Shown here in pieces: positions 1 through 64,000 of a DNA stretch of 64,000 bases. The stretch is from positions 1 to 64,000 of the forward strand of contig JAGLOP010000010.1 of the NCBI GenBank assembly GCA_023138835.1. The letters are read 5' to 3'. How positions within the stretch are numbered: the stretch's first letter is position 1; every line of letters begins with the position of its first letter. The position numbers and the translations under genes were made by a program. Under the pieces are notes generated by a model. It made no database searches and had not been told where the DNA came from. It worked only from the letters and a program-made list of their open reading frames with translations. This stretch comes from Arcobacteraceae bacterium (GTDB lineage: Bacteria; Campylobacterota; Campylobacteria; Campylobacterales; Arcobacteraceae).

Positions 1-1075
1 ATTGATGAGCAATATTTCCTATCATTTCACCCATTTGAACCATTTTAGCAGCTTCAAACAGTTGTTTTTCTCGTTTACTACTTTTGTCAACCTCAAAAAT
101 TACTTTTTGTTCAAGATTTTCATTAATCTCTTTTAATTCTTTGGTTTTCTCTTCAACCATATCTTTTAGTTTTTGATTTTGCTTTTTAAGTAAAAGTTGC
201 CGATAAGTTATAAAAACAACAATGATAAATATTAAAATTAAAGTATTTATCAAATATGTATAATTAAATTGTTCTTTTATTTTTACATTTGCCCATTTGC
301 TGTATATATCTTTATGCTCTCTTTTTGATATAGCTTCAAGTGTTTTGTCTAATATTGACAAGAGTTCAGGCTTATCATCTCTTACTGCTATTGACAGGTT
401 ATATGTCATATTTGTATATCCTGCAATATGAAGGTTGTTTAATGCAAATTGATTTATATAATAAGATGCCACGGGTAAAGTGGCAATTGTACAATAAACC
501 GTTCCGTTTGATACTTTTTGTAAAGCTTCAAGATAATCTTTTGTTTCAACTATATTTATATTTGGGTATTTTGCTTTTAACTTATGAATAAGTCCTGAGC
601 CTTTTTTCCTTGCTATTGATTTGTCAATAATACCTTCAATATTTTTGACAAAAGGTTTATCATTTTTAGTAATAATTGCTAATTTATAGTTTAAATAAGG
701 TTTTGTAAAGTTAGCATACTTTTTTCTCTTTTTAGTTTTAATGGCTGCTGGTAAAATATCACATTTTTTTTCTTTTAAAAATTGTTGTGATTGAGTCCAG
801 TTTTTTGTTGGAATATTTTGAAATTTTATATTTAATTTATTTTCTATTAGTTTCATTGTGTCAATTGCTATTCCACTCATTTGATTCATATTGTTCTCTT
901 CTGCAAATTCAATAGGTTTCCAATTTGGATTATTACACATTTTAATAATATTGATATTTTTTAAATATATATTTTCCTGGTTTGTTAAATTGATGTTATT
1001 ATCCAATACTTGTTTTGCATTTAACAGTAAAGATGAGAATATAAAAATAAATAAGAGTTTAATAATCAATTTCAA
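1..1075 (-). CDS. Sensor histidine kinase with N-terminal extracellular solute-binding (SBP_bac_3-like) domain; partial, C-terminus beyond window start
   Basis: Manual minus-strand translation is open from a TTG at 1075 to base 1: LKLIIKLLFIFIFSSLLLNAK...IKMCNNPNWKPIEFAEENNMNQMSGIAIDTMKLIENKLNIKFQNIPTKNWTQSQQFLKEKKCDILPAAIKTKKRKKYANFTKPYL..., then a TM, a coiled coil and ...MVQMGEMIGNIAHQ (H-box start). Not in the supplied ORF track. Confidence 0.85.
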   Translation of the reverse strand, partial: MKLIIKLLFIFIFSSLLLNAKQVLDNNINLTNQENIYLKNINIIKMCNNPNWKPIEFAEENNMNQMSGIAIDTMKLIENKLNIKFQNIPTKNWTQSQQFLKEKKCDILPAAIKTKKRKKYANFTKPYLNYKLAIITKNDKPFVKNIEGIIDKSIARKKGSGLIHKLKAKYPNINIVETKDYLEALQKVSNGTVYCTIATLPVASYYINQFALNNLHIAGYTNMTYNLSIAVRDDKPELLSILDKTLEAISKREHKDIYSKWANVKIKEQFNYTYLINTLILIFIIVVFITYRQLLLKKQNQKLKDMVEEKTKELKEINENLEQKVIFEVDKSSKREKQLFEAAKMVQMGEMIGNIAHQ

Positions 1076-1126
1076 AACAAATGCCCTGTAAAATAGTTAA
1101 ATAATAGTTATTATAACGAATTAATG

Positions 1127-1993
1127 CTAAATTACTGATAGGGTCAATTCCCGTAAAACTTTGCAGGCTACTGCGGTGGATACTCCACTTTTGTCATGCC
1201 CAGGGGAGAGTTCAACTAAATCAAAACCAACTACATTTTCTAATTTACTCATAATTTTAATACAATTTAAAAGATAATCAAAGCTAATACCGCCAGCTTC
1301 AGGTGTGCCGGTTCCACTAAAAATAGATGGGTCTAATACATCAAGGTCAATAGTGATATATATTTTCTTATTGATAAGTTTTGAAATAGTATCATTTAAA
1401 GTATCAGCACTAAACTTTTCTAATTTTGTGTGTTTTTGTGCCCATTGAAATTCTTCTTTTGTTCCTGAACGGATACAAAATTGATGAATTTTATTATCAC
1501 CGACTATGTCATGTATTCTTCTTATAACAGTAGCATGACTTAATTTTTCACCTAAGTATTTATTTCGTAAATCTGTATGTGCATCAAAATGTATAATATG
1601 TAAATCATCATATTTTTTGTTTAATGCTTTTACGGTTGCCAGAGATACTAAATGTTCTCCTCCTATCATAATAGGAATTTTATTATTCTTTATTATTTTA
1701 GATGTAAGTTTTTCAATTTTCTTTAAAGCCCTTTTTTTATCCCCAAAAGGCAATTCTAAATCTCCGGCATCAAAAAGTTTTAAATCATCCAAATCCTTGT
1801 CTTGATACGGACTGTAAGTTTCCAATGCCCAGCTGTCTTCTCTCATAGTTTGAGGTGCAAATCTGGATCCGCTTTTAAATGAAGCAGTACCGTCAAATGG
1901 TGCTCCGAAAAGTACAGCTTTACTTTTTTTGTAGCTGTTTTCAAAACCTATAAAAGTGTTTATATTTTTTTTTAAAGAAATTTTATTTCGCAC
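1127..1993 (-). CDS. speB: Agmatinase / arginase-family ureohydrolase
   Basis: Ureohydrolase motifs GGEHL, HFDAHTDLR, TIDLDVLDPS; adjacent to nspC. Confidence 0.85.
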   Translation of the reverse strand: MRNKISLKKNINTFIGFENSYKKSKAVLFGAPFDGTASFKSGSRFAPQTMREDSWALETYSPYQDKDLDDLKLFDAGDLELPFGDKKRALKKIEKLTSKIIKNNKIPIMIGGEHLVSLATVKALNKKYDDLHIIHFDAHTDLRNKYLGEKLSHATVIRRIHDIVGDNKIHQFCIRSGTKEEFQWAQKHTKLEKFSADTLNDTISKLINKKIYITIDLDVLDPSIFSGTGTPEAGGISFDYLLNCIKIMSKLENVVGFDLVELSPGHDKSGVSTAVACKVLRELTLSVI

Positions 1994-1996
1994 CGA

Positions 1997-3214
1997 CTAA
2001 TTCCTGCTTTTATAATCTTCATAACCAAATTTTTTCATCACTTGAAAAGTACCGTCTTTTTTAAGTACGGCTAAATCAGGTAATTTAATACCGTTAAAAG
2101 TGGTATTTTTTACAGTTGTATAGTGCATTTGGTCTTCAAATATAATCTTGTCGCCAACTTCCAAAGGTTTGTCAAATGAATAATCACCCATAATGTCACC
2201 GCTAAGACAGGTGTTTCCGCCAATTCTATATACATAATCACCGGTACCAAATGTTTGTAGATCTTGATTTTGAATACTTTTTGCACCTCTTATTTGTGGT
2301 GTGTAAGGCATAGCAAGGGTATCTGGCATATGACACTCTGTACTTGTATCCAGTAAAGCGATATCAATATTGTTATGAATTATATCAACAACAGTTGCTG
2401 CTAATACACCTGTTTGATATGCTACTGCTTCACCCGGTTCTAAATAAACTTCTAAGTGTGGATATTTGGATTTAAAGTTTTTTAAAATCTTTATAAATTC
2501 ATCAATTTCAAAATTATCTTGAGTTAGATTTAAACCACCGCCAAAATTAACCCATTTTAAATGTTTAAAATATTTTGAAAAAGTTGTTTCAAAATGATCT
2601 AAAACATCCTCAAATGCTTCCACATTTTGCTCACAAAGTGCATGAAAATGAAAACCGTCAAGTAACTCTAGATATTCATCACGAACATTTAAATTAAACT
2701 CTTTTTTTGTAGTACCAAATCTGCTATACATAGCACAAGGATTATAAATATCAACAGGAGAAAATGAGATTTCCGGATTTACCCTCAATCCAATTGAATT
2801 TTGTGAGTGAATTTTATTTTTAAATTTTTCTAATTGATTAAAACTGTTAAAAACTATATGGTCCGATACTTCGCATACTTCATTGAATTCATCATCTTTA
2901 AAAGCAGGACTGTAAGTGTGTACCTCTTTTTGTAATAATTCTTGACCATATTTAGCTTCATATAAGCCGCTTGCACAACAACCTTTTAAATATTTGGCAA
3001 CCATTGGCATCATGCCGCTGTTTGCAAAAGCTTTAATGGCAAGTAAAATATTTACACCTGTTTCATCTTGAATATATTGCAGTTGTTTTAAATTTTGTTC
3101 TAAAAGTTCCTCTTCACAAATATAACAAGGAGTTTGTACTTCTTCAAGTACAGTTTCCAGCTTTGATATTTTAGTTTTCAATTGTGATAAACTCCTCTTT
3201 TTTGATTCTGGCAT
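1997..3214 (-). CDS. nspC: Carboxynorspermidine decarboxylase
   Basis: Fold-III PLP decarboxylase; LLAIKAFAN, HFHALCEQN, NFGGGLNLT, LEPGEAVAYQTG motifs. Confidence 0.88.
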   Translation of the reverse strand: MPESKKRSLSQLKTKISKLETVLEEVQTPCYICEEELLEQNLKQLQYIQDETGVNILLAIKAFANSGMMPMVAKYLKGCCASGLYEAKYGQELLQKEVHTYSPAFKDDEFNEVCEVSDHIVFNSFNQLEKFKNKIHSQNSIGLRVNPEISFSPVDIYNPCAMYSRFGTTKKEFNLNVRDEYLELLDGFHFHALCEQNVEAFEDVLDHFETTFSKYFKHLKWVNFGGGLNLTQDNFEIDEFIKILKNFKSKYPHLEVYLEPGEAVAYQTGVLAATVVDIIHNNIDIALLDTSTECHMPDTLAMPYTPQIRGAKSIQNQDLQTFGTGDYVYRIGGNTCLSGDIMGDYSFDKPLEVGDKIIFEDQMHYTTVKNTTFNGIKLPDLAVLKKDGTFQVMKKFGYEDYKSRN

Positions 3215-3269
3215 TGTAACAAAAAGAATTAAAGTTAAAGGTTAAATGATATTTTGATAAAATGTACAA

Positions 3270-5174
3270 ATGTTGGTTAAAAAAAAGAAAATTCCTACTT
3301 TAAATGATATAGAAAAACTTTTTACATATATCCCTAAAATATTTATTTTAATGCTTGGTGGAGCATTGATTATTATTAGTTATATAATTTTGGATTCTAA
3401 ACAAAAAAAAGATATAGACTTAATAGAACAAGAATTGATTTTACATTATGAATTTAAACAAAAAGATAATTTAAATAAATTTGTTGATGAAGTTGAAAAA
3501 AAAGTAAAAAATGAGTTTTTAGATGATGAAGCTAAATTAAAACAAATAATATATCAAACGATAGGATATATGAGTGCCAAATATAATACTTTTCTGGATA
3601 TAAATGATTTGTTTTTTTATCTTATAAAACTTCAAGAAAAAGAAAATATCAGATTTGTTGTATTTGAAGAAGATTTAAATATTTTATATGGTTATGATAC
3701 GGTTTTTAATATGCAAAAACTTATGTTTAATCATAAAGACAATCCTAAATATCAAAAATTGTTATTACAATATATATCTTCTCAAGGAAAAAATAATTTA
3801 CAATCATGGAAATATGATTCTCAAAAAAATATAATTTTAAGTTTTTTTGATATTATAGAAATAAATAATAAGAAATTATACATAGGGGCTATATCATCTG
3901 TTAATAATATTAAACAAACTACAAAAGAGATTATAATTAATTCTATTAAGGAGATAAGCAAAGCAAAAGATTATAAAATATGGTTTTATGATTCAAACAC
4001 CAATCAAACTTTTAATTATAACAATAATGAAAAAATAGTTTTTGATTTTAAAATTTTAAATACAAGTGATAAGACTGCAAAAAAGTTTGAAATATTAAAA
4101 TATTATATATCTAATGAGCATGGGAATAAAGAATTTAACAAATATGCATATTTAAATTCTAAATATTCATTTTTAATAGGTATAGATTATGATAAAAGTT
4201 ATATATTAAAATTAAACCAAAATAAGATTAAAGAAATCACTTTAAAATATAAAATATTTATGTATAAAATATTTTTATACATAACTCTTCTAATAACTGT
4301 TCTAATACTTTTTTCTTTTATTTTTTCTAAGTTTATTAAAAGAATCTTTGGCAAATATAATAAGCGATTGAAACAAAAAACCCAAGCTCTTGAAGAGCAT
4401 AAAAATCAAATGGAACTATTAGTTATTGAAGAGGTTGAAAAAAATAGAAAGAAAGATAGAATTTTAATTCAACAAAGTAAGTTAGCCGCAATGGGCGGTA
4501 TGCTTGAGAATATTGCACATCAATGGAGGCAGCCTTTAAATAATGTAAATTTAATTTTACATTTTATAAGGGATAATTATCAAAATAAAGAATTCACTAA
4601 AGAAAAGTTAGAAAAATATATCAATAAATCAAAAATACAAATAGATTATATGTCTCAAACAATTGATGATTTTAGAAACTTTTATAAGCCTTCAAAAATG
4701 GCCAACAATTTTAATATTTCCAATGTTATTAAAGATGTATTAAAAATCTCCAAAGAACAGTTTGAGTATGATAAGATAGAAGTGATATTAAGCTTATGTG
4801 ATATTTTTATAATAAATTATGAGAATGAGTTAAAACAGACTCTTTTAAATATTCTAAACAATGCAAAAGATGCGATAGTTTTCAAAAGAAAGAGAAAAGA
4901 TTTTGAAGCATTTATTAAAATAAAAGTGATACAAAATAAAAATTTTGTTAAAATTATAATTGAAAACAATGGCGGTAAAATTAAAAAAGATGTTATAGAG
5001 AAGGTTTTTGAGCCATATTTTACAACAAGATCTGAGAGTCTTGGTATTGGTATTGGTTTGTATATGGCAAAAACAATTATTGAAACAAATATGAAAGGTA
5101 AAATCAAAGTAGAAAATATTAAAGATGGTGTAAGATTTAAGATAATACTCCCTTTAAAAACTATTTTGAAATAA
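3270..5174 (+). CDS. Membrane sensor histidine kinase with periplasmic Cache-like sensor
   Basis: Two TM segments, LAAMGGMLENIAHQWRQPLNN H-box, NILNNAKDAI N-box, GIGLYMAKTII G-box. Confidence 0.88.
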   Translation: MLVKKKKIPTLNDIEKLFTYIPKIFILMLGGALIIISYIILDSKQKKDIDLIEQELILHYEFKQKDNLNKFVDEVEKKVKNEFLDDEAKLKQIIYQTIGYMSAKYNTFLDINDLFFYLIKLQEKENIRFVVFEEDLNILYGYDTVFNMQKLMFNHKDNPKYQKLLLQYISSQGKNNLQSWKYDSQKNIILSFFDIIEINNKKLYIGAISSVNNIKQTTKEIIINSIKEISKAKDYKIWFYDSNTNQTFNYNNNEKIVFDFKILNTSDKTAKKFEILKYYISNEHGNKEFNKYAYLNSKYSFLIGIDYDKSYILKLNQNKIKEITLKYKIFMYKIFLYITLLITVLILFSFIFSKFIKRIFGKYNKRLKQKTQALEEHKNQMELLVIEEVEKNRKKDRILIQQSKLAAMGGMLENIAHQWRQPLNNVNLILHFIRDNYQNKEFTKEKLEKYINKSKIQIDYMSQTIDDFRNFYKPSKMANNFNISNVIKDVLKISKEQFEYDKIEVILSLCDIFIINYENELKQTLLNILNNAKDAIVFKRKRKDFEAFIKIKVIQNKNFVKIIIENNGGKIKKDVIEKVFEPYFTTRSESLGIGIGLYMAKTIIETNMKGKIKVENIKDGVRFKIILPLKTILK

Positions 5175-5180
5175 ATAAAA

Positions 5181-5879
5181 ATGAGTAATATAAACACAAG
5201 AGTACTGTTAGTTGAAGATGAAGAAGATGCGAGAGAGATATTGGAGTTTTATTTAAAAACTATTTTTGATGAAGTTGAAATTGCAAAAGATGGTCAAGAC
5301 GGGTTTGATATTTGTAATGAAAATCAAAAGCAAAATAAATTCTTTGATTTGATTTTAACAGATATAAAAATGCCAAATAAAGATGGCTTGACAATGATAG
5401 AAGAGATTACAGAAATTATTCCTGAACAAAAGTATGTTATAGTAACTGCTTATAAAGATGAAGATTATTTATTAAGATCTATTGGTCTAAATGTATTAGG
5501 ATATTTTGTAAAACCGCTGGCTGTTGATAATATGATGGAGATATTAAAAAAAGTTAAAGAGAAAGTTATATTAACAAAAAAAGAAAATATTGTATATATA
5601 AATAAAACATATAAATATGATAAAAATAAAAATATTTTATATAAAGATGATATAAGTGTAAAGCTTTCAAAAAAAGAGTTAGCATTGGTCAAAGTTTTAG
5701 TTGATAATGTGGGAGATATTGTAACCAAAGAGCTTTTTAAAACTGAACTTTGGGATGATATAAATACGTCTGATGCAACTATGAGAACAATAATAAAAAG
5801 AGTTAAAGATAAAATAAAAGATGATGATTTTATAATTTCCAGAAAAGGACACGGTTACACAATTGAGATAGAATCTTAA
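5181..5879 (+). CDS. Response regulator, OmpR-like (REC plus winged-helix output)
   Basis: VLLVEDEEDAREI, LILTDIKMPNKDG, C-terminal LSKKELALVKVLVDN...RTIIKRVKDKI...GHGYTIE. Confidence 0.88.
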   Translation: MSNINTRVLLVEDEEDAREILEFYLKTIFDEVEIAKDGQDGFDICNENQKQNKFFDLILTDIKMPNKDGLTMIEEITEIIPEQKYVIVTAYKDEDYLLRSIGLNVLGYFVKPLAVDNMMEILKKVKEKVILTKKENIVYINKTYKYDKNKNILYKDDISVKLSKKELALVKVLVDNVGDIVTKELFKTELWDDINTSDATMRTIIKRVKDKIKDDDFIISRKGHGYTIEIES

Positions 5880-5890
5880 TTAATTTTATT

Positions 5891-6913
5891 ATGTTAAAAA
5901 TTGGTTTACTGAAAAAATTACTTGTTATATTTATGGTGACAGCATTTACCTTTACAAGTGTTAATGCTGCTAAAAAAGAACAAAAGTATATTATTGCAAC
6001 AGCAAGTACAGGAGGCACTTATTATCCCGTTGGTATAGGAATTGCTACAATTGCATCTTTAAAACTAGCAGATAAAGAGAAAATAATTTTTTCAGCTGTT
6101 ACATCTGCCGGATCTGGTGAAAATGTAGATATGTTAGAAAAAGGTGAAGTTGATTTCGCAATGTTACAAGCTATTTTTGCTTCTATGGCTTGGCATGGAA
6201 AAGCAAAATATAAGGGGCAGCCAAAAAAGAATTTAAGATCAGTATCTATGCTTTGGCAAGATGTAGAGCAATTTACAATAAAAAGTCAATATGTAAAAAC
6301 CGGAAATATTATGGATATGAAAAATCTTTATGGGGAGCGATTCTCAATTGGTGGAAGAACTTCAGGTTCAAGGGTTTCAGCTGAGATAATTTTAAGTTCA
6401 CTTGGTATTGATTTTAAGAAAATGAATATTAAATATTTGGAATATACACCAAGTTCTATTGCACTTCAAGATGGAAAAATTCAAGGCATGAGTACACCAT
6501 CTGGCCCTCCAACATCAGCAGTTACCAATGCATATGCCGTAATTGGTGCTAAAAATATAAAAATTTTAGAGTTTAATGCTAAAAATTTAAAAACTATTAA
6601 TGATAACTATCCTGTGTGGTCACCATTTACTATAAAAGCCGGAACATATCCCGGACAAAAAACAGATATAAAAACTATTTCCCAACCAAATCTATTAGCT
6701 GTTACAAAAGATACACCAGAAAAAGTTGTTTATCTTTTAACTAAATTTATTTATGAGAATCTTACATTTTTAAATGAAGTACATAAAGCAACAAAAACTA
6801 TCTCTTTACAAAAAGCAATAGTTGGACTTCCTATACCTTTGCATCCAGGTGCGGCTAAGTATTATGCAGAACAAGGTATAAAAATACCAGTAAATTTAAT
6901 TGGTAAAAAATAA
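5891..6913 (+). CDS. TAXI-family TRAP transporter solute-binding subunit
   Basis: Signal peptide then IATASTGGTYYPVGIGIA; LHPGAAKYYAEQGI C-terminus. Confidence 0.85.
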   Translation: MLKIGLLKKLLVIFMVTAFTFTSVNAAKKEQKYIIATASTGGTYYPVGIGIATIASLKLADKEKIIFSAVTSAGSGENVDMLEKGEVDFAMLQAIFASMAWHGKAKYKGQPKKNLRSVSMLWQDVEQFTIKSQYVKTGNIMDMKNLYGERFSIGGRTSGSRVSAEIILSSLGIDFKKMNIKYLEYTPSSIALQDGKIQGMSTPSGPPTSAVTNAYAVIGAKNIKILEFNAKNLKTINDNYPVWSPFTIKAGTYPGQKTDIKTISQPNLLAVTKDTPEKVVYLLTKFIYENLTFLNEVHKATKTISLQKAIVGLPIPLHPGAAKYYAEQGIKIPVNLIGKK

Positions 6914-6926
6914 ATTTTATTTAAAA

Positions 6927-8159
6927 TTATACTTCCATCTCTTTTATTTTCCAAGGAAGCCCTTGAGCCGTTAGTTCATCCATAAATGGCTTTGCTTCAT
7001 ACTCTTCTACATTTCTAGCTCCTGTCAAATTCCAAGTACCGTTATAAATCAGTTTTGTACCAATCATCGCAGGTACTCCTGTAGTATAACTTACACATTG
7101 AGAACAAGTCTCTTTAAATGCTTCTTGATGATCACATATTTGATATATATAGTATTTTTTTCTAATACCATTTTTTAATCCTTCAATTACACATCCGATA
7201 TTTGTTTGTCCAACTGTTCGCTTCCCTAAACTTGCAGGGTCCGGTAAAAGTGTTGATAAAAATTCAATAGGGATAATCTTTTGCCCTTTATGTTCAACTT
7301 CTTTAATTCCCAACATCCCTACATTTTGTAAACAGTTCATATGTTGGATATAAGAATCTCCAAATGTCATAAAAAATCTAATTCTTTTTAAACCCTTTAT
7401 ATTTTTACTTAAACTCTCTAACTCTTCATGATAAAGTAAATAAGAGGGTTTAACTCCAATCTCAGGATAGTCCCAATCAATTCTAATTTCTAGTGGTTTT
7501 GTTTCAATCCATTTCCCATTTTCCCAGTATCTGCCATTTGCACTAACTTCCCGTAAATTAATTTCAGGATTAAAATTTGTAGCAAAAGGATATCCATGAT
7601 CCCCTGCATTACAATCCATAATATCAATGTACTCTATACTGTCAAGTAAGTTCTGCTGGGCATAGGCAACAAATACACCAGTAACTCCCGGGTCAAATCC
7701 ACTTCCAAGAAGTGCAGTTAAATTTTGTTTTTCAAAGTCGTTATTTTTTGCCCATTGTTCTTTATATTCAAACTTTGCCTCATCGGGATGTTCATAATTC
7801 GCAGTATCGATATAATGGGTTTTCGTTGCACTACAAGCATCCATAATTGTTAAGTCTTGATAGGGCAGGGCAACATTTAAAAGAACTTTTGGATTTAATT
7901 CTTTAATAAGAGTGATAAGTTCATCTGTATTATCAGCATTAATTTGAGCTATATTTATATCTACACCAATTTTTTGTTTGATACTTTTTTGTATCTTTTC
8001 ACATTTTTTTAAAGTACGGCTTGCCAATGTAATTTCTTCAAAAGTATCGATATTCATCGCACATTTTGTAGTTGCAACCGTACTTACTCCACCGGCTCCA
8101 ATTATTAAAATACCTTTTTTATTGTTCTTGGGAATTTGTTCACTTCGTTCTTGCATCAT
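6927..8159 (-). CDS. Saccharopine dehydrogenase family protein, probable carboxynorspermidine dehydrogenase
   Basis: GILIIGAGGVSTVATTKCA Rossmann motif, ALLGSGFDPGVTGVF, FATNFNPEINLREVSANGRYWENGKW; nspC nearby. Confidence 0.8.
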   Translation of the reverse strand: MMQERSEQIPKNNKKGILIIGAGGVSTVATTKCAMNIDTFEEITLASRTLKKCEKIQKSIKQKIGVDINIAQINADNTDELITLIKELNPKVLLNVALPYQDLTIMDACSATKTHYIDTANYEHPDEAKFEYKEQWAKNNDFEKQNLTALLGSGFDPGVTGVFVAYAQQNLLDSIEYIDIMDCNAGDHGYPFATNFNPEINLREVSANGRYWENGKWIETKPLEIRIDWDYPEIGVKPSYLLYHEELESLSKNIKGLKRIRFFMTFGDSYIQHMNCLQNVGMLGIKEVEHKGQKIIPIEFLSTLLPDPASLGKRTVGQTNIGCVIEGLKNGIRKKYYIYQICDHQEAFKETCSQCVSYTTGVPAMIGTKLIYNGTWNLTGARNVEEYEAKPFMDELTAQGLPWKIKEMEV

Positions 8160-9417
8160 CTATTTTCTCCACTGCTTTTTTAATAGCATTTGTTATTTTT
8201 ATTAATTCATCATTTGTTATTGTGTACGCAACTATACTATAAACCAACTTACCAAATGGTCTGATCCAAACACCGTAATCTATACATATATCTTGTATAG
8301 TTTGAGCATACTTTTGTCCTTGTTCCTGCGAAATTCCATCACATTTGAGTTCGACTACACCAATTGCACCGATACATCTTACATCTTTAACAATATCAAG
8401 ATTTTTAAGTGATTCAAGTTCTTTTTTAAAAGTTCTCTCTATATTTTGAACTCTTTTTTCCCAAGGTGATTTTAAAAGCAAATCAATACTTGCATTTGCT
8501 ACTGCACAAGCTAGGGCATTACCCATAAAAGTAGGGCCGTGCATAAGTACACCTATTTCACTATTTGAAATGGTATCACTTATATTTTTGAGTGTACACA
8601 TTGCAGACAAAGTCATCATACCACCGGTTAAACTTTTTCCGACAGTCATAATATCAGGAGTTATATTGGCATGTTCACAGGCAAACATTTTTCCAGTATG
8701 CCCAAATCCTGTAGCAATCTCATCTGCTATTAAAACTAAATCATATTTAGTACAAAGTTTTCTAGCTATTTTCAAATATTGCGGACTATGTATTTTCATA
8801 CCGCCGGCGCCTTGAACTATTGGTTCTACTATTACACCTGCAACTTCATTTTTATATTTTTTAATTGTTTGTTTTAAATTAGAAATTGAAGTAAAGATAT
8901 TTTTAGGAAGATAATCTCCATATAAAGAGTGCATACTGTTCTTTGGGTCACAAACTCCCATACATCCTAGAGTATCCCCATGATAAGCATTTTTTAAAGC
9001 TATAAATTTAGATACATCTTTACCTTTAGCCTTTTGATAAAGTATTGCAGTTTTTAAAGCAACCTCAACAGCAACAGAGCCACTGTCAACTAAAAATACG
9101 CTGGGTAGTTTTGTTAAGTTTGCCAATTTTTTACAAAGAAGGGAAGCTGGTTCATGAGTTAATCCACCAAACATCACATGCGGCATAATTTTTGATTGTT
9201 TTTTAAGAGCTTTTAGTAAGAATGGGTGGTTATATCCATGTATTGCACTCCACCATGAACTCATAGCATCAGTTAATTCTTTATTATTTTCTAATACAAT
9301 AGTTTGTTCAAAAGTTTTTTTAACGGGTAAAATTTTATTTTTTGAGGGAAGTGCATTATAAGGGTGCCAAACATATTTGTGGTCTAATTTTAAGTAATTC
9401 ATCTTGCTATTATACAA
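8140..9417 (-). CDS. bioA: Adenosylmethionine-8-amino-7-oxononanoate aminotransferase (start may be the Met at 9402)
   Basis: Class-III aminotransferase: SSWWSAIHGYNHP, AYHGDTLGCMGVCD, IADEIATGFGHTGKMFACEHANI PLP region. Confidence 0.9.
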   Translation of the reverse strand: MYNSKMNYLKLDHKYVWHPYNALPSKNKILPVKKTFEQTIVLENNKELTDAMSSWWSAIHGYNHPFLLKALKKQSKIMPHVMFGGLTHEPASLLCKKLANLTKLPSVFLVDSGSVAVEVALKTAILYQKAKGKDVSKFIALKNAYHGDTLGCMGVCDPKNSMHSLYGDYLPKNIFTSISNLKQTIKKYKNEVAGVIVEPIVQGAGGMKIHSPQYLKIARKLCTKYDLVLIADEIATGFGHTGKMFACEHANITPDIMTVGKSLTGGMMTLSAMCTLKNISDTISNSEIGVLMHGPTFMGNALACAVANASIDLLLKSPWEKRVQNIERTFKKELESLKNLDIVKDVRCIGAIGVVELKCDGISQEQGQKYAQTIQDICIDYGVWIRPFGKLVYSIVAYTITNDELIKITNAIKKAVEKIDDARTK

Positions 9418-9553
9418 AATTTTTGCTATAACTTTGTCACTATTTAATCGAGATAAACTCTATTTTCAAAATAAAGAACTAATAATTAAAATGATAAACT
9501 GTAAAGATATAAAAATTAATTATGCTGCTTAGATAATTAGTTGGAGGTATAAA

Positions 9554-9889
9554 ATGAATAAAAATATTATGATGATAGAAAAAAAGCTAGATGGCAGCGA
9601 TTGGCATAAAAAATTAGAATCTGAATTTTATACTAAAGATATTGAAAGATATATTTTAGAAAGTGTTGAGTTAAGTGTAATTCAAAAATTAGAACTAGTA
9701 ATTGCTGAGAGAAAAAGAATACTTGACCATGAACAGCAAAACAGTATTTCAGATTATGATAATCTTATTTTAGAAATAAGAATAAAACAGATGGATATAT
9801 ATATTACTCAATTAAAACAGATAATAACTATAGATAAGATGAAAAATGGTTTGTTAGAATCAGAATCCTTAATAAACAAAATTATCTAG
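9554..9889 (+). CDS. Hypothetical protein
   Basis: Intact 111-aa ORF with GGAGG-type RBS just upstream (ttggaggtataaaATG). Confidence 0.6.
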   Translation: MNKNIMMIEKKLDGSDWHKKLESEFYTKDIERYILESVELSVIQKLELVIAERKRILDHEQQNSISDYDNLILEIRIKQMDIYITQLKQIITIDKMKNGLLESESLINKII

Positions 9890-9919
9890 TTAAATATATT
9901 AAATAAAGGAAGAATATTT

Positions 9920-10420
9920 ATGGGAAACATTGCTGCATTTTTTATTATTGGCGGAATAGTTCTTATTATTTATGAAATGATTAGAAGAGAATTTCTTAAA
10001 TTTAAAAATAAGTATGACAGTGATAAAAATCGTATTGAAGAAGAAGTGTTAAATAAAATAACTGTTCATAAAGATATAAAAACTAAAACCCCGACAAGTA
10101 GTGAAGATAAGAGTGATATTAGTGAAGAAAAATATGACTTAAATAATTTTGATAAAGATTACTACCATCTAAACGGCTACAACGAAGAAGTATATGATAA
10201 ATATGGTTTTAATGAAGATGGATTTGATAAGTATGGATACGATAAAGATGGGTATGATAAAGATGGATGGAAGGGAATTGAGTATGGTGAATATACAGTA
10301 TTCAATAAATTCACATCATCACTTTATGATAAAAACGGTTATGATATAGACGGTCTTGACGAAAATGGTATTCATAAAGATACAAAGACAAAGCAGGGTG
10401 CAAATAGTATCACACTTTAG
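9920..10420 (+). CDS. Membrane-anchored hypothetical protein with YDKDG-type short repeats
   Basis: N-terminal TM, then YDKYGFNEDGFDKYGYDKDGYDKDGW...YDKNGYDIDGLDENGIHKD. Confidence 0.7.
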   Translation: MGNIAAFFIIGGIVLIIYEMIRREFLKFKNKYDSDKNRIEEEVLNKITVHKDIKTKTPTSSEDKSDISEEKYDLNNFDKDYYHLNGYNEEVYDKYGFNEDGFDKYGYDKDGYDKDGWKGIEYGEYTVFNKFTSSLYDKNGYDIDGLDENGIHKDTKTKQGANSITL

Positions 10421-10423
10421 TCT

Positions 10424-11074
10424 TTAGTGTATGATGATTCCCATAGATTGTGTACTATTGGAGTCCCAATTTACAAGGGTAGGAGTCGCGCCAGAACTCT
10501 CTTCCGATTCAAGAGCTATTACATTTCCGTCTGTCCCGTTGGGAATTCCATCTCTCATTGTGTCAATAGCTTGTGCTACATCACCCGGGATATTATTAAA
10601 TAAAAGTATATTTTTGGTTCGACCATTTATAATATAGTTTGTAAAAGTTATTGTAACTATTTTAGTACCTGTAAATTCTCCGCTTACACCTCTTTTAAAT
10701 GGATTATATCCTGAAGTACAAAAATTTGTACCATCTTTGATATCAGCTTTAATGGATTGACAAATATCTATCCCAGAAGCTGTTAAGTTTCCATCTATAT
10801 TTGAATAGTGGGTAGTTGTAGTAATATTACCATCCATAAAACCATCAATATCTGCAGCAGTTCCACCATTATTTATACTATCTGCTAAATTATTCCCCAT
10901 TCTATTAAAATATGAATCAGTTACAATTTCCCATTCATTGACAAATGTTTGTGAAAACTCTTTTATTTTTGAACTTCTTAACAGATCTCTCCCTTTCATA
11001 ATGGAGGTTAAAATGATACCAATGATAATCAATACTATTGAGATTTCTATTAATGTAAAAGCTTTTTTTCTCAT
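10424..11074 (-). CDS. Prepilin/pseudopilin-like protein (family A)
   Basis: MRKKAFTLIEISIVLIIIGIIL N-methylation-type N-terminus. Confidence 0.85.
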   Translation of the reverse strand: MRKKAFTLIEISIVLIIIGIILTSIMKGRDLLRSSKIKEFSQTFVNEWEIVTDSYFNRMGNNLADSINNGGTAADIDGFMDGNITTTTHYSNIDGNLTASGIDICQSIKADIKDGTNFCTSGYNPFKRGVSGEFTGTKIVTITFTNYIINGRTKNILLFNNIPGDVAQAIDTMRDGIPNGTDGNVIALESEESSGATPTLVNWDSNSTQSMGIIIH

Positions 11075-11077
11075 TTT

Positions 11078-11740
11078 TTAATCCTCAACTATTATACCAA
11101 GATTTATAAGTTGTCCGGTATAGTTTGAATAATCAACAGGGGAAATAGCAGACATATTCTCATTATCACTGTAGCTTCCCAGTGTTGCAAAAGCTAATGC
11201 ACTGCCTTGTTTACCAATAGCTTTACCATCTATAAGCCTATCCACCGCAGCTGCTATATCTGCTGGAATATTATGCAAAACTATAAAATTTGTCGGTGTT
11301 GAATTATGTATGTAAGCATTTAAATATATTTGTACTGTAGCTTCGTCTGTAAATTCACCGGCTATTTTATAACATGTAGGATTACAACTGCCATCGTCAA
11401 AATAACAATTTGTTGATATTAGTTTACAAGGATTAATTCCTGCAACTTTAAGTTGATTTTTTAAAGCAGTTTGGTTTGAATCGATACTCATATCAACCCC
11501 GTCAAAATAACCATCTGAATATAAGTTCAATCCAGAATTTGATGAACCATCTGTTAAGTGTGCATTCACTCTGTCATAATAACTATTCACAATAGTTGAC
11601 CACTTTCTTGCAAATGTTTGAGAGAACTCTTTAGTTTGGCTGGATTTTATTAAATCCCTGCCATTCATAACAGCCGCTATGATAATACCAATAACTATCA
11701 TTGCAATTGATAGTTCAATAAGGGAAAATGATTTTTTCAT
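11078..11740 (-). CDS. Prepilin/pseudopilin-like protein (family A)
   Basis: MKKSFSLIELSIAMIVIGIIIAAVMNGRDLI N-terminus, paralogous to neighbours. Confidence 0.85.
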   Translation of the reverse strand: MKKSFSLIELSIAMIVIGIIIAAVMNGRDLIKSSQTKEFSQTFARKWSTIVNSYYDRVNAHLTDGSSNSGLNLYSDGYFDGVDMSIDSNQTALKNQLKVAGINPCKLISTNCYFDDGSCNPTCYKIAGEFTDEATVQIYLNAYIHNSTPTNFIVLHNIPADIAAAVDRLIDGKAIGKQGSALAFATLGSYSDNENMSAISPVDYSNYTGQLINLGIIVED

Positions 11741-11788
11741 TTTTTTTGATTTAGAGGGGAGAAGAACTCCCTCTCTACACTATATATT

Positions 11789-12484
11789 TTAGTGTTCTAA
11801 TATTACACCTACAGTATGATACTGTGTTGCATTTATATCACCTGATATAGTAGTAACATTATTATCATCGAAACCTAAATTATCATTATCAAGTCGAGTA
11901 CTACTTGTAGAATCAGAAACTTGAAGTATTATAACCTTTCCTGCACTTGGATTAGCAATGCCATCAACTAGCCTATCAAAACCTAAAGCTATATCACCCG
12001 GTACATTAAAGAAAAGAACAACATTTCTGGCTGTCGCATTTTCCTCCTCAGTTATTAGTGTAAGATTTTCAAAACCAACACTTACTAAGATATTACCAGT
12101 AAATTCACCAGTAATTGTTTTTTGACATGCATTTCCAGCATCTGCTGGAATTAAATTATCTAAGTTAATTCCAGCTCTTGCAACTGCAGCTTTTATATTA
12201 GTACAACCTATCGTATTATTACCATCAGTAAGACTATCATCGGCAACTCTACCGTCCCCAGTTGTCATAGAGCCATCAGTTCCTGTACCTGTAATATTAT
12301 AACCAACCTTATCAAAATGTGAAGTTGCTACACCAACCCACTTATTGAAAAAAGTTTGATTATATTGCTTCATCTCAGCACTTCTAATAACATCTTTACC
12401 TTTCATCACAGCTGCAATTAAAATACCAATAATAATCATAACTATCCCTATTTCAATTAGAGAAAAACCTCTTCTTAACTTCAT
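11789..12484 (-). CDS. Prepilin/pseudopilin-like protein (family A)
   Basis: MKLRRGFSLIEIGIVMIIIGILIAAVMKGKDVI; shared GEFTxxxxVxVGxE and VPGDIAxxFDRLVDG motifs. Confidence 0.87.
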   Translation of the reverse strand: MKLRRGFSLIEIGIVMIIIGILIAAVMKGKDVIRSAEMKQYNQTFFNKWVGVATSHFDKVGYNITGTGTDGSMTTGDGRVADDSLTDGNNTIGCTNIKAAVARAGINLDNLIPADAGNACQKTITGEFTGNILVSVGFENLTLITEEENATARNVVLFFNVPGDIALGFDRLVDGIANPSAGKVIILQVSDSTSSTRLDNDNLGFDDNNVTTISGDINATQYHTVGVILEH

Positions 12485-12586
12485 ATCAAACTCCTCTTAT
12501 TTCTTAGATAACAAAATTATAACCAAAAAAAGTGGTAAAATTGTGTTAATTATTATTAAAATTAAGAAATTACTTAATTTTACACA

Positions 12587-13294
12587 TTAATGATCTAAAA
12601 TCACACCAATAGTATACAGTTTTTCTGCATCTATTTCACCTGTAAGGGCATTTAATCCAGTTGCACTAGCACTTATTCCCTCATCACTACTTAAGTTATC
12701 ATCAATAATATCACCAGATGCCATTGGACTCGTATCTTCATAAACAGCTAATGCTACTACACTACCTGAGCTTAAATCAGCTTGTCCATCAACTAATCTA
12801 TCAAAAGCTTGTGCAACATCACCTGGCATATTAAAAAATAAAACAAAATTTCTTGTAGCATTTTCATCATCTGAAGTAATACTAAATGACTCAAGACCAA
12901 CCGCAACCGTTATATCATCTGTAAATTCTCCTGAAATAGTAGCTCTACATGGACTTCCAGTATTTGTAGATATTATATTCTCTATATTTATTCCAGCACG
13001 CTTTGTAGCTTCAACTAACTCATAGCAACCCCAAACTGTTGTATTTCCATCCTCAGTAAAACCTTCAGCAACACCCATAGATCTAGATGTAGTACCACCT
13101 GTTAAATTATAACCAACCCTATCATAATATGATGCTGCTACATTAACCCACTTGCTTAAAAAAGTTTGATTCATCTGTTTTATCTCAGCACTTTTGATGA
13201 TATCTTTACCTTTCATAACTGCAGCCATTAAAATACCAATAACTACCATCACAATACCTATTTCAATTAGGGAGAAACCTTTTCTCATCTTCAT
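12587..13294 (-). CDS. Prepilin/pseudopilin-like protein (family A)
   Basis: MKMRKGFSLIEIGIVMVVIGILMAAVMKGKDII; GEFTDDITVAVGLE, MPGDVAQAFDRLVDGQ. Confidence 0.87.
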   Translation of the reverse strand: MKMRKGFSLIEIGIVMVVIGILMAAVMKGKDIIKSAEIKQMNQTFLSKWVNVAASYYDRVGYNLTGGTTSRSMGVAEGFTEDGNTTVWGCYELVEATKRAGINIENIISTNTGSPCRATISGEFTDDITVAVGLESFSITSDDENATRNFVLFFNMPGDVAQAFDRLVDGQADLSSGSVVALAVYEDTSPMASGDIIDDNLSSDEGISASATGLNALTGEIDAEKLYTIGVILDH

Positions 13295-13356
13295 ATTAAT
13301 ACCTCTAAATATAATTATTGTTTATATTGTATCACAAAAATCTTATTTTTTCTATT

Positions 13357-14280
13357 TTAATTATCACTCATAGTTGGCGGTTGACCGGCATTTATCTCTT
13401 TAATAACATTTATAATATTATCATCCGGGTTAACATCCATAGCATCAAGTTCGGCATATGTCATAGAAACTGTCTTTCCTGTTGAAACTGCATCACTACA
13501 ATCAAAATCTATACTTTGATGAAAAGTCACTATTTCATATGCATTTGTTGACATGCTTTGAGTATCTAAAAGTTGGATACAGGTTGGATTAATATCGGTA
13601 TTATAATAAACATCACCAACTGCTACTATAGTAAATGGAGGTCTTACTTCCGGTTCTATATCTCCACTTCCTGTTTCACACATTGATAAAGTAAGTTCAC
13701 GAGCATTAAGCTCAACAACAAGGTCATTTTTATTGATTTCATCATATAAGTTTGTTCCCAAATCATATTTTCTATTACCGCTGTTATTTATACCTGTTAA
13801 TACTTTATCAACTCCTCTTGATATAATAACGGCTGCAGCTGCTCTTTCTGAATTATTTAACTCATCAACCATCTGCGGATAAATAGTGGAGTTATTTATA
13901 TCAAACGATTCCATATATATTTGAGAGAGTGAAACACATACATTTGACTCATCACTGCTGACTAATGAATCTTCCGGGTCATACTTGTATACCATACCGT
14001 ATTTATCCAAAGGCTGAATATTGAGGTCAATATACGGTATTCCACCCAAACCTGTCGTATCACCTATTCCGTCACCGTCGCTGTCTGCTTTGGGAAGTTT
14101 CCCCTTTACGGCTATATGTGCAATTAAAGATTTTTTTATAGTTTGTAGTTCATTATTGGATATCTCTATTTTTTTTACCTCTAAAGTTGATTTGATAAAT
14201 GGCAAAAATACACTTATAGCCAAAGCTAAAATAATCAGAACTATACTCATCTCAAGTAATGAAAAAGCTTTTCTTTGCAT
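13357..14280 (-). CDS. Prepilin/pseudopilin-like protein (family B)
   Basis: MQRKAFSLLEMSIVLIILALAI; LPKADSDGDGIGDTTGLGGIPYIDLNIQPLDKYGMVYKYD. Confidence 0.85.
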   Translation of the reverse strand: MQRKAFSLLEMSIVLIILALAISVFLPFIKSTLEVKKIEISNNELQTIKKSLIAHIAVKGKLPKADSDGDGIGDTTGLGGIPYIDLNIQPLDKYGMVYKYDPEDSLVSSDESNVCVSLSQIYMESFDINNSTIYPQMVDELNNSERAAAAVIISRGVDKVLTGINNSGNRKYDLGTNLYDEINKNDLVVELNARELTLSMCETGSGDIEPEVRPPFTIVAVGDVYYNTDINPTCIQLLDTQSMSTNAYEIVTFHQSIDFDCSDAVSTGKTVSMTYAELDAMDVNPDDNIINVIKEINAGQPPTMSDN

Positions 14281-14290
14281 ATAATACTAC

Positions 14291-15223
14291 TTAATTATCA
14301 ACTATAGTTGGAGGTGAACCGACATTAATCTCTTCAAATACATTTACAATATTATCATTTGGATCAGTATCCAGAGTATTTAACTCCCCATAAGGCATAG
14401 AAACAACTTTTGAGCCTACTTCGGCACAACTTGTATCAACATTTTGATAAAAAGTATATATCTCATACATTGTTGCTGAAACGCTTTGACCATTTGTAAG
14501 CTCTCCACAAGTTGCATTAATATCACTGTTGTAATGTACCGTACCAACTGCTGTAATTGTAATAGGTGAACTTACAACAACATCTCCACCCCCTGAACCA
14601 CTAAGATCACATATAGTTCCTATTAGTTCTAAAGCACTAAGTTCCATAACCAAATCATCTCTGGTATCTGCATTATATTTATTTATTGCCATCTCATATT
14701 TTCTGTTATCGTCGCTGTTTGCACCGCTCAATGTTTTATTGACACCTTTTGATATAATTACTGCTGCAACTGCATATCTTGAATTATTTGATTCATCTAT
14801 CATCTGTGGAAATGTTGTTGAACTATTAATATCATCAATTTGTGTATATATGCTAGAGAGTGCAGCACAAACATTTGATTCATCACTGCTTATTAAAGAA
14901 TCAGACACATCATACTGATATACCATGCCGTATTTATCTGAAGATGGAAGAGAGAGGTCAATATAAGGCAAAGTGCCAAATCCAGTTGTATCTCCGACAC
15001 CATCACCGTTCGTATCTGCTTGAGGAAGTTTTCCTTGCACTGCCATATATGATATTAAAGACTTTTTAATAGTTTGCAATTCATATTTTGTAGCTTTTGT
15101 TTTAGATGTTTCATAAATAGATTTTCCAAATGATAGAAATATACCCATAATCAAAGCTAAAATAGTCAAAACTATACTCATCTCAAGGAGCGAAAAAGCT
15201 TTTTTTTGTATATTACTTCCCAT
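14291..15223 (-). CDS. Prepilin/pseudopilin-like protein (family B)
   Basis: QKKAFSLLEMSIVLTILALIMG; LPQADTNGDGVGDTTGFGTLPYIDLSLPSSDKYGMVYQYD. Confidence 0.85.
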   Translation of the reverse strand: MGSNIQKKAFSLLEMSIVLTILALIMGIFLSFGKSIYETSKTKATKYELQTIKKSLISYMAVQGKLPQADTNGDGVGDTTGFGTLPYIDLSLPSSDKYGMVYQYDVSDSLISSDESNVCAALSSIYTQIDDINSSTTFPQMIDESNNSRYAVAAVIISKGVNKTLSGANSDDNRKYEMAINKYNADTRDDLVMELSALELIGTICDLSGSGGGDVVVSSPITITAVGTVHYNSDINATCGELTNGQSVSATMYEIYTFYQNVDTSCAEVGSKVVSMPYGELNTLDTDPNDNIVNVFEEINVGSPPTIVDN

Positions 15224-15225
15224 TT

Positions 15226-16434
15226 TTACAATTTTCCAATCAAGTCATAAATTGGTCCCATAATACCAATTATAATTAAGCCCATAAGAAAACCACTGAT
15301 TAAAAGTGCACCTGTTTGAAATATTTTCGGAATCATAAGTGCCATATCATTGACTTTTTTATAATATAAATCTGCCAATATTTTAAATTCTTCCTCCATT
15401 GAACCTGTAAATTCACCAATTTCTGTCACTCTTAGCGTAAATTTTGTAAAAAGATCATTGTTTTTAAGAGTTTGAGAAAATTGTACCCCTTTCTCCATAC
15501 TTTCTATACTGTTTTTTATAGCTTCTTTGTAAATATCATTTTCAATACTGTCTTCAAGTATTATTAATGAGTCATAAAGTGTTATACCTGAGGAGAGACC
15601 AAGTCTTAAATAATCCATAATATAAGAGATGTTATAAAATTTGATAATATCTGAGAAAACTGGAATTTTTAAAAGAAACTTTAATACTATCATTCGAAAA
15701 TTCTTTAATTTATCAAAAGAAAATTTAAAAGCTATAATTATCGCAATGATAAAAATCATAATACTGCCTATATATTCTGTTAAAAATTCAGAAGTATCAA
15801 TCAAAAAAACAGTCAGAGGAGGAAGTTGTGCATCTACATCTTTAAAAAAACCGACAAGCTGAGGAACAACAAGAGTCATCCATGCAATAATTGCTCCAAA
15901 CATAAGGACAATTGATAGAAGAGGATATATCAAAGCTTGTTTTAGATTTCTTTTTAAATCTTGAACTTTTCGTAAAAATTGAGCTCCGTTTGACAGAGTA
16001 ATATCGATTTTTCCAGTCTCTTCCCCAATAGAGATAAGATTTATGATAGTTGGCGTAAAAAATTCCTTATATCGTTCACAAGATTTTGAAAGTGAATTAC
16101 CTGACATAACACTAATCAATATTCTTGTAGCTATCCTTTTTATATTGATATTTGTACTGTCTTGTGCAATATCACTTAACCCTTGACTTAAAGGAATACC
16201 AGCCTTTAATGTCATATGCAGTCCATCAAGTATCTCTATAACTTCTGCTGAATTAATATGTGGATTAAACATATTAGATAAAAAGTGTAAAGACGGGGGA
16301 ACTATAAATGATTTTAATGGGATACTGCCGATAGTTTTAAGTATAGTAAAAAGTTCTTCTTGATTTTCTACATCATAGCCGTCTAAAAATCTTTTACCAT
16401 CTTTATTCACACCATATACCATAAAAAAAAGCAT
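15226..16434 (-). CDS. GspF/PilC-family inner-membrane platform protein
   Basis: Duplicated T2SSF domain: MTLKAGIPLSQGL, SIGEETGKID, LRLGLSSGITLYDSL, VTEIGEFTGSME. Confidence 0.92.
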   Translation of the reverse strand: MLFFMVYGVNKDGKRFLDGYDVENQEELFTILKTIGSIPLKSFIVPPSLHFLSNMFNPHINSAEVIEILDGLHMTLKAGIPLSQGLSDIAQDSTNINIKRIATRILISVMSGNSLSKSCERYKEFFTPTIINLISIGEETGKIDITLSNGAQFLRKVQDLKRNLKQALIYPLLSIVLMFGAIIAWMTLVVPQLVGFFKDVDAQLPPLTVFLIDTSEFLTEYIGSIMIFIIAIIIAFKFSFDKLKNFRMIVLKFLLKIPVFSDIIKFYNISYIMDYLRLGLSSGITLYDSLIILEDSIENDIYKEAIKNSIESMEKGVQFSQTLKNNDLFTKFTLRVTEIGEFTGSMEEEFKILADLYYKKVNDMALMIPKIFQTGALLISGFLMGLIIIGIMGPIYDLIGKL

Positions 16435-18131
16435 TACAATATCACTCTTTTAACTTCTTCCAACGATGTTTTACCTTCTAAAACTTTAAGTAAAGCATTA
16501 TAATCCATTGTAACCATATCTTCAAGTTTAGCCTGTTTTAATATCTCAAAATGTGATTTCTTTTTATTTATCATATCCTTGATTTTATCAGAGATTGTAA
16601 ATATCTCAATAACAGCTTCTCTTCCTCTATATCCTGTATTTTTACAAGTATCACAGCCGACTTTTTTAAATATACTTATTTCATCCGAAAGTTCTTTAAG
16701 ATAATCATCGTCAAATCCAAACTCTAATAATTGTTTTTTAGTAATTTTGTATTCTTTTTTACACGATGTACATAATTTTCTAAGAAGTCTTTGTGATAAT
16801 ACAGCTAAAACGGAGGAGCTTAATATTTGTTCTTTGATCCCTAAATCAATAAGTCTTGGAATCGATCCAACTGCATCATTTGTATGAAGCGTCGATAAGA
16901 CCAAGTGACCGGTAATTGAAGCTCTAACTGCAAGTTGGGCAGTTTCTTTATCTCTTATTTCCCCGACAAGCATCACATCCGGGTCTTGTCTCATAAAATG
17001 TCTGATTGCTTTATCAAATGTATAACCTGATTTTACATTAATTTGCGTTTGTTTAATAAAAGGAAATCTATATTCTATAGGGTCTTCAATAGTTAATATA
17101 TTTTTTTGTATAAAGTTTACATGTCTAAGAAGAGAATAAAGGGTAGTTGTTTTACCGCTTCCTGTAGGTCCTGTAATCAGTACAATTCCATAAGGTTTAT
17201 TAAATAATTTCTTTAATTTATCAATATCACTATCATTAAATCCAAGATTTTCTATATTAAATGCAGAAGTATTTGATGATAATATCCTCATCACTATATT
17301 TTCACCATTATCAGTAGGAATGCTTGAAACTCTAAAATCATATTTCTCATCATTAAAAATATGTGAAAAAGAACCATCTTGAGGAAGTCTTTGTTCTGAA
17401 ATATCCATGCTTGATAAAATTTTTATTCTTGAAATTATATGGTACATAAGAGTTTTTGGTAATACATAATAAAAACTAAGTACACCGTCAATTCTAAAAG
17501 ATATATAAAATATATCAATATCCGGAGTTATATGAATATCTGTTGCATTATCTTTAATTGCATTATCTATTACAAGGTCAATCAATTTTATAGTATCTAA
17601 AGACTCGCTGTTTGCAGCATCGCTTATAATATGTTCTATTTGTGATTCTATTGTACCTTGAAGTTGAGAATATTCTAAATCTATTCTTCTTTTAATTTTA
17701 CTTTTTTCCCCTACAACTAACTTAATTGGATATTTGGATATTTTGTTTAAATAATCTATTGTAACAATATCATTTAAATTTTCTGTAGCAACTATTAGAT
17801 GGTCATCTTTAATTTCAATAGGGAGAAATACTTTTTCTTTAGCAGTTTTATGTGGAATAATTTTTAGAACATCTTCTGTAATAATTTTTTTATCAATATC
17901 AATATATTCAATATTAGATTGTTTTGCTATTGTCATAGCTATCTCTTGGGTAGTTGTAAAATTTAAAGACAATAAAACCTCTCCCAAATAAGTATTATTG
18001 ATTTTTTGTACTTTAAGTGCAATATCGATTTGTTCTTGAGTTATATATCCATATTCTTTTAAAAGTTCACCTATTAAAAAATGTTTTTCTTCATATGTTT
18101 TATCAGTTTTCTTTAGAATTTCATTTTCCAT
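16434..18131 (-). CDS. GspE/PilB-family assembly ATPase
   Basis: MshEN-type N-terminus; Walker A GPTGSGKTTTLY, VGEIRDKETAQLAVRASITGHLVLSTLHTNDA, CxxC pairs in C-terminal zinc motif. Confidence 0.95.
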   Translation of the reverse strand: MENEILKKTDKTYEEKHFLIGELLKEYGYITQEQIDIALKVQKINNTYLGEVLLSLNFTTTQEIAMTIAKQSNIEYIDIDKKIITEDVLKIIPHKTAKEKVFLPIEIKDDHLIVATENLNDIVTIDYLNKISKYPIKLVVGEKSKIKRRIDLEYSQLQGTIESQIEHIISDAANSESLDTIKLIDLVIDNAIKDNATDIHITPDIDIFYISFRIDGVLSFYYVLPKTLMYHIISRIKILSSMDISEQRLPQDGSFSHIFNDEKYDFRVSSIPTDNGENIVMRILSSNTSAFNIENLGFNDSDIDKLKKLFNKPYGIVLITGPTGSGKTTTLYSLLRHVNFIQKNILTIEDPIEYRFPFIKQTQINVKSGYTFDKAIRHFMRQDPDVMLVGEIRDKETAQLAVRASITGHLVLSTLHTNDAVGSIPRLIDLGIKEQILSSSVLAVLSQRLLRKLCTSCKKEYKITKKQLLEFGFDDDYLKELSDEISIFKKVGCDTCKNTGYRGREAVIEIFTISDKIKDMINKKKSHFEILKQAKLEDMVTMDYNALLKVLEGKTSLEEVKRVIL

Positions 18132-18132
18132 A

Positions 18133-19221
18133 TTATTCCTTAGTTTTCATCCTTGCTAATTCTTTAAGTTCCAAATATCTATTATAAGCCTGAGTTTTTA
18201 TATTTGCATAATTATCAGATTTAATTGAAGATATTTCTAAATATATATTTTGTGCAAAATCATTCTTTCCTATAAGTTCATAAGCTCTTGCATATGCAAA
18301 TTGTATAAATATATCAAACTTATTTTTCATATATGCATTTTCATAATATGCATAAGCACATTTATATTCTTTTTGCCTCTCTTTAAATACACCTAATACC
18401 AAATTTACATATCCGGATAAATCTTCATTAAGTTCCGGCTTTAACTCATTTTCTAAATTTTGATTAAAATTCTCTAATGCACCTAAACCATACGCATATA
18501 ATAATTTATCTTTTCTTTTAATGTTTTGTATATTTATTTTTGCTTTTTGCCAATTATTTGTTTTTCCATATAGATAAAAAAGATTCTTATTTACTAACTT
18601 ATTTGTTAATCTATCTTTAAATAAAATTTCATATTTTTCTATACTATCTATTAATTGATTGTTTTTCGTCAGCTTATTTGCCGCATCTAAAGTTGCTGTG
18701 TATTCATATTTTGTAAGTTTTTTCTCAATAACGGTATTTTTTTTAGTTTTAGGAGAAATCTTGACTGTTTTTATAGTTTGTTCTTGTACAGTCGTATAAA
18801 TCTTTAAACTACTTTGTTTTTCCTCTTTTACATCATTGAATTTCAGATTGGATATAGTTTCTTTTTGTGCTTTATAAAATTTATTTAAAGAGGTTTGCAC
18901 TATAAATGCACTTTCATGACCCATATCTCTTAGTTTGTAAACTTCATCAAATAACAGCTCTCTTTTAGTTGAGGGATTGTATCTTAAAGTAAAGAAATCA
19001 CCGATTGGATAAAGAACTGATTTTAGACGAATGTTTTCATCAAGATTATTTAAAAATTTTATACCGATATATTTTTTGTTTTTTGGAAAAGTTGCCAACT
19101 GTATGGTATAAACTAATCTATCACCTTTATTTAATTCGTTCTCTTTCTCTAATGTAAAACTTTCATCAATTGAAAATAAAGATAACGCTACTAATATCAA
19201 TAAAAGAGATTTTTTTATCAT
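18133..19221 (-). CDS. Secreted TPR-containing protein of the pilus/T2SS-like cluster
   Basis: Signal peptide; helical repeat C-terminus; position between ATPase and secretin. Confidence 0.65.
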   Translation of the reverse strand: MIKKSLLLILVALSLFSIDESFTLEKENELNKGDRLVYTIQLATFPKNKKYIGIKFLNNLDENIRLKSVLYPIGDFFTLRYNPSTKRELLFDEVYKLRDMGHESAFIVQTSLNKFYKAQKETISNLKFNDVKEEKQSSLKIYTTVQEQTIKTVKISPKTKKNTVIEKKLTKYEYTATLDAANKLTKNNQLIDSIEKYEILFKDRLTNKLVNKNLFYLYGKTNNWQKAKINIQNIKRKDKLLYAYGLGALENFNQNLENELKPELNEDLSGYVNLVLGVFKERQKEYKCAYAYYENAYMKNKFDIFIQFAYARAYELIGKNDFAQNIYLEISSIKSDNYANIKTQAYNRYLELKELARMKTKE

Positions 19222-20762
19222 AAATTATTTTTCTCAATATTTATTTTTAAAATTATAACCAATTCTTTTTTCTGTACATAGTCCTCAGTTCTTCTAAACA
19301 AAGCTCCAAGCAATGGTATTTCAGCTAATCCTGGTGTTTTATAATTACTGTTCCTTCTAGTGCTGCTTATTAATCCACCAATTATAAGCAGATCATTGTT
19401 TCGTACTATTACAGTAGTTCCTATCTCTTTTACATTTATAATAGGTGCACGGGCAACTTCTTGTCCTCCGTCTGAAAATACTTTCTCACTTTCAATATTT
19501 GTAATTATTGGTATAATATTTAAAAGAACAGTACCATCATCTCTAATAATAGGTGTCACTCCCAAAGAGATACCATTTAAAACATCCAGTCTATTATATA
19601 CTGTTGTTGGTACATATTCTTTATTTCCAGCTGCATTGATAATCTCTGAATAAGTAACTTGCTTTTCCCAATACGGTTCCGTACTTCCACTGGATATGAT
19701 GCCTGTTTGTCCATTAATTATCTTTATTCTAGGATTTGAAACAACTTCTATATCTCCGGATGTTTCCATAGCAGAGATAATACCTTGAAAATTTTTTCTT
19801 GTATATGCTATAGTTGTTGCAGTTCCTCCACTAATAGGTGCCGTTAAAGTTGTAATTCCTCCAGCTAGTGTCGTAGTACCTAGATTTTGTCCAACAGATA
19901 AAAGTCCATCTCTTACATTCCATAGATTTTCCCAGTTAACACCTAATTGATGTTCATTATTTAAAGTGACTTCCATAATCTTTGCATCAACAAGAACTTG
20001 TTTACTTATAAAATGATTTATATGTCCAACGACCTCTTCTATTTGTTTTATTTTAGACTTTAGATCAGTTACTATCAGTGTACCTGAAAATTTATTTAGA
20101 GAATAGATACCATCCTTAGACTTAATCTTATCTAAGCTTTGAATAAATTGTCCGTAAAAATCATTACCAGCAGCATCTGATTCATAATTTAGTGTAAATG
20201 ACCCGGCTAATCCGGCACCTCCTTGACCTAAAATATCACCGCCTAATGAAGATGACGCAGATGTCATCCTCATATTAATAAAAGGAATTTTAAATGTTTT
20301 TGTCATAAATTTTTTGATATAAAGCATATTTCCTTCAATCTTAAAATAAGTATCTGCAAGTTCCATCGCTACATTAAGTGCATCTTTTATTGAAGTTTGT
20401 ACCATATTTACAGTTACTAACTTATCTTTATCTATAGCATCATCTACTATTAAATTTAATCCAGCTTCTTTACTAATAATAAATAACAGTTTTGATAAAG
20501 GTACATCATTGGCAGAAAAGTTAACTACGGCATCACTATTTATTAAAGTCGGTTCCTCATAAACCGGAGGAAGTATTATTGCAGGAGTTTTATTTGAAAT
20601 TTTTTGTATCTCTTGTTTTTTAATTATCTCTTTAAAATCTTCTACAATATTTTTTTTATGCTTTGGGCCCTCTTTAAGTGTTGTATTTTTGTCAACACAA
20701 CCAACCACTAAAAATGAAGCTAAAATTATAAAACTTAGTGTCAAGGTATTAAATGGAGCCAT
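19218..20762 (-). CDS. Secretin (GspD/PilQ/MshL-like), probable lipoprotein
   Basis: Lipobox-like LVVGC; STN-like region (FSANDVPLSKLLFIISKEAGLNLIVDD), secretin core VSNPRIKIINGQTGIISSG, LLIIGGLISSTRR, PLLGALFRR. Confidence 0.92.
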   Translation of the reverse strand: MAPFNTLTLSFIILASFLVVGCVDKNTTLKEGPKHKKNIVEDFKEIIKKQEIQKISNKTPAIILPPVYEEPTLINSDAVVNFSANDVPLSKLLFIISKEAGLNLIVDDAIDKDKLVTVNMVQTSIKDALNVAMELADTYFKIEGNMLYIKKFMTKTFKIPFINMRMTSASSSLGGDILGQGGAGLAGSFTLNYESDAAGNDFYGQFIQSLDKIKSKDGIYSLNKFSGTLIVTDLKSKIKQIEEVVGHINHFISKQVLVDAKIMEVTLNNEHQLGVNWENLWNVRDGLLSVGQNLGTTTLAGGITTLTAPISGGTATTIAYTRKNFQGIISAMETSGDIEVVSNPRIKIINGQTGIISSGSTEPYWEKQVTYSEIINAAGNKEYVPTTVYNRLDVLNGISLGVTPIIRDDGTVLLNIIPIITNIESEKVFSDGGQEVARAPIINVKEIGTTVIVRNNDLLIIGGLISSTRRNSNYKTPGLAEIPLLGALFRRTEDYVQKKELVIILKINIEKNNL

Positions 20763-21274
20763 CTTCTTTCCTTTTTATTTTTTAATAATACTTTATTACG
20801 CGATATCCTTACTATTTGAATATCTCTATCTATATCTATTTTATCATATAATTTATATATTTTGTTATTAATTACAACTGTTGTGTTATCTTTTGAATTA
20901 AAAATCATTTGTAAGTTATATTTTGTTACATCAATAAGTTTTGCTTCTATGTTGATTTTCTTAGTTTCAATAATCTTTTCCATAGGTGTTTTTTTTAGTT
21001 GCGACATAAACCATACAACAACTTCTTTATTATTTTTCATTAAAGGTTTTTCATAAACAACTATTTTATTTTTTATAAAAGTTATATCTTTATAGATTGA
21101 TTTGTTTTTTGCATCAGTAATATCTTTTTTAGATATTATTTGCTGAGTGGTCAGTTTATCAATTTGATTATTAAGTGTTGTAAAATCTTTCGGATATATA
21201 AAAATGTATAAAGCTATAATTAACGGTAAAATTAAAAAACTTAATTGCTTTGAAGTTAAATAAATCTTTGGCAT
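20741..21274 (-). CDS. GspC/PilP-like inner-membrane protein
   Basis: Single N-terminal TM and NNKIYKLYDKIDIDRDIQIVRISRNKVLLKNKKERRWLHL (HR-domain-like), next to secretin. Confidence 0.65.
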   Translation of the reverse strand: MPKIYLTSKQLSFLILPLIIALYIFIYPKDFTTLNNQIDKLTTQQIISKKDITDAKNKSIYKDITFIKNKIVVYEKPLMKNNKEVVVWFMSQLKKTPMEKIIETKKINIEAKLIDVTKYNLQMIFNSKDNTTVVINNKIYKLYDKIDIDRDIQIVRISRNKVLLKNKKERRWLHLIP

Positions 21275-21741
21275 TACTTATTCCTATATGCTTTTATGAA
21301 TTGTAGATTAACCACTATTGCATTATTCGTAACTTTAAATTGCTTCATATTAATAAAACCATGTTGTATTTTTAGTTTAAACAGTTCCAATAATTTTTGA
21401 GTATCATCTCTAAAAATCGTTGAAGTTGTATTTATTACGATATAACCTTTGTTTTTTTCATCAATATTTTCAATTTTAAGATTTAATTTTTTTTCGTTTT
21501 GTGTATGAAAAGTTAATAATGAATTTTGAGCATCTTCTTTATAATCTAAAGAATTGATTTTTGGTAAAATATTCTTTTTCAACCATTTATTTATATTAGA
21601 TATATTATTTATCTCTTTATAATCTTTTTGCATAATTCTAACTTTTTGTTTCAACTGTGATGTTTTTTGTTCAAAATACTGGTTTATAAAGAGTGATAAT
21701 ATTAAACAAATGATTAAAAATAATGTATAAGCTAATTTCAT
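21274..21741 (-). CDS. PilO/GspM-like inner-membrane protein
   Basis: N-terminal TM plus coiled coil and small alpha/beta domain; gene order. Confidence 0.55.
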   Translation of the reverse strand: MKLAYTLFLIICLILSLFINQYFEQKTSQLKQKVRIMQKDYKEINNISNINKWLKKNILPKINSLDYKEDAQNSLLTFHTQNEKKLNLKIENIDEKNKGYIVINTTSTIFRDDTQKLLELFKLKIQHGFINMKQFKVTNNAIVVNLQFIKAYRNK

Positions 21742-23147
21742 TTTTTATTCCATTCAAATGTAAAAGTAGACTTAACAATCAGACTCTTAGGATCTGATTT
21801 TACAGTTATTATGACCTCTTTGCCCAATTCATTCTCAACTCTTTTTAGTTTATTTATAAATATGTTAAACTCTAATAATTCCTTAAAATTATTAGATTCA
21901 TATATTGTAATACCGGCACCTGAGTTTGTCCAAATAAAATTTTTAAAGTCTAATTTTAATTTTAAGTCAAAATCATAACTATTAATTTTGTCAATACTTT
22001 TCTTTATTGAAGTGATATAATTCAAAACATTGAACTCATCGCTGCTTTTTATTGAAGCTACAAATAAATTTAAGTTTGAAATATTGTTTTTATCTATACC
22101 TAAATTTGGTAATGTCTGTAATATTTTATTTGATAAATTGTCATATTGTATTTTTGTGTGGCTATATTGTTGATAATTTGAATAAGAGTTGTAACTAAAA
22201 AATCCAATTAATACTATTAAAAATGGTATATAAAAATTTAATACTGAATTAAATTCTTTTTTGGCTTTTAAAGAGTTAGGTGTAAAATTAAATCTACTCT
22301 CAAGTCGCAATGTTCCTATCTCTATTAGGTATTGATTAAACTTTTCTGGCGTAAATTCTTTAAAATCTTTGTTATTTGGTTTTAAGCTGGAAACTTTTAT
22401 CTCTATTTGTTGGGAAATATTTTCAAAAACTTCACTGTTATCATACAGTGCACCGTTTATTGTTAAAATATCAAATTTAACATCTCGCATTTTTTCTTTG
22501 ATATAAAGAGTATTTTTAACTACTTCTTCTATAAACTGTCTATTTCGTTCCTTAGAAGTAATATCCTCTGTATTTTCAGTAAAAGTTAAATATTTACTTC
22601 TTAAAAAAAGAATATTATTTGTATTACCCGCAACAATAGTTAAGCTGTAATTGGAGATATAGATAGATAAAAAGTTTTTATCTGTATGTATTTTTTTCGC
22701 AATATCGTAAAGTGCAAAAACCTCAAGGGATAAATTTCCACAGTTTTTATTGGATAGCAGATTAAGTGACTTTTTGTATAAATCGTTATTTTTATAAATA
22801 CCGTATATTTTATATTTTGCTTTGTCAAGTTTCTTTGTTTCTTTTATCTTGTTAAAAGAGAAATATACATTTGAAGTATCTATTTGATCGTTTGTAAGTT
22901 TTGTTTTAATTAAATCGCTTATCACATCATGACTGGTAATACTACTTTGTATCTCTATAGATGTTTCGATAAAATCAGGCTGAAATAAAGATAAACTAAC
23001 ATTGTTTTGAGATTTTAAAAATACAGATAATTCGTCAAATGTACTAAATATAAGAGTTTCAAGATAGGATAAATGCGCAAAATTATTCTTTAGCACCACA
23101 CATGAATAAGTATCTTTTACGAGTTTTACACAATAATATTTTGACAT
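21738..23147 (-). CDS. PilM-PilN / GspL / MshI-like protein
   Basis: Cytoplasmic actin-like N-terminal half, single TM (FYIPFLIVLIGFFSY), periplasmic domain; gene order. Confidence 0.6.
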   Translation of the reverse strand: MSKYYCVKLVKDTYSCVVLKNNFAHLSYLETLIFSTFDELSVFLKSQNNVSLSLFQPDFIETSIEIQSSITSHDVISDLIKTKLTNDQIDTSNVYFSFNKIKETKKLDKAKYKIYGIYKNNDLYKKSLNLLSNKNCGNLSLEVFALYDIAKKIHTDKNFLSIYISNYSLTIVAGNTNNILFLRSKYLTFTENTEDITSKERNRQFIEEVVKNTLYIKEKMRDVKFDILTINGALYDNSEVFENISQQIEIKVSSLKPNNKDFKEFTPEKFNQYLIEIGTLRLESRFNFTPNSLKAKKEFNSVLNFYIPFLIVLIGFFSYNSYSNYQQYSHTKIQYDNLSNKILQTLPNLGIDKNNISNLNLFVASIKSSDEFNVLNYITSIKKSIDKINSYDFDLKLKLDFKNFIWTNSGAGITIYESNNFKELLEFNIFINKLKRVENELGKEVIITVKSDPKSLIVKSTFTFEWNKK

Positions 23148-23246
23148 ATTCCCTCTTAGATAAAATCTTTCATATAACTATTGTAACTAAGTTAGTATTA
23201 AAATATAATAGTTAAAATAGTTATTGATATTATACAAAAAATCAGT

Positions 23247-23252
23247 TATAAT
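23247..23252 (+). promoter_or_regulatory. Putative -10 box (TATAAT) of ssrA
   Basis: TATAAT 17 nt upstream of the tmRNA 5' end. Confidence 0.55.
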
Positions 23253-23269
23253 ACACTACATTTTCGCAC

Positions 23270-23657
23270 GGGGTCGACATGGTATCGATTAGAGCAGTGA
23301 GGATCTGTTGCATGTGGGCTTGAACTACCCTTAATAAGTTTAAAATTTTTAGACGCAAACAATACAAATTACGCTCCTGCTGTGGTTCACGCTGCATAGA
23401 TAAAAGACTCGCCTAACGGCTAGAGACTTTGGAGGTTTCCACTACAGATTCTATCTATGTAGATTACGGAGACTCAACCCAGATAGATTATCAATTTGAA
23501 GTTGATTTGGACAAATTGAGACATTTTTAAATCTTAGCTTTATAGTGGCCTTTGCAGGTTGAGTTGCTGTAGAGTGAAATTTTTCAACCTTTCTAAACAT
23601 GTAGACGCAGATAGTAATTGTTTTAAGACTGGAGTTCAATCCTCCACGACTCCACCA
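23270..23657 (+). ncRNA. ssrA: Transfer-messenger RNA (tmRNA)
   Basis: Acceptor strands GGGGTCG/CGACTCC pair over 7 bp (one G.U); TGGAG-TTCAATC-CTCCA T-arm, encoded ACCA 3' end; internal tag ORF GCAAACAATACAAATTACGCTCCTGCTGTGGTTCACGCTGCATAG = ANNTNYAPAVVHAA*. Confidence 0.95.
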
Positions 23658-23744
23658 TTATATCATCCTATTATTCTAAAATATTAAAAAATTTATAAAA
23701 AAAAGTGTACAATACATTATACTCATAAATATTAATTATAAAAG

Positions 23745-26700
23745 GTGTTAATGATGGAACACAAACTAAATACAAATAAGTTAAAATCAAATATTTTAAA
23801 ATCAATAGCAATGATTTTTGTTGCTTTATTAGGGGTAATAATATATATAATCCTTTATACACAAGATAAAAATTTTAAATTCAATAATGAAAAAGTTCAT
23901 AAATCTATTCATAAATCAATCAAGCATACCTTAGAACATAATAAAAGATACTATAAGTTTCTACTTCAAAGATTATCACAAACTACTAATATTAAACAAT
24001 ATATTATAAATAATGATGCAGATGCTATATATAAAATTTTAAAGCCAAAATTTGATCTATTACAAAAAGAAAATAAGTATTTTAAAATTTTACATATTAT
24101 CAAGCCAGATGGAACATCTTTGTTAAGAGTGCATAAAAAAGAACAATTTATAGATAATTTAAGTTCTATTCCTCCAATGATAAAAGAGGCAATCACTTCA
24201 AAAAAAATTACAGCAGGGTATGGAACAGGTAAGTGCTCAACCGCTTATAGAGTAATATTGCCATTATTTTATGAAAATAGATATATAGGCTCTATTTGTA
24301 TAGGTGTTAATCCAAACTATTTTCTTGAAAAAATTTCTGAAATTATTGATACAAAAGGTATATTATTTATAAATAATAAAAATTTAAAACTATATTCTAA
24401 AAAAAGTGACTTTTCAATACAAAATTATAATCTTCAAACAACAATAGATGATGAGCAACTAAATGTTTTAAAACATCTACCAAAAAAATATAACTTTGAA
24501 GATAATATAAGAGTAGAGATAAAAGATAAAAAATATATTATGCATACTGAAAATATAAAGGGATTTAGAGGAGATGATTATGCAAAATATATTTTTATTC
24601 AAGACGGTACAAACTTATTAAAAAAACAAAATATTATGAAAGTGTCTATAGTATCTAGTATATTATTGTTTGCAACTATTGTTTTTTTAGTTTTAATATT
24701 TTACATAAATAAATTTGGCAAAGATATTGATAAATTTTATAATAATGCAATAGATAAAATAAAGTTTAACAAAGAATATCTAAAAGCTGTTGAGGACAAT
24801 TCTTCAAATATTATCGTAACATCTTTTGGGAGAAAACTTTTTAGTGCAAATAAAAAGTTTTTTGAATTTACCGGATTTGATACTCTTGAAAGTTTTGGTA
24901 AAAAATATGATTGTATTTGTGATCTGTTTATAAAAAAAGAGGGTTATTTACAAACTCGCGTGGATGGCAAATATTGGATAGTGTATATTTTAGAAAATCC
25001 TGCAAAAATTCATAAAGCTATTATGATAAAAGATGGAGTTGAACATATTTATAGTGTTACATCAGCAAAATTATATCTTGATGAACATGATAGGTGTGTA
25101 GCTACATTTGTTGATATTACAGAGCTTGAAAATATAAAAGACAGATATGAGTTTGCTATAAACGGTACACAGGATGGATTGTGGGATTGGAATATTATAA
25201 CCAATAAACCATATTTTTCACCTCGCTGGAAATCAATGCTAGGCTATAGAGACGATGAACTTAAAAATGAATTTAAAACTTGGGAAGATATGGTTCATCC
25301 TGATGATATAAAACAGGTTTTTGAAGATATACAAAGATCTCATAAATCAAAAGATGAAGTATATGAGAATATTCATCGATTAAAACATAAAGACGGACAT
25401 TGGGTTTGGATACTTGCTCGTGGAGAAACTATTTTTGATGAAAATGGAAAAGCAGTAAGGATGGTAGGTTTTCATACAGATATTACAAAATCTAAAGAAC
25501 TTGAGCTTAAACTGGAAGAAAATCAAAAAATGTATTTAGACTTTTTTGAATGTACAAAAAGTGCAAATATTATATATGAAACAAAAGATAATGGAAAAAC
25601 ATTTATCATAAAAAGTTTAAATCATTTAGTTGAAGAATTTGAAAAGATAAAAAGAGATGAGGTTGTCGGCAAAAGACTTGATGAGGTATTTAAAGGTGTT
25701 GAAGAATTTGGATTTTTAGATATCTTTAAAGAAGTTTATAAAAGTGGAAAATCTTTTAAAATGCCGGTGACTTTTTATAAAGATGAAAGAGTATCAGTAT
25801 GGAGAGAAAATTATATTTTTAAATTATCAAATGGTGATATAGTAGCTTCATATGAAGATAAAACAAAAGAGAAAGAACTTGAAAATAAACTAATTAAGAT
25901 TTTTGAGTCAATGATTGACGGGGTTTATGTAGTCAATAGTTCATTTGATATAGAGTATGTAAATGAGGTACTTAAAAAAGATTTCGGCTCACCGGAGGGT
26001 AAAAAATGTTACAAATATTTTCATGACAGAGATGAAGTGTGTCCTTGGTGTAAAAATGAGCAGGTTTTAGCCGGTGAGACTGTTCGTTGGGAATGGTTTT
26101 CTAATAAGAATAATAAGCTTTATGATTTAATTGATACACCTCTTGTAAATGCTGATGGAACTATCTCAAAGCTGGAAATATTTCGTGATATAACAGAACT
26201 TAAACAAGCATATCAAGAGATACATGAACAAGAGGAGATAATGATATCTCAATCCCGCCACGCAGCAATGGGTGAGATGATATCTATGATAGCTCATCAA
26301 TGGAGACAGCCTTTAAGTGTGATTGCCATGGGTGCAAATAATATTATGGCAGATATTGAACTAGAGATTGTTGATAACAAAACTTTACAAGAGGAAGCTG
26401 CTGAGATACTGGAACAAACACAAGAGCTTTCAAAAACAATTGATGATTTTAAAAACTTTTTTAGACCTGTAAAAACAGTTGAAGAGGTATTACCTGAAGA
26501 TATATTTAATGAAGCTTTCAAGGTAATTGGAAAATCTTTGGGAAATAATGATATAGAAGTTGTCACACAATTTAACAATGGTAAAAAAATTCAAACATAC
26601 TCAAGAGAATTGATGCAGGTATTTATAAATATAATTAAAAATGCAAAAGAAGCTTTAGTGGATAATGATATAAAAAATAGAAAAATATTTATAAAAATGG

Positions 26701-26978
26701 AAGATAAGTTAGATACAATATCTATTAAAATATGTGATAATGGTACAGGGATATCAAAAGATATAATTGATAAAATATATGATCCGTATTTTACTACAAA
26801 AGATAAAGAGAATGGTACAGGTCTTGGACTTTATATGTCTAAAACTATAATAGAAAAACATTTACAAGGTACACTGAAAGTATCTAATAAAGATGCTTCT
26901 TGTTTTCAAGAAAACTGCACCGGCGCTTGTTTTGAAATACAATTACCTTATGATATAAAACCTGGAGAGACAGAATGA
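23745..26978 (+). CDS. Multi-PAS sensor histidine kinase with Cache-type periplasmic sensor
   Basis: dCache-like N-terminus, PAS/PAC (DGLWDWNIITNKPYFSPRWKSMLGY), HAAMGEMISMIAHQWRQPLS, GTGLGLYMSKTIIEKH. Confidence 0.9.
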   Translation: MLMMEHKLNTNKLKSNILKSIAMIFVALLGVIIYIILYTQDKNFKFNNEKVHKSIHKSIKHTLEHNKRYYKFLLQRLSQTTNIKQYIINNDADAIYKILKPKFDLLQKENKYFKILHIIKPDGTSLLRVHKKEQFIDNLSSIPPMIKEAITSKKITAGYGTGKCSTAYRVILPLFYENRYIGSICIGVNPNYFLEKISEIIDTKGILFINNKNLKLYSKKSDFSIQNYNLQTTIDDEQLNVLKHLPKKYNFEDNIRVEIKDKKYIMHTENIKGFRGDDYAKYIFIQDGTNLLKKQNIMKVSIVSSILLFATIVFLVLIFYINKFGKDIDKFYNNAIDKIKFNKEYLKAVEDNSSNIIVTSFGRKLFSANKKFFEFTGFDTLESFGKKYDCICDLFIKKEGYLQTRVDGKYWIVYILENPAKIHKAIMIKDGVEHIYSVTSAKLYLDEHDRCVATFVDITELENIKDRYEFAINGTQDGLWDWNIITNKPYFSPRWKSMLGYRDDELKNEFKTWEDMVHPDDIKQVFEDIQRSHKSKDEVYENIHRLKHKDGHWVWILARGETIFDENGKAVRMVGFHTDITKSKELELKLEENQKMYLDFFECTKSANIIYETKDNGKTFIIKSLNHLVEEFEKIKRDEVVGKRLDEVFKGVEEFGFLDIFKEVYKSGKSFKMPVTFYKDERVSVWRENYIFKLSNGDIVASYEDKTKEKELENKLIKIFESMIDGVYVVNSSFDIEYVNEVLKKDFGSPEGKKCYKYFHDRDEVCPWCKNEQVLAGETVRWEWFSNKNNKLYDLIDTPLVNADGTISKLEIFRDITELKQAYQEIHEQEEIMISQSRHAAMGEMISMIAHQWRQPLSVIAMGANNIMADIELEIVDNKTLQEEAAEILEQTQELSKTIDDFKNFFRPVKTVEEVLPEDIFNEAFKVIGKSLGNNDIEVVTQFNNGKKIQTYSRELMQVFINIIKNAKEALVDNDIKNRKIFIKMEDKLDTISIKICDNGTGISKDIIDKIYDPYFTTKDKENGTGLGLYMSKTIIEKHLQGTLKVSNKDASCFQENCTGACFEIQLPYDIKPGETE

Positions 26979-27364
26979 GCGATGTTAAAAAATTAAAAGA
27001 AAAAATTAAAAAATTAAAAGTTTTATTTGTTGATGATGAAGAACAAATTAGGGATATGACAGGAAAACTTTTAAAGAAATTTTTTGATGAAGTTACTATT
27101 TGTAAAAATGGAAAAGAGGGACTTGATGCTTTTTTAAAAACCAAAGATTTTAACATAATCATAGCAGATATTATGATGCCGAAAATGGATGGGATAACAA
27201 TGGTCAAAAAAATAAAAGAGATAAAACCTGATATTTTTACGATATTTATAACAGCTTCAAGAGGAGACTATAATGTTGAAGATGGATTATATGATTTATA
27301 TATTACCAAACCAATCTCGTATGAAGACATTACATTGATTATGAAAAAAGTAAGTGAGTATTAG
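26975..27364 (+). CDS. Single-domain response regulator (REC)
   Basis: VLFVDDEEQIRDMT, IIIADIMMPKMDG, FITAS, Lys in YITKPI. Confidence 0.88.
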   Translation: MSDVKKLKEKIKKLKVLFVDDEEQIRDMTGKLLKKFFDEVTICKNGKEGLDAFLKTKDFNIIIADIMMPKMDGITMVKKIKEIKPDIFTIFITASRGDYNVEDGLYDLYITKPISYEDITLIMKKVSEY

Positions 27365-28499
27365 GATGGGTACGATACAAGAATTACAAAATTATACTAA
27401 AGAGTTAACGGTTTTATATGTAGAAGACAGTGCTGCTCTTTTAAAGCAAGTTGGTAATTTTTTAAAAAGGATTTTTAAAAATGTTTATTTAGCTGAAGAT
27501 GGATTGAAAGGTTTGGAAAGTTATAAAATGTACAAACCGGATATTGTAATTACGGATTTGACTATGCCGCAAATGAGTGGTCAGGAGATGATTAAAAATT
27601 TAAAAAAGATAAATCCGGAAGTTAAAATTATTATTATTTCTGCTCACACAGATGCTCAAAATTTACTTGAAGCTATACGTATCGGGGTAAGTGATTTTAT
27701 ACCAAAACCAATAGATAACAAACTGTTTCAAAATGCACTTTTTAAAGTTGCAAATGAACTTACTGCAAATGAAGCGGTTGATATAGAAAAACTAAAAGGA
27801 GAGAGTGATTTAGTTAAAAAATTAGATCTGTTATCGAAAAGTAATACCCCAATAGAATTTGTAAATCAATACAGAGGTGTACCGATAGTACATCATGGTT
27901 ATATTATAAATACAAATAAAACAGCTATTACGGTACATGCACCTTATATACAGACACTTGCTATAAAATATCAAGGTTGTACTACTATAGAATCTGAGCT
28001 GATAGATACAGCCATAAAAGCTCAATTATCTGAAATAGATCCAAATAATAGAGAGATACTATTAACTAACTTTGAGCAATTGCCATTTTCATCAAAAAAA
28101 AGAAAACAGCTTAGAGTTGAACCTGATGATGAACTTATTGCAGTTATTCATATTAAAGATAAAAAGATTGATACAGTAGTCAATGATATTTCGATTAATT
28201 CTATCTCTGTAACAATAAATATAAAAGATTTAAATATAAAAGAAGCAGATGAATTAGATTTAACATTTGGTATTAAGTTCTACAATGAAAATCAACTCAG
28301 TAAGATTGAGAAAAATGAAATAATTTACGCAAAAGGTAAAGTTTTTAAAGTAGAAATTAATAATAGTGGCGGTGTTGATGCTGTAATTTTATTTGAATTA
28401 AATAAAGTAGGTGTTAATTTGCTCAAAAGATATATTCATATAAGAGAGATAGAACTTATAGAAGAGTTTAAGCAGCTAAAAGAGAGATATGTAATTTAA
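27354..28499 (+). CDS. Response regulator with C-terminal PilZ-like domain (start possibly ATG 27366)
   Basis: REC: YVEDSAALLKQ, IVITDLTMPQMSG, FIPKPID; C-terminal KRKQLRVEPDDE...VVNDISINSISVTI resembles the RxxxR / D-x-S-x-x-G PilZ pattern but is divergent. Confidence 0.75.
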   Translation: MSIRMGTIQELQNYTKELTVLYVEDSAALLKQVGNFLKRIFKNVYLAEDGLKGLESYKMYKPDIVITDLTMPQMSGQEMIKNLKKINPEVKIIIISAHTDAQNLLEAIRIGVSDFIPKPIDNKLFQNALFKVANELTANEAVDIEKLKGESDLVKKLDLLSKSNTPIEFVNQYRGVPIVHHGYIINTNKTAITVHAPYIQTLAIKYQGCTTIESELIDTAIKAQLSEIDPNNREILLTNFEQLPFSSKKRKQLRVEPDDELIAVIHIKDKKIDTVVNDISINSISVTINIKDLNIKEADELDLTFGIKFYNENQLSKIEKNEIIYAKGKVFKVEINNSGGVDAVILFELNKVGVNLLKRYIHIREIELIEEFKQLKERYVI

Positions 28500-28500
28500 A

Positions 28501-29994
28501 ATGATAAATTTAAAAGTTTTTAAAGATCTGGCAAAAGAATTCACCGTTTTATATGTAGAGGATGAAGATAAATTACGACAGAAAGTCAGTGCTTATTTAA
28601 AAAGATTTTTTTTAAAAGTAGATACAGCAAAAGATGGACAAGATGGGCTTGACCGTTATAAAGAAAAACAATATGATTTAGTTTTGACAGATATAAAAAT
28701 GCCGAAATTAAATGGTTTGGATATGGCAGCGGAAATAAAAGCCATTAATGAGTATCAAAATATATTAATCATATCTGCATATTCTGATATATCAAATTTT
28801 ACCACATCTATTAAATTGGGAATTGATGGATATATTATAAAGCCAATACATTTTGACCAGCTGAATACGACTTTATATAAAATATTGTATAAGTTAAAAA
28901 AATTTAGAGAAAATGTAGAATATAAAAATAATCTTGAAAAACTGGTTGAAGAAAAAACTATGGAAACTCGACAATTACAAGAGGAAAAAATAAAGAATTA
29001 TCAAAAAACTTTATATGCACTTGTAAAAATGATAGAAGACAGAGATATATATACGGGCGGTCATTCTCAAAGGGTTGCCTCATATTCTAAAATGATAGCA
29101 GTTGAATTGGGATTGGATGAGAATATTTGTGAAAATATTTATCAAGCTGGAATTTTACATGATATAGGAAAAATCGCTATTCCAGATACTATTTTGTTAA
29201 AACCAAGTGCGTTAGATGAGGTTGAATATAAACTTATTCAAGAGCATGTATCAATGGGGGTAGATATCTTAAGTCAAGTTCCAATGTTTGATGAGTTAAT
29301 TCCTTATATTGAAGAACATCATGAAAGGTTTGACGGCAGTGGTTATCCAAAAGGTTTAAAAGGTGATGAGATGTTATTAGAATCACAAATAATGGGCATA
29401 AGTGATACTTTTGATGCTATGACAACAAGTAGAATTTATAAAGCAAAAAAAAGTGTTAATCAAGCACTTGAAGAGATACAAAGTTTAAAAGGCATATATT
29501 TTAGAAATGATGTTACAGAGGCAGCTTTAAAGGTTTTATCAAAAATAGTACTGGATGATAATATTGATCAACTACCAACAACTAAACTAGAAGAGGAAAG
29601 ATTTTCATATTTTTATAAAGATCAAATTACAAATAGCTACAATGCAAGTTATTTAGACCTTGTATTAAATAAAAATAGATATGAAGTTAAATATAAATAT
29701 ATTAATTTTATTTCAGTCCATAATTTAGATAATATAAATAGTAAATATGGCTGGGAAGAGGGAAATAAGTATTTAAAAAATGTTTCATTAAACTTGCAAA
29801 ATATATACGGTGATGTTTTAATATTTAGAATACACAGTGATGATTTTTTGATCTTATCTAAATCAGACATTTTAATAGATGAAAATGAATTAAAAAAATT
29901 TATTTGTAGAGATGGACTGATATTTGAAGTAAAAAAATATGAAATTATAAAAAACAAGCTATTTTCTTTCTCTGATTTTGAATCTTCAAGATAG
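28501..29994 (+). CDS. Response regulator with HD-GYP domain and C-terminal degenerate GGDEF-like domain
   Basis: REC VLYVEDEDKL, LVLTDIKMPKLNG; HDIGKIAIPDTILLKPSALDEVEY, EEHHERFDGSGYPKGLKGDEM; C-terminal HNLDNINSKYGWEEGNKYLKNV...VLIFRIHSDDFLIL. Confidence 0.88.
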   Translation: MINLKVFKDLAKEFTVLYVEDEDKLRQKVSAYLKRFFLKVDTAKDGQDGLDRYKEKQYDLVLTDIKMPKLNGLDMAAEIKAINEYQNILIISAYSDISNFTTSIKLGIDGYIIKPIHFDQLNTTLYKILYKLKKFRENVEYKNNLEKLVEEKTMETRQLQEEKIKNYQKTLYALVKMIEDRDIYTGGHSQRVASYSKMIAVELGLDENICENIYQAGILHDIGKIAIPDTILLKPSALDEVEYKLIQEHVSMGVDILSQVPMFDELIPYIEEHHERFDGSGYPKGLKGDEMLLESQIMGISDTFDAMTTSRIYKAKKSVNQALEEIQSLKGIYFRNDVTEAALKVLSKIVLDDNIDQLPTTKLEEERFSYFYKDQITNSYNASYLDLVLNKNRYEVKYKYINFISVHNLDNINSKYGWEEGNKYLKNVSLNLQNIYGDVLIFRIHSDDFLILSKSDILIDENELKKFICRDGLIFEVKKYEIIKNKLFSFSDFESSR

Positions 29995-30140
29995 CTGCAT
30001 ATTTAAAACAGTTTAGTATTATAATAATCTATTTTATGGGATAGTGTCATAAAAATTTAACTACTAATAAACTTTAAGTCACACATAATATATTGCAGAT
30101 ATACTTTTTATTAAGTTATAATAATTATAAAAGGATAAAA

Positions 30141-31487
30141 ATGAAATTATATGCTCCATGGGAGAAGGCTTTTAACAAAATTGCCACTCCTTTTGAACAT
30201 TTTATACATGCACAAACTACTACAGGAATGATTTTGATGTTTATGACAGTGGTAGCACTTGTTCTTGCTAACACTCCACTAACGGAAACATATGCACATT
30301 TCTTTCATACAAGAGTAGATTTAAATGTTGGCTCTTGGCAACTGTCACACACTATTCATCACTGGATAAATGATGGTCTTATGGCCATATTTTTCTTTAT
30401 AATCGGGTTAGAGATAAAAAGGGAAATTTTAGTAGGTGAACTTTCAAATATAAAAGTTGCTATTTTGCCTATTTTTGCTGCTATTGGTGGTATGGTTTTT
30501 CCTGCATTGATATATCTTGGGATTAATGCAGGTGAGCCTGGGGCAACGGGGTGGGGAATACCAATGGCTACAGACATTGCATTTGCAATTAGTGCTTTAG
30601 TTCTTTTAGGGAAAAGAGTTCCCACTACACTTGTAACATTTTTGGTTGCCCTTGCTATTGTTGATGATCTTGGTGCTGTTTTAGTTATCGCAATATTTTA
30701 TACTGAACAAATTAATATGTTACCACTTGGTTTGGCAGGAGTATCTTTTTTGATTTTAGTTGTATTTAATCGTTTTGGGATACACATGATTCTACCATAT
30801 TTTATAGTTGGATTATTTATGTGGTTTTTTATGCTTGAATCTGGTGTTCATGCAACTATTGCGGGTGTGATAGCAGCTATGGCAATACCATCAAAACCAA
30901 AACAAGCCCCTTTAGATTTTACAAAACATGCTAAAAATTTAATAGATGAGTATGATAACTATCCAGTAGCTACAGATCATATGATGCATGAGAGACAAAA
31001 AGCAATTTTAATAAATATAAAAGATAGAATAGACGCAGTCGGTACTCCTGCTGCTAGATTGGAGCAGGATTTACATCTTCCTGTTGCTTTAATTGTTATC
31101 CCGCTTTTTGCGCTTGCAAATGCTGGTATAACCATAGATTTTAACTCTATTGGTACTACTATTATGGAGCCTGTATCTCTTGGAATTATTGCTGGTCTTA
31201 TTTTAGGAAAGGTTCTTGGAATTTTTGGTGTATCTTGGATGGCTATAAAATTAAAAATCGCAACACTTCCACAAGGTAGTACGATGAGTCAAATTTTTGG
31301 TGTGGCATTTCTTGGCGGTATTGGTTTTACTATGTCTATTTTTGTAGCAGACTTAGCATTTTTAAATAGTCCTGAGCTTATTTTTCAAGCTAAAGTTGGG
31401 ATTTTGGCAGCTTCATTATTTGCAGGTTTATTTGGTTTCTTTTGGCTTAAATATGTGGCTAAAAGAGATGATAGTCAAAGTAGTTAA
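30141..31487 (+). CDS. nhaA: Na+/H+ antiporter NhaA (start moved to ATG 30141 behind AAAAGGA RBS)
   Basis: GLEIKREILVGEL, GWGIPMATDIAFA, VALAIVDDLGAVLVIAIFYT, FLGGIGFTMSIFVADLAF. Confidence 0.93.
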   Translation: MKLYAPWEKAFNKIATPFEHFIHAQTTTGMILMFMTVVALVLANTPLTETYAHFFHTRVDLNVGSWQLSHTIHHWINDGLMAIFFFIIGLEIKREILVGELSNIKVAILPIFAAIGGMVFPALIYLGINAGEPGATGWGIPMATDIAFAISALVLLGKRVPTTLVTFLVALAIVDDLGAVLVIAIFYTEQINMLPLGLAGVSFLILVVFNRFGIHMILPYFIVGLFMWFFMLESGVHATIAGVIAAMAIPSKPKQAPLDFTKHAKNLIDEYDNYPVATDHMMHERQKAILINIKDRIDAVGTPAARLEQDLHLPVALIVIPLFALANAGITIDFNSIGTTIMEPVSLGIIAGLILGKVLGIFGVSWMAIKLKIATLPQGSTMSQIFGVAFLGGIGFTMSIFVADLAFLNSPELIFQAKVGILAASLFAGLFGFFWLKYVAKRDDSQSS

Positions 31488-31489
31488 AA

Positions 31490-32125
31490 ATGATTCAAGA
31501 TAACTGTACAAAAAAAAGAATAAAACCCAGACTTTTAAGAGATGTAAAAACAGAAGCATTACTCGTATTTGCAAGAACTGCTTTGGAAAGATTTTTTCAA
31601 AGAGTTGATGCAAATGATTGGCAACCGGTAGTTGGGACAGATGATGATACGATTTATATCTATGATACATTAAGAGATTTGAAAGATAAACTTCAAGAGT
31701 GTGTGGTAAATGTAGATTATTTAATGAATTTAGTTCAAAGTGCCAAAAAACATCCAGAACTCGTGAGCTTGGCTAAATTTGAAGAGCCATTAATAACTTA
31801 TTATGATGTTATGGCTAAAAAAGTAGAAGTCAATGTTCCAACCGATCAAATATGGTGGATACCTGAACTTATAGTTGTATGTACACTTAGTCATTGGATA
31901 TTGGAAGAGGAAAAATCTATATCCTTGTATCCATTTTTAAAAGATATTGATTATAATAAATTAATTGAGAAATTTGAAATATATGGGCAAAGTTTAGAAA
32001 AAGATAAAAAAAGTATCATTATAAATATGCATAAAATATCTTCAGAGATAATAGAAAAATTACAAAAAACAAAATATAAAGTAAATAAGCATAGAGTTTC
32101 TAAAACAAGGAAAAAGAAAAAGTAA
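31490..32125 (+). CDS. Hypothetical protein
   Basis: Intact ORF immediately after nhaA; no recognised motif. Confidence 0.6.
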
Positions 32126-32136
32126 ACTATTTTAAT

Positions 32137-32628
32137 ATGATAAAAAAAAGAATTAAAAAACTAACAAAAAATCACAAATTAAAAGAGTTTATATATAAAT
32201 ATAAAATACCTCATGAGTATTTATCTGTAAATAGAACTATGGTAACAAAATCTTTTTTAATAGGTTTATTTATAGCACTTATACCTATGCCGATGCAGAT
32301 GTTATTTGTAGTTGTAATGATGAAATTCTTTAAATTCAATCTCCCCTTGGCTGTTGCATTATGTTGGATAACAAACCCGTTTACAATGCCTTTTATCTAC
32401 TATATAGAATATATTACAGGAAGTTTTATTTTAAATACTGATACGCTTGTCGTTGAGATGACAGCAGATTGGTTCAGCAATAATTTTTCAAATATTTTTA
32501 CACCTTTATATGTTGGCGCATTTTTTTATGCTACTATTATATCTACTGTTGTATATTTTTTGATAAATTATTTATGGATATATTTTGTGAATAAAAATAA
32601 AAAATTACATTATAAAGAGAGACCTTAG
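32137..32628 (+). CDS. DUF2062-like membrane protein
   Basis: [48 protein letters not shown]. Confidence 0.8.
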
Positions 32629-32650
32629 TTTTATTAATTGAGAGGATATT

Positions 32651-32758
32651 ATGAAAAAAGAATATGAAGATGGTATAATTGAAATAATAGATGATTTTAG
32701 TGCATTTGATGAATTATCATTAGAAGCACTGAAAAATAAGGAAAATAAAAATGCCTAA
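32651..32758 (+). CDS. Small ORF, 35 aa hypothetical peptide
   Basis: GAGAGGA RBS-like sequence then ATG; MKKEYEDGIIEIIDDFSAFDELSLEALKNKENKNA*; overlaps next start by 8 nt. Below ORF-track cutoff. Confidence 0.5.
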   Translation: MKKEYEDGIIEIIDDFSAFDELSLEALKNKENKNA

Positions 32759-33233
32759 CATACATGATGAATTACCTACAGAACATAAAGACCCCTTAAT
32801 ATCTTTTTTAAACAAGTTGATAAAAGTTGCAGTTAAATTATTGGCTATATTGATGGTACTTGTAATATTTTGGGGTGTTGCAGATGTGGTATATGTGATG
32901 TATCAAAATATAACGGCTCCACCTTTTATGCTGCTTAGTATTGCAGATATATTTAAAACATTTGCTGCATTTTTAGCTGTTTTAATTGCTATTGAGATTT
33001 ATCAAAATATAACTTTATATTTGAGTACAGATGTAATACCTATTAAACTTGTAATTGCAACGGCATTGATGGCGATAGCTAGAAAAGTGATTATTTTAGA
33101 TTTTAAAGATTTAACGCCTATGTATATTTTTGCAACAGCTACTGTTGTTTTAGCATTGGGTATCACCTATTATTTAGTTGGTAAACATCATAAAGAAAGA
33201 TTTGTTGATGAAAGAGAAGGTGATTATAAATAA
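32751..33233 (+). CDS. PsiE-like (phosphate-starvation-inducible) membrane protein
   Basis: Four TM segments; ITLYLSTDVIPIKLVIATALMAIARKVIILDFKDL. Confidence 0.8.
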   Translation: MPNIHDELPTEHKDPLISFLNKLIKVAVKLLAILMVLVIFWGVADVVYVMYQNITAPPFMLLSIADIFKTFAAFLAVLIAIEIYQNITLYLSTDVIPIKLVIATALMAIARKVIILDFKDLTPMYIFATATVVLALGITYYLVGKHHKERFVDEREGDYK

Positions 33234-34834
33234 TGTTAGAAATTATAATATTTACAATACTTATAGCTACATTATTAAATTTAGTTTTAAGACAGTTTGG
33301 TATTCCTACAATTATAGGTTATATAGCAACAGGTACAATTATAGCTTATGGTTTTGATTTGCATGAAGCGGTACACAGTCATGAACTAAAAGAGATAGCA
33401 GAGTTTGGTGTGGTATTTTTGATGTTTACTATTGGTTTGGAATTTTCTATAAATCATTTGGTAAGGATGAAAAAAGAGGTTTTTTTATATGGCGGTCTTC
33501 AGGTATTTTTAACGGCCGGTTTTTTTGCTTTTATTGCAAATAATTTTTTTAATATAGAGATAAAATCAGCTATTATTATAGGTGCTGCTCTTGCATTATC
33601 TTCGACTGCAATAGTACTTAAACTGTTAAATGAAAGTGGCGATATAAATAAAGCATTTGGTCGTAAAGTTTTAGGGATATTACTATTTCAAGATATTGCA
33701 GTTATTCCTATTTTACTTATGATAACAATCTTTTCTATTACAGATAAATCTATCTCTGACCTGCTTTTTACAACATTTAGCAATGCTATAGTTTTACTTA
33801 TAGGATTATTTGTAATGGGTAAATATCTACTTGAGCCATTCTTTCATCAAGTTAGTAAGACCAAATCAAATGAGATATTTGTAAGCTCTATTTTACTTAT
33901 AGTTATAGGTGCTTCTTATGTTGCATATAAATTTGGTTTTTCATATTCATTGGGTGCATTTATAGCAGGGATGATGATATCTGAAACACATTATAAGCAT
34001 CAAGTGGAAGCTGATCTTATTCCTTTTAGAGATTTACTTTTAGGGATCTTTTTTATAACTGTTGGGATGCAGCTTGACTTTAAGATTATATTTGAAAATA
34101 TTGGTATTATATCTTTGCTGTTACCAGCTTTAATAGTAATAAAAGTAGTTATAATTTTTTCAATTTTAAAATTTAAATCAAGCTCTAGAAACTCAATTAA
34201 AACAGCACTTTCTCTTTTTCAACTGGGAGAATTTGCATTGGTTATATTAGAGCTTTCATTCGCCAAAGGGTTGTTAGATCCGGTTGTTGGACAAGTTTTG
34301 ATAGTTATAGTAGTAATATCTATGATTCTCACCCCATTTGTTTTGAAAAATATATCGCAAATAGCGGATACACTTAACCGTAAAAAAGATGAAAATCATG
34401 GGTTTCCTCAAGTTGATAAAGAAAATCTAACAAATCATATCGTACTTATTGGTTATGGGCGGTTAGGAAAACATATATCAAAACTTATTCAAGATAAAGG
34501 TATGGAATTTATAGCTATTGAAGGAGATATTCAAACTGTAAAAGATGCACAAAAATTAAATCAACCGGTTATATTTGGTAATGCAGCGCAAAAAAATATT
34601 TTAGAATCTGTAAATATAAAAGAAGCATCATCTGTAATAATATCAATAGGAAATAGTAAAAAATTGGCACATATTTGTGAAGTGGTAAATGATTTAACAA
34701 AAAATACAAGAACAATAGTCAAAGTAAATAAATATGAGGAGAAAGAAGAATTATCTAAATTAAATTTATCTCATATTATTGTAGAAACAGAAAAAACTGC
34801 ATTAGCTATGTTTGATGAAGCTATGAAGTGTTAA
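33233..34834 (+). CDS. CPA2-family monovalent cation:proton antiporter with TrkA-N (RCK) domain, KefB/C-like
   Basis: FGVVFLMFTIGLEFS, ALSSTAIVLKLL, LFQDIAVIP; HIVLIGYGRLGKHISKLIQDKG. Confidence 0.9.
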   Translation: MLEIIIFTILIATLLNLVLRQFGIPTIIGYIATGTIIAYGFDLHEAVHSHELKEIAEFGVVFLMFTIGLEFSINHLVRMKKEVFLYGGLQVFLTAGFFAFIANNFFNIEIKSAIIIGAALALSSTAIVLKLLNESGDINKAFGRKVLGILLFQDIAVIPILLMITIFSITDKSISDLLFTTFSNAIVLLIGLFVMGKYLLEPFFHQVSKTKSNEIFVSSILLIVIGASYVAYKFGFSYSLGAFIAGMMISETHYKHQVEADLIPFRDLLLGIFFITVGMQLDFKIIFENIGIISLLLPALIVIKVVIIFSILKFKSSSRNSIKTALSLFQLGEFALVILELSFAKGLLDPVVGQVLIVIVVISMILTPFVLKNISQIADTLNRKKDENHGFPQVDKENLTNHIVLIGYGRLGKHISKLIQDKGMEFIAIEGDIQTVKDAQKLNQPVIFGNAAQKNILESVNIKEASSVIISIGNSKKLAHICEVVNDLTKNTRTIVKVNKYEEKEELSKLNLSHIIVETEKTALAMFDEAMKC

Positions 34835-34841
34835 AGGTATG

Positions 34842-35336
34842 TTAATAGATAAAGCCGATTTTCCCCATTACTATATCATTATGTTTGACAAATCTATCAC
34901 ACTTTTTACCTTCAAGATTTAGGCAAATTTGCTGCCATTTTTTAGTATGACCACCATTTGTATTAGGAAAATCTTTTAATACAAACATAAGAGCATGTGC
35001 ATATTCATGTGGTAAAACATAATCTATCATATACTCTTCACTTTCTTGAAATCTGTTTTTATTAAGTATAATTTTAATATTACCATTATCATATACAGCA
35101 AGCCCAAATAGATTATCTTTTATTTTAGATGATATTTTTATAGGAATATTAACTGATAGTCCATATTTTTGGTATATTAGTTTTTTTAAATGATGATTTT
35201 TTTGATTGATTCTTTCAACTATTTCTTGGGATAAAGGGTTGTCATTAAATTGTTTATTATTGTAATAAATATAACCTAACAACAACAGAGATATAGTTGT
35301 TATATATAAAAAAATGTTCTTGACTTGAGAAAGCAT
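34842..35336 (-). CDS. SprT-like putative zinc metalloprotease with N-terminal TM
   Basis: LPHEYAHALMF (HExxH) and GGHTKKWQQIC. Confidence 0.78.
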   Translation of the reverse strand: MLSQVKNIFLYITTISLLLLGYIYYNNKQFNDNPLSQEIVERINQKNHHLKKLIYQKYGLSVNIPIKISSKIKDNLFGLAVYDNGNIKIILNKNRFQESEEYMIDYVLPHEYAHALMFVLKDFPNTNGGHTKKWQQICLNLEGKKCDRFVKHNDIVMGKIGFIY

Positions 35337-35345
35337 TCGTAGTAT

Positions 35346-36203
35346 TTATTTTATACTGTTTATTTTCTTTTTTAAGCTTTTTCTAAAAGGTTCTCCCAAA
35401 ACATCCAATTGCACAAGATAGTTTGCCATATCTAAAGCAGAAGCTGGATCTCTTAAAATCTCATTTGCTTTTAAGATATTAATAGGATTATCGATTCTTC
35501 TTAAAAATTCAACTTTATCATCTTTTTTCATTTGACCTTCTTCTAAAACTCTATAATACCAACCAGTTCTTCCCGTGTCATATATATGTTTTGTAAAAGT
35601 TTTATTGTTGTGTTTTTTTGATATTTTCCAGCAAGGTTCTCTTGGCTGTGATACTTCAAGTGTGGTAGTTCCAATTTTATGAATATCTCCAATACATACA
35701 TCTTCTTCCGCAATTTTATCTAAGGTAAGATTTTCAGCCAATGCACCAAATATTAAATTATCTACTCCTAAATATTCTTCCCATTTTGGATAGTTTAAAA
35801 GGCTGTTTGCGAATATAGCCTTATGTTCCCCTCCATGATTTACAGTATCACTTACTTCATCTCCTTGGATCCCGTCAAAGGTAACATCTCTTATATTAGA
35901 AACAGGTTCTTTATATGAGCCGGTACTCCATTGACCCTCTTTCATAGTATCATCTTGGATTGTTCTTATCTTTCCAACTTGCAGTGATACAACAGTTGAT
36001 ATGATATTTTTTTTCATACGGCATTCCTTTTCTTGTGGATAAAGTTTATCTTTTATAATTAAGACTATAGATATAATCCAAATAATATCTAATATAAAAT
36101 TTTGTGGATAATCAAATACAAAATAAATGACAGGCAGCAGTAAAGCTACCGGGTATTTTATAAAATAAAAGAACATTATAAGTGAACCGTAAAGTTTAGA
36201 CAT
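35346..36203 (-). CDS. MOSC-domain (YiiM-like) protein with hydrophobic N-terminal extension
   Basis: VTFDGIQGDEVSDTVNHGGEHKAIFANS, LAENLTLD, VSQPREPCWK; about 62 aa hydrophobic N-terminus. Confidence 0.82.
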   Translation of the reverse strand: MSKLYGSLIMFFYFIKYPVALLLPVIYFVFDYPQNFILDIIWIISIVLIIKDKLYPQEKECRMKKNIISTVVSLQVGKIRTIQDDTMKEGQWSTGSYKEPVSNIRDVTFDGIQGDEVSDTVNHGGEHKAIFANSLLNYPKWEEYLGVDNLIFGALAENLTLDKIAEEDVCIGDIHKIGTTTLEVSQPREPCWKISKKHNNKTFTKHIYDTGRTGWYYRVLEEGQMKKDDKVEFLRRIDNPINILKANEILRDPASALDMANYLVQLDVLGEPFRKSLKKKINSIK

Positions 36204-36204
36204 T

Positions 36205-36552
36205 CTACTTTTTTATTTTAAATAAATTTTTTATTTTATTTAATCCTAATTGTATACCACTGTATTTCATAAGTTTTGCTAATTTTTTCCATTCGTTTTG
36301 TTCATAGCAAGGAGTTGGGCAGGTACGACATCTTGGTTTTATATCATGCGGACAATTTTCAAGCTTTAAAATTGAATATTCTAAAAGTTTAAAACATTCA
36401 TCACATAATTGAAATTCATAATTGTATTGGTTGTTTTGATATTCTACAGATTTCTTTTGGCATTTGATATTATTATGTTTTTTACCCTTACAATAAATCT
36501 CAAAAAATTTTTGTAAGGTTGCAATCTCACCGGAAAATTTTTCTGCGGTCAT
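36205..36552 (-). CDS. Nitrous oxide-stimulated promoter-family protein
   Basis: Small Cys-rich protein: FEIYCKGKK...LCDECFKLLEYSILKLENCPH...CRTCPTPCYE. Confidence 0.75.
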   Translation of the reverse strand: MTAEKFSGEIATLQKFFEIYCKGKKHNNIKCQKKSVEYQNNQYNYEFQLCDECFKLLEYSILKLENCPHDIKPRCRTCPTPCYEQNEWKKLAKLMKYSGIQLGLNKIKNLFKIKK

Positions 36553-37422
36553 TTAAAAAGCAACCAAGCCGTTAAGTTTCACTGATAAATTACTAATGGT
36601 TTCACTAACTAACTTTTCCATAAACTTTTCAAATTTATCCTCTTTGCTCCAAATCGGTTTTTTAACATTTGCTAAAATTTGAAGTTGAGTTTTTGCACTT
36701 GTTATATTATTTACTTCATCTATTAATCCAACTTCTTTTGCTTGAAAAGCTGTAAATATATGAGCATCAGCAAATTTGGTATGATCTTTTGGTTTAAGTT
36801 TTCTAGCTTCACTTACATGAGCTACAAACATATTATAAGTATCTTTAATTACTTTTTCCAACTCTTCTCTTTCTATTTTTGTCCAAGCTCTGGTTGGCGT
36901 TCCTGCTTCTTTGTATTTTCCTATTTTTACTGTTTGAGTTTTAATCCCAATTTTTGCCATAAGTTCACTGGCATCTACACTTTGCATAATCACACCAATA
37001 GAGCCTATCATACTTCCTGGATTTGCGATAATCTTATCGGCCCAAATAGAAGCATAATAACTTCCACTTGCCATAATTCCACTTGCATATGCAATTACGG
37101 GCTTAACTGCATTAAGTTCTTTAATAGCATAAGCTATTTCAACCGAAGGTGCAACAGCACCTCCTGGAGAATTTATATTAAATAAAATTCCCTTTATATT
37201 TTTATCATTTTTTGCCTTATTTATTTTTTCTAAAATATTATCTGCATCCATAATAGGACCATATAAATTTATAGTTTGTAAATTTGGTTTTGTCATACTT
37301 TTTGGGTCTGTACTGTTATATACAATAAAAATAATAGTTAAAAAGAAAACTGTTTTAAAGTTATCTTGAATAAATTTAATTGGCGCAGTAATCGGTAAAA
37401 ATAAAATTCTAAAAAAGTTCAA
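36553..37422 (-). CDS. sppA: Signal peptide peptidase SppA (S49 family)
   Basis: INSPGGAVAPSVEIAYAI, ASGIMASGSYYASIWADKIIANPGSMIGSIGVIM. Confidence 0.92.
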   Translation of the reverse strand: MNFFRILFLPITAPIKFIQDNFKTVFFLTIIFIVYNSTDPKSMTKPNLQTINLYGPIMDADNILEKINKAKNDKNIKGILFNINSPGGAVAPSVEIAYAIKELNAVKPVIAYASGIMASGSYYASIWADKIIANPGSMIGSIGVIMQSVDASELMAKIGIKTQTVKIGKYKEAGTPTRAWTKIEREELEKVIKDTYNMFVAHVSEARKLKPKDHTKFADAHIFTAFQAKEVGLIDEVNNITSAKTQLQILANVKKPIWSKEDKFEKFMEKLVSETISNLSVKLNGLVAF

Positions 37423-38692
37423 TAGATTTTCCTTGTATGTATGAAATCTGTACTTTTGTCGTATGTAGAATAATAGCGGTTGCTAAATCTTCAATATCGG
37501 TACATGTGTCAGGCAGTTTAAAACTTATAATATCTGCATCAAAATCCTTAGTCAAAATACCTTTTTTAAGTCCCAGTGCTTTTGCACCGCCGCTTGTAGC
37601 AGCTGTTAACAATTTCATTGCTAAATGGTTTGCATCAAAGTTTGTATGCATAAAAAATGAATTTCTAATCTCTTCAAACATATTTAAAGTATGATTTGAG
37701 CTTAAACCATCTGTTCCTATTGCTAATGGAATATCTTCAATATAACTTAGATTTAAAATAGTGTTATTTAAAAGTCTATTTGAATTTGGACAATGGATAA
37801 TTGAAGCACCTAATTCTTTAATTTGTTTTAACTCTTTTTGATTTGCTTGTACACAATGTGTAAAGCTTAAATTTTCAATATCTTTAAATTGATAAAGAAA
37901 AGTACTGGGCTTTGCAAATGATTCATGTTGATCCAACATATCTTTAAAGAACAGTTCAAATTCTCCAGTTGAATCATTTAACCAATCATTTTCAGCTTGA
38001 CTTTCTTGAAAGTGTGTTGATACCGCCATATTATTCTGCTTTGCTATTTGTAAAACTTCCCGTATTAAAAATGGATGAGTAGAATATGGAGAATGTATTG
38101 CAACTGCCGGTATAAAATTAGAAGATTCATGAGTGATTGCAGATTTGAGTTTTGCTTGAAAATCTAAAAACAAAGTATCGATCATCTCCGGTTTGCTTCC
38201 AAGAACTTCTGTAAAATAAACTACATTTATAGGTGTTTGAATACATGATTGCATATCAAATCCATAAGAACTAATTGCTCCTACAGTTGTAGTTCCATTT
38301 TGAAGCATCTTTTTTAATTCATCATCGATAAGAGTTTTTGTGGCTTTTTCTATTAGTTCTTCACGATTTGCAATAACTGAAAAAAGCCATTGTACAAAGT
38401 TGCCATATTTTAAAGTAGTTTTATTGGCACTGAATTCTAAATGAACATGAGAGTTAACAAGACCAGGCATTAATACTGAATCTTTACCACAATATTTATG
38501 TTCAACATTCGGATATTTATCTTTGATATCTTCTAATGTCCCAACTTCTATAATTTGTTTATCGAATACTATCGCACCATCTTTAATAATCTTGAAATGT
38601 TCATCGCAAGTTAAAAGCCAATCGGCACTTAATAGTTTGTAATTAGTTTGATTTATCATAATGTGATTATACAAGATTGAACTTAATAGCAA
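37409..38692 (-). CDS. Amidohydrolase, probable aminofutalosine deaminase family (start probably Met at 38659)
   Basis: MPGLVNSHVHLEFS, AIHSPYSTHP, VSTHFQES, IIHCPNSNRLL, IGTDGLSSN; neighbour of sppA. Confidence 0.8.
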   Translation of the reverse strand: MLLSSILYNHIMINQTNYKLLSADWLLTCDEHFKIIKDGAIVFDKQIIEVGTLEDIKDKYPNVEHKYCGKDSVLMPGLVNSHVHLEFSANKTTLKYGNFVQWLFSVIANREELIEKATKTLIDDELKKMLQNGTTTVGAISSYGFDMQSCIQTPINVVYFTEVLGSKPEMIDTLFLDFQAKLKSAITHESSNFIPAVAIHSPYSTHPFLIREVLQIAKQNNMAVSTHFQESQAENDWLNDSTGEFELFFKDMLDQHESFAKPSTFLYQFKDIENLSFTHCVQANQKELKQIKELGASIIHCPNSNRLLNNTILNLSYIEDIPLAIGTDGLSSNHTLNMFEEIRNSFFMHTNFDANHLAMKLLTAATSGGAKALGLKKGILTKDFDADIISFKLPDTCTDIEDLATAIILHTTKVQISYIQGKSIELF

Positions 38693-38737
38693 ATCAAATT
38701 TACTATATACTAAGATAAAAAAAGTTAGAATGAGAAC

Positions 38738-39709
38738 ATGAATAATCCAATGATTAAATTAATTAAAACAGCTTTTAAAGATGAAAGCAAGTTTAAATCT
38801 TTAGAAAATGTATATGATTTATATGACCAGTTACAATACAGTGAAAACCTCAATGAGATGGCTTCTAGTTTATATGATTGGTTAGAGGATAAATATAAAG
38901 TAACTAATATTAATTTTTATCTATTTGATATGGAATGTAACAAGAATACAACTATTTTAAAATATGGTGAAGAGTTTACTTTGAATGATGAATTTGTATT
39001 TTATTTTATTATAAATACTCACACAGATATCAATGCAATAGTTTCATTTAAAGCATCTTCGTTAGCTCAGTATGATGTGATAAATGATGATTATAGTTTT
39101 ATAGAAGCTGCTTTTTTTCAAATATCACCAATACTTCAAAATGGGATTATTAAAAAACATCATATTGAAGCTTCTTCAATTGATAGCGTTACAGATGTTT
39201 ATAATAGAAAATATCTAATTGAAAGAATTCATAAAATAATATCACTGTCAAGTGATGAAGAAGAAAAAAATATTACATTCTTAATGATTGGTATTGATCA
39301 TTTTAAAGCTGTAATTGATGAGTTTGATTATGATATTGGAGATAAGGTATTGATTGAATTGGCAAAAGTAATTCATGGAAATATTAAAGATTTTGATATA
39401 GTTGCCAGATTAACAGGAGATGAATTTCTTATAGCATTGCTTGATTTGCCTGCATCGTCTTATGCGATTGAAATTGCTCAAAGAATTATTGAAAAATTTG
39501 CTCAAACTCAAGTGGTTATAGATGAAAAAAAAGATTTAGTATTGAAAAAAACAATTTGTATAGGAATTTCATCTTACCCGCAAGATAATAAAAAAATAGC
39601 AGAGGTATTAAAAAATGCTGACAGCTTTTTATATGAAGCTAAAAACAAAGGCAGAAGCCAATATGCTGTTTACTCTAAAGATGAGTTAAGCAGTATTGAT
39701 TTATTTTAA
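38738..39709 (+). CDS. GGDEF-domain protein (putative diguanylate cyclase, TGDEF variant)
   Basis: DSVTDVYNRKYLIERI, FLMIGIDHFKAVIDEFDYDIGDKVL, VARLTGDEFLIAL, GISSYPQD. Confidence 0.88.
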   Translation: MNNPMIKLIKTAFKDESKFKSLENVYDLYDQLQYSENLNEMASSLYDWLEDKYKVTNINFYLFDMECNKNTTILKYGEEFTLNDEFVFYFIINTHTDINAIVSFKASSLAQYDVINDDYSFIEAAFFQISPILQNGIIKKHHIEASSIDSVTDVYNRKYLIERIHKIISLSSDEEEKNITFLMIGIDHFKAVIDEFDYDIGDKVLIELAKVIHGNIKDFDIVARLTGDEFLIALLDLPASSYAIEIAQRIIEKFAQTQVVIDEKKDLVLKKTICIGISSYPQDNKKIAEVLKNADSFLYEAKNKGRSQYAVYSKDELSSIDLF

Positions 39710-39721
39710 AAGGAAAAAACA

Positions 39722-41020
39722 TTGTTAAGATTTGCACCAAGTCCAACTGGAGATATGCATATAGGTAACTTACGGGTTGCTTTATTTAACCATATCTTGT
39801 CAAAACAGTTAAAAGAAAATTTAATTATCAGAATTGAAGATACAGATAAAGAACAAAATATTGAGGGAAAAGATAAAGAGATTTTAGAAATTCTTGGTCT
39901 TTTTTCTATTGATTTTACACAAGTTTTATATCAAAGTGAAAATATAAAACACCATGTACAAATGGCTATGCAATTAATTCTTAAGAAAAAAGCATTTAAT
40001 TGTTTTTGTACGGATGAGAAGTTAGAGTTAAGTAGAGAACAAGCTAAAGATGAGGGTAAGCCTTACCGTTATGATTCATATTGTGAGATTTTACCTGACA
40101 GTGCTGTTATAGACAATGAAAATCCATTTACAGTTAGAATTAAAATGCCGGAAAATAATATTAAATTTACTGATAAATTAAAAGGTGAATTTGATTTTAC
40201 CCCTTTTGATATAGATAGTTTTATAATTTTACGAAAAGATAAAACACCGACATATAACTATGCTTGTGCAGTTGATGATATGTTATGTAATATATCTACC
40301 GTAATCAGAGGTGAAGATCACTTGTCAAATACTCCAAAACAAATTCATATAAGACAATCTTTGGGATATGACCAAGAGATTAATTATATTCATCTTCCAA
40401 TTATTTTAAACCTTGAAACAGGTGAAAAGATGAGTAAAAGAGATGATGCTTCAAGTGTAAAATGGTTGGTTGATGAAGGTTTTTTGCCAGCAGCAGTTGC
40501 CAATTATCTTGTACTTTTAGGATACAATCCACCAACTGAAATATTTACCGTTGAAGAGGCAATTGAGTGGTTTGATATAAGTAAGATTTCAAAAGCACCG
40601 GCTAAATTTGATATTGCAAAATTAAAATTTATTAATCGTGAACATATAAAAATGATAGATGAAATGAGATTATCAAAGCTTATTGGATTTGCTGATAAAG
40701 ATATTGGAAAGTTAGCTAAAATTTATATTGAAGAGTGTAATACTATCAAAGAGATTAAGCAAAAAATAGATGCAATCTTTAGTCAAAAAGAGACTTTAGA
40801 AAATTTCGAAGAAGAGTTTCTAAAACTAAAAGATTGTTTGCAAAATGCACCGTTTATTGATGGTTTTGATGAGCTAAAAAAATATATTACTGCTCAAACC
40901 AAATTAAAAGGTAATAATCTGTTTATGCCGTTAAGATTTGCTCTGACAGGTGTAACAAATGGACCGAACTTAAGTGAAATATACCCACTTATTAAAAATT
41001 ATTTAGGAGAAATCATATGA
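39722..41020 (+). CDS. gltX: Glutamate--tRNA ligase (TTG start)
   Basis: [22 protein letters not shown] (HIGN), [13 protein letters not shown] (KMSKR). Confidence 0.93.
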
Positions 41021-41298
41021 TAGATTCATTAATTGTTGCTTTTGCAACTATACTTATAACTATAATATCTTTATATAAGTGGATTATAATAATAGGTGCT
41101 TTACTTTCTTGGGTGCAGCCAGACCCATATAATCCAATTGTGCAGATGATTTATAGATTAACTGAACCGGCTTATGCATTGGTTCGAAGATTTATACCTA
41201 CAGTATTTGGCGGTATGGATATGGCACCACTTATTTTAATATTTGCATTGCAGTTCTTAGAAATATTTTTATCAAATTTATTTAGCGGAATGATGTAA
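41017..41298 (+). CDS. YggT family membrane protein
   Basis: [38 protein letters not shown]. Confidence 0.88.
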
Positions 41299-41324
41299 AA
41301 AAAGGAATATTTTATCATTTTAGA

Positions 41325-41400
41325 GCTATGTTAAAATTTTATTGATTTTATTAACATAGAAAAAAGCTATGTTAAATTATATACCTTTTTTTAACATAGC
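41325..41400. repeat. Four copies of GCTATGTTAA in alternating orientation at the 3' end of the Fic gene
   Basis: 41325 GCTATGTTAA, 41351 TTAACATAG, 41366 GCTATGTTAA, 41391 TTAACATAGC. Confidence 0.85.
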
Positions 41401-42444
41401 AAATAATTCTGTATTTATATAAAATTTACTATTTTTGATTTGTAAATTTTCCACTATTCCTAAAGCTTCTAACTCTTTAAGATATTTAGATGCAGTTTGT
41501 CTAGTAAGACCTAACCCATCAACTAAAAAATCAATCTTTGTATATGGGTGATTAAATAGTATTTCAACTAAATCTTTACTATAAATCTTTGGTAGTTTTT
41601 CTTGAATAGTTTTCTTTGTATTATCCATTAAAATTGATATGTTTTGTATCAACTCGATAGTTTCTAATGATGTTTGTTCAACACCATCAAGCATATACAT
41701 AATCCACTCTTCCCAGTTGTCTTTAGTTCGTACTTCTTGTAACAATCTATAATAATCACTTTTATGTTTAATGATATAGTTACTAAGATATAAAATAGGG
41801 ATATCAAGTAAATCATTTAAAATTAGATATAAGATATTTATAATTCTACCAGTTCTACCGTTACCATCATAAAAAGGGTGTATCGATTCAAATTGATAAT
41901 GTATGATAGCCATATTTATAAGCGGGTCTATTTCATTAGGCTCATTGATATACTTTTCTAAATTTGCTAAAAGTTTTTCTATTATTTCAAATTGTTGTGG
42001 TGGGGTAAATACTACTTCTCCGGTCTTATCATTTGCCAGATTAGTTCCACTTTGTTTTCTTACACCTGCATCATTTTGTTCTAACTCTTTCTGTATCTCT
42101 ACTATATACTTTTTTAATAGAAGTTTATTATCAGTTACAAGTCTAAAACCTTTTAATAGTGCATTTTTATAGTTCTGTACTTCTTTAGTAGCATTAGATA
42201 GGTTTTTGATATCAAGACTAGCTTTATACAGCTCATCATGAGTTGTGATAATGTTTTCTATCTCACTACTATCTTTTGCTTCTTGTAGGACTAATGAGTT
42301 GATTAGGATATTACTATTTGGTATTATTTTAGCAACACCATTTAACTTAGCCAATGCTTTATTTGATGATATAGATTTTTTTAGTATTTCTTTTGTTTCT
42401 ATATCTTTAGCAAGTGGTAAGTTATTTGGTACAAATTCTTTCAT
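41377..42444 (-). CDS. Fic/DOC family protein with C-terminal winged helix
   Basis: Fic motif HPFYDGNGRTGRI; N-terminal SSEIENIITTHDEL (inhibitory-helix-like); C-terminal KIDFLVDGLGLTRQTASKYLKELEALGIV. Confidence 0.92.
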   Translation of the reverse strand: MKEFVPNNLPLAKDIETKEILKKSISSNKALAKLNGVAKIIPNSNILINSLVLQEAKDSSEIENIITTHDELYKASLDIKNLSNATKEVQNYKNALLKGFRLVTDNKLLLKKYIVEIQKELEQNDAGVRKQSGTNLANDKTGEVVFTPPQQFEIIEKLLANLEKYINEPNEIDPLINMAIIHYQFESIHPFYDGNGRTGRIINILYLILNDLLDIPILYLSNYIIKHKSDYYRLLQEVRTKDNWEEWIMYMLDGVEQTSLETIELIQNISILMDNTKKTIQEKLPKIYSKDLVEILFNHPYTKIDFLVDGLGLTRQTASKYLKELEALGIVENLQIKNSKFYINTELFAMLKKGI

Positions 42445-42515
42445 TTATTTTGTCCTAAAATATTTTAAATATGTTTCATTATAACTGATTTGTGTATACA
42501 AAAGTATTAATCAAA

Positions 42516-43178
42516 TTACCAAATAATTGGTTCTTTGCCTAATTTTTTTAAAATCTCATTCGTTTTGATAAAATGATTGCACCCGAAAAATCCACGATAA
42601 GCTGAAAGTGGACTAGGGTGTACGGCTGTTAAAATATGATGTTTGTTTGTATCAATTATTTTTTGCTTTTTAATTGCAGGTGCTCCCCAAAGTATAAATA
42701 CAATATCTTTACAATGAAGTGAAATATATTTAATAATATTATCTGTAAATATTTGCCACCCTAATTTTTCATGTGACTTAGGATTGGCTTCTTGGACTGT
42801 TAAAATTGCATTTATAAGCAAAACTCCTTGTTTTGCCCATGGTGTTAAATCTCCATCATTACACTTTGAACCGTCTTTATACTCATTATTTATTTCTTTA
42901 AGAATATTTTGCATTGAGGGTGGATTTTTAATATTTTTTGGAGTTGAAAATGCTAAGCCTTGAGCTTGTCCTGCTTTATGATATGGGTCTTGCCCTAAAA
43001 TTACTACTTTCAGATTATCAATAGGTGTCAAATCAAAAGCTGTAAATATTTTGTCTTTTGGTGGAAAAACAGTTGTAGTTTCATATTGTTTATTTAACTC
43101 TAATTCAAGTAGTTTGTAGTAGTCTTTTTGCTGTTCGTTTTTAATTATTTCTTGCCAAGTCATAAGATAATTGTACAC
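42516..43178 (-). CDS. ung: Uracil-DNA glycosylase (start possibly Met at 43163)
   Basis: VVILGQDPYHKAGQAQGLAFS, LLINAILTVQEANPKSH, HPSPLSAYRGFFGCNHF. Confidence 0.93.
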   Translation of the reverse strand: MYNYLMTWQEIIKNEQQKDYYKLLELELNKQYETTTVFPPKDKIFTAFDLTPIDNLKVVILGQDPYHKAGQAQGLAFSTPKNIKNPPSMQNILKEINNEYKDGSKCNDGDLTPWAKQGVLLINAILTVQEANPKSHEKLGWQIFTDNIIKYISLHCKDIVFILWGAPAIKKQKIIDTNKHHILTAVHPSPLSAYRGFFGCNHFIKTNEILKKLGKEPIIW

Positions 43179-43199
43179 TAATTTGGATATAATTCTGCT

Positions 43200-43841
43200 A
43201 TGAAGAAAGCAACAAAAAAAGATATAGAATTTATTAAAGAACAGTTTATAAAAAATTATAGTGATGCAGTTACAGAATTAACTTATACCAATGATTATGA
43301 ACTTTTAATTGCTATTATTTTATCTGCTCAATGTACAGATAAAAGGGTAAATATAATTACTCCGGCACTTTTTAAAAAATATCCAAGCCCAAAAGAACTT
43401 GAAAGTGCCAATTTAGATGATGTAAAGGAACTTTTAAGAAGTTGTAGTTTCTTTAATAATAAGGCACAAAATATTATTAAAATGGCAAAAGTTGTTCAAG
43501 AAGATTTTGATGGAGAAATTCCACAGAATACAAAACAACTTATGAGATTAGCAGGTGTTGGAAATAAAACTGCCAATGTTTTTATGATAGAAGCTCATGG
43601 AGCGAACTTAATGGCTGTTGATACACATGTATTTAGAGTATCTCATAGATTAGGTTTAAGTGATGCCAAAACAGTTGAAAAAACAGAAGAGCAGTTAGTC
43701 AAAAAATTAAAAGATGATTTACATATCTTTCACCAAGCTATGGTATTGTTTGGTAGATATATTTGTAAAGCTGTTAAGCCCGATTGTGGTAAATGTTTTA
43801 TTAAAGAGGTTTGCAAAACTGATAAAACATTTAGAGTTTAA
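43200..43841 (+). CDS. nth: Endonuclease III
   Basis: LSAQCTDKRVN, LAGVGNKTANV HhH, VDTHVFRVSHRLGL, C-terminal CxxCx5C-type cluster. Confidence 0.92.
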   Translation: MKKATKKDIEFIKEQFIKNYSDAVTELTYTNDYELLIAIILSAQCTDKRVNIITPALFKKYPSPKELESANLDDVKELLRSCSFFNNKAQNIIKMAKVVQEDFDGEIPQNTKQLMRLAGVGNKTANVFMIEAHGANLMAVDTHVFRVSHRLGLSDAKTVEKTEEQLVKKLKDDLHIFHQAMVLFGRYICKAVKPDCGKCFIKEVCKTDKTFRV

Positions 43842-43857
43842 ATGTTATTAGTTAATC

Positions 43858-44151
43858 TTACAACTGTGCTAACTTCTGAATAATTTGTTTTGCTTCATCT
43901 TGGGTAAAAAAAATATTTCTTGATAGTTCGCTACTGCATTTTTGAAGAAACAGCTTTTTGAGTTTTATTTTAGTATCTTTATCATCTTTACATTGGCGTA
44001 AGATATTTTTTAATTGATTTTGATATTTTAATATAATTTCACTTTTTTTTACTGATGATGACTTTATTTGATGTTTATTCTTAGTGAAAACAACCACAAT
44101 AATAACTGCAATTACAATTATTATTAGAGTTATTAAAATAATATCAGTCAA
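43858..44151 (-). CDS. Hypothetical membrane-anchored protein
   Basis: N-terminal TM then charged helix. Confidence 0.6.
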   Translation of the reverse strand: MTDIILITLIIIVIAVIIVVVFTKNKHQIKSSSVKKSEIILKYQNQLKNILRQCKDDKDTKIKLKKLFLQKCSSELSRNIFFTQDEAKQIIQKLAQL

Positions 44152-44170
44152 AATTTATCCGTATTGGTGT

Positions 44171-45373
44171 TTATTCTGTAGTACCAAATTCTAAATCAAT
44201 TTGTTGAGCAATCTTTTTAAAATCTATACCGGAAATTGTTTGCAGTGATTCTAAAATTTGTCTTTTTCCATTGATTAATTCTTTTGATTTAATACCATGT
44301 GAAATAGATAAACTAGCTTCTACAAATGCAGATAATTTATCACACTGTTTAAGTGCCAAACCATCTATTGCATCATATTTATCTTCGTTATATTTTGATA
44401 AGTCTTTTACAACTTTAATTTTTCCGTCTACGTTGATTTTATCTAAAAATTCATCTTTTATACCATCGTAAAGTCCGAGTAAATATCCAAAATCTTTTTT
44501 CATTTCATTTGGTACATTTGGTAATATATCATCTTCAATTTTTGTAATTTCATATTCACTGATTAATTCACTAAGTTCATCAACTGAATATTTAACAGGT
44601 GAGATAATATCTCTGGTCAAAGCTTCCGGTAAATCGTGAAATAATGCGGTAAAAAAATTATTTTCTAATCTTTTATCACAGGCATTTATCCTTATTGAAT
44701 AAAAATATCCAAAAATAGCAACGGTTAACATATGTCCTAAAACAGATGTTTCAGGAATTCTGGGAGTTTGAGCCCATCTTTTTTGGAATCTAAGTCTTCC
44801 GCTTAAATCAATTACTTTTGCCAGCTTTTTATTTAAAGCAATTTTACGAACTCCTATTAATTCATAATAATCCTCAATCTCCTCTTCAACCTCTTTTTTG
44901 ACATCTTCAATATCTGATAAAAATGAACTTGTTTGATATACAATATTAAATTCCCATTTAGTTGCTAAATATGAACCGGCTTTTAATATAAACCGCTCTT
45001 TTTTATACATAGTATCATCTGTTAAATAATCTTCAAACTTTTTAAGGAAATTACCATTATCAATATCTTTAATTGAATCTCTGAGTTTTTTTATAACCCA
45101 TTGATTTAATTCAGCACCTTTTTGTTGTAACGCTTTTCTAAATACATCAGGTCTAATATCTGTTACTACTACTCTTCTTAAAAATTCAAAGATACCGGCT
45201 TCTATTAAATGTGTATAATTAACATCCTTTTCAAGTTTGGCTAGAAAGTATGAAATAATGAATTTATGTGCTTGTTTATCAAGCTCAACCAGCTCCATCA
45301 TTCTTGGATAATCATTCCATCGTTGAATTGAAGCTGATGAAAAAATACTCTCTATTATTTTTGGATTTATCAT
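44171..45373 (-). CDS. HD-domain hydrolase
   Basis: HMLTVAIFGYFYSIR...FFTALFHDLPEALTRDIISPVK. Confidence 0.82.
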   Translation of the reverse strand: MINPKIIESIFSSASIQRWNDYPRMMELVELDKQAHKFIISYFLAKLEKDVNYTHLIEAGIFEFLRRVVVTDIRPDVFRKALQQKGAELNQWVIKKLRDSIKDIDNGNFLKKFEDYLTDDTMYKKERFILKAGSYLATKWEFNIVYQTSSFLSDIEDVKKEVEEEIEDYYELIGVRKIALNKKLAKVIDLSGRLRFQKRWAQTPRIPETSVLGHMLTVAIFGYFYSIRINACDKRLENNFFTALFHDLPEALTRDIISPVKYSVDELSELISEYEITKIEDDILPNVPNEMKKDFGYLLGLYDGIKDEFLDKINVDGKIKVVKDLSKYNEDKYDAIDGLALKQCDKLSAFVEASLSISHGIKSKELINGKRQILESLQTISGIDFKKIAQQIDLEFGTTE

Positions 45374-45564
45374 AATATTCTTTTTTCTATACTTTCCTCG
45401 ATCTCTTCAAGTTCATGTTCCAGTTTTTTAATATCTTCTTGAATAACATCTTCAATTGGTGTATCACCTCTTCCAATAAGATATTTCCCGTACATCATAG
45501 CCGCAACCACTCCAAATACTACTACATAAGCTACCCAGTCACTTGGTGGTGTTCCCTTCGTCAT
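45370..45564 (-). CDS. Small membrane protein of unknown function
   Basis: TM followed by coiled-coil; overlapping starts/stops with flanking genes. Confidence 0.65.
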   Translation of the reverse strand: MTKGTPPSDWVAYVVVFGVVAAMMYGKYLIGRGDTPIEDVIQEDIKKLEHELEEIEESIEKRIL

Positions 45565-46007
45565 ATTCTACAACTTCCAAGTTTATTGATTTTTTCAACT
45601 CTACCGGCATGTCTGCCGCCTTGAAATTTATGTGAGTCCCAAGTATTAACAATCGATTCAATTACTCCATATCCAGATACTCTCTCTCCTAGACAAAGTA
45701 TATTTGCATCATTATGTTCTCTTGCCATCGCTGCACTGAAATCATTATGACATAAAGCTGCCCTAATGCCATCAAATTTATTAGCTGCCATGCTCATTCC
45801 AAGTCCAGTACCACAGATTAAAATACCTTTAGTTCCCTCATTTTCTAAAACTGCTTCACAAACTTTTGCAGCAAAATCAGGATAATCAACTCTTGTCTTG
45901 TCAAATGGTCCTAAATCTTCCACTTCATGACCAAGGTTTTCAAATAATTTTTTTACAAAAGCTTTTATCTCTATTCCTGCATGGTCTGCACCAATAAAAT
46001 ACCTCAT
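45561..46007 (-). CDS. rpiB: Ribose-5-phosphate isomerase B
   Basis: IGADHAGIEIKAFVKK, GTKGILICGTGLGMSMAANKFDGIRAALCH. Confidence 0.93.
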   Translation of the reverse strand: MRYFIGADHAGIEIKAFVKKLFENLGHEVEDLGPFDKTRVDYPDFAAKVCEAVLENEGTKGILICGTGLGMSMAANKFDGIRAALCHNDFSAAMAREHNDANILCLGERVSGYGVIESIVNTWDSHKFQGGRHAGRVEKINKLGSCRI

Positions 46008-46789
46008 TAATAAATTCCTTTTTCGTGTGTGGTTGTATCTATGTCTTTAATGTCTTGTTCTAAACTTTTAACAGTTCTAAAAACTCTGTCCCATCTTATT
46101 TTTTTATTTTTATCCCAAGAAAAATATAAAAACCAAGGTTTTCCAACTATATTTTTATATGGTACTGTTCCCCAAAATCTACTGTCATTACTATGATCTC
46201 TATTATCACCCATCATAAAAAATTCATCTTCCGGGATTTGAATAGGCATCATATCAAATAATTGAGTATAAGGTGTATTTCCTTTTGTTACTGCCGGATC
46301 TGTATGAATTCCCGGATGTTCCAGTTTATATGGATCTTTTATCCAAAGTTCATTTGCTATCCATATTCTGTTTTTCATAGGATAATGTTTTTTAATATAT
46401 GCATCCCCCTCTTTTGGACGAAGTAACAGGTGTTTATCTAAAAGTGCAACTAAGTCTCCCCCTGTAGCAACACATCTTTTTACATAATGAATTTTATCAT
46501 TTCCCGGATATCTAAATACTACAATATCACCACGCTTAGGTCTCTCCCCCTCAATTAAATGTCCGTTACCGTTAAAATCAGGTAATACTTTTAATTCAAT
46601 CCAAGGTATTGTAGGAGTTGGTACTCCGTAAGCAAATTTCTTAACAAACAGCATATCTCCAATTAAAAGTGAATTTTTCATACTTCCGCTTGGAATTACA
46701 AAAGCTTGAGCTAAAAAGAAAATAATACTAAGAACTATTACAATAGTTCCAGTCCAACTACCAGACCAGTCATACGCTTTTTTTAACAT
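46007..46789 (-). CDS. lepB: Signal peptidase I
   Basis: IPSGSMKNSLLIGDMLFVKKFAYG, FFMMGDNRDHSNDSRFWG. Confidence 0.94.
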   Translation of the reverse strand: MLKKAYDWSGSWTGTIVIVLSIIFFLAQAFVIPSGSMKNSLLIGDMLFVKKFAYGVPTPTIPWIELKVLPDFNGNGHLIEGERPKRGDIVVFRYPGNDKIHYVKRCVATGGDLVALLDKHLLLRPKEGDAYIKKHYPMKNRIWIANELWIKDPYKLEHPGIHTDPAVTKGNTPYTQLFDMMPIQIPEDEFFMMGDNRDHSNDSRFWGTVPYKNIVGKPWFLYFSWDKNKKIRWDRVFRTVKSLEQDIKDIDTTTHEKGIY

Positions 46790-47635
46790 CTATTTACCTC
46801 TATTTTGTGCAGATTTAACTGTATTCTTTAATAGCATTGCTATTGTCATAGGACCAACTCCACCTGGACTTGGTGTAATATAAGAACATTTTTCTTTAAC
46901 ATTGTCAAAATCCACATCGCCAACTAGTTTTCCACTTTCTAATCTACTTACACCGATATCAATTATAACGGCATTGTCTTTAACCATATCTGCTGTTATC
47001 AGATTTACTTTTCCCACCCCGACACAAATAATATCGGCATTTAAAGTATGAGCTTTTAAATCATCAGTATATATATGACAAATATCAACAGTTGCATTTG
47101 CATTCAGCATTAGTGCAGCCATAGGTTTTCCAACTATATCAGATGCTCCTACTACACATACATTTTTACCCTTTGGGTCAATCTTATATTCTTCAAGAAG
47201 CTTCATAACTCCATAAGGAGTCGCAGGTATATATCCATCAAGTCCGGCTACTACACGACCTACATTGTATGGATGAAAACCATCTACATCTTTTTTTGGA
47301 TCAATTGCTTCAAGCATTGCTGTCGTATCTATATGTTTTGGCAATGGAAGTTGTACTAAAATACCATCAATATTTGGATTTTTATTCATCATCTCAATTA
47401 TTTCTAATATATTGTCTTGCGAAATTGATTCGGGCATCTCATGAACAATTGAATAGATACCGGCTTCCTTGCAAGCTTTGCTTTTCATATTTACATATGT
47501 GGCACTTGCAGAATCTGCACCTACTAAAACTACTGCAAGTCCAGGAGTGACATTTTCTTTTTGTAGAATCTCTACATCTTTTTTTACATCTGCTTTTATT
47601 TTTTTTGAGAGAGCTCTTCCATCAAGAATAGTCAT
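46790..47635 (-). CDS. folD: Bifunctional methylenetetrahydrofolate dehydrogenase/cyclohydrolase
   Basis: GILVQLPLPKHID, PCxP-region equivalent, VVGASDIVGKPMAALML, PSPGGVGPMTIAMLL. Confidence 0.95.
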   Translation of the reverse strand: MTILDGRALSKKIKADVKKDVEILQKENVTPGLAVVLVGADSASATYVNMKSKACKEAGIYSIVHEMPESISQDNILEIIEMMNKNPNIDGILVQLPLPKHIDTTAMLEAIDPKKDVDGFHPYNVGRVVAGLDGYIPATPYGVMKLLEEYKIDPKGKNVCVVGASDIVGKPMAALMLNANATVDICHIYTDDLKAHTLNADIICVGVGKVNLITADMVKDNAVIIDIGVSRLESGKLVGDVDFDNVKEKCSYITPSPGGVGPMTIAMLLKNTVKSAQNRGK

Positions 47636-47695
47636 CTAATAGTTCCTAATATTTGTTTATTTGAGGTGATTATATCCAATTTATACTTTATAATT

Positions 47696-48307
47696 TTATT
47701 GTACAAAAGAATTTAATTCATCTTTAATATTGAGATATTTTAAATCTTTTTTAGTTGTTACTTTTTGACAATCTTTACATATAATAATAAGATTTTCAAG
47801 GTAAAATTGTCCGCCGTCTTTAATAGATTTTAATAAAAACAGATGGATATTTTCCGGTTTTGTATGAATGCCGCATCTTTGACAAATATTATTGTCTCGC
47901 ACAGCTACAACCATTTTTCTTTTAGCCCAGTCATCGGGTAGTTTTGTACCAATTGGTTTGGCATTAAATGTATAGCTGTCCCAGAGTTGATTTTGTGATA
48001 TTGGACGAGGAGTGAAGTTTGTATCAATGTCGGTATTTATAAATTGTTCTACTAAATTATCAATTATTGTGTAACATCTGGTTTTAGGATTTAACTCATT
48101 TTGAGATGAATTTATAATTTTATAATTAAAATTTATTTTTGGATGATTTGTTTGAAGATACTCTTTAATTTGTTTTTCAAACAGATCAAAATCTATCTCT
48201 TGATAATAAGCTTTAAATATTTTTTTTCTATATATATAAAGAAACGAAAAAATAACTACTATAAGAATAGTAGAAGATATGATAAAATCATTACCTAAAA
48301 AAGCCAT
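47696..48307 (-). CDS. HNH-like zinc-finger domain protein with N-terminal TM
   Basis: CQRCGIHTKPENIHLFLLKSIKDGGQFYLENLIIICKDCQK. Confidence 0.65.
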   Translation of the reverse strand: MAFLGNDFIISSTILIVVIFSFLYIYRKKIFKAYYQEIDFDLFEKQIKEYLQTNHPKINFNYKIINSSQNELNPKTRCYTIIDNLVEQFINTDIDTNFTPRPISQNQLWDSYTFNAKPIGTKLPDDWAKRKMVVAVRDNNICQRCGIHTKPENIHLFLLKSIKDGGQFYLENLIIICKDCQKVTTKKDLKYLNIKDELNSFVQ

Positions 48308-48319
48308 GAGAGGCTTTTC

Positions 48320-48703
48320 CTAGTTTACTGTAACTTCTACAGGTGTTGATTCCCAAACACCATGTTTAGTACAATAAGCTTGTGCTACAAGGTTAAGTTT
48401 AGAACCCATTGGTCTAATAGTAAATGTAACAGTGGCATGAGATTTTTCATTTCCATAAGTACCAGCTACAAAATCAGCACGAGCCAATAAAGTTTCACCG
48501 TTATATAAAGCTATATTTGCAATATAATGATCAAAATCATCTGGATGAGTGTATTCTTCTCCCATTTTAACCATTACCTTAAAAGTTTCACCTTTTGTTG
48601 CTGTTGTATCACAGTGGATAAATGGAGAGTGTCTATCAATATAATCTTTTTTAGCTTCTCTCTCAACTGTATCAATATCTACATATTTATTAATCTTTGG
48701 CAT
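48320..48703 (-). CDS. Superoxide reductase (desulfoferrodoxin/neelaredoxin-like)
   Basis: HSPFIHC, EEYTHPDDFDHYIANIALY, YCTKHGVWESTPVEV: 4 His + 1 Cys centre ligands. Confidence 0.82.
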   Translation of the reverse strand: MPKINKYVDIDTVEREAKKDYIDRHSPFIHCDTTATKGETFKVMVKMGEEYTHPDDFDHYIANIALYNGETLLARADFVAGTYGNEKSHATVTFTIRPMGSKLNLVAQAYCTKHGVWESTPVEVTVN

Positions 48704-48816
48704 TTTAGTTCCTTTTATTCTAAATTTTAAAAATTATACACTAATATCATTTAAGTTAAATGCTAAAAGTTGGATTTAATAGAAAAGTTTAAGAAAATCG
48801 TAATATTTAAGTTAAT

Positions 48817-48852
48817 AAAAAAGGGTAAAGAAATCAATCTTTACCCTTTTTT
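48817..48852. terminator. Bidirectional intrinsic terminator
   Basis: AAAAAAGGGTAAAG-8 nt-CTTTACCCTTTTTT perfect 14-bp stem just after the SdhE-like stop. Confidence 0.85.
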
Positions 48853-49732
48853 ATTTAGAAATACCTGTTTGAGTTACATTATGGTGAAGTCCTAAATCTT
48901 TTGGATCAAGTCCAAGTGCGATACCTACCATTTGTGGTAAATGAAGTACTGGAATATTTACATCACGTCCTACTTCTTTAGAGATACCATGTTGTTGTAC
49001 ATCCATTCTTAAGTGACATAAAGGACAAGGTGTTACCATCATATCAGCATTCTGATCCATAGCATCAGTCATTGCTGCACCACTTAATCTGTTTGCTGTT
49101 GTAGGGTTTTGTAATTCTACATGAAATCCACAACATTTATTTTTAGATTCATAATCTACTGCATTTCCACCAAGTGCAGTGACAAGATTGTCTAAAGATA
49201 CTGGTTTGTATGGATTTTCTCCACCATTTGTTTTATTTTGTAAATGACTTGGTCTGATATTGTGACAACCGTAAAATGAAGCTATATTAACATCGGTCAT
49301 CGGCTTTGTAACTTGTTCAGCAATTTTATCATAACCATAATCATCTTGAAGTGCATATAAGAAGTGTTTAACTTCACTTGTACCTTTATATTCAAGACCA
49401 ACTTCTGCTAGTTTTTCATTTACTTTTGCTTTAAGTTCTTCATCTTCATCAAGTCTATCTTTTGTTAAAGCTGTATTTAATTGACAAGTATTACAAATAG
49501 TAACCATAGTTAAACCTAATTTTTCAGCATAACAAATATTTCTAGCATTTAAAACTAAAGATAAAGTATCATCAAAATCTTGTAAATGACTAGCACCACA
49601 ACAACTAGCTTCATCTAATAAAACTAATTCAATACCTAGTTTTTTAGCAATAGCCATAGTAGATTTTAATAATTCAGGAGTAGATTCTCTTGCTGTACAA
49701 CCTGTATATAAAGCGTATTTTAATTTTTCCAT
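48851..49732 (-). CDS. SdhE-like / HdrB-like CCG-domain subunit of E-type succinate:quinone oxidoreductase
   Basis: Two CCG-type motifs: DEASCCGASHL, ESKNKCCGFHVEL; adjacent to SdhA/B. Confidence 0.88.
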   Translation of the reverse strand: MEKLKYALYTGCTARESTPELLKSTMAIAKKLGIELVLLDEASCCGASHLQDFDDTLSLVLNARNICYAEKLGLTMVTICNTCQLNTALTKDRLDEDEELKAKVNEKLAEVGLEYKGTSEVKHFLYALQDDYGYDKIAEQVTKPMTDVNIASFYGCHNIRPSHLQNKTNGGENPYKPVSLDNLVTALGGNAVDYESKNKCCGFHVELQNPTTANRLSGAAMTDAMDQNADMMVTPCPLCHLRMDVQQHGISKEVGRDVNIPVLHLPQMVGIALGLDPKDLGLHHNVTQTGISK

Positions 49733-50715
49733 TATCTTCTCCCAAATTTAGCAGTTGAACAAGAATCAACTAACTTTTGAATTTCATCTAAATTTTTAGA
49801 TTTTGGCATATCCCAAGGCATAACTATTTTACCTTTTTTGAACATCGCAATTGCTTCTGGAATATGTTTCATAACTCCAATATTACCTTCACTATATCTT
49901 ACTAATTCACCTTCATCTAAAATACCATGTTTTTTGATTGACCATTTGAAACCAACAGCATGTCGAACAGCTACATTATCTCTAGCCAAACCTTTTTCAA
50001 ATGTTTGTAAGTGTAGTTTTGTAATCTTACCAATAGGATCAATATCTTTTGGACAAGCTTCAGCACATTCGTTACACTTCACACAATCCCAAATTCCACT
50101 TCCTAAATTTTGAAGATTCTCTAATCTACTCTCAACTGCCGTATCTCTAATATCACTGTTAAATCTCCAAGCTTTAACCAAAGCCGCAGGTCCTACATAT
50201 TTTGGATTTACTTCAACTGCCGGACAAGAGTAAAAACAAGCTCCACATTGAATACAATAATCAGCTTCATCAAGTTGTTCTGCTTCATGACAAGTTACAA
50301 CATTTTCTTCAACTGGAAATTCATCAATATCAGCTACTAAATAGGGTTGAACTGAATTATATTTATTCCAAAAGTTTTCTTTATCAATAACCATATCTTT
50401 GTATGCTCTTTTGATATCTTGAGGCTCTATTACCAGCTCTTTTCCAAAAGTATCAACTAAGTCAAATACTCTATCTTTACAAGCAAGAGTTGCTTTTCCA
50501 TTAACTTTAACAGCACATGAACCACAAATACCATGACGACAACTTCTTCTGTAAGAAAAACTTCCATCATGTTCCCATTTGATTCTATTCATAACATCTA
50601 GAATTAGTTCATCTTTGCTAACGTTCATCTCGAAAACGTCATAATAAGGTAAATAATCAGTTTCTTTATTAAATCTAAATACTCTGAATTTTAATTTTTT
50701 TGTATCACTCATCAT
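49732..50715 (-). CDS. sdhB: Succinate dehydrogenase/fumarate reductase iron-sulfur subunit
   Basis: SCRHGICGSCAVKVNGKATLACKD; CIQCGACFYSCPAVE; CVKCNECAEACPKDIDP. Confidence 0.92.
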   Translation of the reverse strand: MMSDTKKLKFRVFRFNKETDYLPYYDVFEMNVSKDELILDVMNRIKWEHDGSFSYRRSCRHGICGSCAVKVNGKATLACKDRVFDLVDTFGKELVIEPQDIKRAYKDMVIDKENFWNKYNSVQPYLVADIDEFPVEENVVTCHEAEQLDEADYCIQCGACFYSCPAVEVNPKYVGPAALVKAWRFNSDIRDTAVESRLENLQNLGSGIWDCVKCNECAEACPKDIDPIGKITKLHLQTFEKGLARDNVAVRHAVGFKWSIKKHGILDEGELVRYSEGNIGVMKHIPEAIAMFKKGKIVMPWDMPKSKNLDEIQKLVDSCSTAKFGRR

Positions 50716-50721
50716 CTCTCC

Positions 50722-52437
50722 TTAATATGTTCTATCAGCTAATTCGTGGTTTCCTAAAACAACATCCATATATTCAGTTGTAAATTCACCATTGGCATTC
50801 ATGTATGACATTGTATGTTTTAAGAAATTTTCATCATCTCTTTTTTGATATTCTTCTCTATAATGTGCTCCACGACTCTCTTTTCTTAAAATTGCACCCT
50901 CAACAATAAATGCAGAGAAATCAATCATATGACCAAGCTCAATAGCTTCTTGCAAGTCAGTGTTATAAACTTTTGATTTATCATCAATTCTAATATTCTC
51001 AAATCTTTTTTTAAGATCTTTTAAATTTTCTCTTTGAACTAATAAGGATTTTTCTGTTCTAAATACACCTGCATTATCAGTCATACCTTGTTGTAATTCA
51101 TTTCTAAGTGCAGGCACTCTCTCATCACCGTTTGATGTTTTTAATTTTTCAATTTCACGAGTTGTTGTTAAGGCATCTTGGTCTGTTGCATCTTTAAAAG
51201 GAATACCTTTCTTTACATCTCTTACTATATTATCACCTACATGTCTTCCAAAGAAAAGTGCTTCAAGAACAGAATTTGCTCCAAGTCTGTTTGCACCATG
51301 TACACTTACACAAGCACATTCACCCGCAGCATAAAAACCTTCAACTAATTCATCTTTGTTTTTTCTAACTCTTCCATCAATATTTACAGGAATTCCACCC
51401 ATAGAGTAGTGAGCAGTTGCGGCAATACTAATCGGCTCTTTAATCATATCTTGACCTAAAAATGTGATAGCCAAATCTCTTAATTCAGGAAGTTTTGTCT
51501 TAATTAAATCTGCACCTAAGTGAGTTAAATCAATATGAACATGGTCTTTATTTTCACCACATCCACGACCTTCTAAAATCTCTTGAGTAATTGCTCTTGA
51601 AACAACATCTCTTGAAGCTAGTTCTAGTTTATTTGGAGCATATTTTTCCATAAATCGCTCACCTAAAGAGTTGAAAAGTTTACCACCTTCTCCTCTTGCT
51701 GCTTCAGAAATAAGTACACCGCTTCCAGCGATTCCTGTTGGATGAAATTGTACAAATTCCATATCTTCAAGCGGTAAACCATGTCGTGCTACAATACTTA
51801 AAGCATCACCTGTATTTGCATGTGCATTTGAATTTATTTTAAATGCTCTACCATATCCACCGGTTGCAAACATAACTGCTCTTGCATTAAATATCATTGG
51901 TTTAGAATCTACTAAATCATAAGCAACAACACCATTAACCTTACCGTCTTTGTAAATAATATCAGCTACATAATACTCATCTTTGAAATCAACACCGTCT
52001 CTATGAGCTTGTTCATAAATTGTTTGAAGTAGAGTTAAACCTGTTCTGTCTTTTGCATAACAAGCTCTTGGACTACTTTGTCCGCCAAAAGGTCTTTGTG
52101 CGATTTTACCATCTTCAGTTCTTGAAAAAACGGCACCCATTTGTTCAGCCCATCTTATTGTCTCAGGAGCTTTTTCACACATAAGTCTAATAGCATCTTG
52201 ATCACCTAAATAATCACTACCTTTAACAGTATCAAACTCATGAAGTTCTATACTATCATCAGCGCTTAAAGCAGCATTGATACCACCTTGCGCAGCACCT
52301 GAGTGACTTCTTAATGGATGTAGTTTTGTAAGTACACAGGCACTTAATCCAGCATGTGCGGCTTCTCTAGCAGCTGCACAACCAGCAAGGCCAGCCCCTA
52401 CTATTACAACATCATATTTATGAATTGGAATTGACAT
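50722..52437 (-). CDS. sdhA: Succinate dehydrogenase/fumarate reductase flavoprotein subunit
   Basis: [69 protein letters not shown]. Confidence 0.94.
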
Positions 52438-52577
52438 AATTAGATTTCCTTATATTTTTAATTGTAAATTTGTTTAATATTATCTAAGTTAACTATATAG
52501 AAAGGTTAAATGACCAATTAGGATAAATAGTTGGATTTATTTTTGTTACATTATGAAGCAAAAAAGATGTTGTCATT

Positions 52578-53144
52578 TTATTTTTTGTCTTTAATATAAT
52601 CCAACTTAGATATATCCAAAAATTCATTATTTTTAAGGGAAATATTATTTGTAGGAATTGTAACTAAAATATAATTTGAATTTTGACCTATCCAAGAGTT
52701 ATAAAAGTTTTCTTTAGTTACTAGATACTTACCATTGTTTGGGTCTAGTAATAAAACAAAATCTCCTTTAATATTTTGAGCCACTACAAAATGAGGATAA
52801 TCTTTTTTTCTCAAAATTCTAGCAATCACAGGTATAGTAAGTTGTTCAAATATCTCCTTAGTGATTTTATAACCTTTAGCTTTAAAATTATGTTTTGAAG
52901 CAATAGTTTGTAGGTCTAAAAAGTTAATCATATCTGTAGTATTTAAATCTTTAATAATATCTTTTTCTGTTGTATCTAAACCATACATATTAAATAAAGA
53001 TGATATAGCACTAGCACCACAACTTTCTTCAAAAGACTGCTGTGTTACATCTTGATATTTTATCTCTTTAAGTGATTTAACTTTGAAAAATTGTGCATTT
53101 AAAAAAGAGGTAACTAATAATAAGCTAACTAAAATTTGTGCCAT
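52578..53144 (-). CDS. Secreted C39-like (double-glycine type) cysteine peptidase
   Basis: Signal peptide MAQILVSLLLVTSFLNA; QQSFEESCGASAISSLFNMYG (Gln/Cys), YPHFVVAQNIKGDFVLLLDPNNG (His/Asp). Confidence 0.85.
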   Translation of the reverse strand: MAQILVSLLLVTSFLNAQFFKVKSLKEIKYQDVTQQSFEESCGASAISSLFNMYGLDTTEKDIIKDLNTTDMINFLDLQTIASKHNFKAKGYKITKEIFEQLTIPVIARILRKKDYPHFVVAQNIKGDFVLLLDPNNGKYLVTKENFYNSWIGQNSNYILVTIPTNNISLKNNEFLDISKLDYIKDKK

Positions 53145-53980
53145 AATGAGAATGATACCGTACTATCAGGAGTATTTGCACTTGTACCCATCTTTGAATT
53201 AAATGTAAAAGCATTTTTTTCATTAAGATTATATGTCACACCAAATCCTATACTTGATAATATAGTACTATCATTTACAGTTGCACCATCCTCTTCCATC
53301 TTTGTTTGATATGTTTCTTCAAAGCCAAAATTTAAAGATACTTTAGGATTTAAAATTAAGGATAAGTCCAATCCTAAAGTATAACTATCTGGTAGTTTTA
53401 TATTTTTGGTATCTATTGTTCTTTTAAGATTTTGAGTAGTTGAGATAAATATAGTAGATACTAAAGGGTCACTATAATTTTTAAGTGCATATTTTAAATT
53501 ATAACTTTTTAAACTATGTCGTTCTTTTTTAGTTTGGTATGTGGTACTTTGTCCCAATGATGTTTGAAATGTAATATTTGGTTTAAACTCTCCGCCAATA
53601 GTATCTAAGTCATATTTGAACCCTACCCATAAACTATCAAATGAATTACTAGTTTGACTATAGTTACTAGATTGCCCTGCATAAGTTATTCTATCATTTA
53701 TATAGCTACCGCTAAATAATAAATCTATTTTAGAATTATATCCATAAAGTATAGTTTGATTTAATACAGTTTTTCTAGTTTCAGTTACATTTGACCCATC
53801 ATCAAAACTTGACATAGTTGGATATGTATCAAAACTACGAGTATTGTTTGATGTTAAAATATCTAAACTTGTAATAGACCTAATTCCATTATTCTTTTTA
53901 AAGATACTATCTATTGTGATTGCATCTGAAGCATATACTGAATATGCACCTAAAAGTGTTGTTAATATTATTTTTTTCAA
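53129..53980 (-). CDS. Predicted outer-membrane beta-barrel protein
   Basis: Signal peptide MKKIILTTLLGAYSVYA; alternating amphipathic strands; C-terminal ...TVSFSLWHKF; overlaps C39 gene by 16 nt. Confidence 0.75.
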   Translation of the reverse strand: MKKIILTTLLGAYSVYASDAITIDSIFKKNNGIRSITSLDILTSNNTRSFDTYPTMSSFDDGSNVTETRKTVLNQTILYGYNSKIDLLFSGSYINDRITYAGQSSNYSQTSNSFDSLWVGFKYDLDTIGGEFKPNITFQTSLGQSTTYQTKKERHSLKSYNLKYALKNYSDPLVSTIFISTTQNLKRTIDTKNIKLPDSYTLGLDLSLILNPKVSLNFGFEETYQTKMEEDGATVNDSTILSSIGFGVTYNLNEKNAFTFNSKMGTSANTPDSTVSFSLWHKF

Positions 53981-54000
53981 TTATTTACCTTTTTTTGATT

Positions 54001-54987
54001 TTAAATATGTATGTTTACAGTAGTTTGTTTTTTATTATATTCTTTTAAATCTACAATATGTTCAAGATTTTCATGTGTATATATTTGTTCTAATTCTTTA
54101 GCATCAAAATCAGGATTTATATCAAGTTTGTTCATTAAATTTAACATTATTTTATCTTGTTCAGCTTTATCTTTTTGCATAAATATATCTAATATAAATC
54201 TAAGTACATGATCAAAACTGCTAGTATCTAGTTCAGATGGTATAGTAGTAATTCCAAATTCTTCTAAATGTCTTAAAACTACATTTTTATAATTTTTATC
54301 TGCTTTTGTACTATAAGCTTCTTCCAAAGTCATCTGCCCATCAAAGTTTTTATCTACTTGTAATGTGGTATTTAATTCATCATCTAATGATGTTGCTATG
54401 TCAAATTCTCGATAATTTCTATAATAACCTATTTCTTTTAAATATGCTTTCTCAGATAATGCATAGGTATTGTTTTCTATAATTTTTTCACCAGCAATTA
54501 ATAATTTTTCTTTACCTGTTGTATTTTCTGTTAATGCCATACCTTCTATACCAAAGTCATTATATGTTTTATCATATTCCTCTTCTGTTAAAATACCATC
54601 ACTATTTTTATCTGCATACAAAAAATCTCTTTTATATGCAATATCAGCAAACCAGCCAGATACAAAAGCTTCTGCTTTATTTGTTAATCTTAAAGTGCTA
54701 TCATTATTTTTGATAATATTATCTTCTCCAAATTGAGATTTTAATTTATCCAAAGTCTCTTTTTCCAAAGATACTATAGCAAACTTCTTAGTTACCGGGT
54801 CTGTAAATATTGTAGGTGTTGAATTTTCTGACTTCGTTGTAGTATGATAGACTATATTTTCTACTGTATTAGTTTCTTTTACAGTATCATCAAATGATAC
54901 TTTTTTATCACTTATCTCTTGCGTGGTTTTATTTGTAGCCTTCACATCATAAGATGCAAAGGCTACTCCATGTGTTGATATATACAT
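54001..54987 (-). CDS. EF-hand-like protein without obvious Sec signal
   Basis: Two canonical 12-residue loops: DKNSDGILTEEE and DKNFDGQMTLEE. Confidence 0.75.
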   Translation of the reverse strand: MYISTHGVAFASYDVKATNKTTQEISDKKVSFDDTVKETNTVENIVYHTTTKSENSTPTIFTDPVTKKFAIVSLEKETLDKLKSQFGEDNIIKNNDSTLRLTNKAEAFVSGWFADIAYKRDFLYADKNSDGILTEEEYDKTYNDFGIEGMALTENTTGKEKLLIAGEKIIENNTYALSEKAYLKEIGYYRNYREFDIATSLDDELNTTLQVDKNFDGQMTLEEAYSTKADKNYKNVVLRHLEEFGITTIPSELDTSSFDHVLRFILDIFMQKDKAEQDKIMLNLMNKLDINPDFDAKELEQIYTHENLEHIVDLKEYNKKQTTVNIHI

Positions 54988-54989
54988 TT

Positions 54990-55322
54990 TTATCTATAAT
55001 AGAATCTACTAGTAGATCTATTATATCTCAGCCCTCTTTTATTTGCAGAGCTAAATATTTTATCTGCAAAACTCATTTTTGATTTATATTTTGGTTTTGG
55101 TGTTGGATATAAATATCTTCGAATTTTATTAATACGAGATGCCCAATATCCACGAATATACCATCCTCCATCAGCCTTAACCATATCATCTTTATTCATC
55201 TCTAAACTAGTCCCGACAGATTTACCTGCTGTAGCTAAATTTAGTAAATCATCTTTAGCAACTGTATTTGCCATAATTATACCACTACTTAACAGTAGTC
55301 CTAAAAGTAATTTTCTCATCAC
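54990..55322 (-). CDS. Small cationic secreted protein with Sec signal and double-glycine-like motif
   Basis: MMRKLLLGLLLSSGIIMANTVA signal; EMNKDDMVKADGG followed by a basic, aromatic-rich 57-aa tail. Confidence 0.7.
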   Translation of the reverse strand: MMRKLLLGLLLSSGIIMANTVAKDDLLNLATAGKSVGTSLEMNKDDMVKADGGWYIRGYWASRINKIRRYLYPTPKPKYKSKMSFADKIFSSANKRGLRYNRSTSRFYYR

Positions 55323-55434
55323 TTCAATCCTTTTTTTTAATTAGAATTACAAAAGTTTTGTCGACATCATTTTTATAAAACAAAAAAACTATATCATAAA
55401 AAAAAACTTTTGTATTGTAAAAAAATGACTTTTC

Positions 55435-56196
55435 TTAAATTCTATATATACTTGGATTTACTGCAAATATTTTTTTAAATGTTTTAGAAAAATGACTTTG
55501 TTCATAAAATCCAACCTCATTTGCTATATCTGATAAATCTAAATCTTTATTCTCAATTAACATCTTTTTTGCTTTATTTATTTTTTGATTGATTATAAAT
55601 GCATGTATAGTAAGTCCAAATATATTTTTAAATACTCTGTTGATATAAGCACTATTGTAACCTGTATAAGTTGATACATCATTTATTGATAGATTTTTAT
55701 CAAGATTATCAGTGATATATATTTTTATTATATTTGCAAGTTTATTGTGTTGTTCATTATTTTTATCTCGATAGTTTATATTACAGTATTTTATAAATAT
55801 ATTGGTAATAAATTCAGCTAAATGTTTTTCATAACTTTTTACTTTTGTTTCATTTATTATTTGTTTAAAAAGTGATCTAAAATTGTTATATATTTTTTGT
55901 TCCTTGAGAATATTTATATTTACAGGGATAAAGTCAGTATCATTTCCAAATATTTTATTTTGTATAGATTTACACCAATCAATGTTAAGGTAAATTACAT
56001 AATAGTTTGAAGCTTCTCCATCACCAGTATTTTTAGAACAATGTACCGTATCAGGATTAAATATAGCAAGTTGATTTTGTGAAAGTATTTCTGACGGACA
56101 TGAATTAAAATCTATATTTATTGTACCAGACTCAATAATAGCAATACCTAACATACAATGAGAGTGTTTTGAATAATTTGGGAATAACTTTTTCAT
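55435..56196 (-). CDS. AraC-family transcriptional regulator
   Basis: AraC-type HTH: LSINDVSTYTGYNSAYINRVFKNIFGLTIHAFIINQKINKAKKML...LSDIANEVGFYEQSHFSKTFKKIFAVNPSIYR. Confidence 0.92.
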   Translation of the reverse strand: MKKLFPNYSKHSHCMLGIAIIESGTINIDFNSCPSEILSQNQLAIFNPDTVHCSKNTGDGEASNYYVIYLNIDWCKSIQNKIFGNDTDFIPVNINILKEQKIYNNFRSLFKQIINETKVKSYEKHLAEFITNIFIKYCNINYRDKNNEQHNKLANIIKIYITDNLDKNLSINDVSTYTGYNSAYINRVFKNIFGLTIHAFIINQKINKAKKMLIENKDLDLSDIANEVGFYEQSHFSKTFKKIFAVNPSIYRI

Positions 56197-56290
56197 ATAT
56201 TTTAATTCTGCAAATAGTTTGTTTTCATTAGTATATAAATGTTTTATTTTGAATCCTTAATTATTTCAACTATCATATTTTATTCAATTT

Positions 56291-56313
56291 GCGTCACAGT
56301 TAGCGTCACAGTT
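56291..56313. repeat. Tandem direct repeat GCGTCACAGTT-A-GCGTCACAGTT between araC-like gene and thiL
   Basis: Two exact 11-mers with 12-bp period. Confidence 0.8.
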
Positions 56314-56359
56314 TTTATAAAAGATTAAAAATTAATAAAAAGTTTAGATATAATGTCGC

Positions 56360-57184
56360 ATGAATAAAGAAGATTATTTTATAAAACAATTCAAGAATAG
56401 TAAATTTATCGGTGATGATGGGGCAGTGATAGGCAGATGGGTTTATAGTGCTGATGCTTTTTTTGAAAATGTTCATTTTAAAGTTAAGTGGATGAGTCTG
56501 AAGCAAATTGGTATGAAAGCTATGCTTGTCAATATCAGTGATGCAATTGTTATGAATGCTGTTCCTAAATATGCTTTATTAACTGTTGCAATTCCAAGTA
56601 ATTTTAGTAAAAAAGATTTGAAAGAATTAGCATCTGGATTTAAAAAAGTTGCAAAACAATATAATATTAAGATAATTGGCGGAGATACTATAAGTAATAT
56701 AAAACTTGATATCTCTGTTACAATTATCAGTGTTACTAAAAATCCAACATTACGAACTGGAACCAAAAAAGGTGATTTGGTTTGTTTTACCGGAAGTTTG
56801 GGAAAATCAAAAAAAGATTTAGAAAAACTTCTTTTAGGAAAAAAAGTAAAGAAAAATTCTAAGTTTATAAAACCACAATTAAATGCAGAATTTTTTTATG
56901 AAATAGCACCATATATAAATAGTGCATTGGATATTTCAGATGGATTGTTCTTCGAACTTGAAAGGTTAAGTAAAGCTAATAAAATAGGCTTTAAATTTTT
57001 TCAAGATATTCAAAGTGAAGTAGGGTGCAGCGGTGAAGAGTATGAGATACTTTTTACTTTTAAAAAGAGTGCTAAAAAAGATATTAAAAGAATAGCAAAA
57101 AAATATAAAATAAAATTAAATATATTTGCCAAAGCAATAAAAGGCAAATATAAGTGTAAATGTAAAGGACACCATTTTGAATAA
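56360..57184 (+). CDS. thiL: Thiamine-monophosphate kinase
   Basis: IGDDGAVIGRWVYSADAFFENVHFK, GGDTISN, ALDISDGLFFELERL. Confidence 0.88.
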   Translation: MNKEDYFIKQFKNSKFIGDDGAVIGRWVYSADAFFENVHFKVKWMSLKQIGMKAMLVNISDAIVMNAVPKYALLTVAIPSNFSKKDLKELASGFKKVAKQYNIKIIGGDTISNIKLDISVTIISVTKNPTLRTGTKKGDLVCFTGSLGKSKKDLEKLLLGKKVKKNSKFIKPQLNAEFFYEIAPYINSALDISDGLFFELERLSKANKIGFKFFQDIQSEVGCSGEEYEILFTFKKSAKKDIKRIAKKYKIKLNIFAKAIKGKYKCKCKGHHFE

Positions 57185-58241
57185 TAAACAGTACTTTTTT
57201 AATCATAGTAAAATAGATATATATTTTAAACAATCAAAAGATGATTTTGTAGTAACGGAGATACCTCTTTATGAATTTAGCGGAGAGGGTGAACATTTAG
57301 TATTGACTGTTCGTAAGAAGGATTTATCTACTTGGGATATGGTTGGTATTTTAAGCGATTATATTGGTTGTAAAAGTAGAGATATTGGGTATGCAGGACT
57401 TAAAGATAAAAATGCAATGACTGTACAAAATATTTCAGTACCTAAACAATATGAAGAAAAGGTTGATGCCTTTGAACACAAAAATATTAAGATTTTAAAT
57501 AAGACTTATCATAATAATAAGATTAGAGTAGGGCATTTAAAAGGTAATAAATTTTTTATCAGATTAAAAAGAGTATTTCCCAGTGATGCTAAAATCTTAG
57601 AATCAGTTTTAGGACAAATTGCAACTTTTGGTATGCCTAATTATTTTGGATTTCAACGATTTGGAATAAATGGTGATAACTATTTAAAAGGTAAAGATAT
57701 CATTGACGGTAAGCTCAAAGAGAGAAATAGAAAATTAAAGCAGATGTATCTTAACTCTTACCAAAGTTTTCTTTTTAATAATTGGTTAAGTAAAAGAATT
57801 GAGATTAGTAAGTTGGCTGTCGCTTTTGAACCAAAAGAAATTTGTGAAAAACTAGGTATGACAATTGATGAAGTTAAAGCATTAAAAAGCCAAGAACATC
57901 CATTTAAAATATTAATGGGAGATGTTATGAGTCATTATCCTTTTGGAAGAATCTTTCATGTTGAAGACTTGCCGGTGGAAGCTGAAAAATTTAATGCTCG
58001 TGATAGAGTGGCTACGGGGTTGCTTTGTGGTAAAAAGACAAAATTAGCTCAAGTTAAAGCTCGAGAAATTGAAGAACTTTTTGATGAAAAAACCTCTTTA
58101 GACGGTAGTAGAAGATTTGCTTGGATTTTCCCAAGCGATATTCAAAGTGAATATAAAGAGGATAATAATCATTTTGAATTAAGTTTCACACTTCCAAAGG
58201 GAAGTTATGCGACAGAACTAATTAGCGAACTAACTCACTAA
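57177..58241 (+). CDS. truD: tRNA pseudouridine(13) synthase
   Basis: DIGYAGLKDKNAMTVQNISVP, PNYFGFQRFGINGDNY, LNSYQSFLFNNWLSKRI, LPKGSYATELI. Confidence 0.93.
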   Translation: MNNKQYFFNHSKIDIYFKQSKDDFVVTEIPLYEFSGEGEHLVLTVRKKDLSTWDMVGILSDYIGCKSRDIGYAGLKDKNAMTVQNISVPKQYEEKVDAFEHKNIKILNKTYHNNKIRVGHLKGNKFFIRLKRVFPSDAKILESVLGQIATFGMPNYFGFQRFGINGDNYLKGKDIIDGKLKERNRKLKQMYLNSYQSFLFNNWLSKRIEISKLAVAFEPKEICEKLGMTIDEVKALKSQEHPFKILMGDVMSHYPFGRIFHVEDLPVEAEKFNARDRVATGLLCGKKTKLAQVKAREIEELFDEKTSLDGSRRFAWIFPSDIQSEYKEDNNHFELSFTLPKGSYATELISELTH

Positions 58242-58615
58242 GCACCGTGGGCAGCTATAAGGGCTGCCAAATTATCTTCATCTACTAAATCAATACATTC
58301 ATCATTTGTAATATGTTTGGCTTTTGCAAATTTAGTGTTTGTCGGGTTAATTAAGTTTGCAACTCTTTCAATTTTTTGTCTATGAGAATCTTGTGTTTGC
58401 ATTGAAGACATTATTATCATAATACTATTAATAATACCATTAATATCATTTTCTAAATTTTTACTATGTTGCCCGCTTCCTCGCGAAGTTTCACCCAAAC
58501 TATCTAGTTTTTCTAAAACTACATCTAAGTGATTCATTACATCTAATGATATTTGTTCTGACTCTTCTATTATATTACATAGCTGTGAAAATATTTCTAT
58601 CTCTTCTTCTTTCAC
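58238..58615 (-). CDS. Hypothetical, possible CheZ-like chemotaxis phosphatase
   Basis: Helical; INSIMIIMSSMQTQDSHRQKIERVANL resembles the CheZ-type QDxxxQ(K/R)I motif. Confidence 0.5.
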   Translation of the reverse strand: MKEEEIEIFSQLCNIIEESEQISLDVMNHLDVVLEKLDSLGETSRGSGQHSKNLENDINGIINSIMIIMSSMQTQDSHRQKIERVANLINPTNTKFAKAKHITNDECIDLVDEDNLAALIAAHGA

Positions 58616-60819
58616 TAGATTATCTCTTGTGATCTTGCACAGTTATCTTTTTTAATTTGATTCAAATTACCAAAAACTCTCATTATTTCTATCTCAATTT
58701 TTTTAGCAATATCATTTAAAATATCATTTGGTTTATTATCCGTATTTGCATCCATTAATTCTTGAGCAAATGTATGTACATTTATCCCCATTTTTCTTAT
58801 ATTCTCAATAATATTCATATCTGCACTCGGATTAGAAGATATATAATTATTAAGCCATATATCTAATTCATTAAATTCTTTTACTTCATTATCAGTATGA
58901 TCTGCTAATCTTGAATATACATCATCTTTCCATGTAAATAGTTTAACTTTTAAATCTGCTGTATCATATATTAAATCTATATCACATACTTGTTCTTTCG
59001 TATCTTCTAAGAAGCTGGCTTTTGAAGCGGCATCTACTAAAGATTTAGACATCTTAGCAATGTTAGATGACATATCAGCAATTTCATCTGCAATGTGTGC
59101 ATTTTGTTGAGTTGCTTTATCAAGTGTGTTAACCGCATCATTAATTTGTACTATACCTCTTTCTTGCTCTTTTGTAGAAGCTGCAACATCATCAATCATA
59201 TCTATTGTTGTTTGAATATTAGAGTTTAATTTATCATAACCTTTTATCATATTGGCAGATATATTTTTACCCTCATCTGCTTTGGAAGTAGCATTTTCTA
59301 CCAAAGCTTTAATTTCATTTGCTGCTTCAGCACTTCTTGAAGCCAGATTTCGAACCTCTTGAGCAACTACCGCAAAACCTTTTCCCGCTTCTCCAGCTGT
59401 TGCCGCTTCAACTGCTGCATTTAGAGATAAGATATTTGTTTGGAAAGCAATTTGATCAATCACTTCAATAGATTCATTAATTGCTCTTACCTGACTATCA
59501 ATCTCATCCATTGCTGATGCTGTATCATTCGCTAATTTAAGACCGTCGTTAGCTGAAGATGTTACATCATTTGCCAATGTTGACATTTTTGCCGTAGCTT
59601 CACTATTACCTTTGATATTTGATGTGATCTCTTCAAGTGCAGCAGCTGTTTCTTCTAAAGATGCAGCTTGCTGGTTGGATGCAGTTGACAAAGATTGTGA
59701 TGCGTCTGACAAGGCATGAGTGTTATTATTTAAATTATCACCCGTATTCATAATCATAGCTAAAATTTCTGAAGTGTTATTTCCAACCAGTTTTATACCT
59801 GCCGTAACTGAACCTAAGTCACCGTAAATACCTTTATCATCAATTTGAAAATCATATTTAGATTGACTGTAATTTCTTAAAGTGTTATTGATTTTATCAA
59901 GTGTACTTTTAACATGTTTAATCATAAAGTTAAGATTATTTTTCATAGCTTCAACATGTGGATTTGACGCAGTTGATGAAACATTATATACAAAGAAACC
60001 ATTTGCCGTTTTTTGTAAAATATCATTTGTTTCATTAATCACTTGCTCATCTTGCTTAAGTCCGGCATTGACTTTATTCATATATGTATTAAACAGTTGA
60101 GCAACCTCTCCAATTTCATCACTTGATTGAGCTTCCAATTTTATATTTGTATCGTTTGATTCAATTAAATTTTCAAAACCGTCTTTTAATCCATCAATTG
60201 GTTTAATGATTTTTCTAACAACCACAAACACAATAGCAATTGTCAACCACCCAAAAAATGTTGATGCTAATAAAACATTTAAAATTGTACTTTCCAATTG
60301 CTTATCTGATGCTTCAAGTGAAAATGTAAGATCCATAATACCTATAACATCACCTTCGCTTTGATTGGCATGACACATTAAACAGTCTTTTGTAGCAATC
60401 ATAGGTTTAATCATTCTTAAACTGTGACCTTTATTATCATCCATTTCCAGAACTTGATCTTTTTTTGTTTTAAAAGATTTCAATATATTTGAATCAGTTG
60501 TAAATTTAGACCCTGGAGAATACATCTCAATCAATGGTTTACTTTTTGCTACAATTAAATTTTTAACACCTTTAATATGTCTAGCTTCCTCTCCAGCCTT
60601 TTCAATTTGTACAGGGTCACCTGTATTCATTGCATTTCTTAAACTTTGAAATATTGCTGTGTTTAACATCTCAAGGTTTTTTTGAGTAGTTTCGATATTG
60701 TCATTGTTGATTTTTATTACAGTTGTAGTTAAAACTGCAAAACTGCTTATAGTCATTAATATGAATAAAGCAAATAAAATTTTATTTCCAACTTTTTTTG
60801 TTATAAATTTTGGTAACAT
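58615..60819 (-). CDS. Methyl-accepting chemotaxis protein with Tll0287-like (c-heme CxxCH) sensor domain
   Basis: [78 protein letters not shown]. Confidence 0.92.
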
Positions 60820-60824
60820 TTAAA

Positions 60825-61190
60825 TTATCCTCTCAAAATTGTTAAGATGGTATTCTCTACATCTTTTAAACTGTTAAAAGGCTTTTGTATAAAAGCATCA
60901 ACACCTTCTTTCTTACTCTCTTCAACTTTAGCTTCTGTGCTGTAAGCTGTCATCAAAATAATTTTTATAGTTGGATTTGTTTTTTTTATCTCTTTTAAAA
61001 TATCCATTCCATTGGTTGAAGGCATCATAATATCAGAAAGTATCAGGTCATACCCACCATTTTTAGCCATTTGGAGTGCCATATCCGGATTTGAATGAGT
61101 TTCTATTTCAAGTTTACCAGACCTCGATAAGAATTGTTTTAGAATGTCCAGTATATCAAGTTCGTCGTCAATAATCATAATCTTTTTCAT
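60825..61190 (-). CDS. Single-domain response regulator (CheY-like)
   Basis: IMIIDDELDILDIL, LILSDIMMPSTNG, LMTAYS, FIQKPF. Confidence 0.9.
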   Translation of the reverse strand: MKKIMIIDDELDILDILKQFLSRSGKLEIETHSNPDMALQMAKNGGYDLILSDIMMPSTNGMDILKEIKKTNPTIKIILMTAYSTEAKVEESKKEGVDAFIQKPFNSLKDVENTILTILRG

Positions 61191-61282
61191 GTTAATCTCC
61201 GTTATTATTCATATAGTATAAAGCTAATGTATAATACAATAAAAAATATAAACAAATTATTAAATAGTAGGAAAATAATTAT

Positions 61283-61840
61283 ATGATAGTCGGGATTGAG
61301 GGTAAAGTTGTTCATAAAGAACCAACACATTTACATATAAATGTTAATGGAATTATATATCAAGTATTTGTGTCTTTAAATTGCAGCGGTATTATAAATA
61401 CCGCTGATGTTAAGCTTTTTACTACATATATAGTAAAAGAGGAAAGCCAGAGTTTGTATGGTTTTGTCGATATAAATGAGAAAAAACTTTTTGATACAGT
61501 TATTAAAATAAATGGTGTAGGACCTAAAGTAGCACTTGCGATATGTAGTACATTTACACCAACTTCTTTTGCTCAAGTAGTAAGTAATAAAGATGTATCA
61601 ACATTAAAAAGGGTTCCAGGTATTGGTCCAAAAGGGGCAAGCCGAATTCTTGTGGAACTTAGTGGTTTTGTTGTTGATGGAAATGGTGATGAGATACAAG
61701 GTGCAAGTGTGAGTGAAGCTGTTCAGGCATTGGAATCATTAGGATTTAAAAAAGATCAAATCAATAAAGCGTTGGCTAAGTGTACGGCAACAAATACATC
61801 TGACCTTGTAAAACAAGCATTAAAAGGATTACAGCGATGA
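61283..61840 (+). CDS. ruvA: Holliday junction branch migration protein RuvA
   Basis: [41 protein letters not shown]. Confidence 0.94.
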
Positions 61841-62874
61841 GCATAGCAGTTATATTCGGGTCTAATAGTTTTGAACATGAGATAAGTATAGTTAGTGCTA
61901 TTGCAATGAAAGATGTGATCAAAAACGATTTAATTTATATTTTTATTGATAAGCATAGAAATTTTTATCATATTCCGGTATCAATGATAAAATCAACACT
62001 TTTCAGCAGTGGTAAATATAAAAAATGTGATAAATTAGAATTGCACCAAGGCGGTTTTTATAAAAAAGGTATGTTTGGAGCTAAAAAATTAGATTTTGAA
62101 TATGTGCTTAATTTAGTTCATGGCGGTGATGGTGAAGACGGTGTTATTGCCTCTTTATTTGATTTTTTTGCTGTGCCGTTTGTGGGTCCTAGAATAGAAG
62201 CCAGTGTTATTAGTTGTAATAAATATTTAACAAAATCTTATGCTAAAAGTTGTGATGTTAAAACTATAGATTTTAGTTTCTTTACTAAAAATGATACTGT
62301 AGTTGTAGAGGAATATCCTGTAATAATTAAGCCTGTAAGACTTGGAAGCAGTATTGGAGTTAGTATTGTAAAAGAACAGTCCCAACTTAACTATGCTCTT
62401 GATATTGCATTTGAATTTGATGATGAAATTATTATTGAACCGTTTATCAGTGGTATTAAAGAATATAATCTTGCCGGTTGTAAATGTAATGGAGAGTTTA
62501 AATTTTCTATAGTAGAAGAACCTGAAAAGCATGAGTTTTTGGATTTTGATAAAAAATATTTAGATTTTACCAGAACAAGTAAAGTAAATAGCGCAGATAT
62601 TGATATGAGCTTGGAATTTGAATTAAAACAAACATTTAAAAAACTTTATAACAATACTTTTGAAGGTGCATTGATAAGATGTGATTTTTTTGTTGTTGAT
62701 GATAGAGTTATTTTAAATGAAATTAATTCTATTCCGGGAAGTATGGCAAATTATTTATTTGATGATTTTGATAGAATATTAGATGAATTAAGTTACTCTC
62801 AACCAAGAAAGAAACTGATTAATATCACTTATGACTATGTTAATAAAATACAAAGCGCCAAAGGGAAAGCCTAG
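61837..62874 (+). CDS. ddl: D-alanine--D-alanine ligase
   Basis: [63 protein letters not shown]. Confidence 0.94.
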
Positions 62875-62883
62875 TTAAAATAT

Positions 62884-63597
62884 ATGGCAGTAAAACAATT
62901 AAACTACAAAAATAAACTTTTTGATATAAGTTATGAAATATTAAATCCAAAGCATAAAGATGTAATTGTCTTTTTACACGGCTGGGGATCAAATAAAGAG
63001 ATAATGAAACAAGCCTTTGGCGGCTATCTAAAAGAGTATAAGCATATTTATATAGATATGCCGGGATTTGGTAAAAGTAATAATAACTATGTTTTAACCA
63101 CGACTGATTATGTAGAAATTATCAAAGAATTTTTAATACAATTAGATACTTCCATTACGGAAAGTGTGGTGGCAGGACATAGTTTCGGCGGAAAAGTAGC
63201 GACACTTTTAAATCCAAAAAAACTGGTACTTTTAAGCAGTGCCGGAATTGTTGAAGAAAAATCGCCAAAGACCTTGTTAACTATTAGAATGGCAAAAATT
63301 TTTAATAGATTTGGTTTGGGAAAAGTGACTAAAATGTTAAGAAGTAAAGATGTTGACCAGATGAGCGAAACTATGTATGAAACTTTTAAAAATGTAGTAG
63401 ATGAAGATTTTAGTCAAAGTTTTGCAAAATATGATGGTGAGGCGTTAATCTTTTGGGGTGATAAAGATACGGCAACAACTTTAAATTCAGGAAAAACTAT
63501 ACATTCACTTATAAAAAACAGTAAGTTTAAAGTTTATGACGGCGATCATTATTTTTTCCTAAAATATGCAAAGGATATAGCAAATGGAATATCTTAA
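62884..63597 (+). CDS. Alpha/beta hydrolase
   Basis: VIVFLHGWGSNKEIM, VVAGHSFGGKVATLL, FWGDKDTATT, YDGDHYFFLK. Confidence 0.9.
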   Translation: MAVKQLNYKNKLFDISYEILNPKHKDVIVFLHGWGSNKEIMKQAFGGYLKEYKHIYIDMPGFGKSNNNYVLTTTDYVEIIKEFLIQLDTSITESVVAGHSFGGKVATLLNPKKLVLLSSAGIVEEKSPKTLLTIRMAKIFNRFGLGKVTKMLRSKDVDQMSETMYETFKNVVDEDFSQSFAKYDGEALIFWGDKDTATTLNSGKTIHSLIKNSKFKVYDGDHYFFLKYAKDIANGIS

Positions 63598-64000
63598 TAT
63601 TTTCACAAATATTGTTTTAATTATGAGTTTAGGTTGGTATTTGATTACAAACCTGCAATGGTATAATTATAATTTAAGTAGAGTTATTTTTAAACATCAT
63701 AAACAACAATGGCATATTATCTATTTTTTATCTCCTATTGTACTTTTTTATTTACTTGACGGATTGTATTTTTATGTTTATTTTTATCTTTTATATTTGA
63801 CAAGTTTTGTAATATGGAATAAAAATCTTGATAAGCCTTTAGTTTTAACTTCCCGTGTGAAGAGATTTTTAATTATTTTACTTTTTACGACATTTATTAT
63901 CGATGGATTATGTTTGTTAAACAGTGAATGTTCTTTTGGAGTTTTTATCCCCTTATTTTTAGCATGGGGAATAACTACAATACTTGAAAAAATATTTTTT
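63584..64000 (+). CDS. Partial multi-TM protein, probable membrane-domain N-terminus of a MurF-like ligase
   Basis: Open from ATG 63584 to window end: MEYLNIFTNIVLIMSLGWYLITNLQWYNYNLSRVIFKHHKQQWHIIYFLSPIVLFYLLDGLYF...; position after ddl. Not in ORF track. Confidence 0.6.
   Translation, partial: MEYLNIFTNIVLIMSLGWYLITNLQWYNYNLSRVIFKHHKQQWHIIYFLSPIVLFYLLDGLYFYVYFYLLYLTSFVIWNKNLDKPLVLTSRVKRFLIILLFTTFIIDGLCLLNSECSFGVFIPLFLAWGITTILEKIFF

What the first reader, a model, noticed from the sequence alone, without database searches (positions are those of the whole stretch)
52578..56196. Candidate undescribed export/processing operon: cationic secreted peptide, EF-hand protein, OM barrel, periplasmic C39 peptidase, AraC regulator
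Seen: four minus-strand genes with 2 nt and 20 nt gaps and a 16-nt overlap, preceded by a co-oriented AraC-type gene. Order of transcription is small secreted cationic protein, leaderless EF-hand protein, Sec-signalled barrel-like protein ending in Phe, Sec-signalled C39-like peptidase. Known: C39 peptidases are usually fused to ABC exporters and cleave after GG. A free periplasmic C39-like protein next to an OM barrel occurs in the Pseudomonas Fap amyloid system (FapD/FapF). Inference: the peptide crosses the inner membrane by Sec, is matured by the C39 enzyme in the periplasm and leaves through the barrel. No ABC exporter or HlyD-like gene is nearby.
Basis: partly seen in the sequence, partly recalled or inferred. 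Interest (0 to 1): 0.78.

Follow-up and report, generated by a model that had tools for sequence, protein, structure and literature searches.

The report
Sec-exported double-glycine peptide secretion operon
In an Arcobacter-like bacterium, four linked genes appear to make a small secreted peptide, trim its leader in the periplasm and pass it through an outer-membrane pore; relatives across Campylobacter-type bacteria reuse the same leader on dozens of different peptides, which makes a poorly understood secretion route testable.

Summary
The window lies in an Arcobacteraceae-type MAG. This bipartite leader is a family: 53 distinct ends among 77 precursors in Campylobacterales. It is about 52% identical between members, whereas the cores are near-random. 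It co-occurs with a stand-alone periplasmic C39 gene (25 of 27 leader-positive genomes; 12 of 14 after removing seed genomes). The barrel is a confident 12-strand model whose best PDB matches are all FapF. So the inferred route is Sec, then periplasmic C39 cleavage, then a FapF-like pore. Peptide genes come as cassettes with a cognate leaderless companion: the EF-hand family here, elsewhere the Cj0814 family of flagellum-dependent secreted proteins. Complete modules sit on Campylobacter plasmids, one only 7.3 kb. It is not Fap itself. The closest described system is the gonococcal nap island (2025), so this is a new variant of a known kind. New here: the explicit Sec-plus-GG leader family, polymorphic cassettes and the companion. 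Peptide activity, companion role and all cleavage are unproven.

The parts
55435..56196 (-). AraC-type regulator, co-oriented, 112 nt upstream; local, not conserved with the module
   Evidence: Pfam HTH_18 1.3e-19, AraC_binding 9.7e-6; no relative in the other loci
55348..55414 (.). Perfect 12-nt inverted repeat TACAAAAGTTTT/AAAACTTTTGTA (55348-55359, 55403-55414) over a promoter-like TTTACA-17-TATGAT (55421-55393, - strand); possible operator
   Evidence: such a repeat arises in about 3.6% of Markov-1 sequences of this composition, promoter matches are not above chance; suggestive only
54990..55322 (-). Precursor peptide, 109 aa from ATG 55319 (110 from GTG 55322)
   Evidence: leader profile E=1.4e-18
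55269..55319 (-). Sec-type signal MRKLLLGLLLSSGIIMA (aa 1-17; cleavage after A17 predicted by eye)
   Evidence: sequence; same layout in 16 aligned leaders
55164..55268 (-). Propeptide (aa 18-52) NTVAKDDLLNLATAGKSVGTSLEMNKDDMVKADGG, C39-type leader ending GG
54993..55163 (-). Predicted mature core, 57 aa, net charge +15, rich in R, Y, S, K
54001..54987 (-). Leaderless EF-hand companion, 328 aa, two EF loops
54577..54612 (-). EF loop 1 (aa 126-137)
54319..54354 (-). EF loop 2 (aa 212-223)
53129..53980 (-). Outer-membrane beta-barrel, FapF-like fold, 12 strands, C-terminal Phe
   Evidence: AlphaFold pLDDT 87.2; Foldseek top 18 all FapF, E 2.6e-14, TM 0.74; profile vs PDB only FapF, 4e-4
52578..53144 (-). 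Stand-alone C39 cysteine peptidase with Sec-type signal; Q36, C42, H118, D134 invariant
53129..53144 (-). 16-nt overlap of barrel stop and C39 start, conserved in 31 of 39 loci

Best explanation
The four-gene unit is a dedicated two-step secretion and maturation system for a small bacteriocin-like peptide. (1) The Sec signal takes the precursor across the inner membrane [inferred from sequence]. (2) In the periplasm the stand-alone C39 peptidase reads the propeptide and cuts after GG52, freeing a 57-aa cationic core [predicted from leader and catalytic residues; not shown]. (3) The core leaves through the FapF-like 12-strand barrel [inferred from fold and by analogy with Fap and nap]. (4) The EF-hand companion is the cognate partner of the peptide, not of the machinery: leader, peptidase and barrel are constant, while core-plus-companion cassettes are exchanged and multiplied [shown as an evolutionary pattern]. 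The core most likely acts on bacterial envelopes (competitor killing or, as for nap, self-lysis). The companion most likely protects from, accompanies or modulates it. Both roles are inference. Approximate probabilities: secretion route 0.85, bacteriocin-like activity 0.5, companion as immunity/antidote 0.3, companion as flagellum-exported partner 0.3.
For: Leader family: 53 distinct leader ends, hydrophobic at -12 (100%), -4 (89%), -15 (87%), -7 (72%), E at -8 in 45 of 53, GG at -2/-1; 5 of 16 weakly match NCBIfam bacteriocin_sig. Co-occurrence with the C39: 25 of 27 leader-positive genomes, Fisher 1.5e-22; 11 of 11 genera, p=1.2e-6; 12 of 14 without seed genomes, p=3e-11. Leader conserved, cores not: mean identity 52% vs 25% (22% shuffled). 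Up to 16 leaders per genome. Barrel = FapF fold. C39 catalytic residues invariant, nearest solved relatives PCAT and ComA peptidase domains. Cassette partner: 57 of 77 peptides have a co-directional companion downstream; core and companion similarity correlate r=0.69, partial 0.64 given the leader, permutation p<=0.0005. Complete modules on closed plasmids.
Against: No cleavage, secretion or activity has been measured. No small membrane immunity protein lies next to this lineage's peptides (1 of 77), unlike typical bacteriocins. The window's own core has no relative outside its leader; its closest companions go with unalignable cores. In the window leader -15 is Ser and -4 Ala, a weaker fit than in most relatives. 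Several loci carry a broken barrel gene next to an intact C39, so the barrel may not always be needed. Companion families also occur in genomes without leader or C39, so they have a role beyond the peptide.
Confidence: 0.72

Rival explanations
1. It is a Fap-like fibre or adhesin system: the Tyr/Asn/Ser-rich cores polymerise on the surface, and C39 and barrel serve fibre export.
For: Barrel is FapF-like; weak FapD (76 bits) and FapF (22 bits) matches; cores are rich in Y (10.5%), N (9.5%), S (8.5%).
Against: Fap equivalog cut-offs missed by far; no FapB/FapC-like repeat protein in the operon; cores are short and hypervariable, unlike a conserved fibre subunit; Fap substrates lack a canonical C39 leader (PMC5557850), which is present here.
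Confidence: 0.2
2. Dual-route secretion: the peptide leaves by Sec/C39/barrel and the leaderless companion by the flagellar type III apparatus; the two act together outside the cell.
For: Thirty companions form the cluster whose two members scanned (L083, L141) match NF046095 'Cj0814 family flagellar-dependent secreted protein' far over cut-off; CJM1_0791/CJJ81176_0835 was absent or strongly reduced in supernatants of flgG mutants (PMC5223770; its identity with Cj0814 is my inference); all 27 leader-positive genomes have FlhA against 22 of 29 other C39-positive genomes, p=0.007, own genome included.
Against: The window's EF-hand companion is not in the Cj0814 family (no NCBIfam hit; no profile relation); no flagellar promoter signature upstream of the peptides; the flagella contrast is confounded by phylogeny.
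Confidence: 0.3
3. The companion is a cytoplasmic immunity or antidote protein for its cognate core, and the system is a competitive bacteriocin.
For: Core and companion families co-diversify; cassettes lie on mobilizable and conjugative plasmids; orphan companions exist without peptides, as is common for immunity genes; related modules in Acinetobacter and Vibrio plasmids carry glycine-zipper peptides with a small multi-membrane-span protein in the immunity position.
Against: Companions are large (300-500 aa), soluble and, in the Cj0814 family, reported outside the cell; in the window's own companion family the companion is conserved while the core changes.
Confidence: 0.3
4. The barrel is an uptake channel (COG4313/FadL-like) and the C39 protein only a binding or chaperone domain; the gene cluster has no secretion role.
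For: COG4313 channel 4rl8 is the next structural match; weak Phenol_MetA_deg match.
Against: FapF is clearly closer (2.6e-14 vs 2.7e-9); catalytic residues are invariant; the linkage to GG-leader peptides is not explained.
Confidence: 0.06

Closest known systems
Neisseria gonorrhoeae nap island (NapA/B/C, NapP, NapF; PMC11798529, 2025)
   Same: Short cationic GG peptides, a stand-alone C39 peptidase and a FapF-like channel in one locus; cleavage in the periplasm proposed there too.
   Different: Nap peptides have 16-36 aa cores, a LagC-like NapI and a holin-like NapH, which the authors suggest for inner-membrane transfer; a Sec signal is not mentioned. Here there is a Sec signal plus a ~35-aa propeptide, no NapI/NapH-like gene, and a large leaderless companion. 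Nap sequences were not compared here.
Pseudomonas Fap (FapD, FapF; PMC5557850, PMC6173800)
   Same: Periplasmic C39 protease and 12-strand FapF fold; colocalised FapD/FapF homologues in five further phyla were already noted.
   Different: No fibre subunits; C39 and barrel far below the Fap equivalog cut-offs; no coiled-coil domain in front of the barrel; substrates here carry a canonical C39 leader, Fap substrates do not.
Acinetobacter Fil ('putative pilus') locus with C39 FilB
   Same: Weak FilB match of the C39; the protein upstream of the C39 in A. baumannii has MDDAALSAATGQ behind a signal, the same spacing pattern (my reading).
   Different: Larger pilus-type genes, no small peptide/companion cassette.
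Class II microcins with PCAT/T1SS export (colicin V, MccPDI)
   Same: GG leader cut by a C39 domain, cationic variable cores, plasmid location.
   Different: The C39 here is not fused to an ABC exporter, has its own Sec signal, and no ABC exporter is in the operon.
Cj0814 family flagellar-dependent secreted proteins (NF046095)
   Same: Occupy the companion position in many relatives.
   Different: The window companion is a different, EF-hand family.

Membership tests
Fap system | FapD equivalog score (cut-off 330 bits) | tested here: not met
   76.3 bits
Fap system | FapF equivalog score (cut-off 700 bits) | tested here: not met
   22.2 bits
Fap system | FapF-type 12-strand barrel fold | tested here: met
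   12 strands; Foldseek TM 0.74
Fap system | N-terminal coiled-coil domain of FapF | tested here: not met
   signal plus about 13 residues before strand 1
Fap system | Fibre subunits FapB/FapC with amyloid repeats | tested here: not met
   no Fap match for peptide or companion
nap-type C39/FapF-like peptide system | GG peptide, stand-alone C39 and FapF-like channel in one locus | tested here: met
nap-type C39/FapF-like peptide system | NapI-like immunity and NapH holin-like genes | tested here: not met
   none in the operon; small multi-span ORF near 1 of 77 peptides. The paper says these genes are not always present in Neisseria either
nap-type C39/FapF-like peptide system | Sequence homology to NapP/NapF/Naps | not tested
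   gonococcal sequences were deliberately not fetched
C39 double-glycine leader peptides | GG at -2/-1 with hydrophobic -4, -7, -12, -15 and acidic -8 | tested here: met
   for the family; in the window -4 A, -7 M, -8 D, -12 M fit, -15 S does not
C39 peptidases | Gln, Cys, His, Asp catalytic set | tested here: met
   Q36, C42, H118, D134 invariant
Sec-exported precursor | Signal peptide cleaved by signal peptidase | not testable with these tools
   n/h/c regions visible by eye; no SignalP run
Class II microcin T1SS | C39 domain fused to ABC exporter | tested here: not met
   188-aa stand-alone protein, no ABC gene in the operon; the wider window was not scanned for ABC exporters
Cj0814 flagellar-dependent secreted family | NF046095 score over cut-off | tested here: not met
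   no hit for the window companion; HHalign probability 0.1%; family absent from G000
EF-hand proteins | Canonical 12-residue EF loops | tested here: met
   two loops; Pfam score below cut-off
Bacteriocin | Kills or inhibits bacteria, with immunity | not testable with these tools
   needs assay

The most novel reading that the evidence does not exclude
A polymorphic two-substrate secretion strategy of Campylobacterota: interchangeable cassettes each encode a Sec/C39/FapF-like-barrel peptide and a cognate protein exported by the flagellar type III apparatus, which meet outside the cell.
Probability: 0.25. Interest if true: 0.85.

Novelty: new variant of a known kind. Interest (0 to 1): 0.62.

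Why it matters
[quoted passage not shown] Here the operon carries its own substrate with a readable Sec-plus-GG leader, and dozens of natural variants share the leader with different cores, so both questions become directly testable. It also points to an unnoticed repertoire of secreted, strain-variable peptides, all annotated 'hypothetical' in the plasmid records read here, on Campylobacter chromosomes and plasmids.

Tried and rejected
AraC as part of the module: rejected, not found elsewhere. EF-hand companion as a remote Cj0814 relative: no support. Companion structure: too poor to interpret as a whole (pLDDT 56.8), so no fold search. Phase variation of the barrel: the split barrel genes have no homopolymer tract, so decay or assembly error. 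Sigma-54/sigma-28 promoters upstream of peptides: sigma-28 not enriched; a loose GG-N10-GC match is 15% vs 6% shuffled, while the stricter sigma-54 pattern gives none. A shared companion C-terminal motif: 16 of 57 vs 11 of 465 background, enriched but too loose to use. PHROGs: nothing useful. 'HmcD domain' label on some plasmid barrels: no NCBIfam model supports it, and haemocin papers found gave nothing. A dummy accession look-up failed. Gonococcal nap sequences were not fetched. The co-occurrence test is partly circular because 13 genomes supplied the leader seeds; it was therefore repeated without them. The flagella contrast is phylogenetically confounded. The plasmid collections and the paper library are incomplete, so absence of prior description is not proof.
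Full report
Observation. All five genes are present at the stated places with the stated spacing. The C39 protein matches PF03412 (8.8e-24), the regulator AraC/HTH_18, the third protein carries two canonical EF loops, and the peptide has no family match. The precursor may start at ATG 55319, eight bases behind AAGGA, as well as at GTG 55322.

The missed feature. Read after the Sec-type signal, the peptide is NTVAKDDLLNLATAGKSVGTSLEMNKDDMVKADGG^WYIRGYWASR...: a double-glycine propeptide followed by a 57-aa core of net charge +15.

A leader family. A search of 400 genomes of the order with the FapD model found C39 genes in 54. Their surroundings are full of small precursors of the same build. 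Sixteen were aligned (A1) and the profile was searched over the same 400 genomes. At E<=1e-4, 27 genomes have leaders and 25 of these have the C39 (Fisher 1.5e-22; 11 of 11 genera, p=1.2e-6). Since 13 genomes supplied seeds, the test was repeated without them: 12 of 14, p=3e-11. The exceptions are G045 and G385. Genomes hold up to 16 leaders with 1-7 C39 genes; the window's genome has one of each.

Leader against core. Among 77 distinct precursors the last 30 leader residues average 52% identity, the cores 25% against 22% for shuffled cores; 61 of 67 cores analysed are positively charged or neutral-to-positive, 60 of them above zero. Leader ends keep GG, an acidic residue at -8 and hydrophobic residues at -4, -7, -12 and -15, which is the C39 leader rule as I know it (own knowledge). 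Two other lineages next to stand-alone C39 genes in the order keep the same register with TEGE/TEGQ or ISAQ at the end; these lists were assembled by hand.

Peptidase and barrel. Q36, C42, H118 and D134 are invariant in 16 relatives; the nearest solved structures are PCAT and ComA peptidase domains. The barrel model (28 sequences, pLDDT 87.2, 12 strands) has FapF as its first 18 PDB matches (2.6e-14, TM 0.74, 15-18% identity), then the COG4313 channel; by sequence profile only FapF is found. Barrel and C39 genes share the same 16-nt overlap in 31 of 39 pairs. In several loci the barrel is broken, without homopolymer tracts.

Cassettes and companions. 57 of 77 peptides are followed by a co-directional leaderless companion. 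Companion families differ, but core and companion similarities go together (r=0.69; 0.64 given leader similarity; p<=0.0005), with the window's own EF-hand family as the exception, where companions are alike and cores are not. The largest companion cluster has 30 members; the two scanned are Cj0814 family proteins by NCBIfam. A protein reported as CJM1_0791/CJJ81176_0835 depends on the flagellum for its presence in supernatants (PMC5223770; I infer it is Cj0814 from the family name and locus numbering; the authors also discuss an indirect effect). The EF-hand family occurs in 24 of 27 leader-positive genomes, but also in 27 without leaders. FlhA is present in the window's genome and in all 27 leader-positive genomes. 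There is no small membrane immunity-like gene beside this lineage's peptides (1 of 77).

Mobility and range. Named relatives are Arcobacteraceae, Sulfurimonas, Sulfurospirillum, Sulfuricurvum, Campylobacter and Helicobacter. Closed plasmids carry the module: C. jejuni pTHJ059_1, C. coli pC3-24, the 7.3-kb C. jejuni p4549-2, C. volucris p9726 and C. concisus pCCON16. In the sister genome G001 the frdA-thiL interval holds another gene and the operon lies on another contig, so it is accessory at this site; its G+C is 24-27% against 30-36% in the frdA-side flank.

Comparison with the known. It is not Fap: equivalog scores fail (76 of 330, 22 of 700 bits), there are no fibre genes and no coiled-coil domain. 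The Fap authors state that FapD's target is unclear and that Fap proteins lack canonical C39 sequences, and colocalised fapD/fapF homologues in five further phyla were noted. The nearest described system is the gonococcal nap island, whose peptides did not kill competitors but promote autolysis. I therefore call this a new variant of that kind. Its new elements are the Sec-plus-GG leader family, the cassette polymorphism and the cognate leaderless companion.

What is shown and what is inferred. Shown by sequence: gene order, leader family, co-occurrence, invariant catalytic residues, FapF-like model, core-companion correlation. Inferred: Sec export, cleavage after GG52, export by the barrel, antibacterial or autolytic activity, companion role.

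Noticed in passing
L244 404-2033, L248 1067-5121: Acinetobacter plasmids pTR11_4 and p12SAAs470 carry barrel, Sec peptides ending ELSRQEMKDTQGA^ (or similar) with glycine-rich cores, and C39; in pTR11_4 an unannotated 108-aa multi-span ORF (1043-1369) sits in the immunity position.
   Followed up: partly
L252 3388-5504: Vibrio coralliilyticus plasmid: barrel, glycine-zipper peptide behind EMTPEEAEGTEGK, 107-aa multi-span protein and a C39 protein, in one row: a bacteriocin-like layout.
   Followed up: partly
L249 4748-6750: In the A. baumannii Fil-type locus the secreted protein before the C39 gene has MDDAALSAATGQ behind its signal, the same -4/-7/-12 spacing; it may be the FilB substrate motif.
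   Followed up: no
L038, L040, L042, L043: A third lineage near C39 plus FapF-like barrels: 125-137 aa and 520-890 aa Sec proteins both with [IV]SAQG shortly after the signal, suggesting large substrates under the same leader rule.
   Followed up: partly
L178, L183, L190, L211, L223, L224, L228, L232: Barrel gene split by frameshift or stop beside an intact C39 in a notable share of loci, without homopolymer tracts.
   Followed up: partly
window 53129-53980 and relatives L002, L003, L005, L006: The barrel gene starts with TTG in the window and in four relatives.
   Followed up: no
L176 / G001:C67: The 2.9-kb contig of the sister genome starts and ends inside EF-hand genes, with a second peptide after the C39; repeats of the cassette probably break assemblies.
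   Followed up: partly
G045, G385: Two genomes with leader precursors but no C39 match at the threshold.
   Followed up: no

Follow-up and report, generated by a model that had tools for sequence, protein, structure and literature searches.

In the Fap system of Pseudomonas, a Sec-targeted C39 peptidase (FapD) and a pore of the FapF fold are encoded in one operon together with Sec-exported substrates. FapD is an active periplasmic C39 peptidase that is required for Fap secretion; its target was stated to be unclear, Fap proteins were reported to lack canonical C39 sites, and FapE or FapF was put forward as the substrate of FapD (PMC5557850). Homologues of fapD and fapF are co-located in further phyla (PMC6173800), and in a 2025 review FapD is still 'thought to process' FapE and FapF (PMC12822426). 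The operon described here, found on the minus strand of the window (the whole stretch of 64,000 nucleotides analysed), has three comparable elements. We consider, with a probability of roughly 0.65, that it exports one small cationic peptide, most likely bacteriocin-like, by way of Sec, the C39 peptidase and a FapF-like pore.

The precursor gene (54990..55319, minus strand) encodes 109 residues, with the stop codon at 54990-54992. Since the Shine-Dalgarno sequence AAAGGA lies just 5' of the ATG at 55319, this codon is the probable start; the sequence-only reading had placed a small protein here in the correct frame, but its GTG at 55322 is probably one codon early. The Sec signal peptide MRKLLLGLLLSSGIIMANTVA (residues 1-21; 55257..55319, minus strand) consists of MRK, a hydrophobic core and T-V-A, a design also seen in the precursor homologues. 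It is followed by the propeptide KDDLLNLATAGKSVGTSLEMNKDDMVKADGG of 31 residues (residues 22-52; 55164..55256, minus strand), the C-terminus of which, MNKDDMVKADGG, carries the double-glycine motif, and by the mature cargo of 57 residues (residues 53-109; 54993..55163, minus strand). The signal had earlier been quoted as running straight into EMNKDDMVKADGG, whereas 18 residues, KDDLLNLATAGKSVGTSL, intervene and are part of the conserved propeptide; the motif positions given at the same time (M at -12, DD at -9/-8, M at -7, A at -4 and GG at -2/-1) were correct, and the combination of a Sec signal with a double-glycine leader is confirmed. The strongly basic mature region was likewise rightly recognised, as it contains 16 K/R, one acidic residue (D/E) and eight Tyr, with a net charge of at least +15 that none of 3,259 other 57-residue windows from the window's other long ORFs equalled. 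No Pfam or NCBIfam model matched the precursor above cut-off. A homologue search with the whole precursor (100 relatives) returned leader matches only, apart from one chance helix-hairpin-helix match (G014/L003), and none was found for the cargo outside the leader match. Identity as a lipoprotein or a housekeeping Sec protein was rejected.

The precursor gene is the first of the operon and is followed by the partner, the barrel and the C39 gene. Precursor and partner are 2 bp apart, partner and barrel 20 bp, and the last two genes share 16 nt between the C39 start and the barrel stop. The C39 peptidase (52578..53144, minus strand) has a Sec signal and is FapD-like (PF03412, 8.8e-24; FapD model NF058616, E 2e-21), its 76 bits against an equivalog cut-off of 330 indicating a homologue of FapD and not an equivalog. 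Residues Q36, C42, H118 and D134 are invariant in an alignment of 28 close C39 peptidases, and with its catalytic C/H/D/Q residues intact the enzyme is predicted to be active. In the PDB, the C39 alignment profile matched PCAT1, ComA and LahT in their C39 domains. In the genome (86.6% complete), neither a C39 domain besides the operon's own nor a PCAT (C39 fused to an ABC transporter) was found.

The barrel gene (53129..53980, minus strand) encodes a FapF-like outer-membrane β-barrel of 283 residues. Its match to the NCBIfam FapF model is weak (5e-5; 22 bits, with an equivalog cut-off of 700) and the barrel profile matched FapF in the PDB at 1.4e-4; for the structure model (pLDDT 85.7) the 18 best PDB folds were all FapF (TM 0.67-0.76), and the next was the COG4313 channel. 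The FapF coiled coil is absent, the barrel beginning near residue 32 in the model. In most loci the barrel adjoins the C39 gene, and the 16-nt overlap of the window recurs in L022, L023, L026, L027 and L201. The RefSeq name of the FapF-like barrel at L201:3077-3931 and L204:8001-8855 is 'HmcD domain-containing protein', a name that we take to point to haemocin and that suggests a link of the barrel to haemocin export genes; a search of the haemocin/HmcD literature found no paper evidently about it.

The partner (54001..54987, minus strand, 2 bp 3' of the precursor) is a leaderless protein of 328 residues with weak EF-hand matches (PF13202, E 0.0029, below cut-off), and none of the Pfam and NCBIfam models matched it above cut-off. 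As its structure model is poor (pLDDT 59.9) and the fold matches are only weak EF-hand ones, no function is claimed for it. An AraC-family protein (55435..56196, minus strand; PF12833, 1.3e-19), encoded 115 bp upstream, may possibly regulate the operon; an AraC gene was not seen beside the precursor on the locus map of L022. A promoter and terminator scan was not informative, as it gave 32 matches where chance alone would give 35.

In the order, 399 genomes were scanned with the leader and C39 profiles, and genes were read at 48 loci; a single C39 sequence as query had retrieved no related loci, whereas the C39 alignment succeeded. In Campylobacterota loci 65 precursors were found, the window's among them, with 50 distinct leaders. 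The sequence-only reading had depended on homologues keeping GG and the hydrophobic positions upstream of it, and the leader alignment shows GG in 65/65 precursors and 50/50 distinct leaders, L or M at -12 in all 50, and M at -7 in 30; position -4 is V, I or A in 49 and position -8 is E in 41 of them. The window's leader, M-NKD-D-M-VK-A-D-GG, follows the pattern L-x3-E/D-L/M-x2-V/I-x-GG, which the 50 distinct homologous leaders keep. Because the original search model contained GG, the search was repeated with a motif-blind model, the profile of which stops before the GG region, and GG was scored in the expected slot of 10 residues. It was present in 40 of 40 matches compared with 15 of 322 control windows, and in 21 of 21 when only C39-fetched loci were taken and the seed and identical sequences were excluded. 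Chance occurrence of GG was rejected on the strength of this conservation and of its recovery by the motif-blind model. With a score of 15.9 against a cut-off of 15.7, one homologue (L026) is recognised by TIGR01847, a curated model of bacteriocin leaders that does not match the window's precursor.

The leader and a close-clade C39 peptidase occur together in 21 of the 399 genomes, the C39 alone in four, the leader alone in three and neither in 371, so that 21/24 leader-bearing genomes have such a peptidase (Fisher p 5e-28, indicative only as the genomes are related). At L023 (G060) the partner, barrel and C39 are present and no precursor was detected, it being either lost or unrecognised. At L024:5730-5815 and L115, the two copies in one genome, the precursor frame is broken at a seven-T run inside the leader; slippage, phase variation or decay are possible.

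Comparison of paralogous precursors from one locus revealed that the leaders are mostly 80-100% identical and the mature parts mostly less than 40%. In 21 of 22 pairs the DNA was 90-100% identical over the 100 bp that end with GG and 24-51% identical over the 100 bp that follow. Three pairs matched exactly over 343, 362 and 374 bp up to the GG codons, give or take 0-4 bp, beyond which the cargos are unrelated; some of these assemblies are drafts, though L101, L124 and L133 each belong to a different genome. Identity that stops at the GG codons is the pattern expected of cargo exchange behind a fixed leader, and it marks the predicted cleavage site as a functional boundary. A genome can hold up to eight different cargos. 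At the level of sequence, interchangeable cargo is joined to a conserved leader that serves as a reusable address, and a majority of precursors are paired with a cytoplasmic-looking partner of their own.

A gene for more than 120 residues comes next on the same strand after 57 of the 65 precursors, nearly always without a signal peptide, and the partners range from about 130 to 515 residues. Alignments place the window's partner in an EF-hand family with those of L022, L023, L025, L120 and L124. The Cj0814 family of 'flagellar-dependent secreted protein' (NF046095) includes the partners of Campylobacter and some Helicobacter loci (L101, L111, L126, L133) and of plasmids, and the EF-hand partner of the window is not recognisably related to it; three partner families compared by profile were not recognisably related to each other. 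Cargo type and partner type covary, with 52 pairs against 10.5 expected in a test that ignores the relatedness of genomes. The flagellar export gene flhA is present in the window's genome, and secretion of partners via flagellar export is possible.

The system occurs in named records including Sulfurimonas, Sulfurospirillum, Helicobacter and Campylobacter, C. coli and C. jejuni among them; it is a predicted peptide-export system, widely distributed in Campylobacter relatives, with many cargos on one conserved leader. The barrel was found on 47 Campylobacter plasmids, 42 of them typed conjugative, and the unit lies on Campylobacter plasmids of 7.1, 7.3 and 10.4 kb with little else besides replication and mobilisation genes; two plasmid precursors were automatically annotated as 'bacteriocin'. 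In the close Sulfurimonas relative, four cargos are rich in Tyr, Arg, Ser and Gly and look like sticky low-complexity sequence. In Helicobacter metagenome genomes (L137:102-760, L145:293-3601) the cargos have only 18-25 residues and are cationic (KFRLKIKNFCIGVFWFCK is one of them), most of them carrying two Cys, and those of L137 are followed by outer-membrane barrels in place of soluble partners.

More distant FapD-like C39 loci of the same order also adjoin Sec-exported proteins with C39-like leaders. A second class with C39 and barrel (L033, L035, L185, L192, L194, L196-L198) has Sec-exported precursors with leaders ending in L-x3-EM-x2-T-x-GE(F/W) and hydrophobic, bacteriocin-like cargos; L195 belongs to it with GK in place of GE. 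L032 has a C39-like leader of the KGA type. In a third C39 class (L030, L031, L034, L190), 'LxDxxLxxxSAQ-G' leaders are found on small proteins and on N/Q/S-rich proteins of 500-1200 residues, which are DUF6160-like and without the classical Fap repeat. On the 6.3-kb Acinetobacter plasmid pTR11_4 (L205:404-970), a Sec precursor with the leader LSNQEMKDTQGA, of the QGA form, is encoded together with a C39 peptidase and part of a barrel, so the design reaches Gammaproteobacteria.

Taken together, Sec would carry the 109-residue precursor to the periplasm, where signal peptidase would remove residues 1-21 and the Sec-targeted C39 peptidase of the operon would cut after GG (residue 52), as leader conservation and gene linkage strongly suggest, to free the Tyr-rich cationic cargo of 57 residues. 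The fold of the barrel, and its gene lying just before that of the protease, suggest that the cargo exits through the FapF-like pore; the partner may be an immunity protein, a chaperone or a co-secreted protein. This route of Sec, periplasmic C39 and FapF-like pore is very probable. The two-step processing proposed in the sequence-only reading thus draws support from the conserved GG and leader pattern, and its choice of the C39 protein as the processing enzyme from the Sec signal, the invariant catalytic residues, the lack of another C39 in the genome and the co-occurrence with the leader; that account is supported as far as it went but did not include the FapF-like barrel as a pore, the partner gene that goes one-to-one with the precursor, or the cassettes of leader and cargo. 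A GG that is not a protease site at all, within a propeptide acting as a targeting or chaperone segment while C39 acts elsewhere, for instance on the barrel, would fit the proposal made for Pseudomonas FapD (PMC5557850). It is nevertheless highly improbable here, since GG, the best-conserved part of the leader, matches the known C39 leader pattern and coincides exactly with the boundary of the DNA cassette.

As the window's cargo has no homologue, its activity is not readable by analogy, and whether it is an antagonistic, bacteriocin-like peptide is close to an even call. Of the three roles offered in the sequence-only reading (antimicrobial, adhesin or amyloid-like), we lean towards antagonism on account of the tiny cationic Cys-paired cargos of L137 and L145, the plasmids of 7-10 kb and the 'bacteriocin' annotations. 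Against the explanation as a whole count the partners, which exceed the usual size of bacteriocin immunity proteins and in some cases belong to NF046095, the absence of a detectable precursor beside the other three genes in G060, and FapF itself, which as an amyloid pore favours a matrix role. A cargo that is a building block of the surface or biofilm matrix, i.e. a functional amyloid or adhesin exported in a Fap-like manner with a true GG leader, would indeed agree with the FapD/FapF-like machinery, the Tyr/Arg/Ser/Gly-rich Sulfurimonas cargos and the large N/Q/S-rich proteins of the distant C39 class. It is the less likely role, though a possible one: no window protein has the Fap repeat, paralogous cargos as wholly different as these would be unusual in a co-assembling fibre, and both the cargos of 18-25 residues and carriage on small plasmids speak against it. 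Double-glycine leaders also serve peptide pheromones, and with the AraC regulator directly upstream the cargo might be a signalling peptide released in that way, the partner or AraC belonging to the response pathway. Such a role seems improbable given the strong cationic charge, an operon without a membrane sensor, up to eight cargos per genome and an L022 precursor without AraC beside it.

An antagonistic peptide exported through Sec, C39 and the FapF-like pore would have named counterparts on Campylobacter plasmids, where genes annotated as 'bacteriocin', 'C39 family peptidase' and 'HmcD domain-containing' (e.g. CP125393.1, NZ_CP043429.1) represent the same system, with precursor, FapF-like barrel, C39 and partner; these names come from automated annotation only, and our literature search found no paper describing the genes as one system. 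A search with most subscription journals outside its reach likewise found no paper on GG-leader substrates for a FapD/FapF-type pair. Through the cassettes a large hidden set of predicted secreted peptides comes to light across Campylobacter, Helicobacter, Sulfurimonas and their relatives, some of them short, cationic and possibly antimicrobial. With the PCAT systems of class II bacteriocins and microcins the operon shares the leader pattern and a homologous C39 fold (PCAT1, ComA, LahT); in contrast to them, it has no ABC transporter, on which ground PCAT-type export was rejected, its precursor is Sec-targeted and its C39 is a separate periplasmic protein with a Sec signal, so that cleavage would follow, not accompany, export across the inner membrane. 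Compared with Pseudomonas Fap, it lacks FapA, FapE and the FapB/C repeats (GX4NX3GX6N matched none of the five window proteins), and identity as a Fap system was therefore rejected; furthermore, the barrel is without the coiled coil and the substrates are small, with a canonical GG leader. In its manner of working it would resemble a Fap-type exporter loaded with precursors of the bacteriocin type. The target of FapD has been published as unresolved, and this operon offers testable canonical candidate substrates: close FapD/FapF relatives travel with small Sec proteins having textbook C39 sites, which makes the substrate question experimentally simple. We think it rather probable that the loci form a previously undescribed, order-wide class that combines Sec, a free periplasmic C39 acting at GG, a FapF-like pore and cargo cassettes that recombine at the cleavage site and have private partners. 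If so, exporters of the C39/FapF type would make up a wider family, in which the Fap amyloid pathway is one specialised branch.
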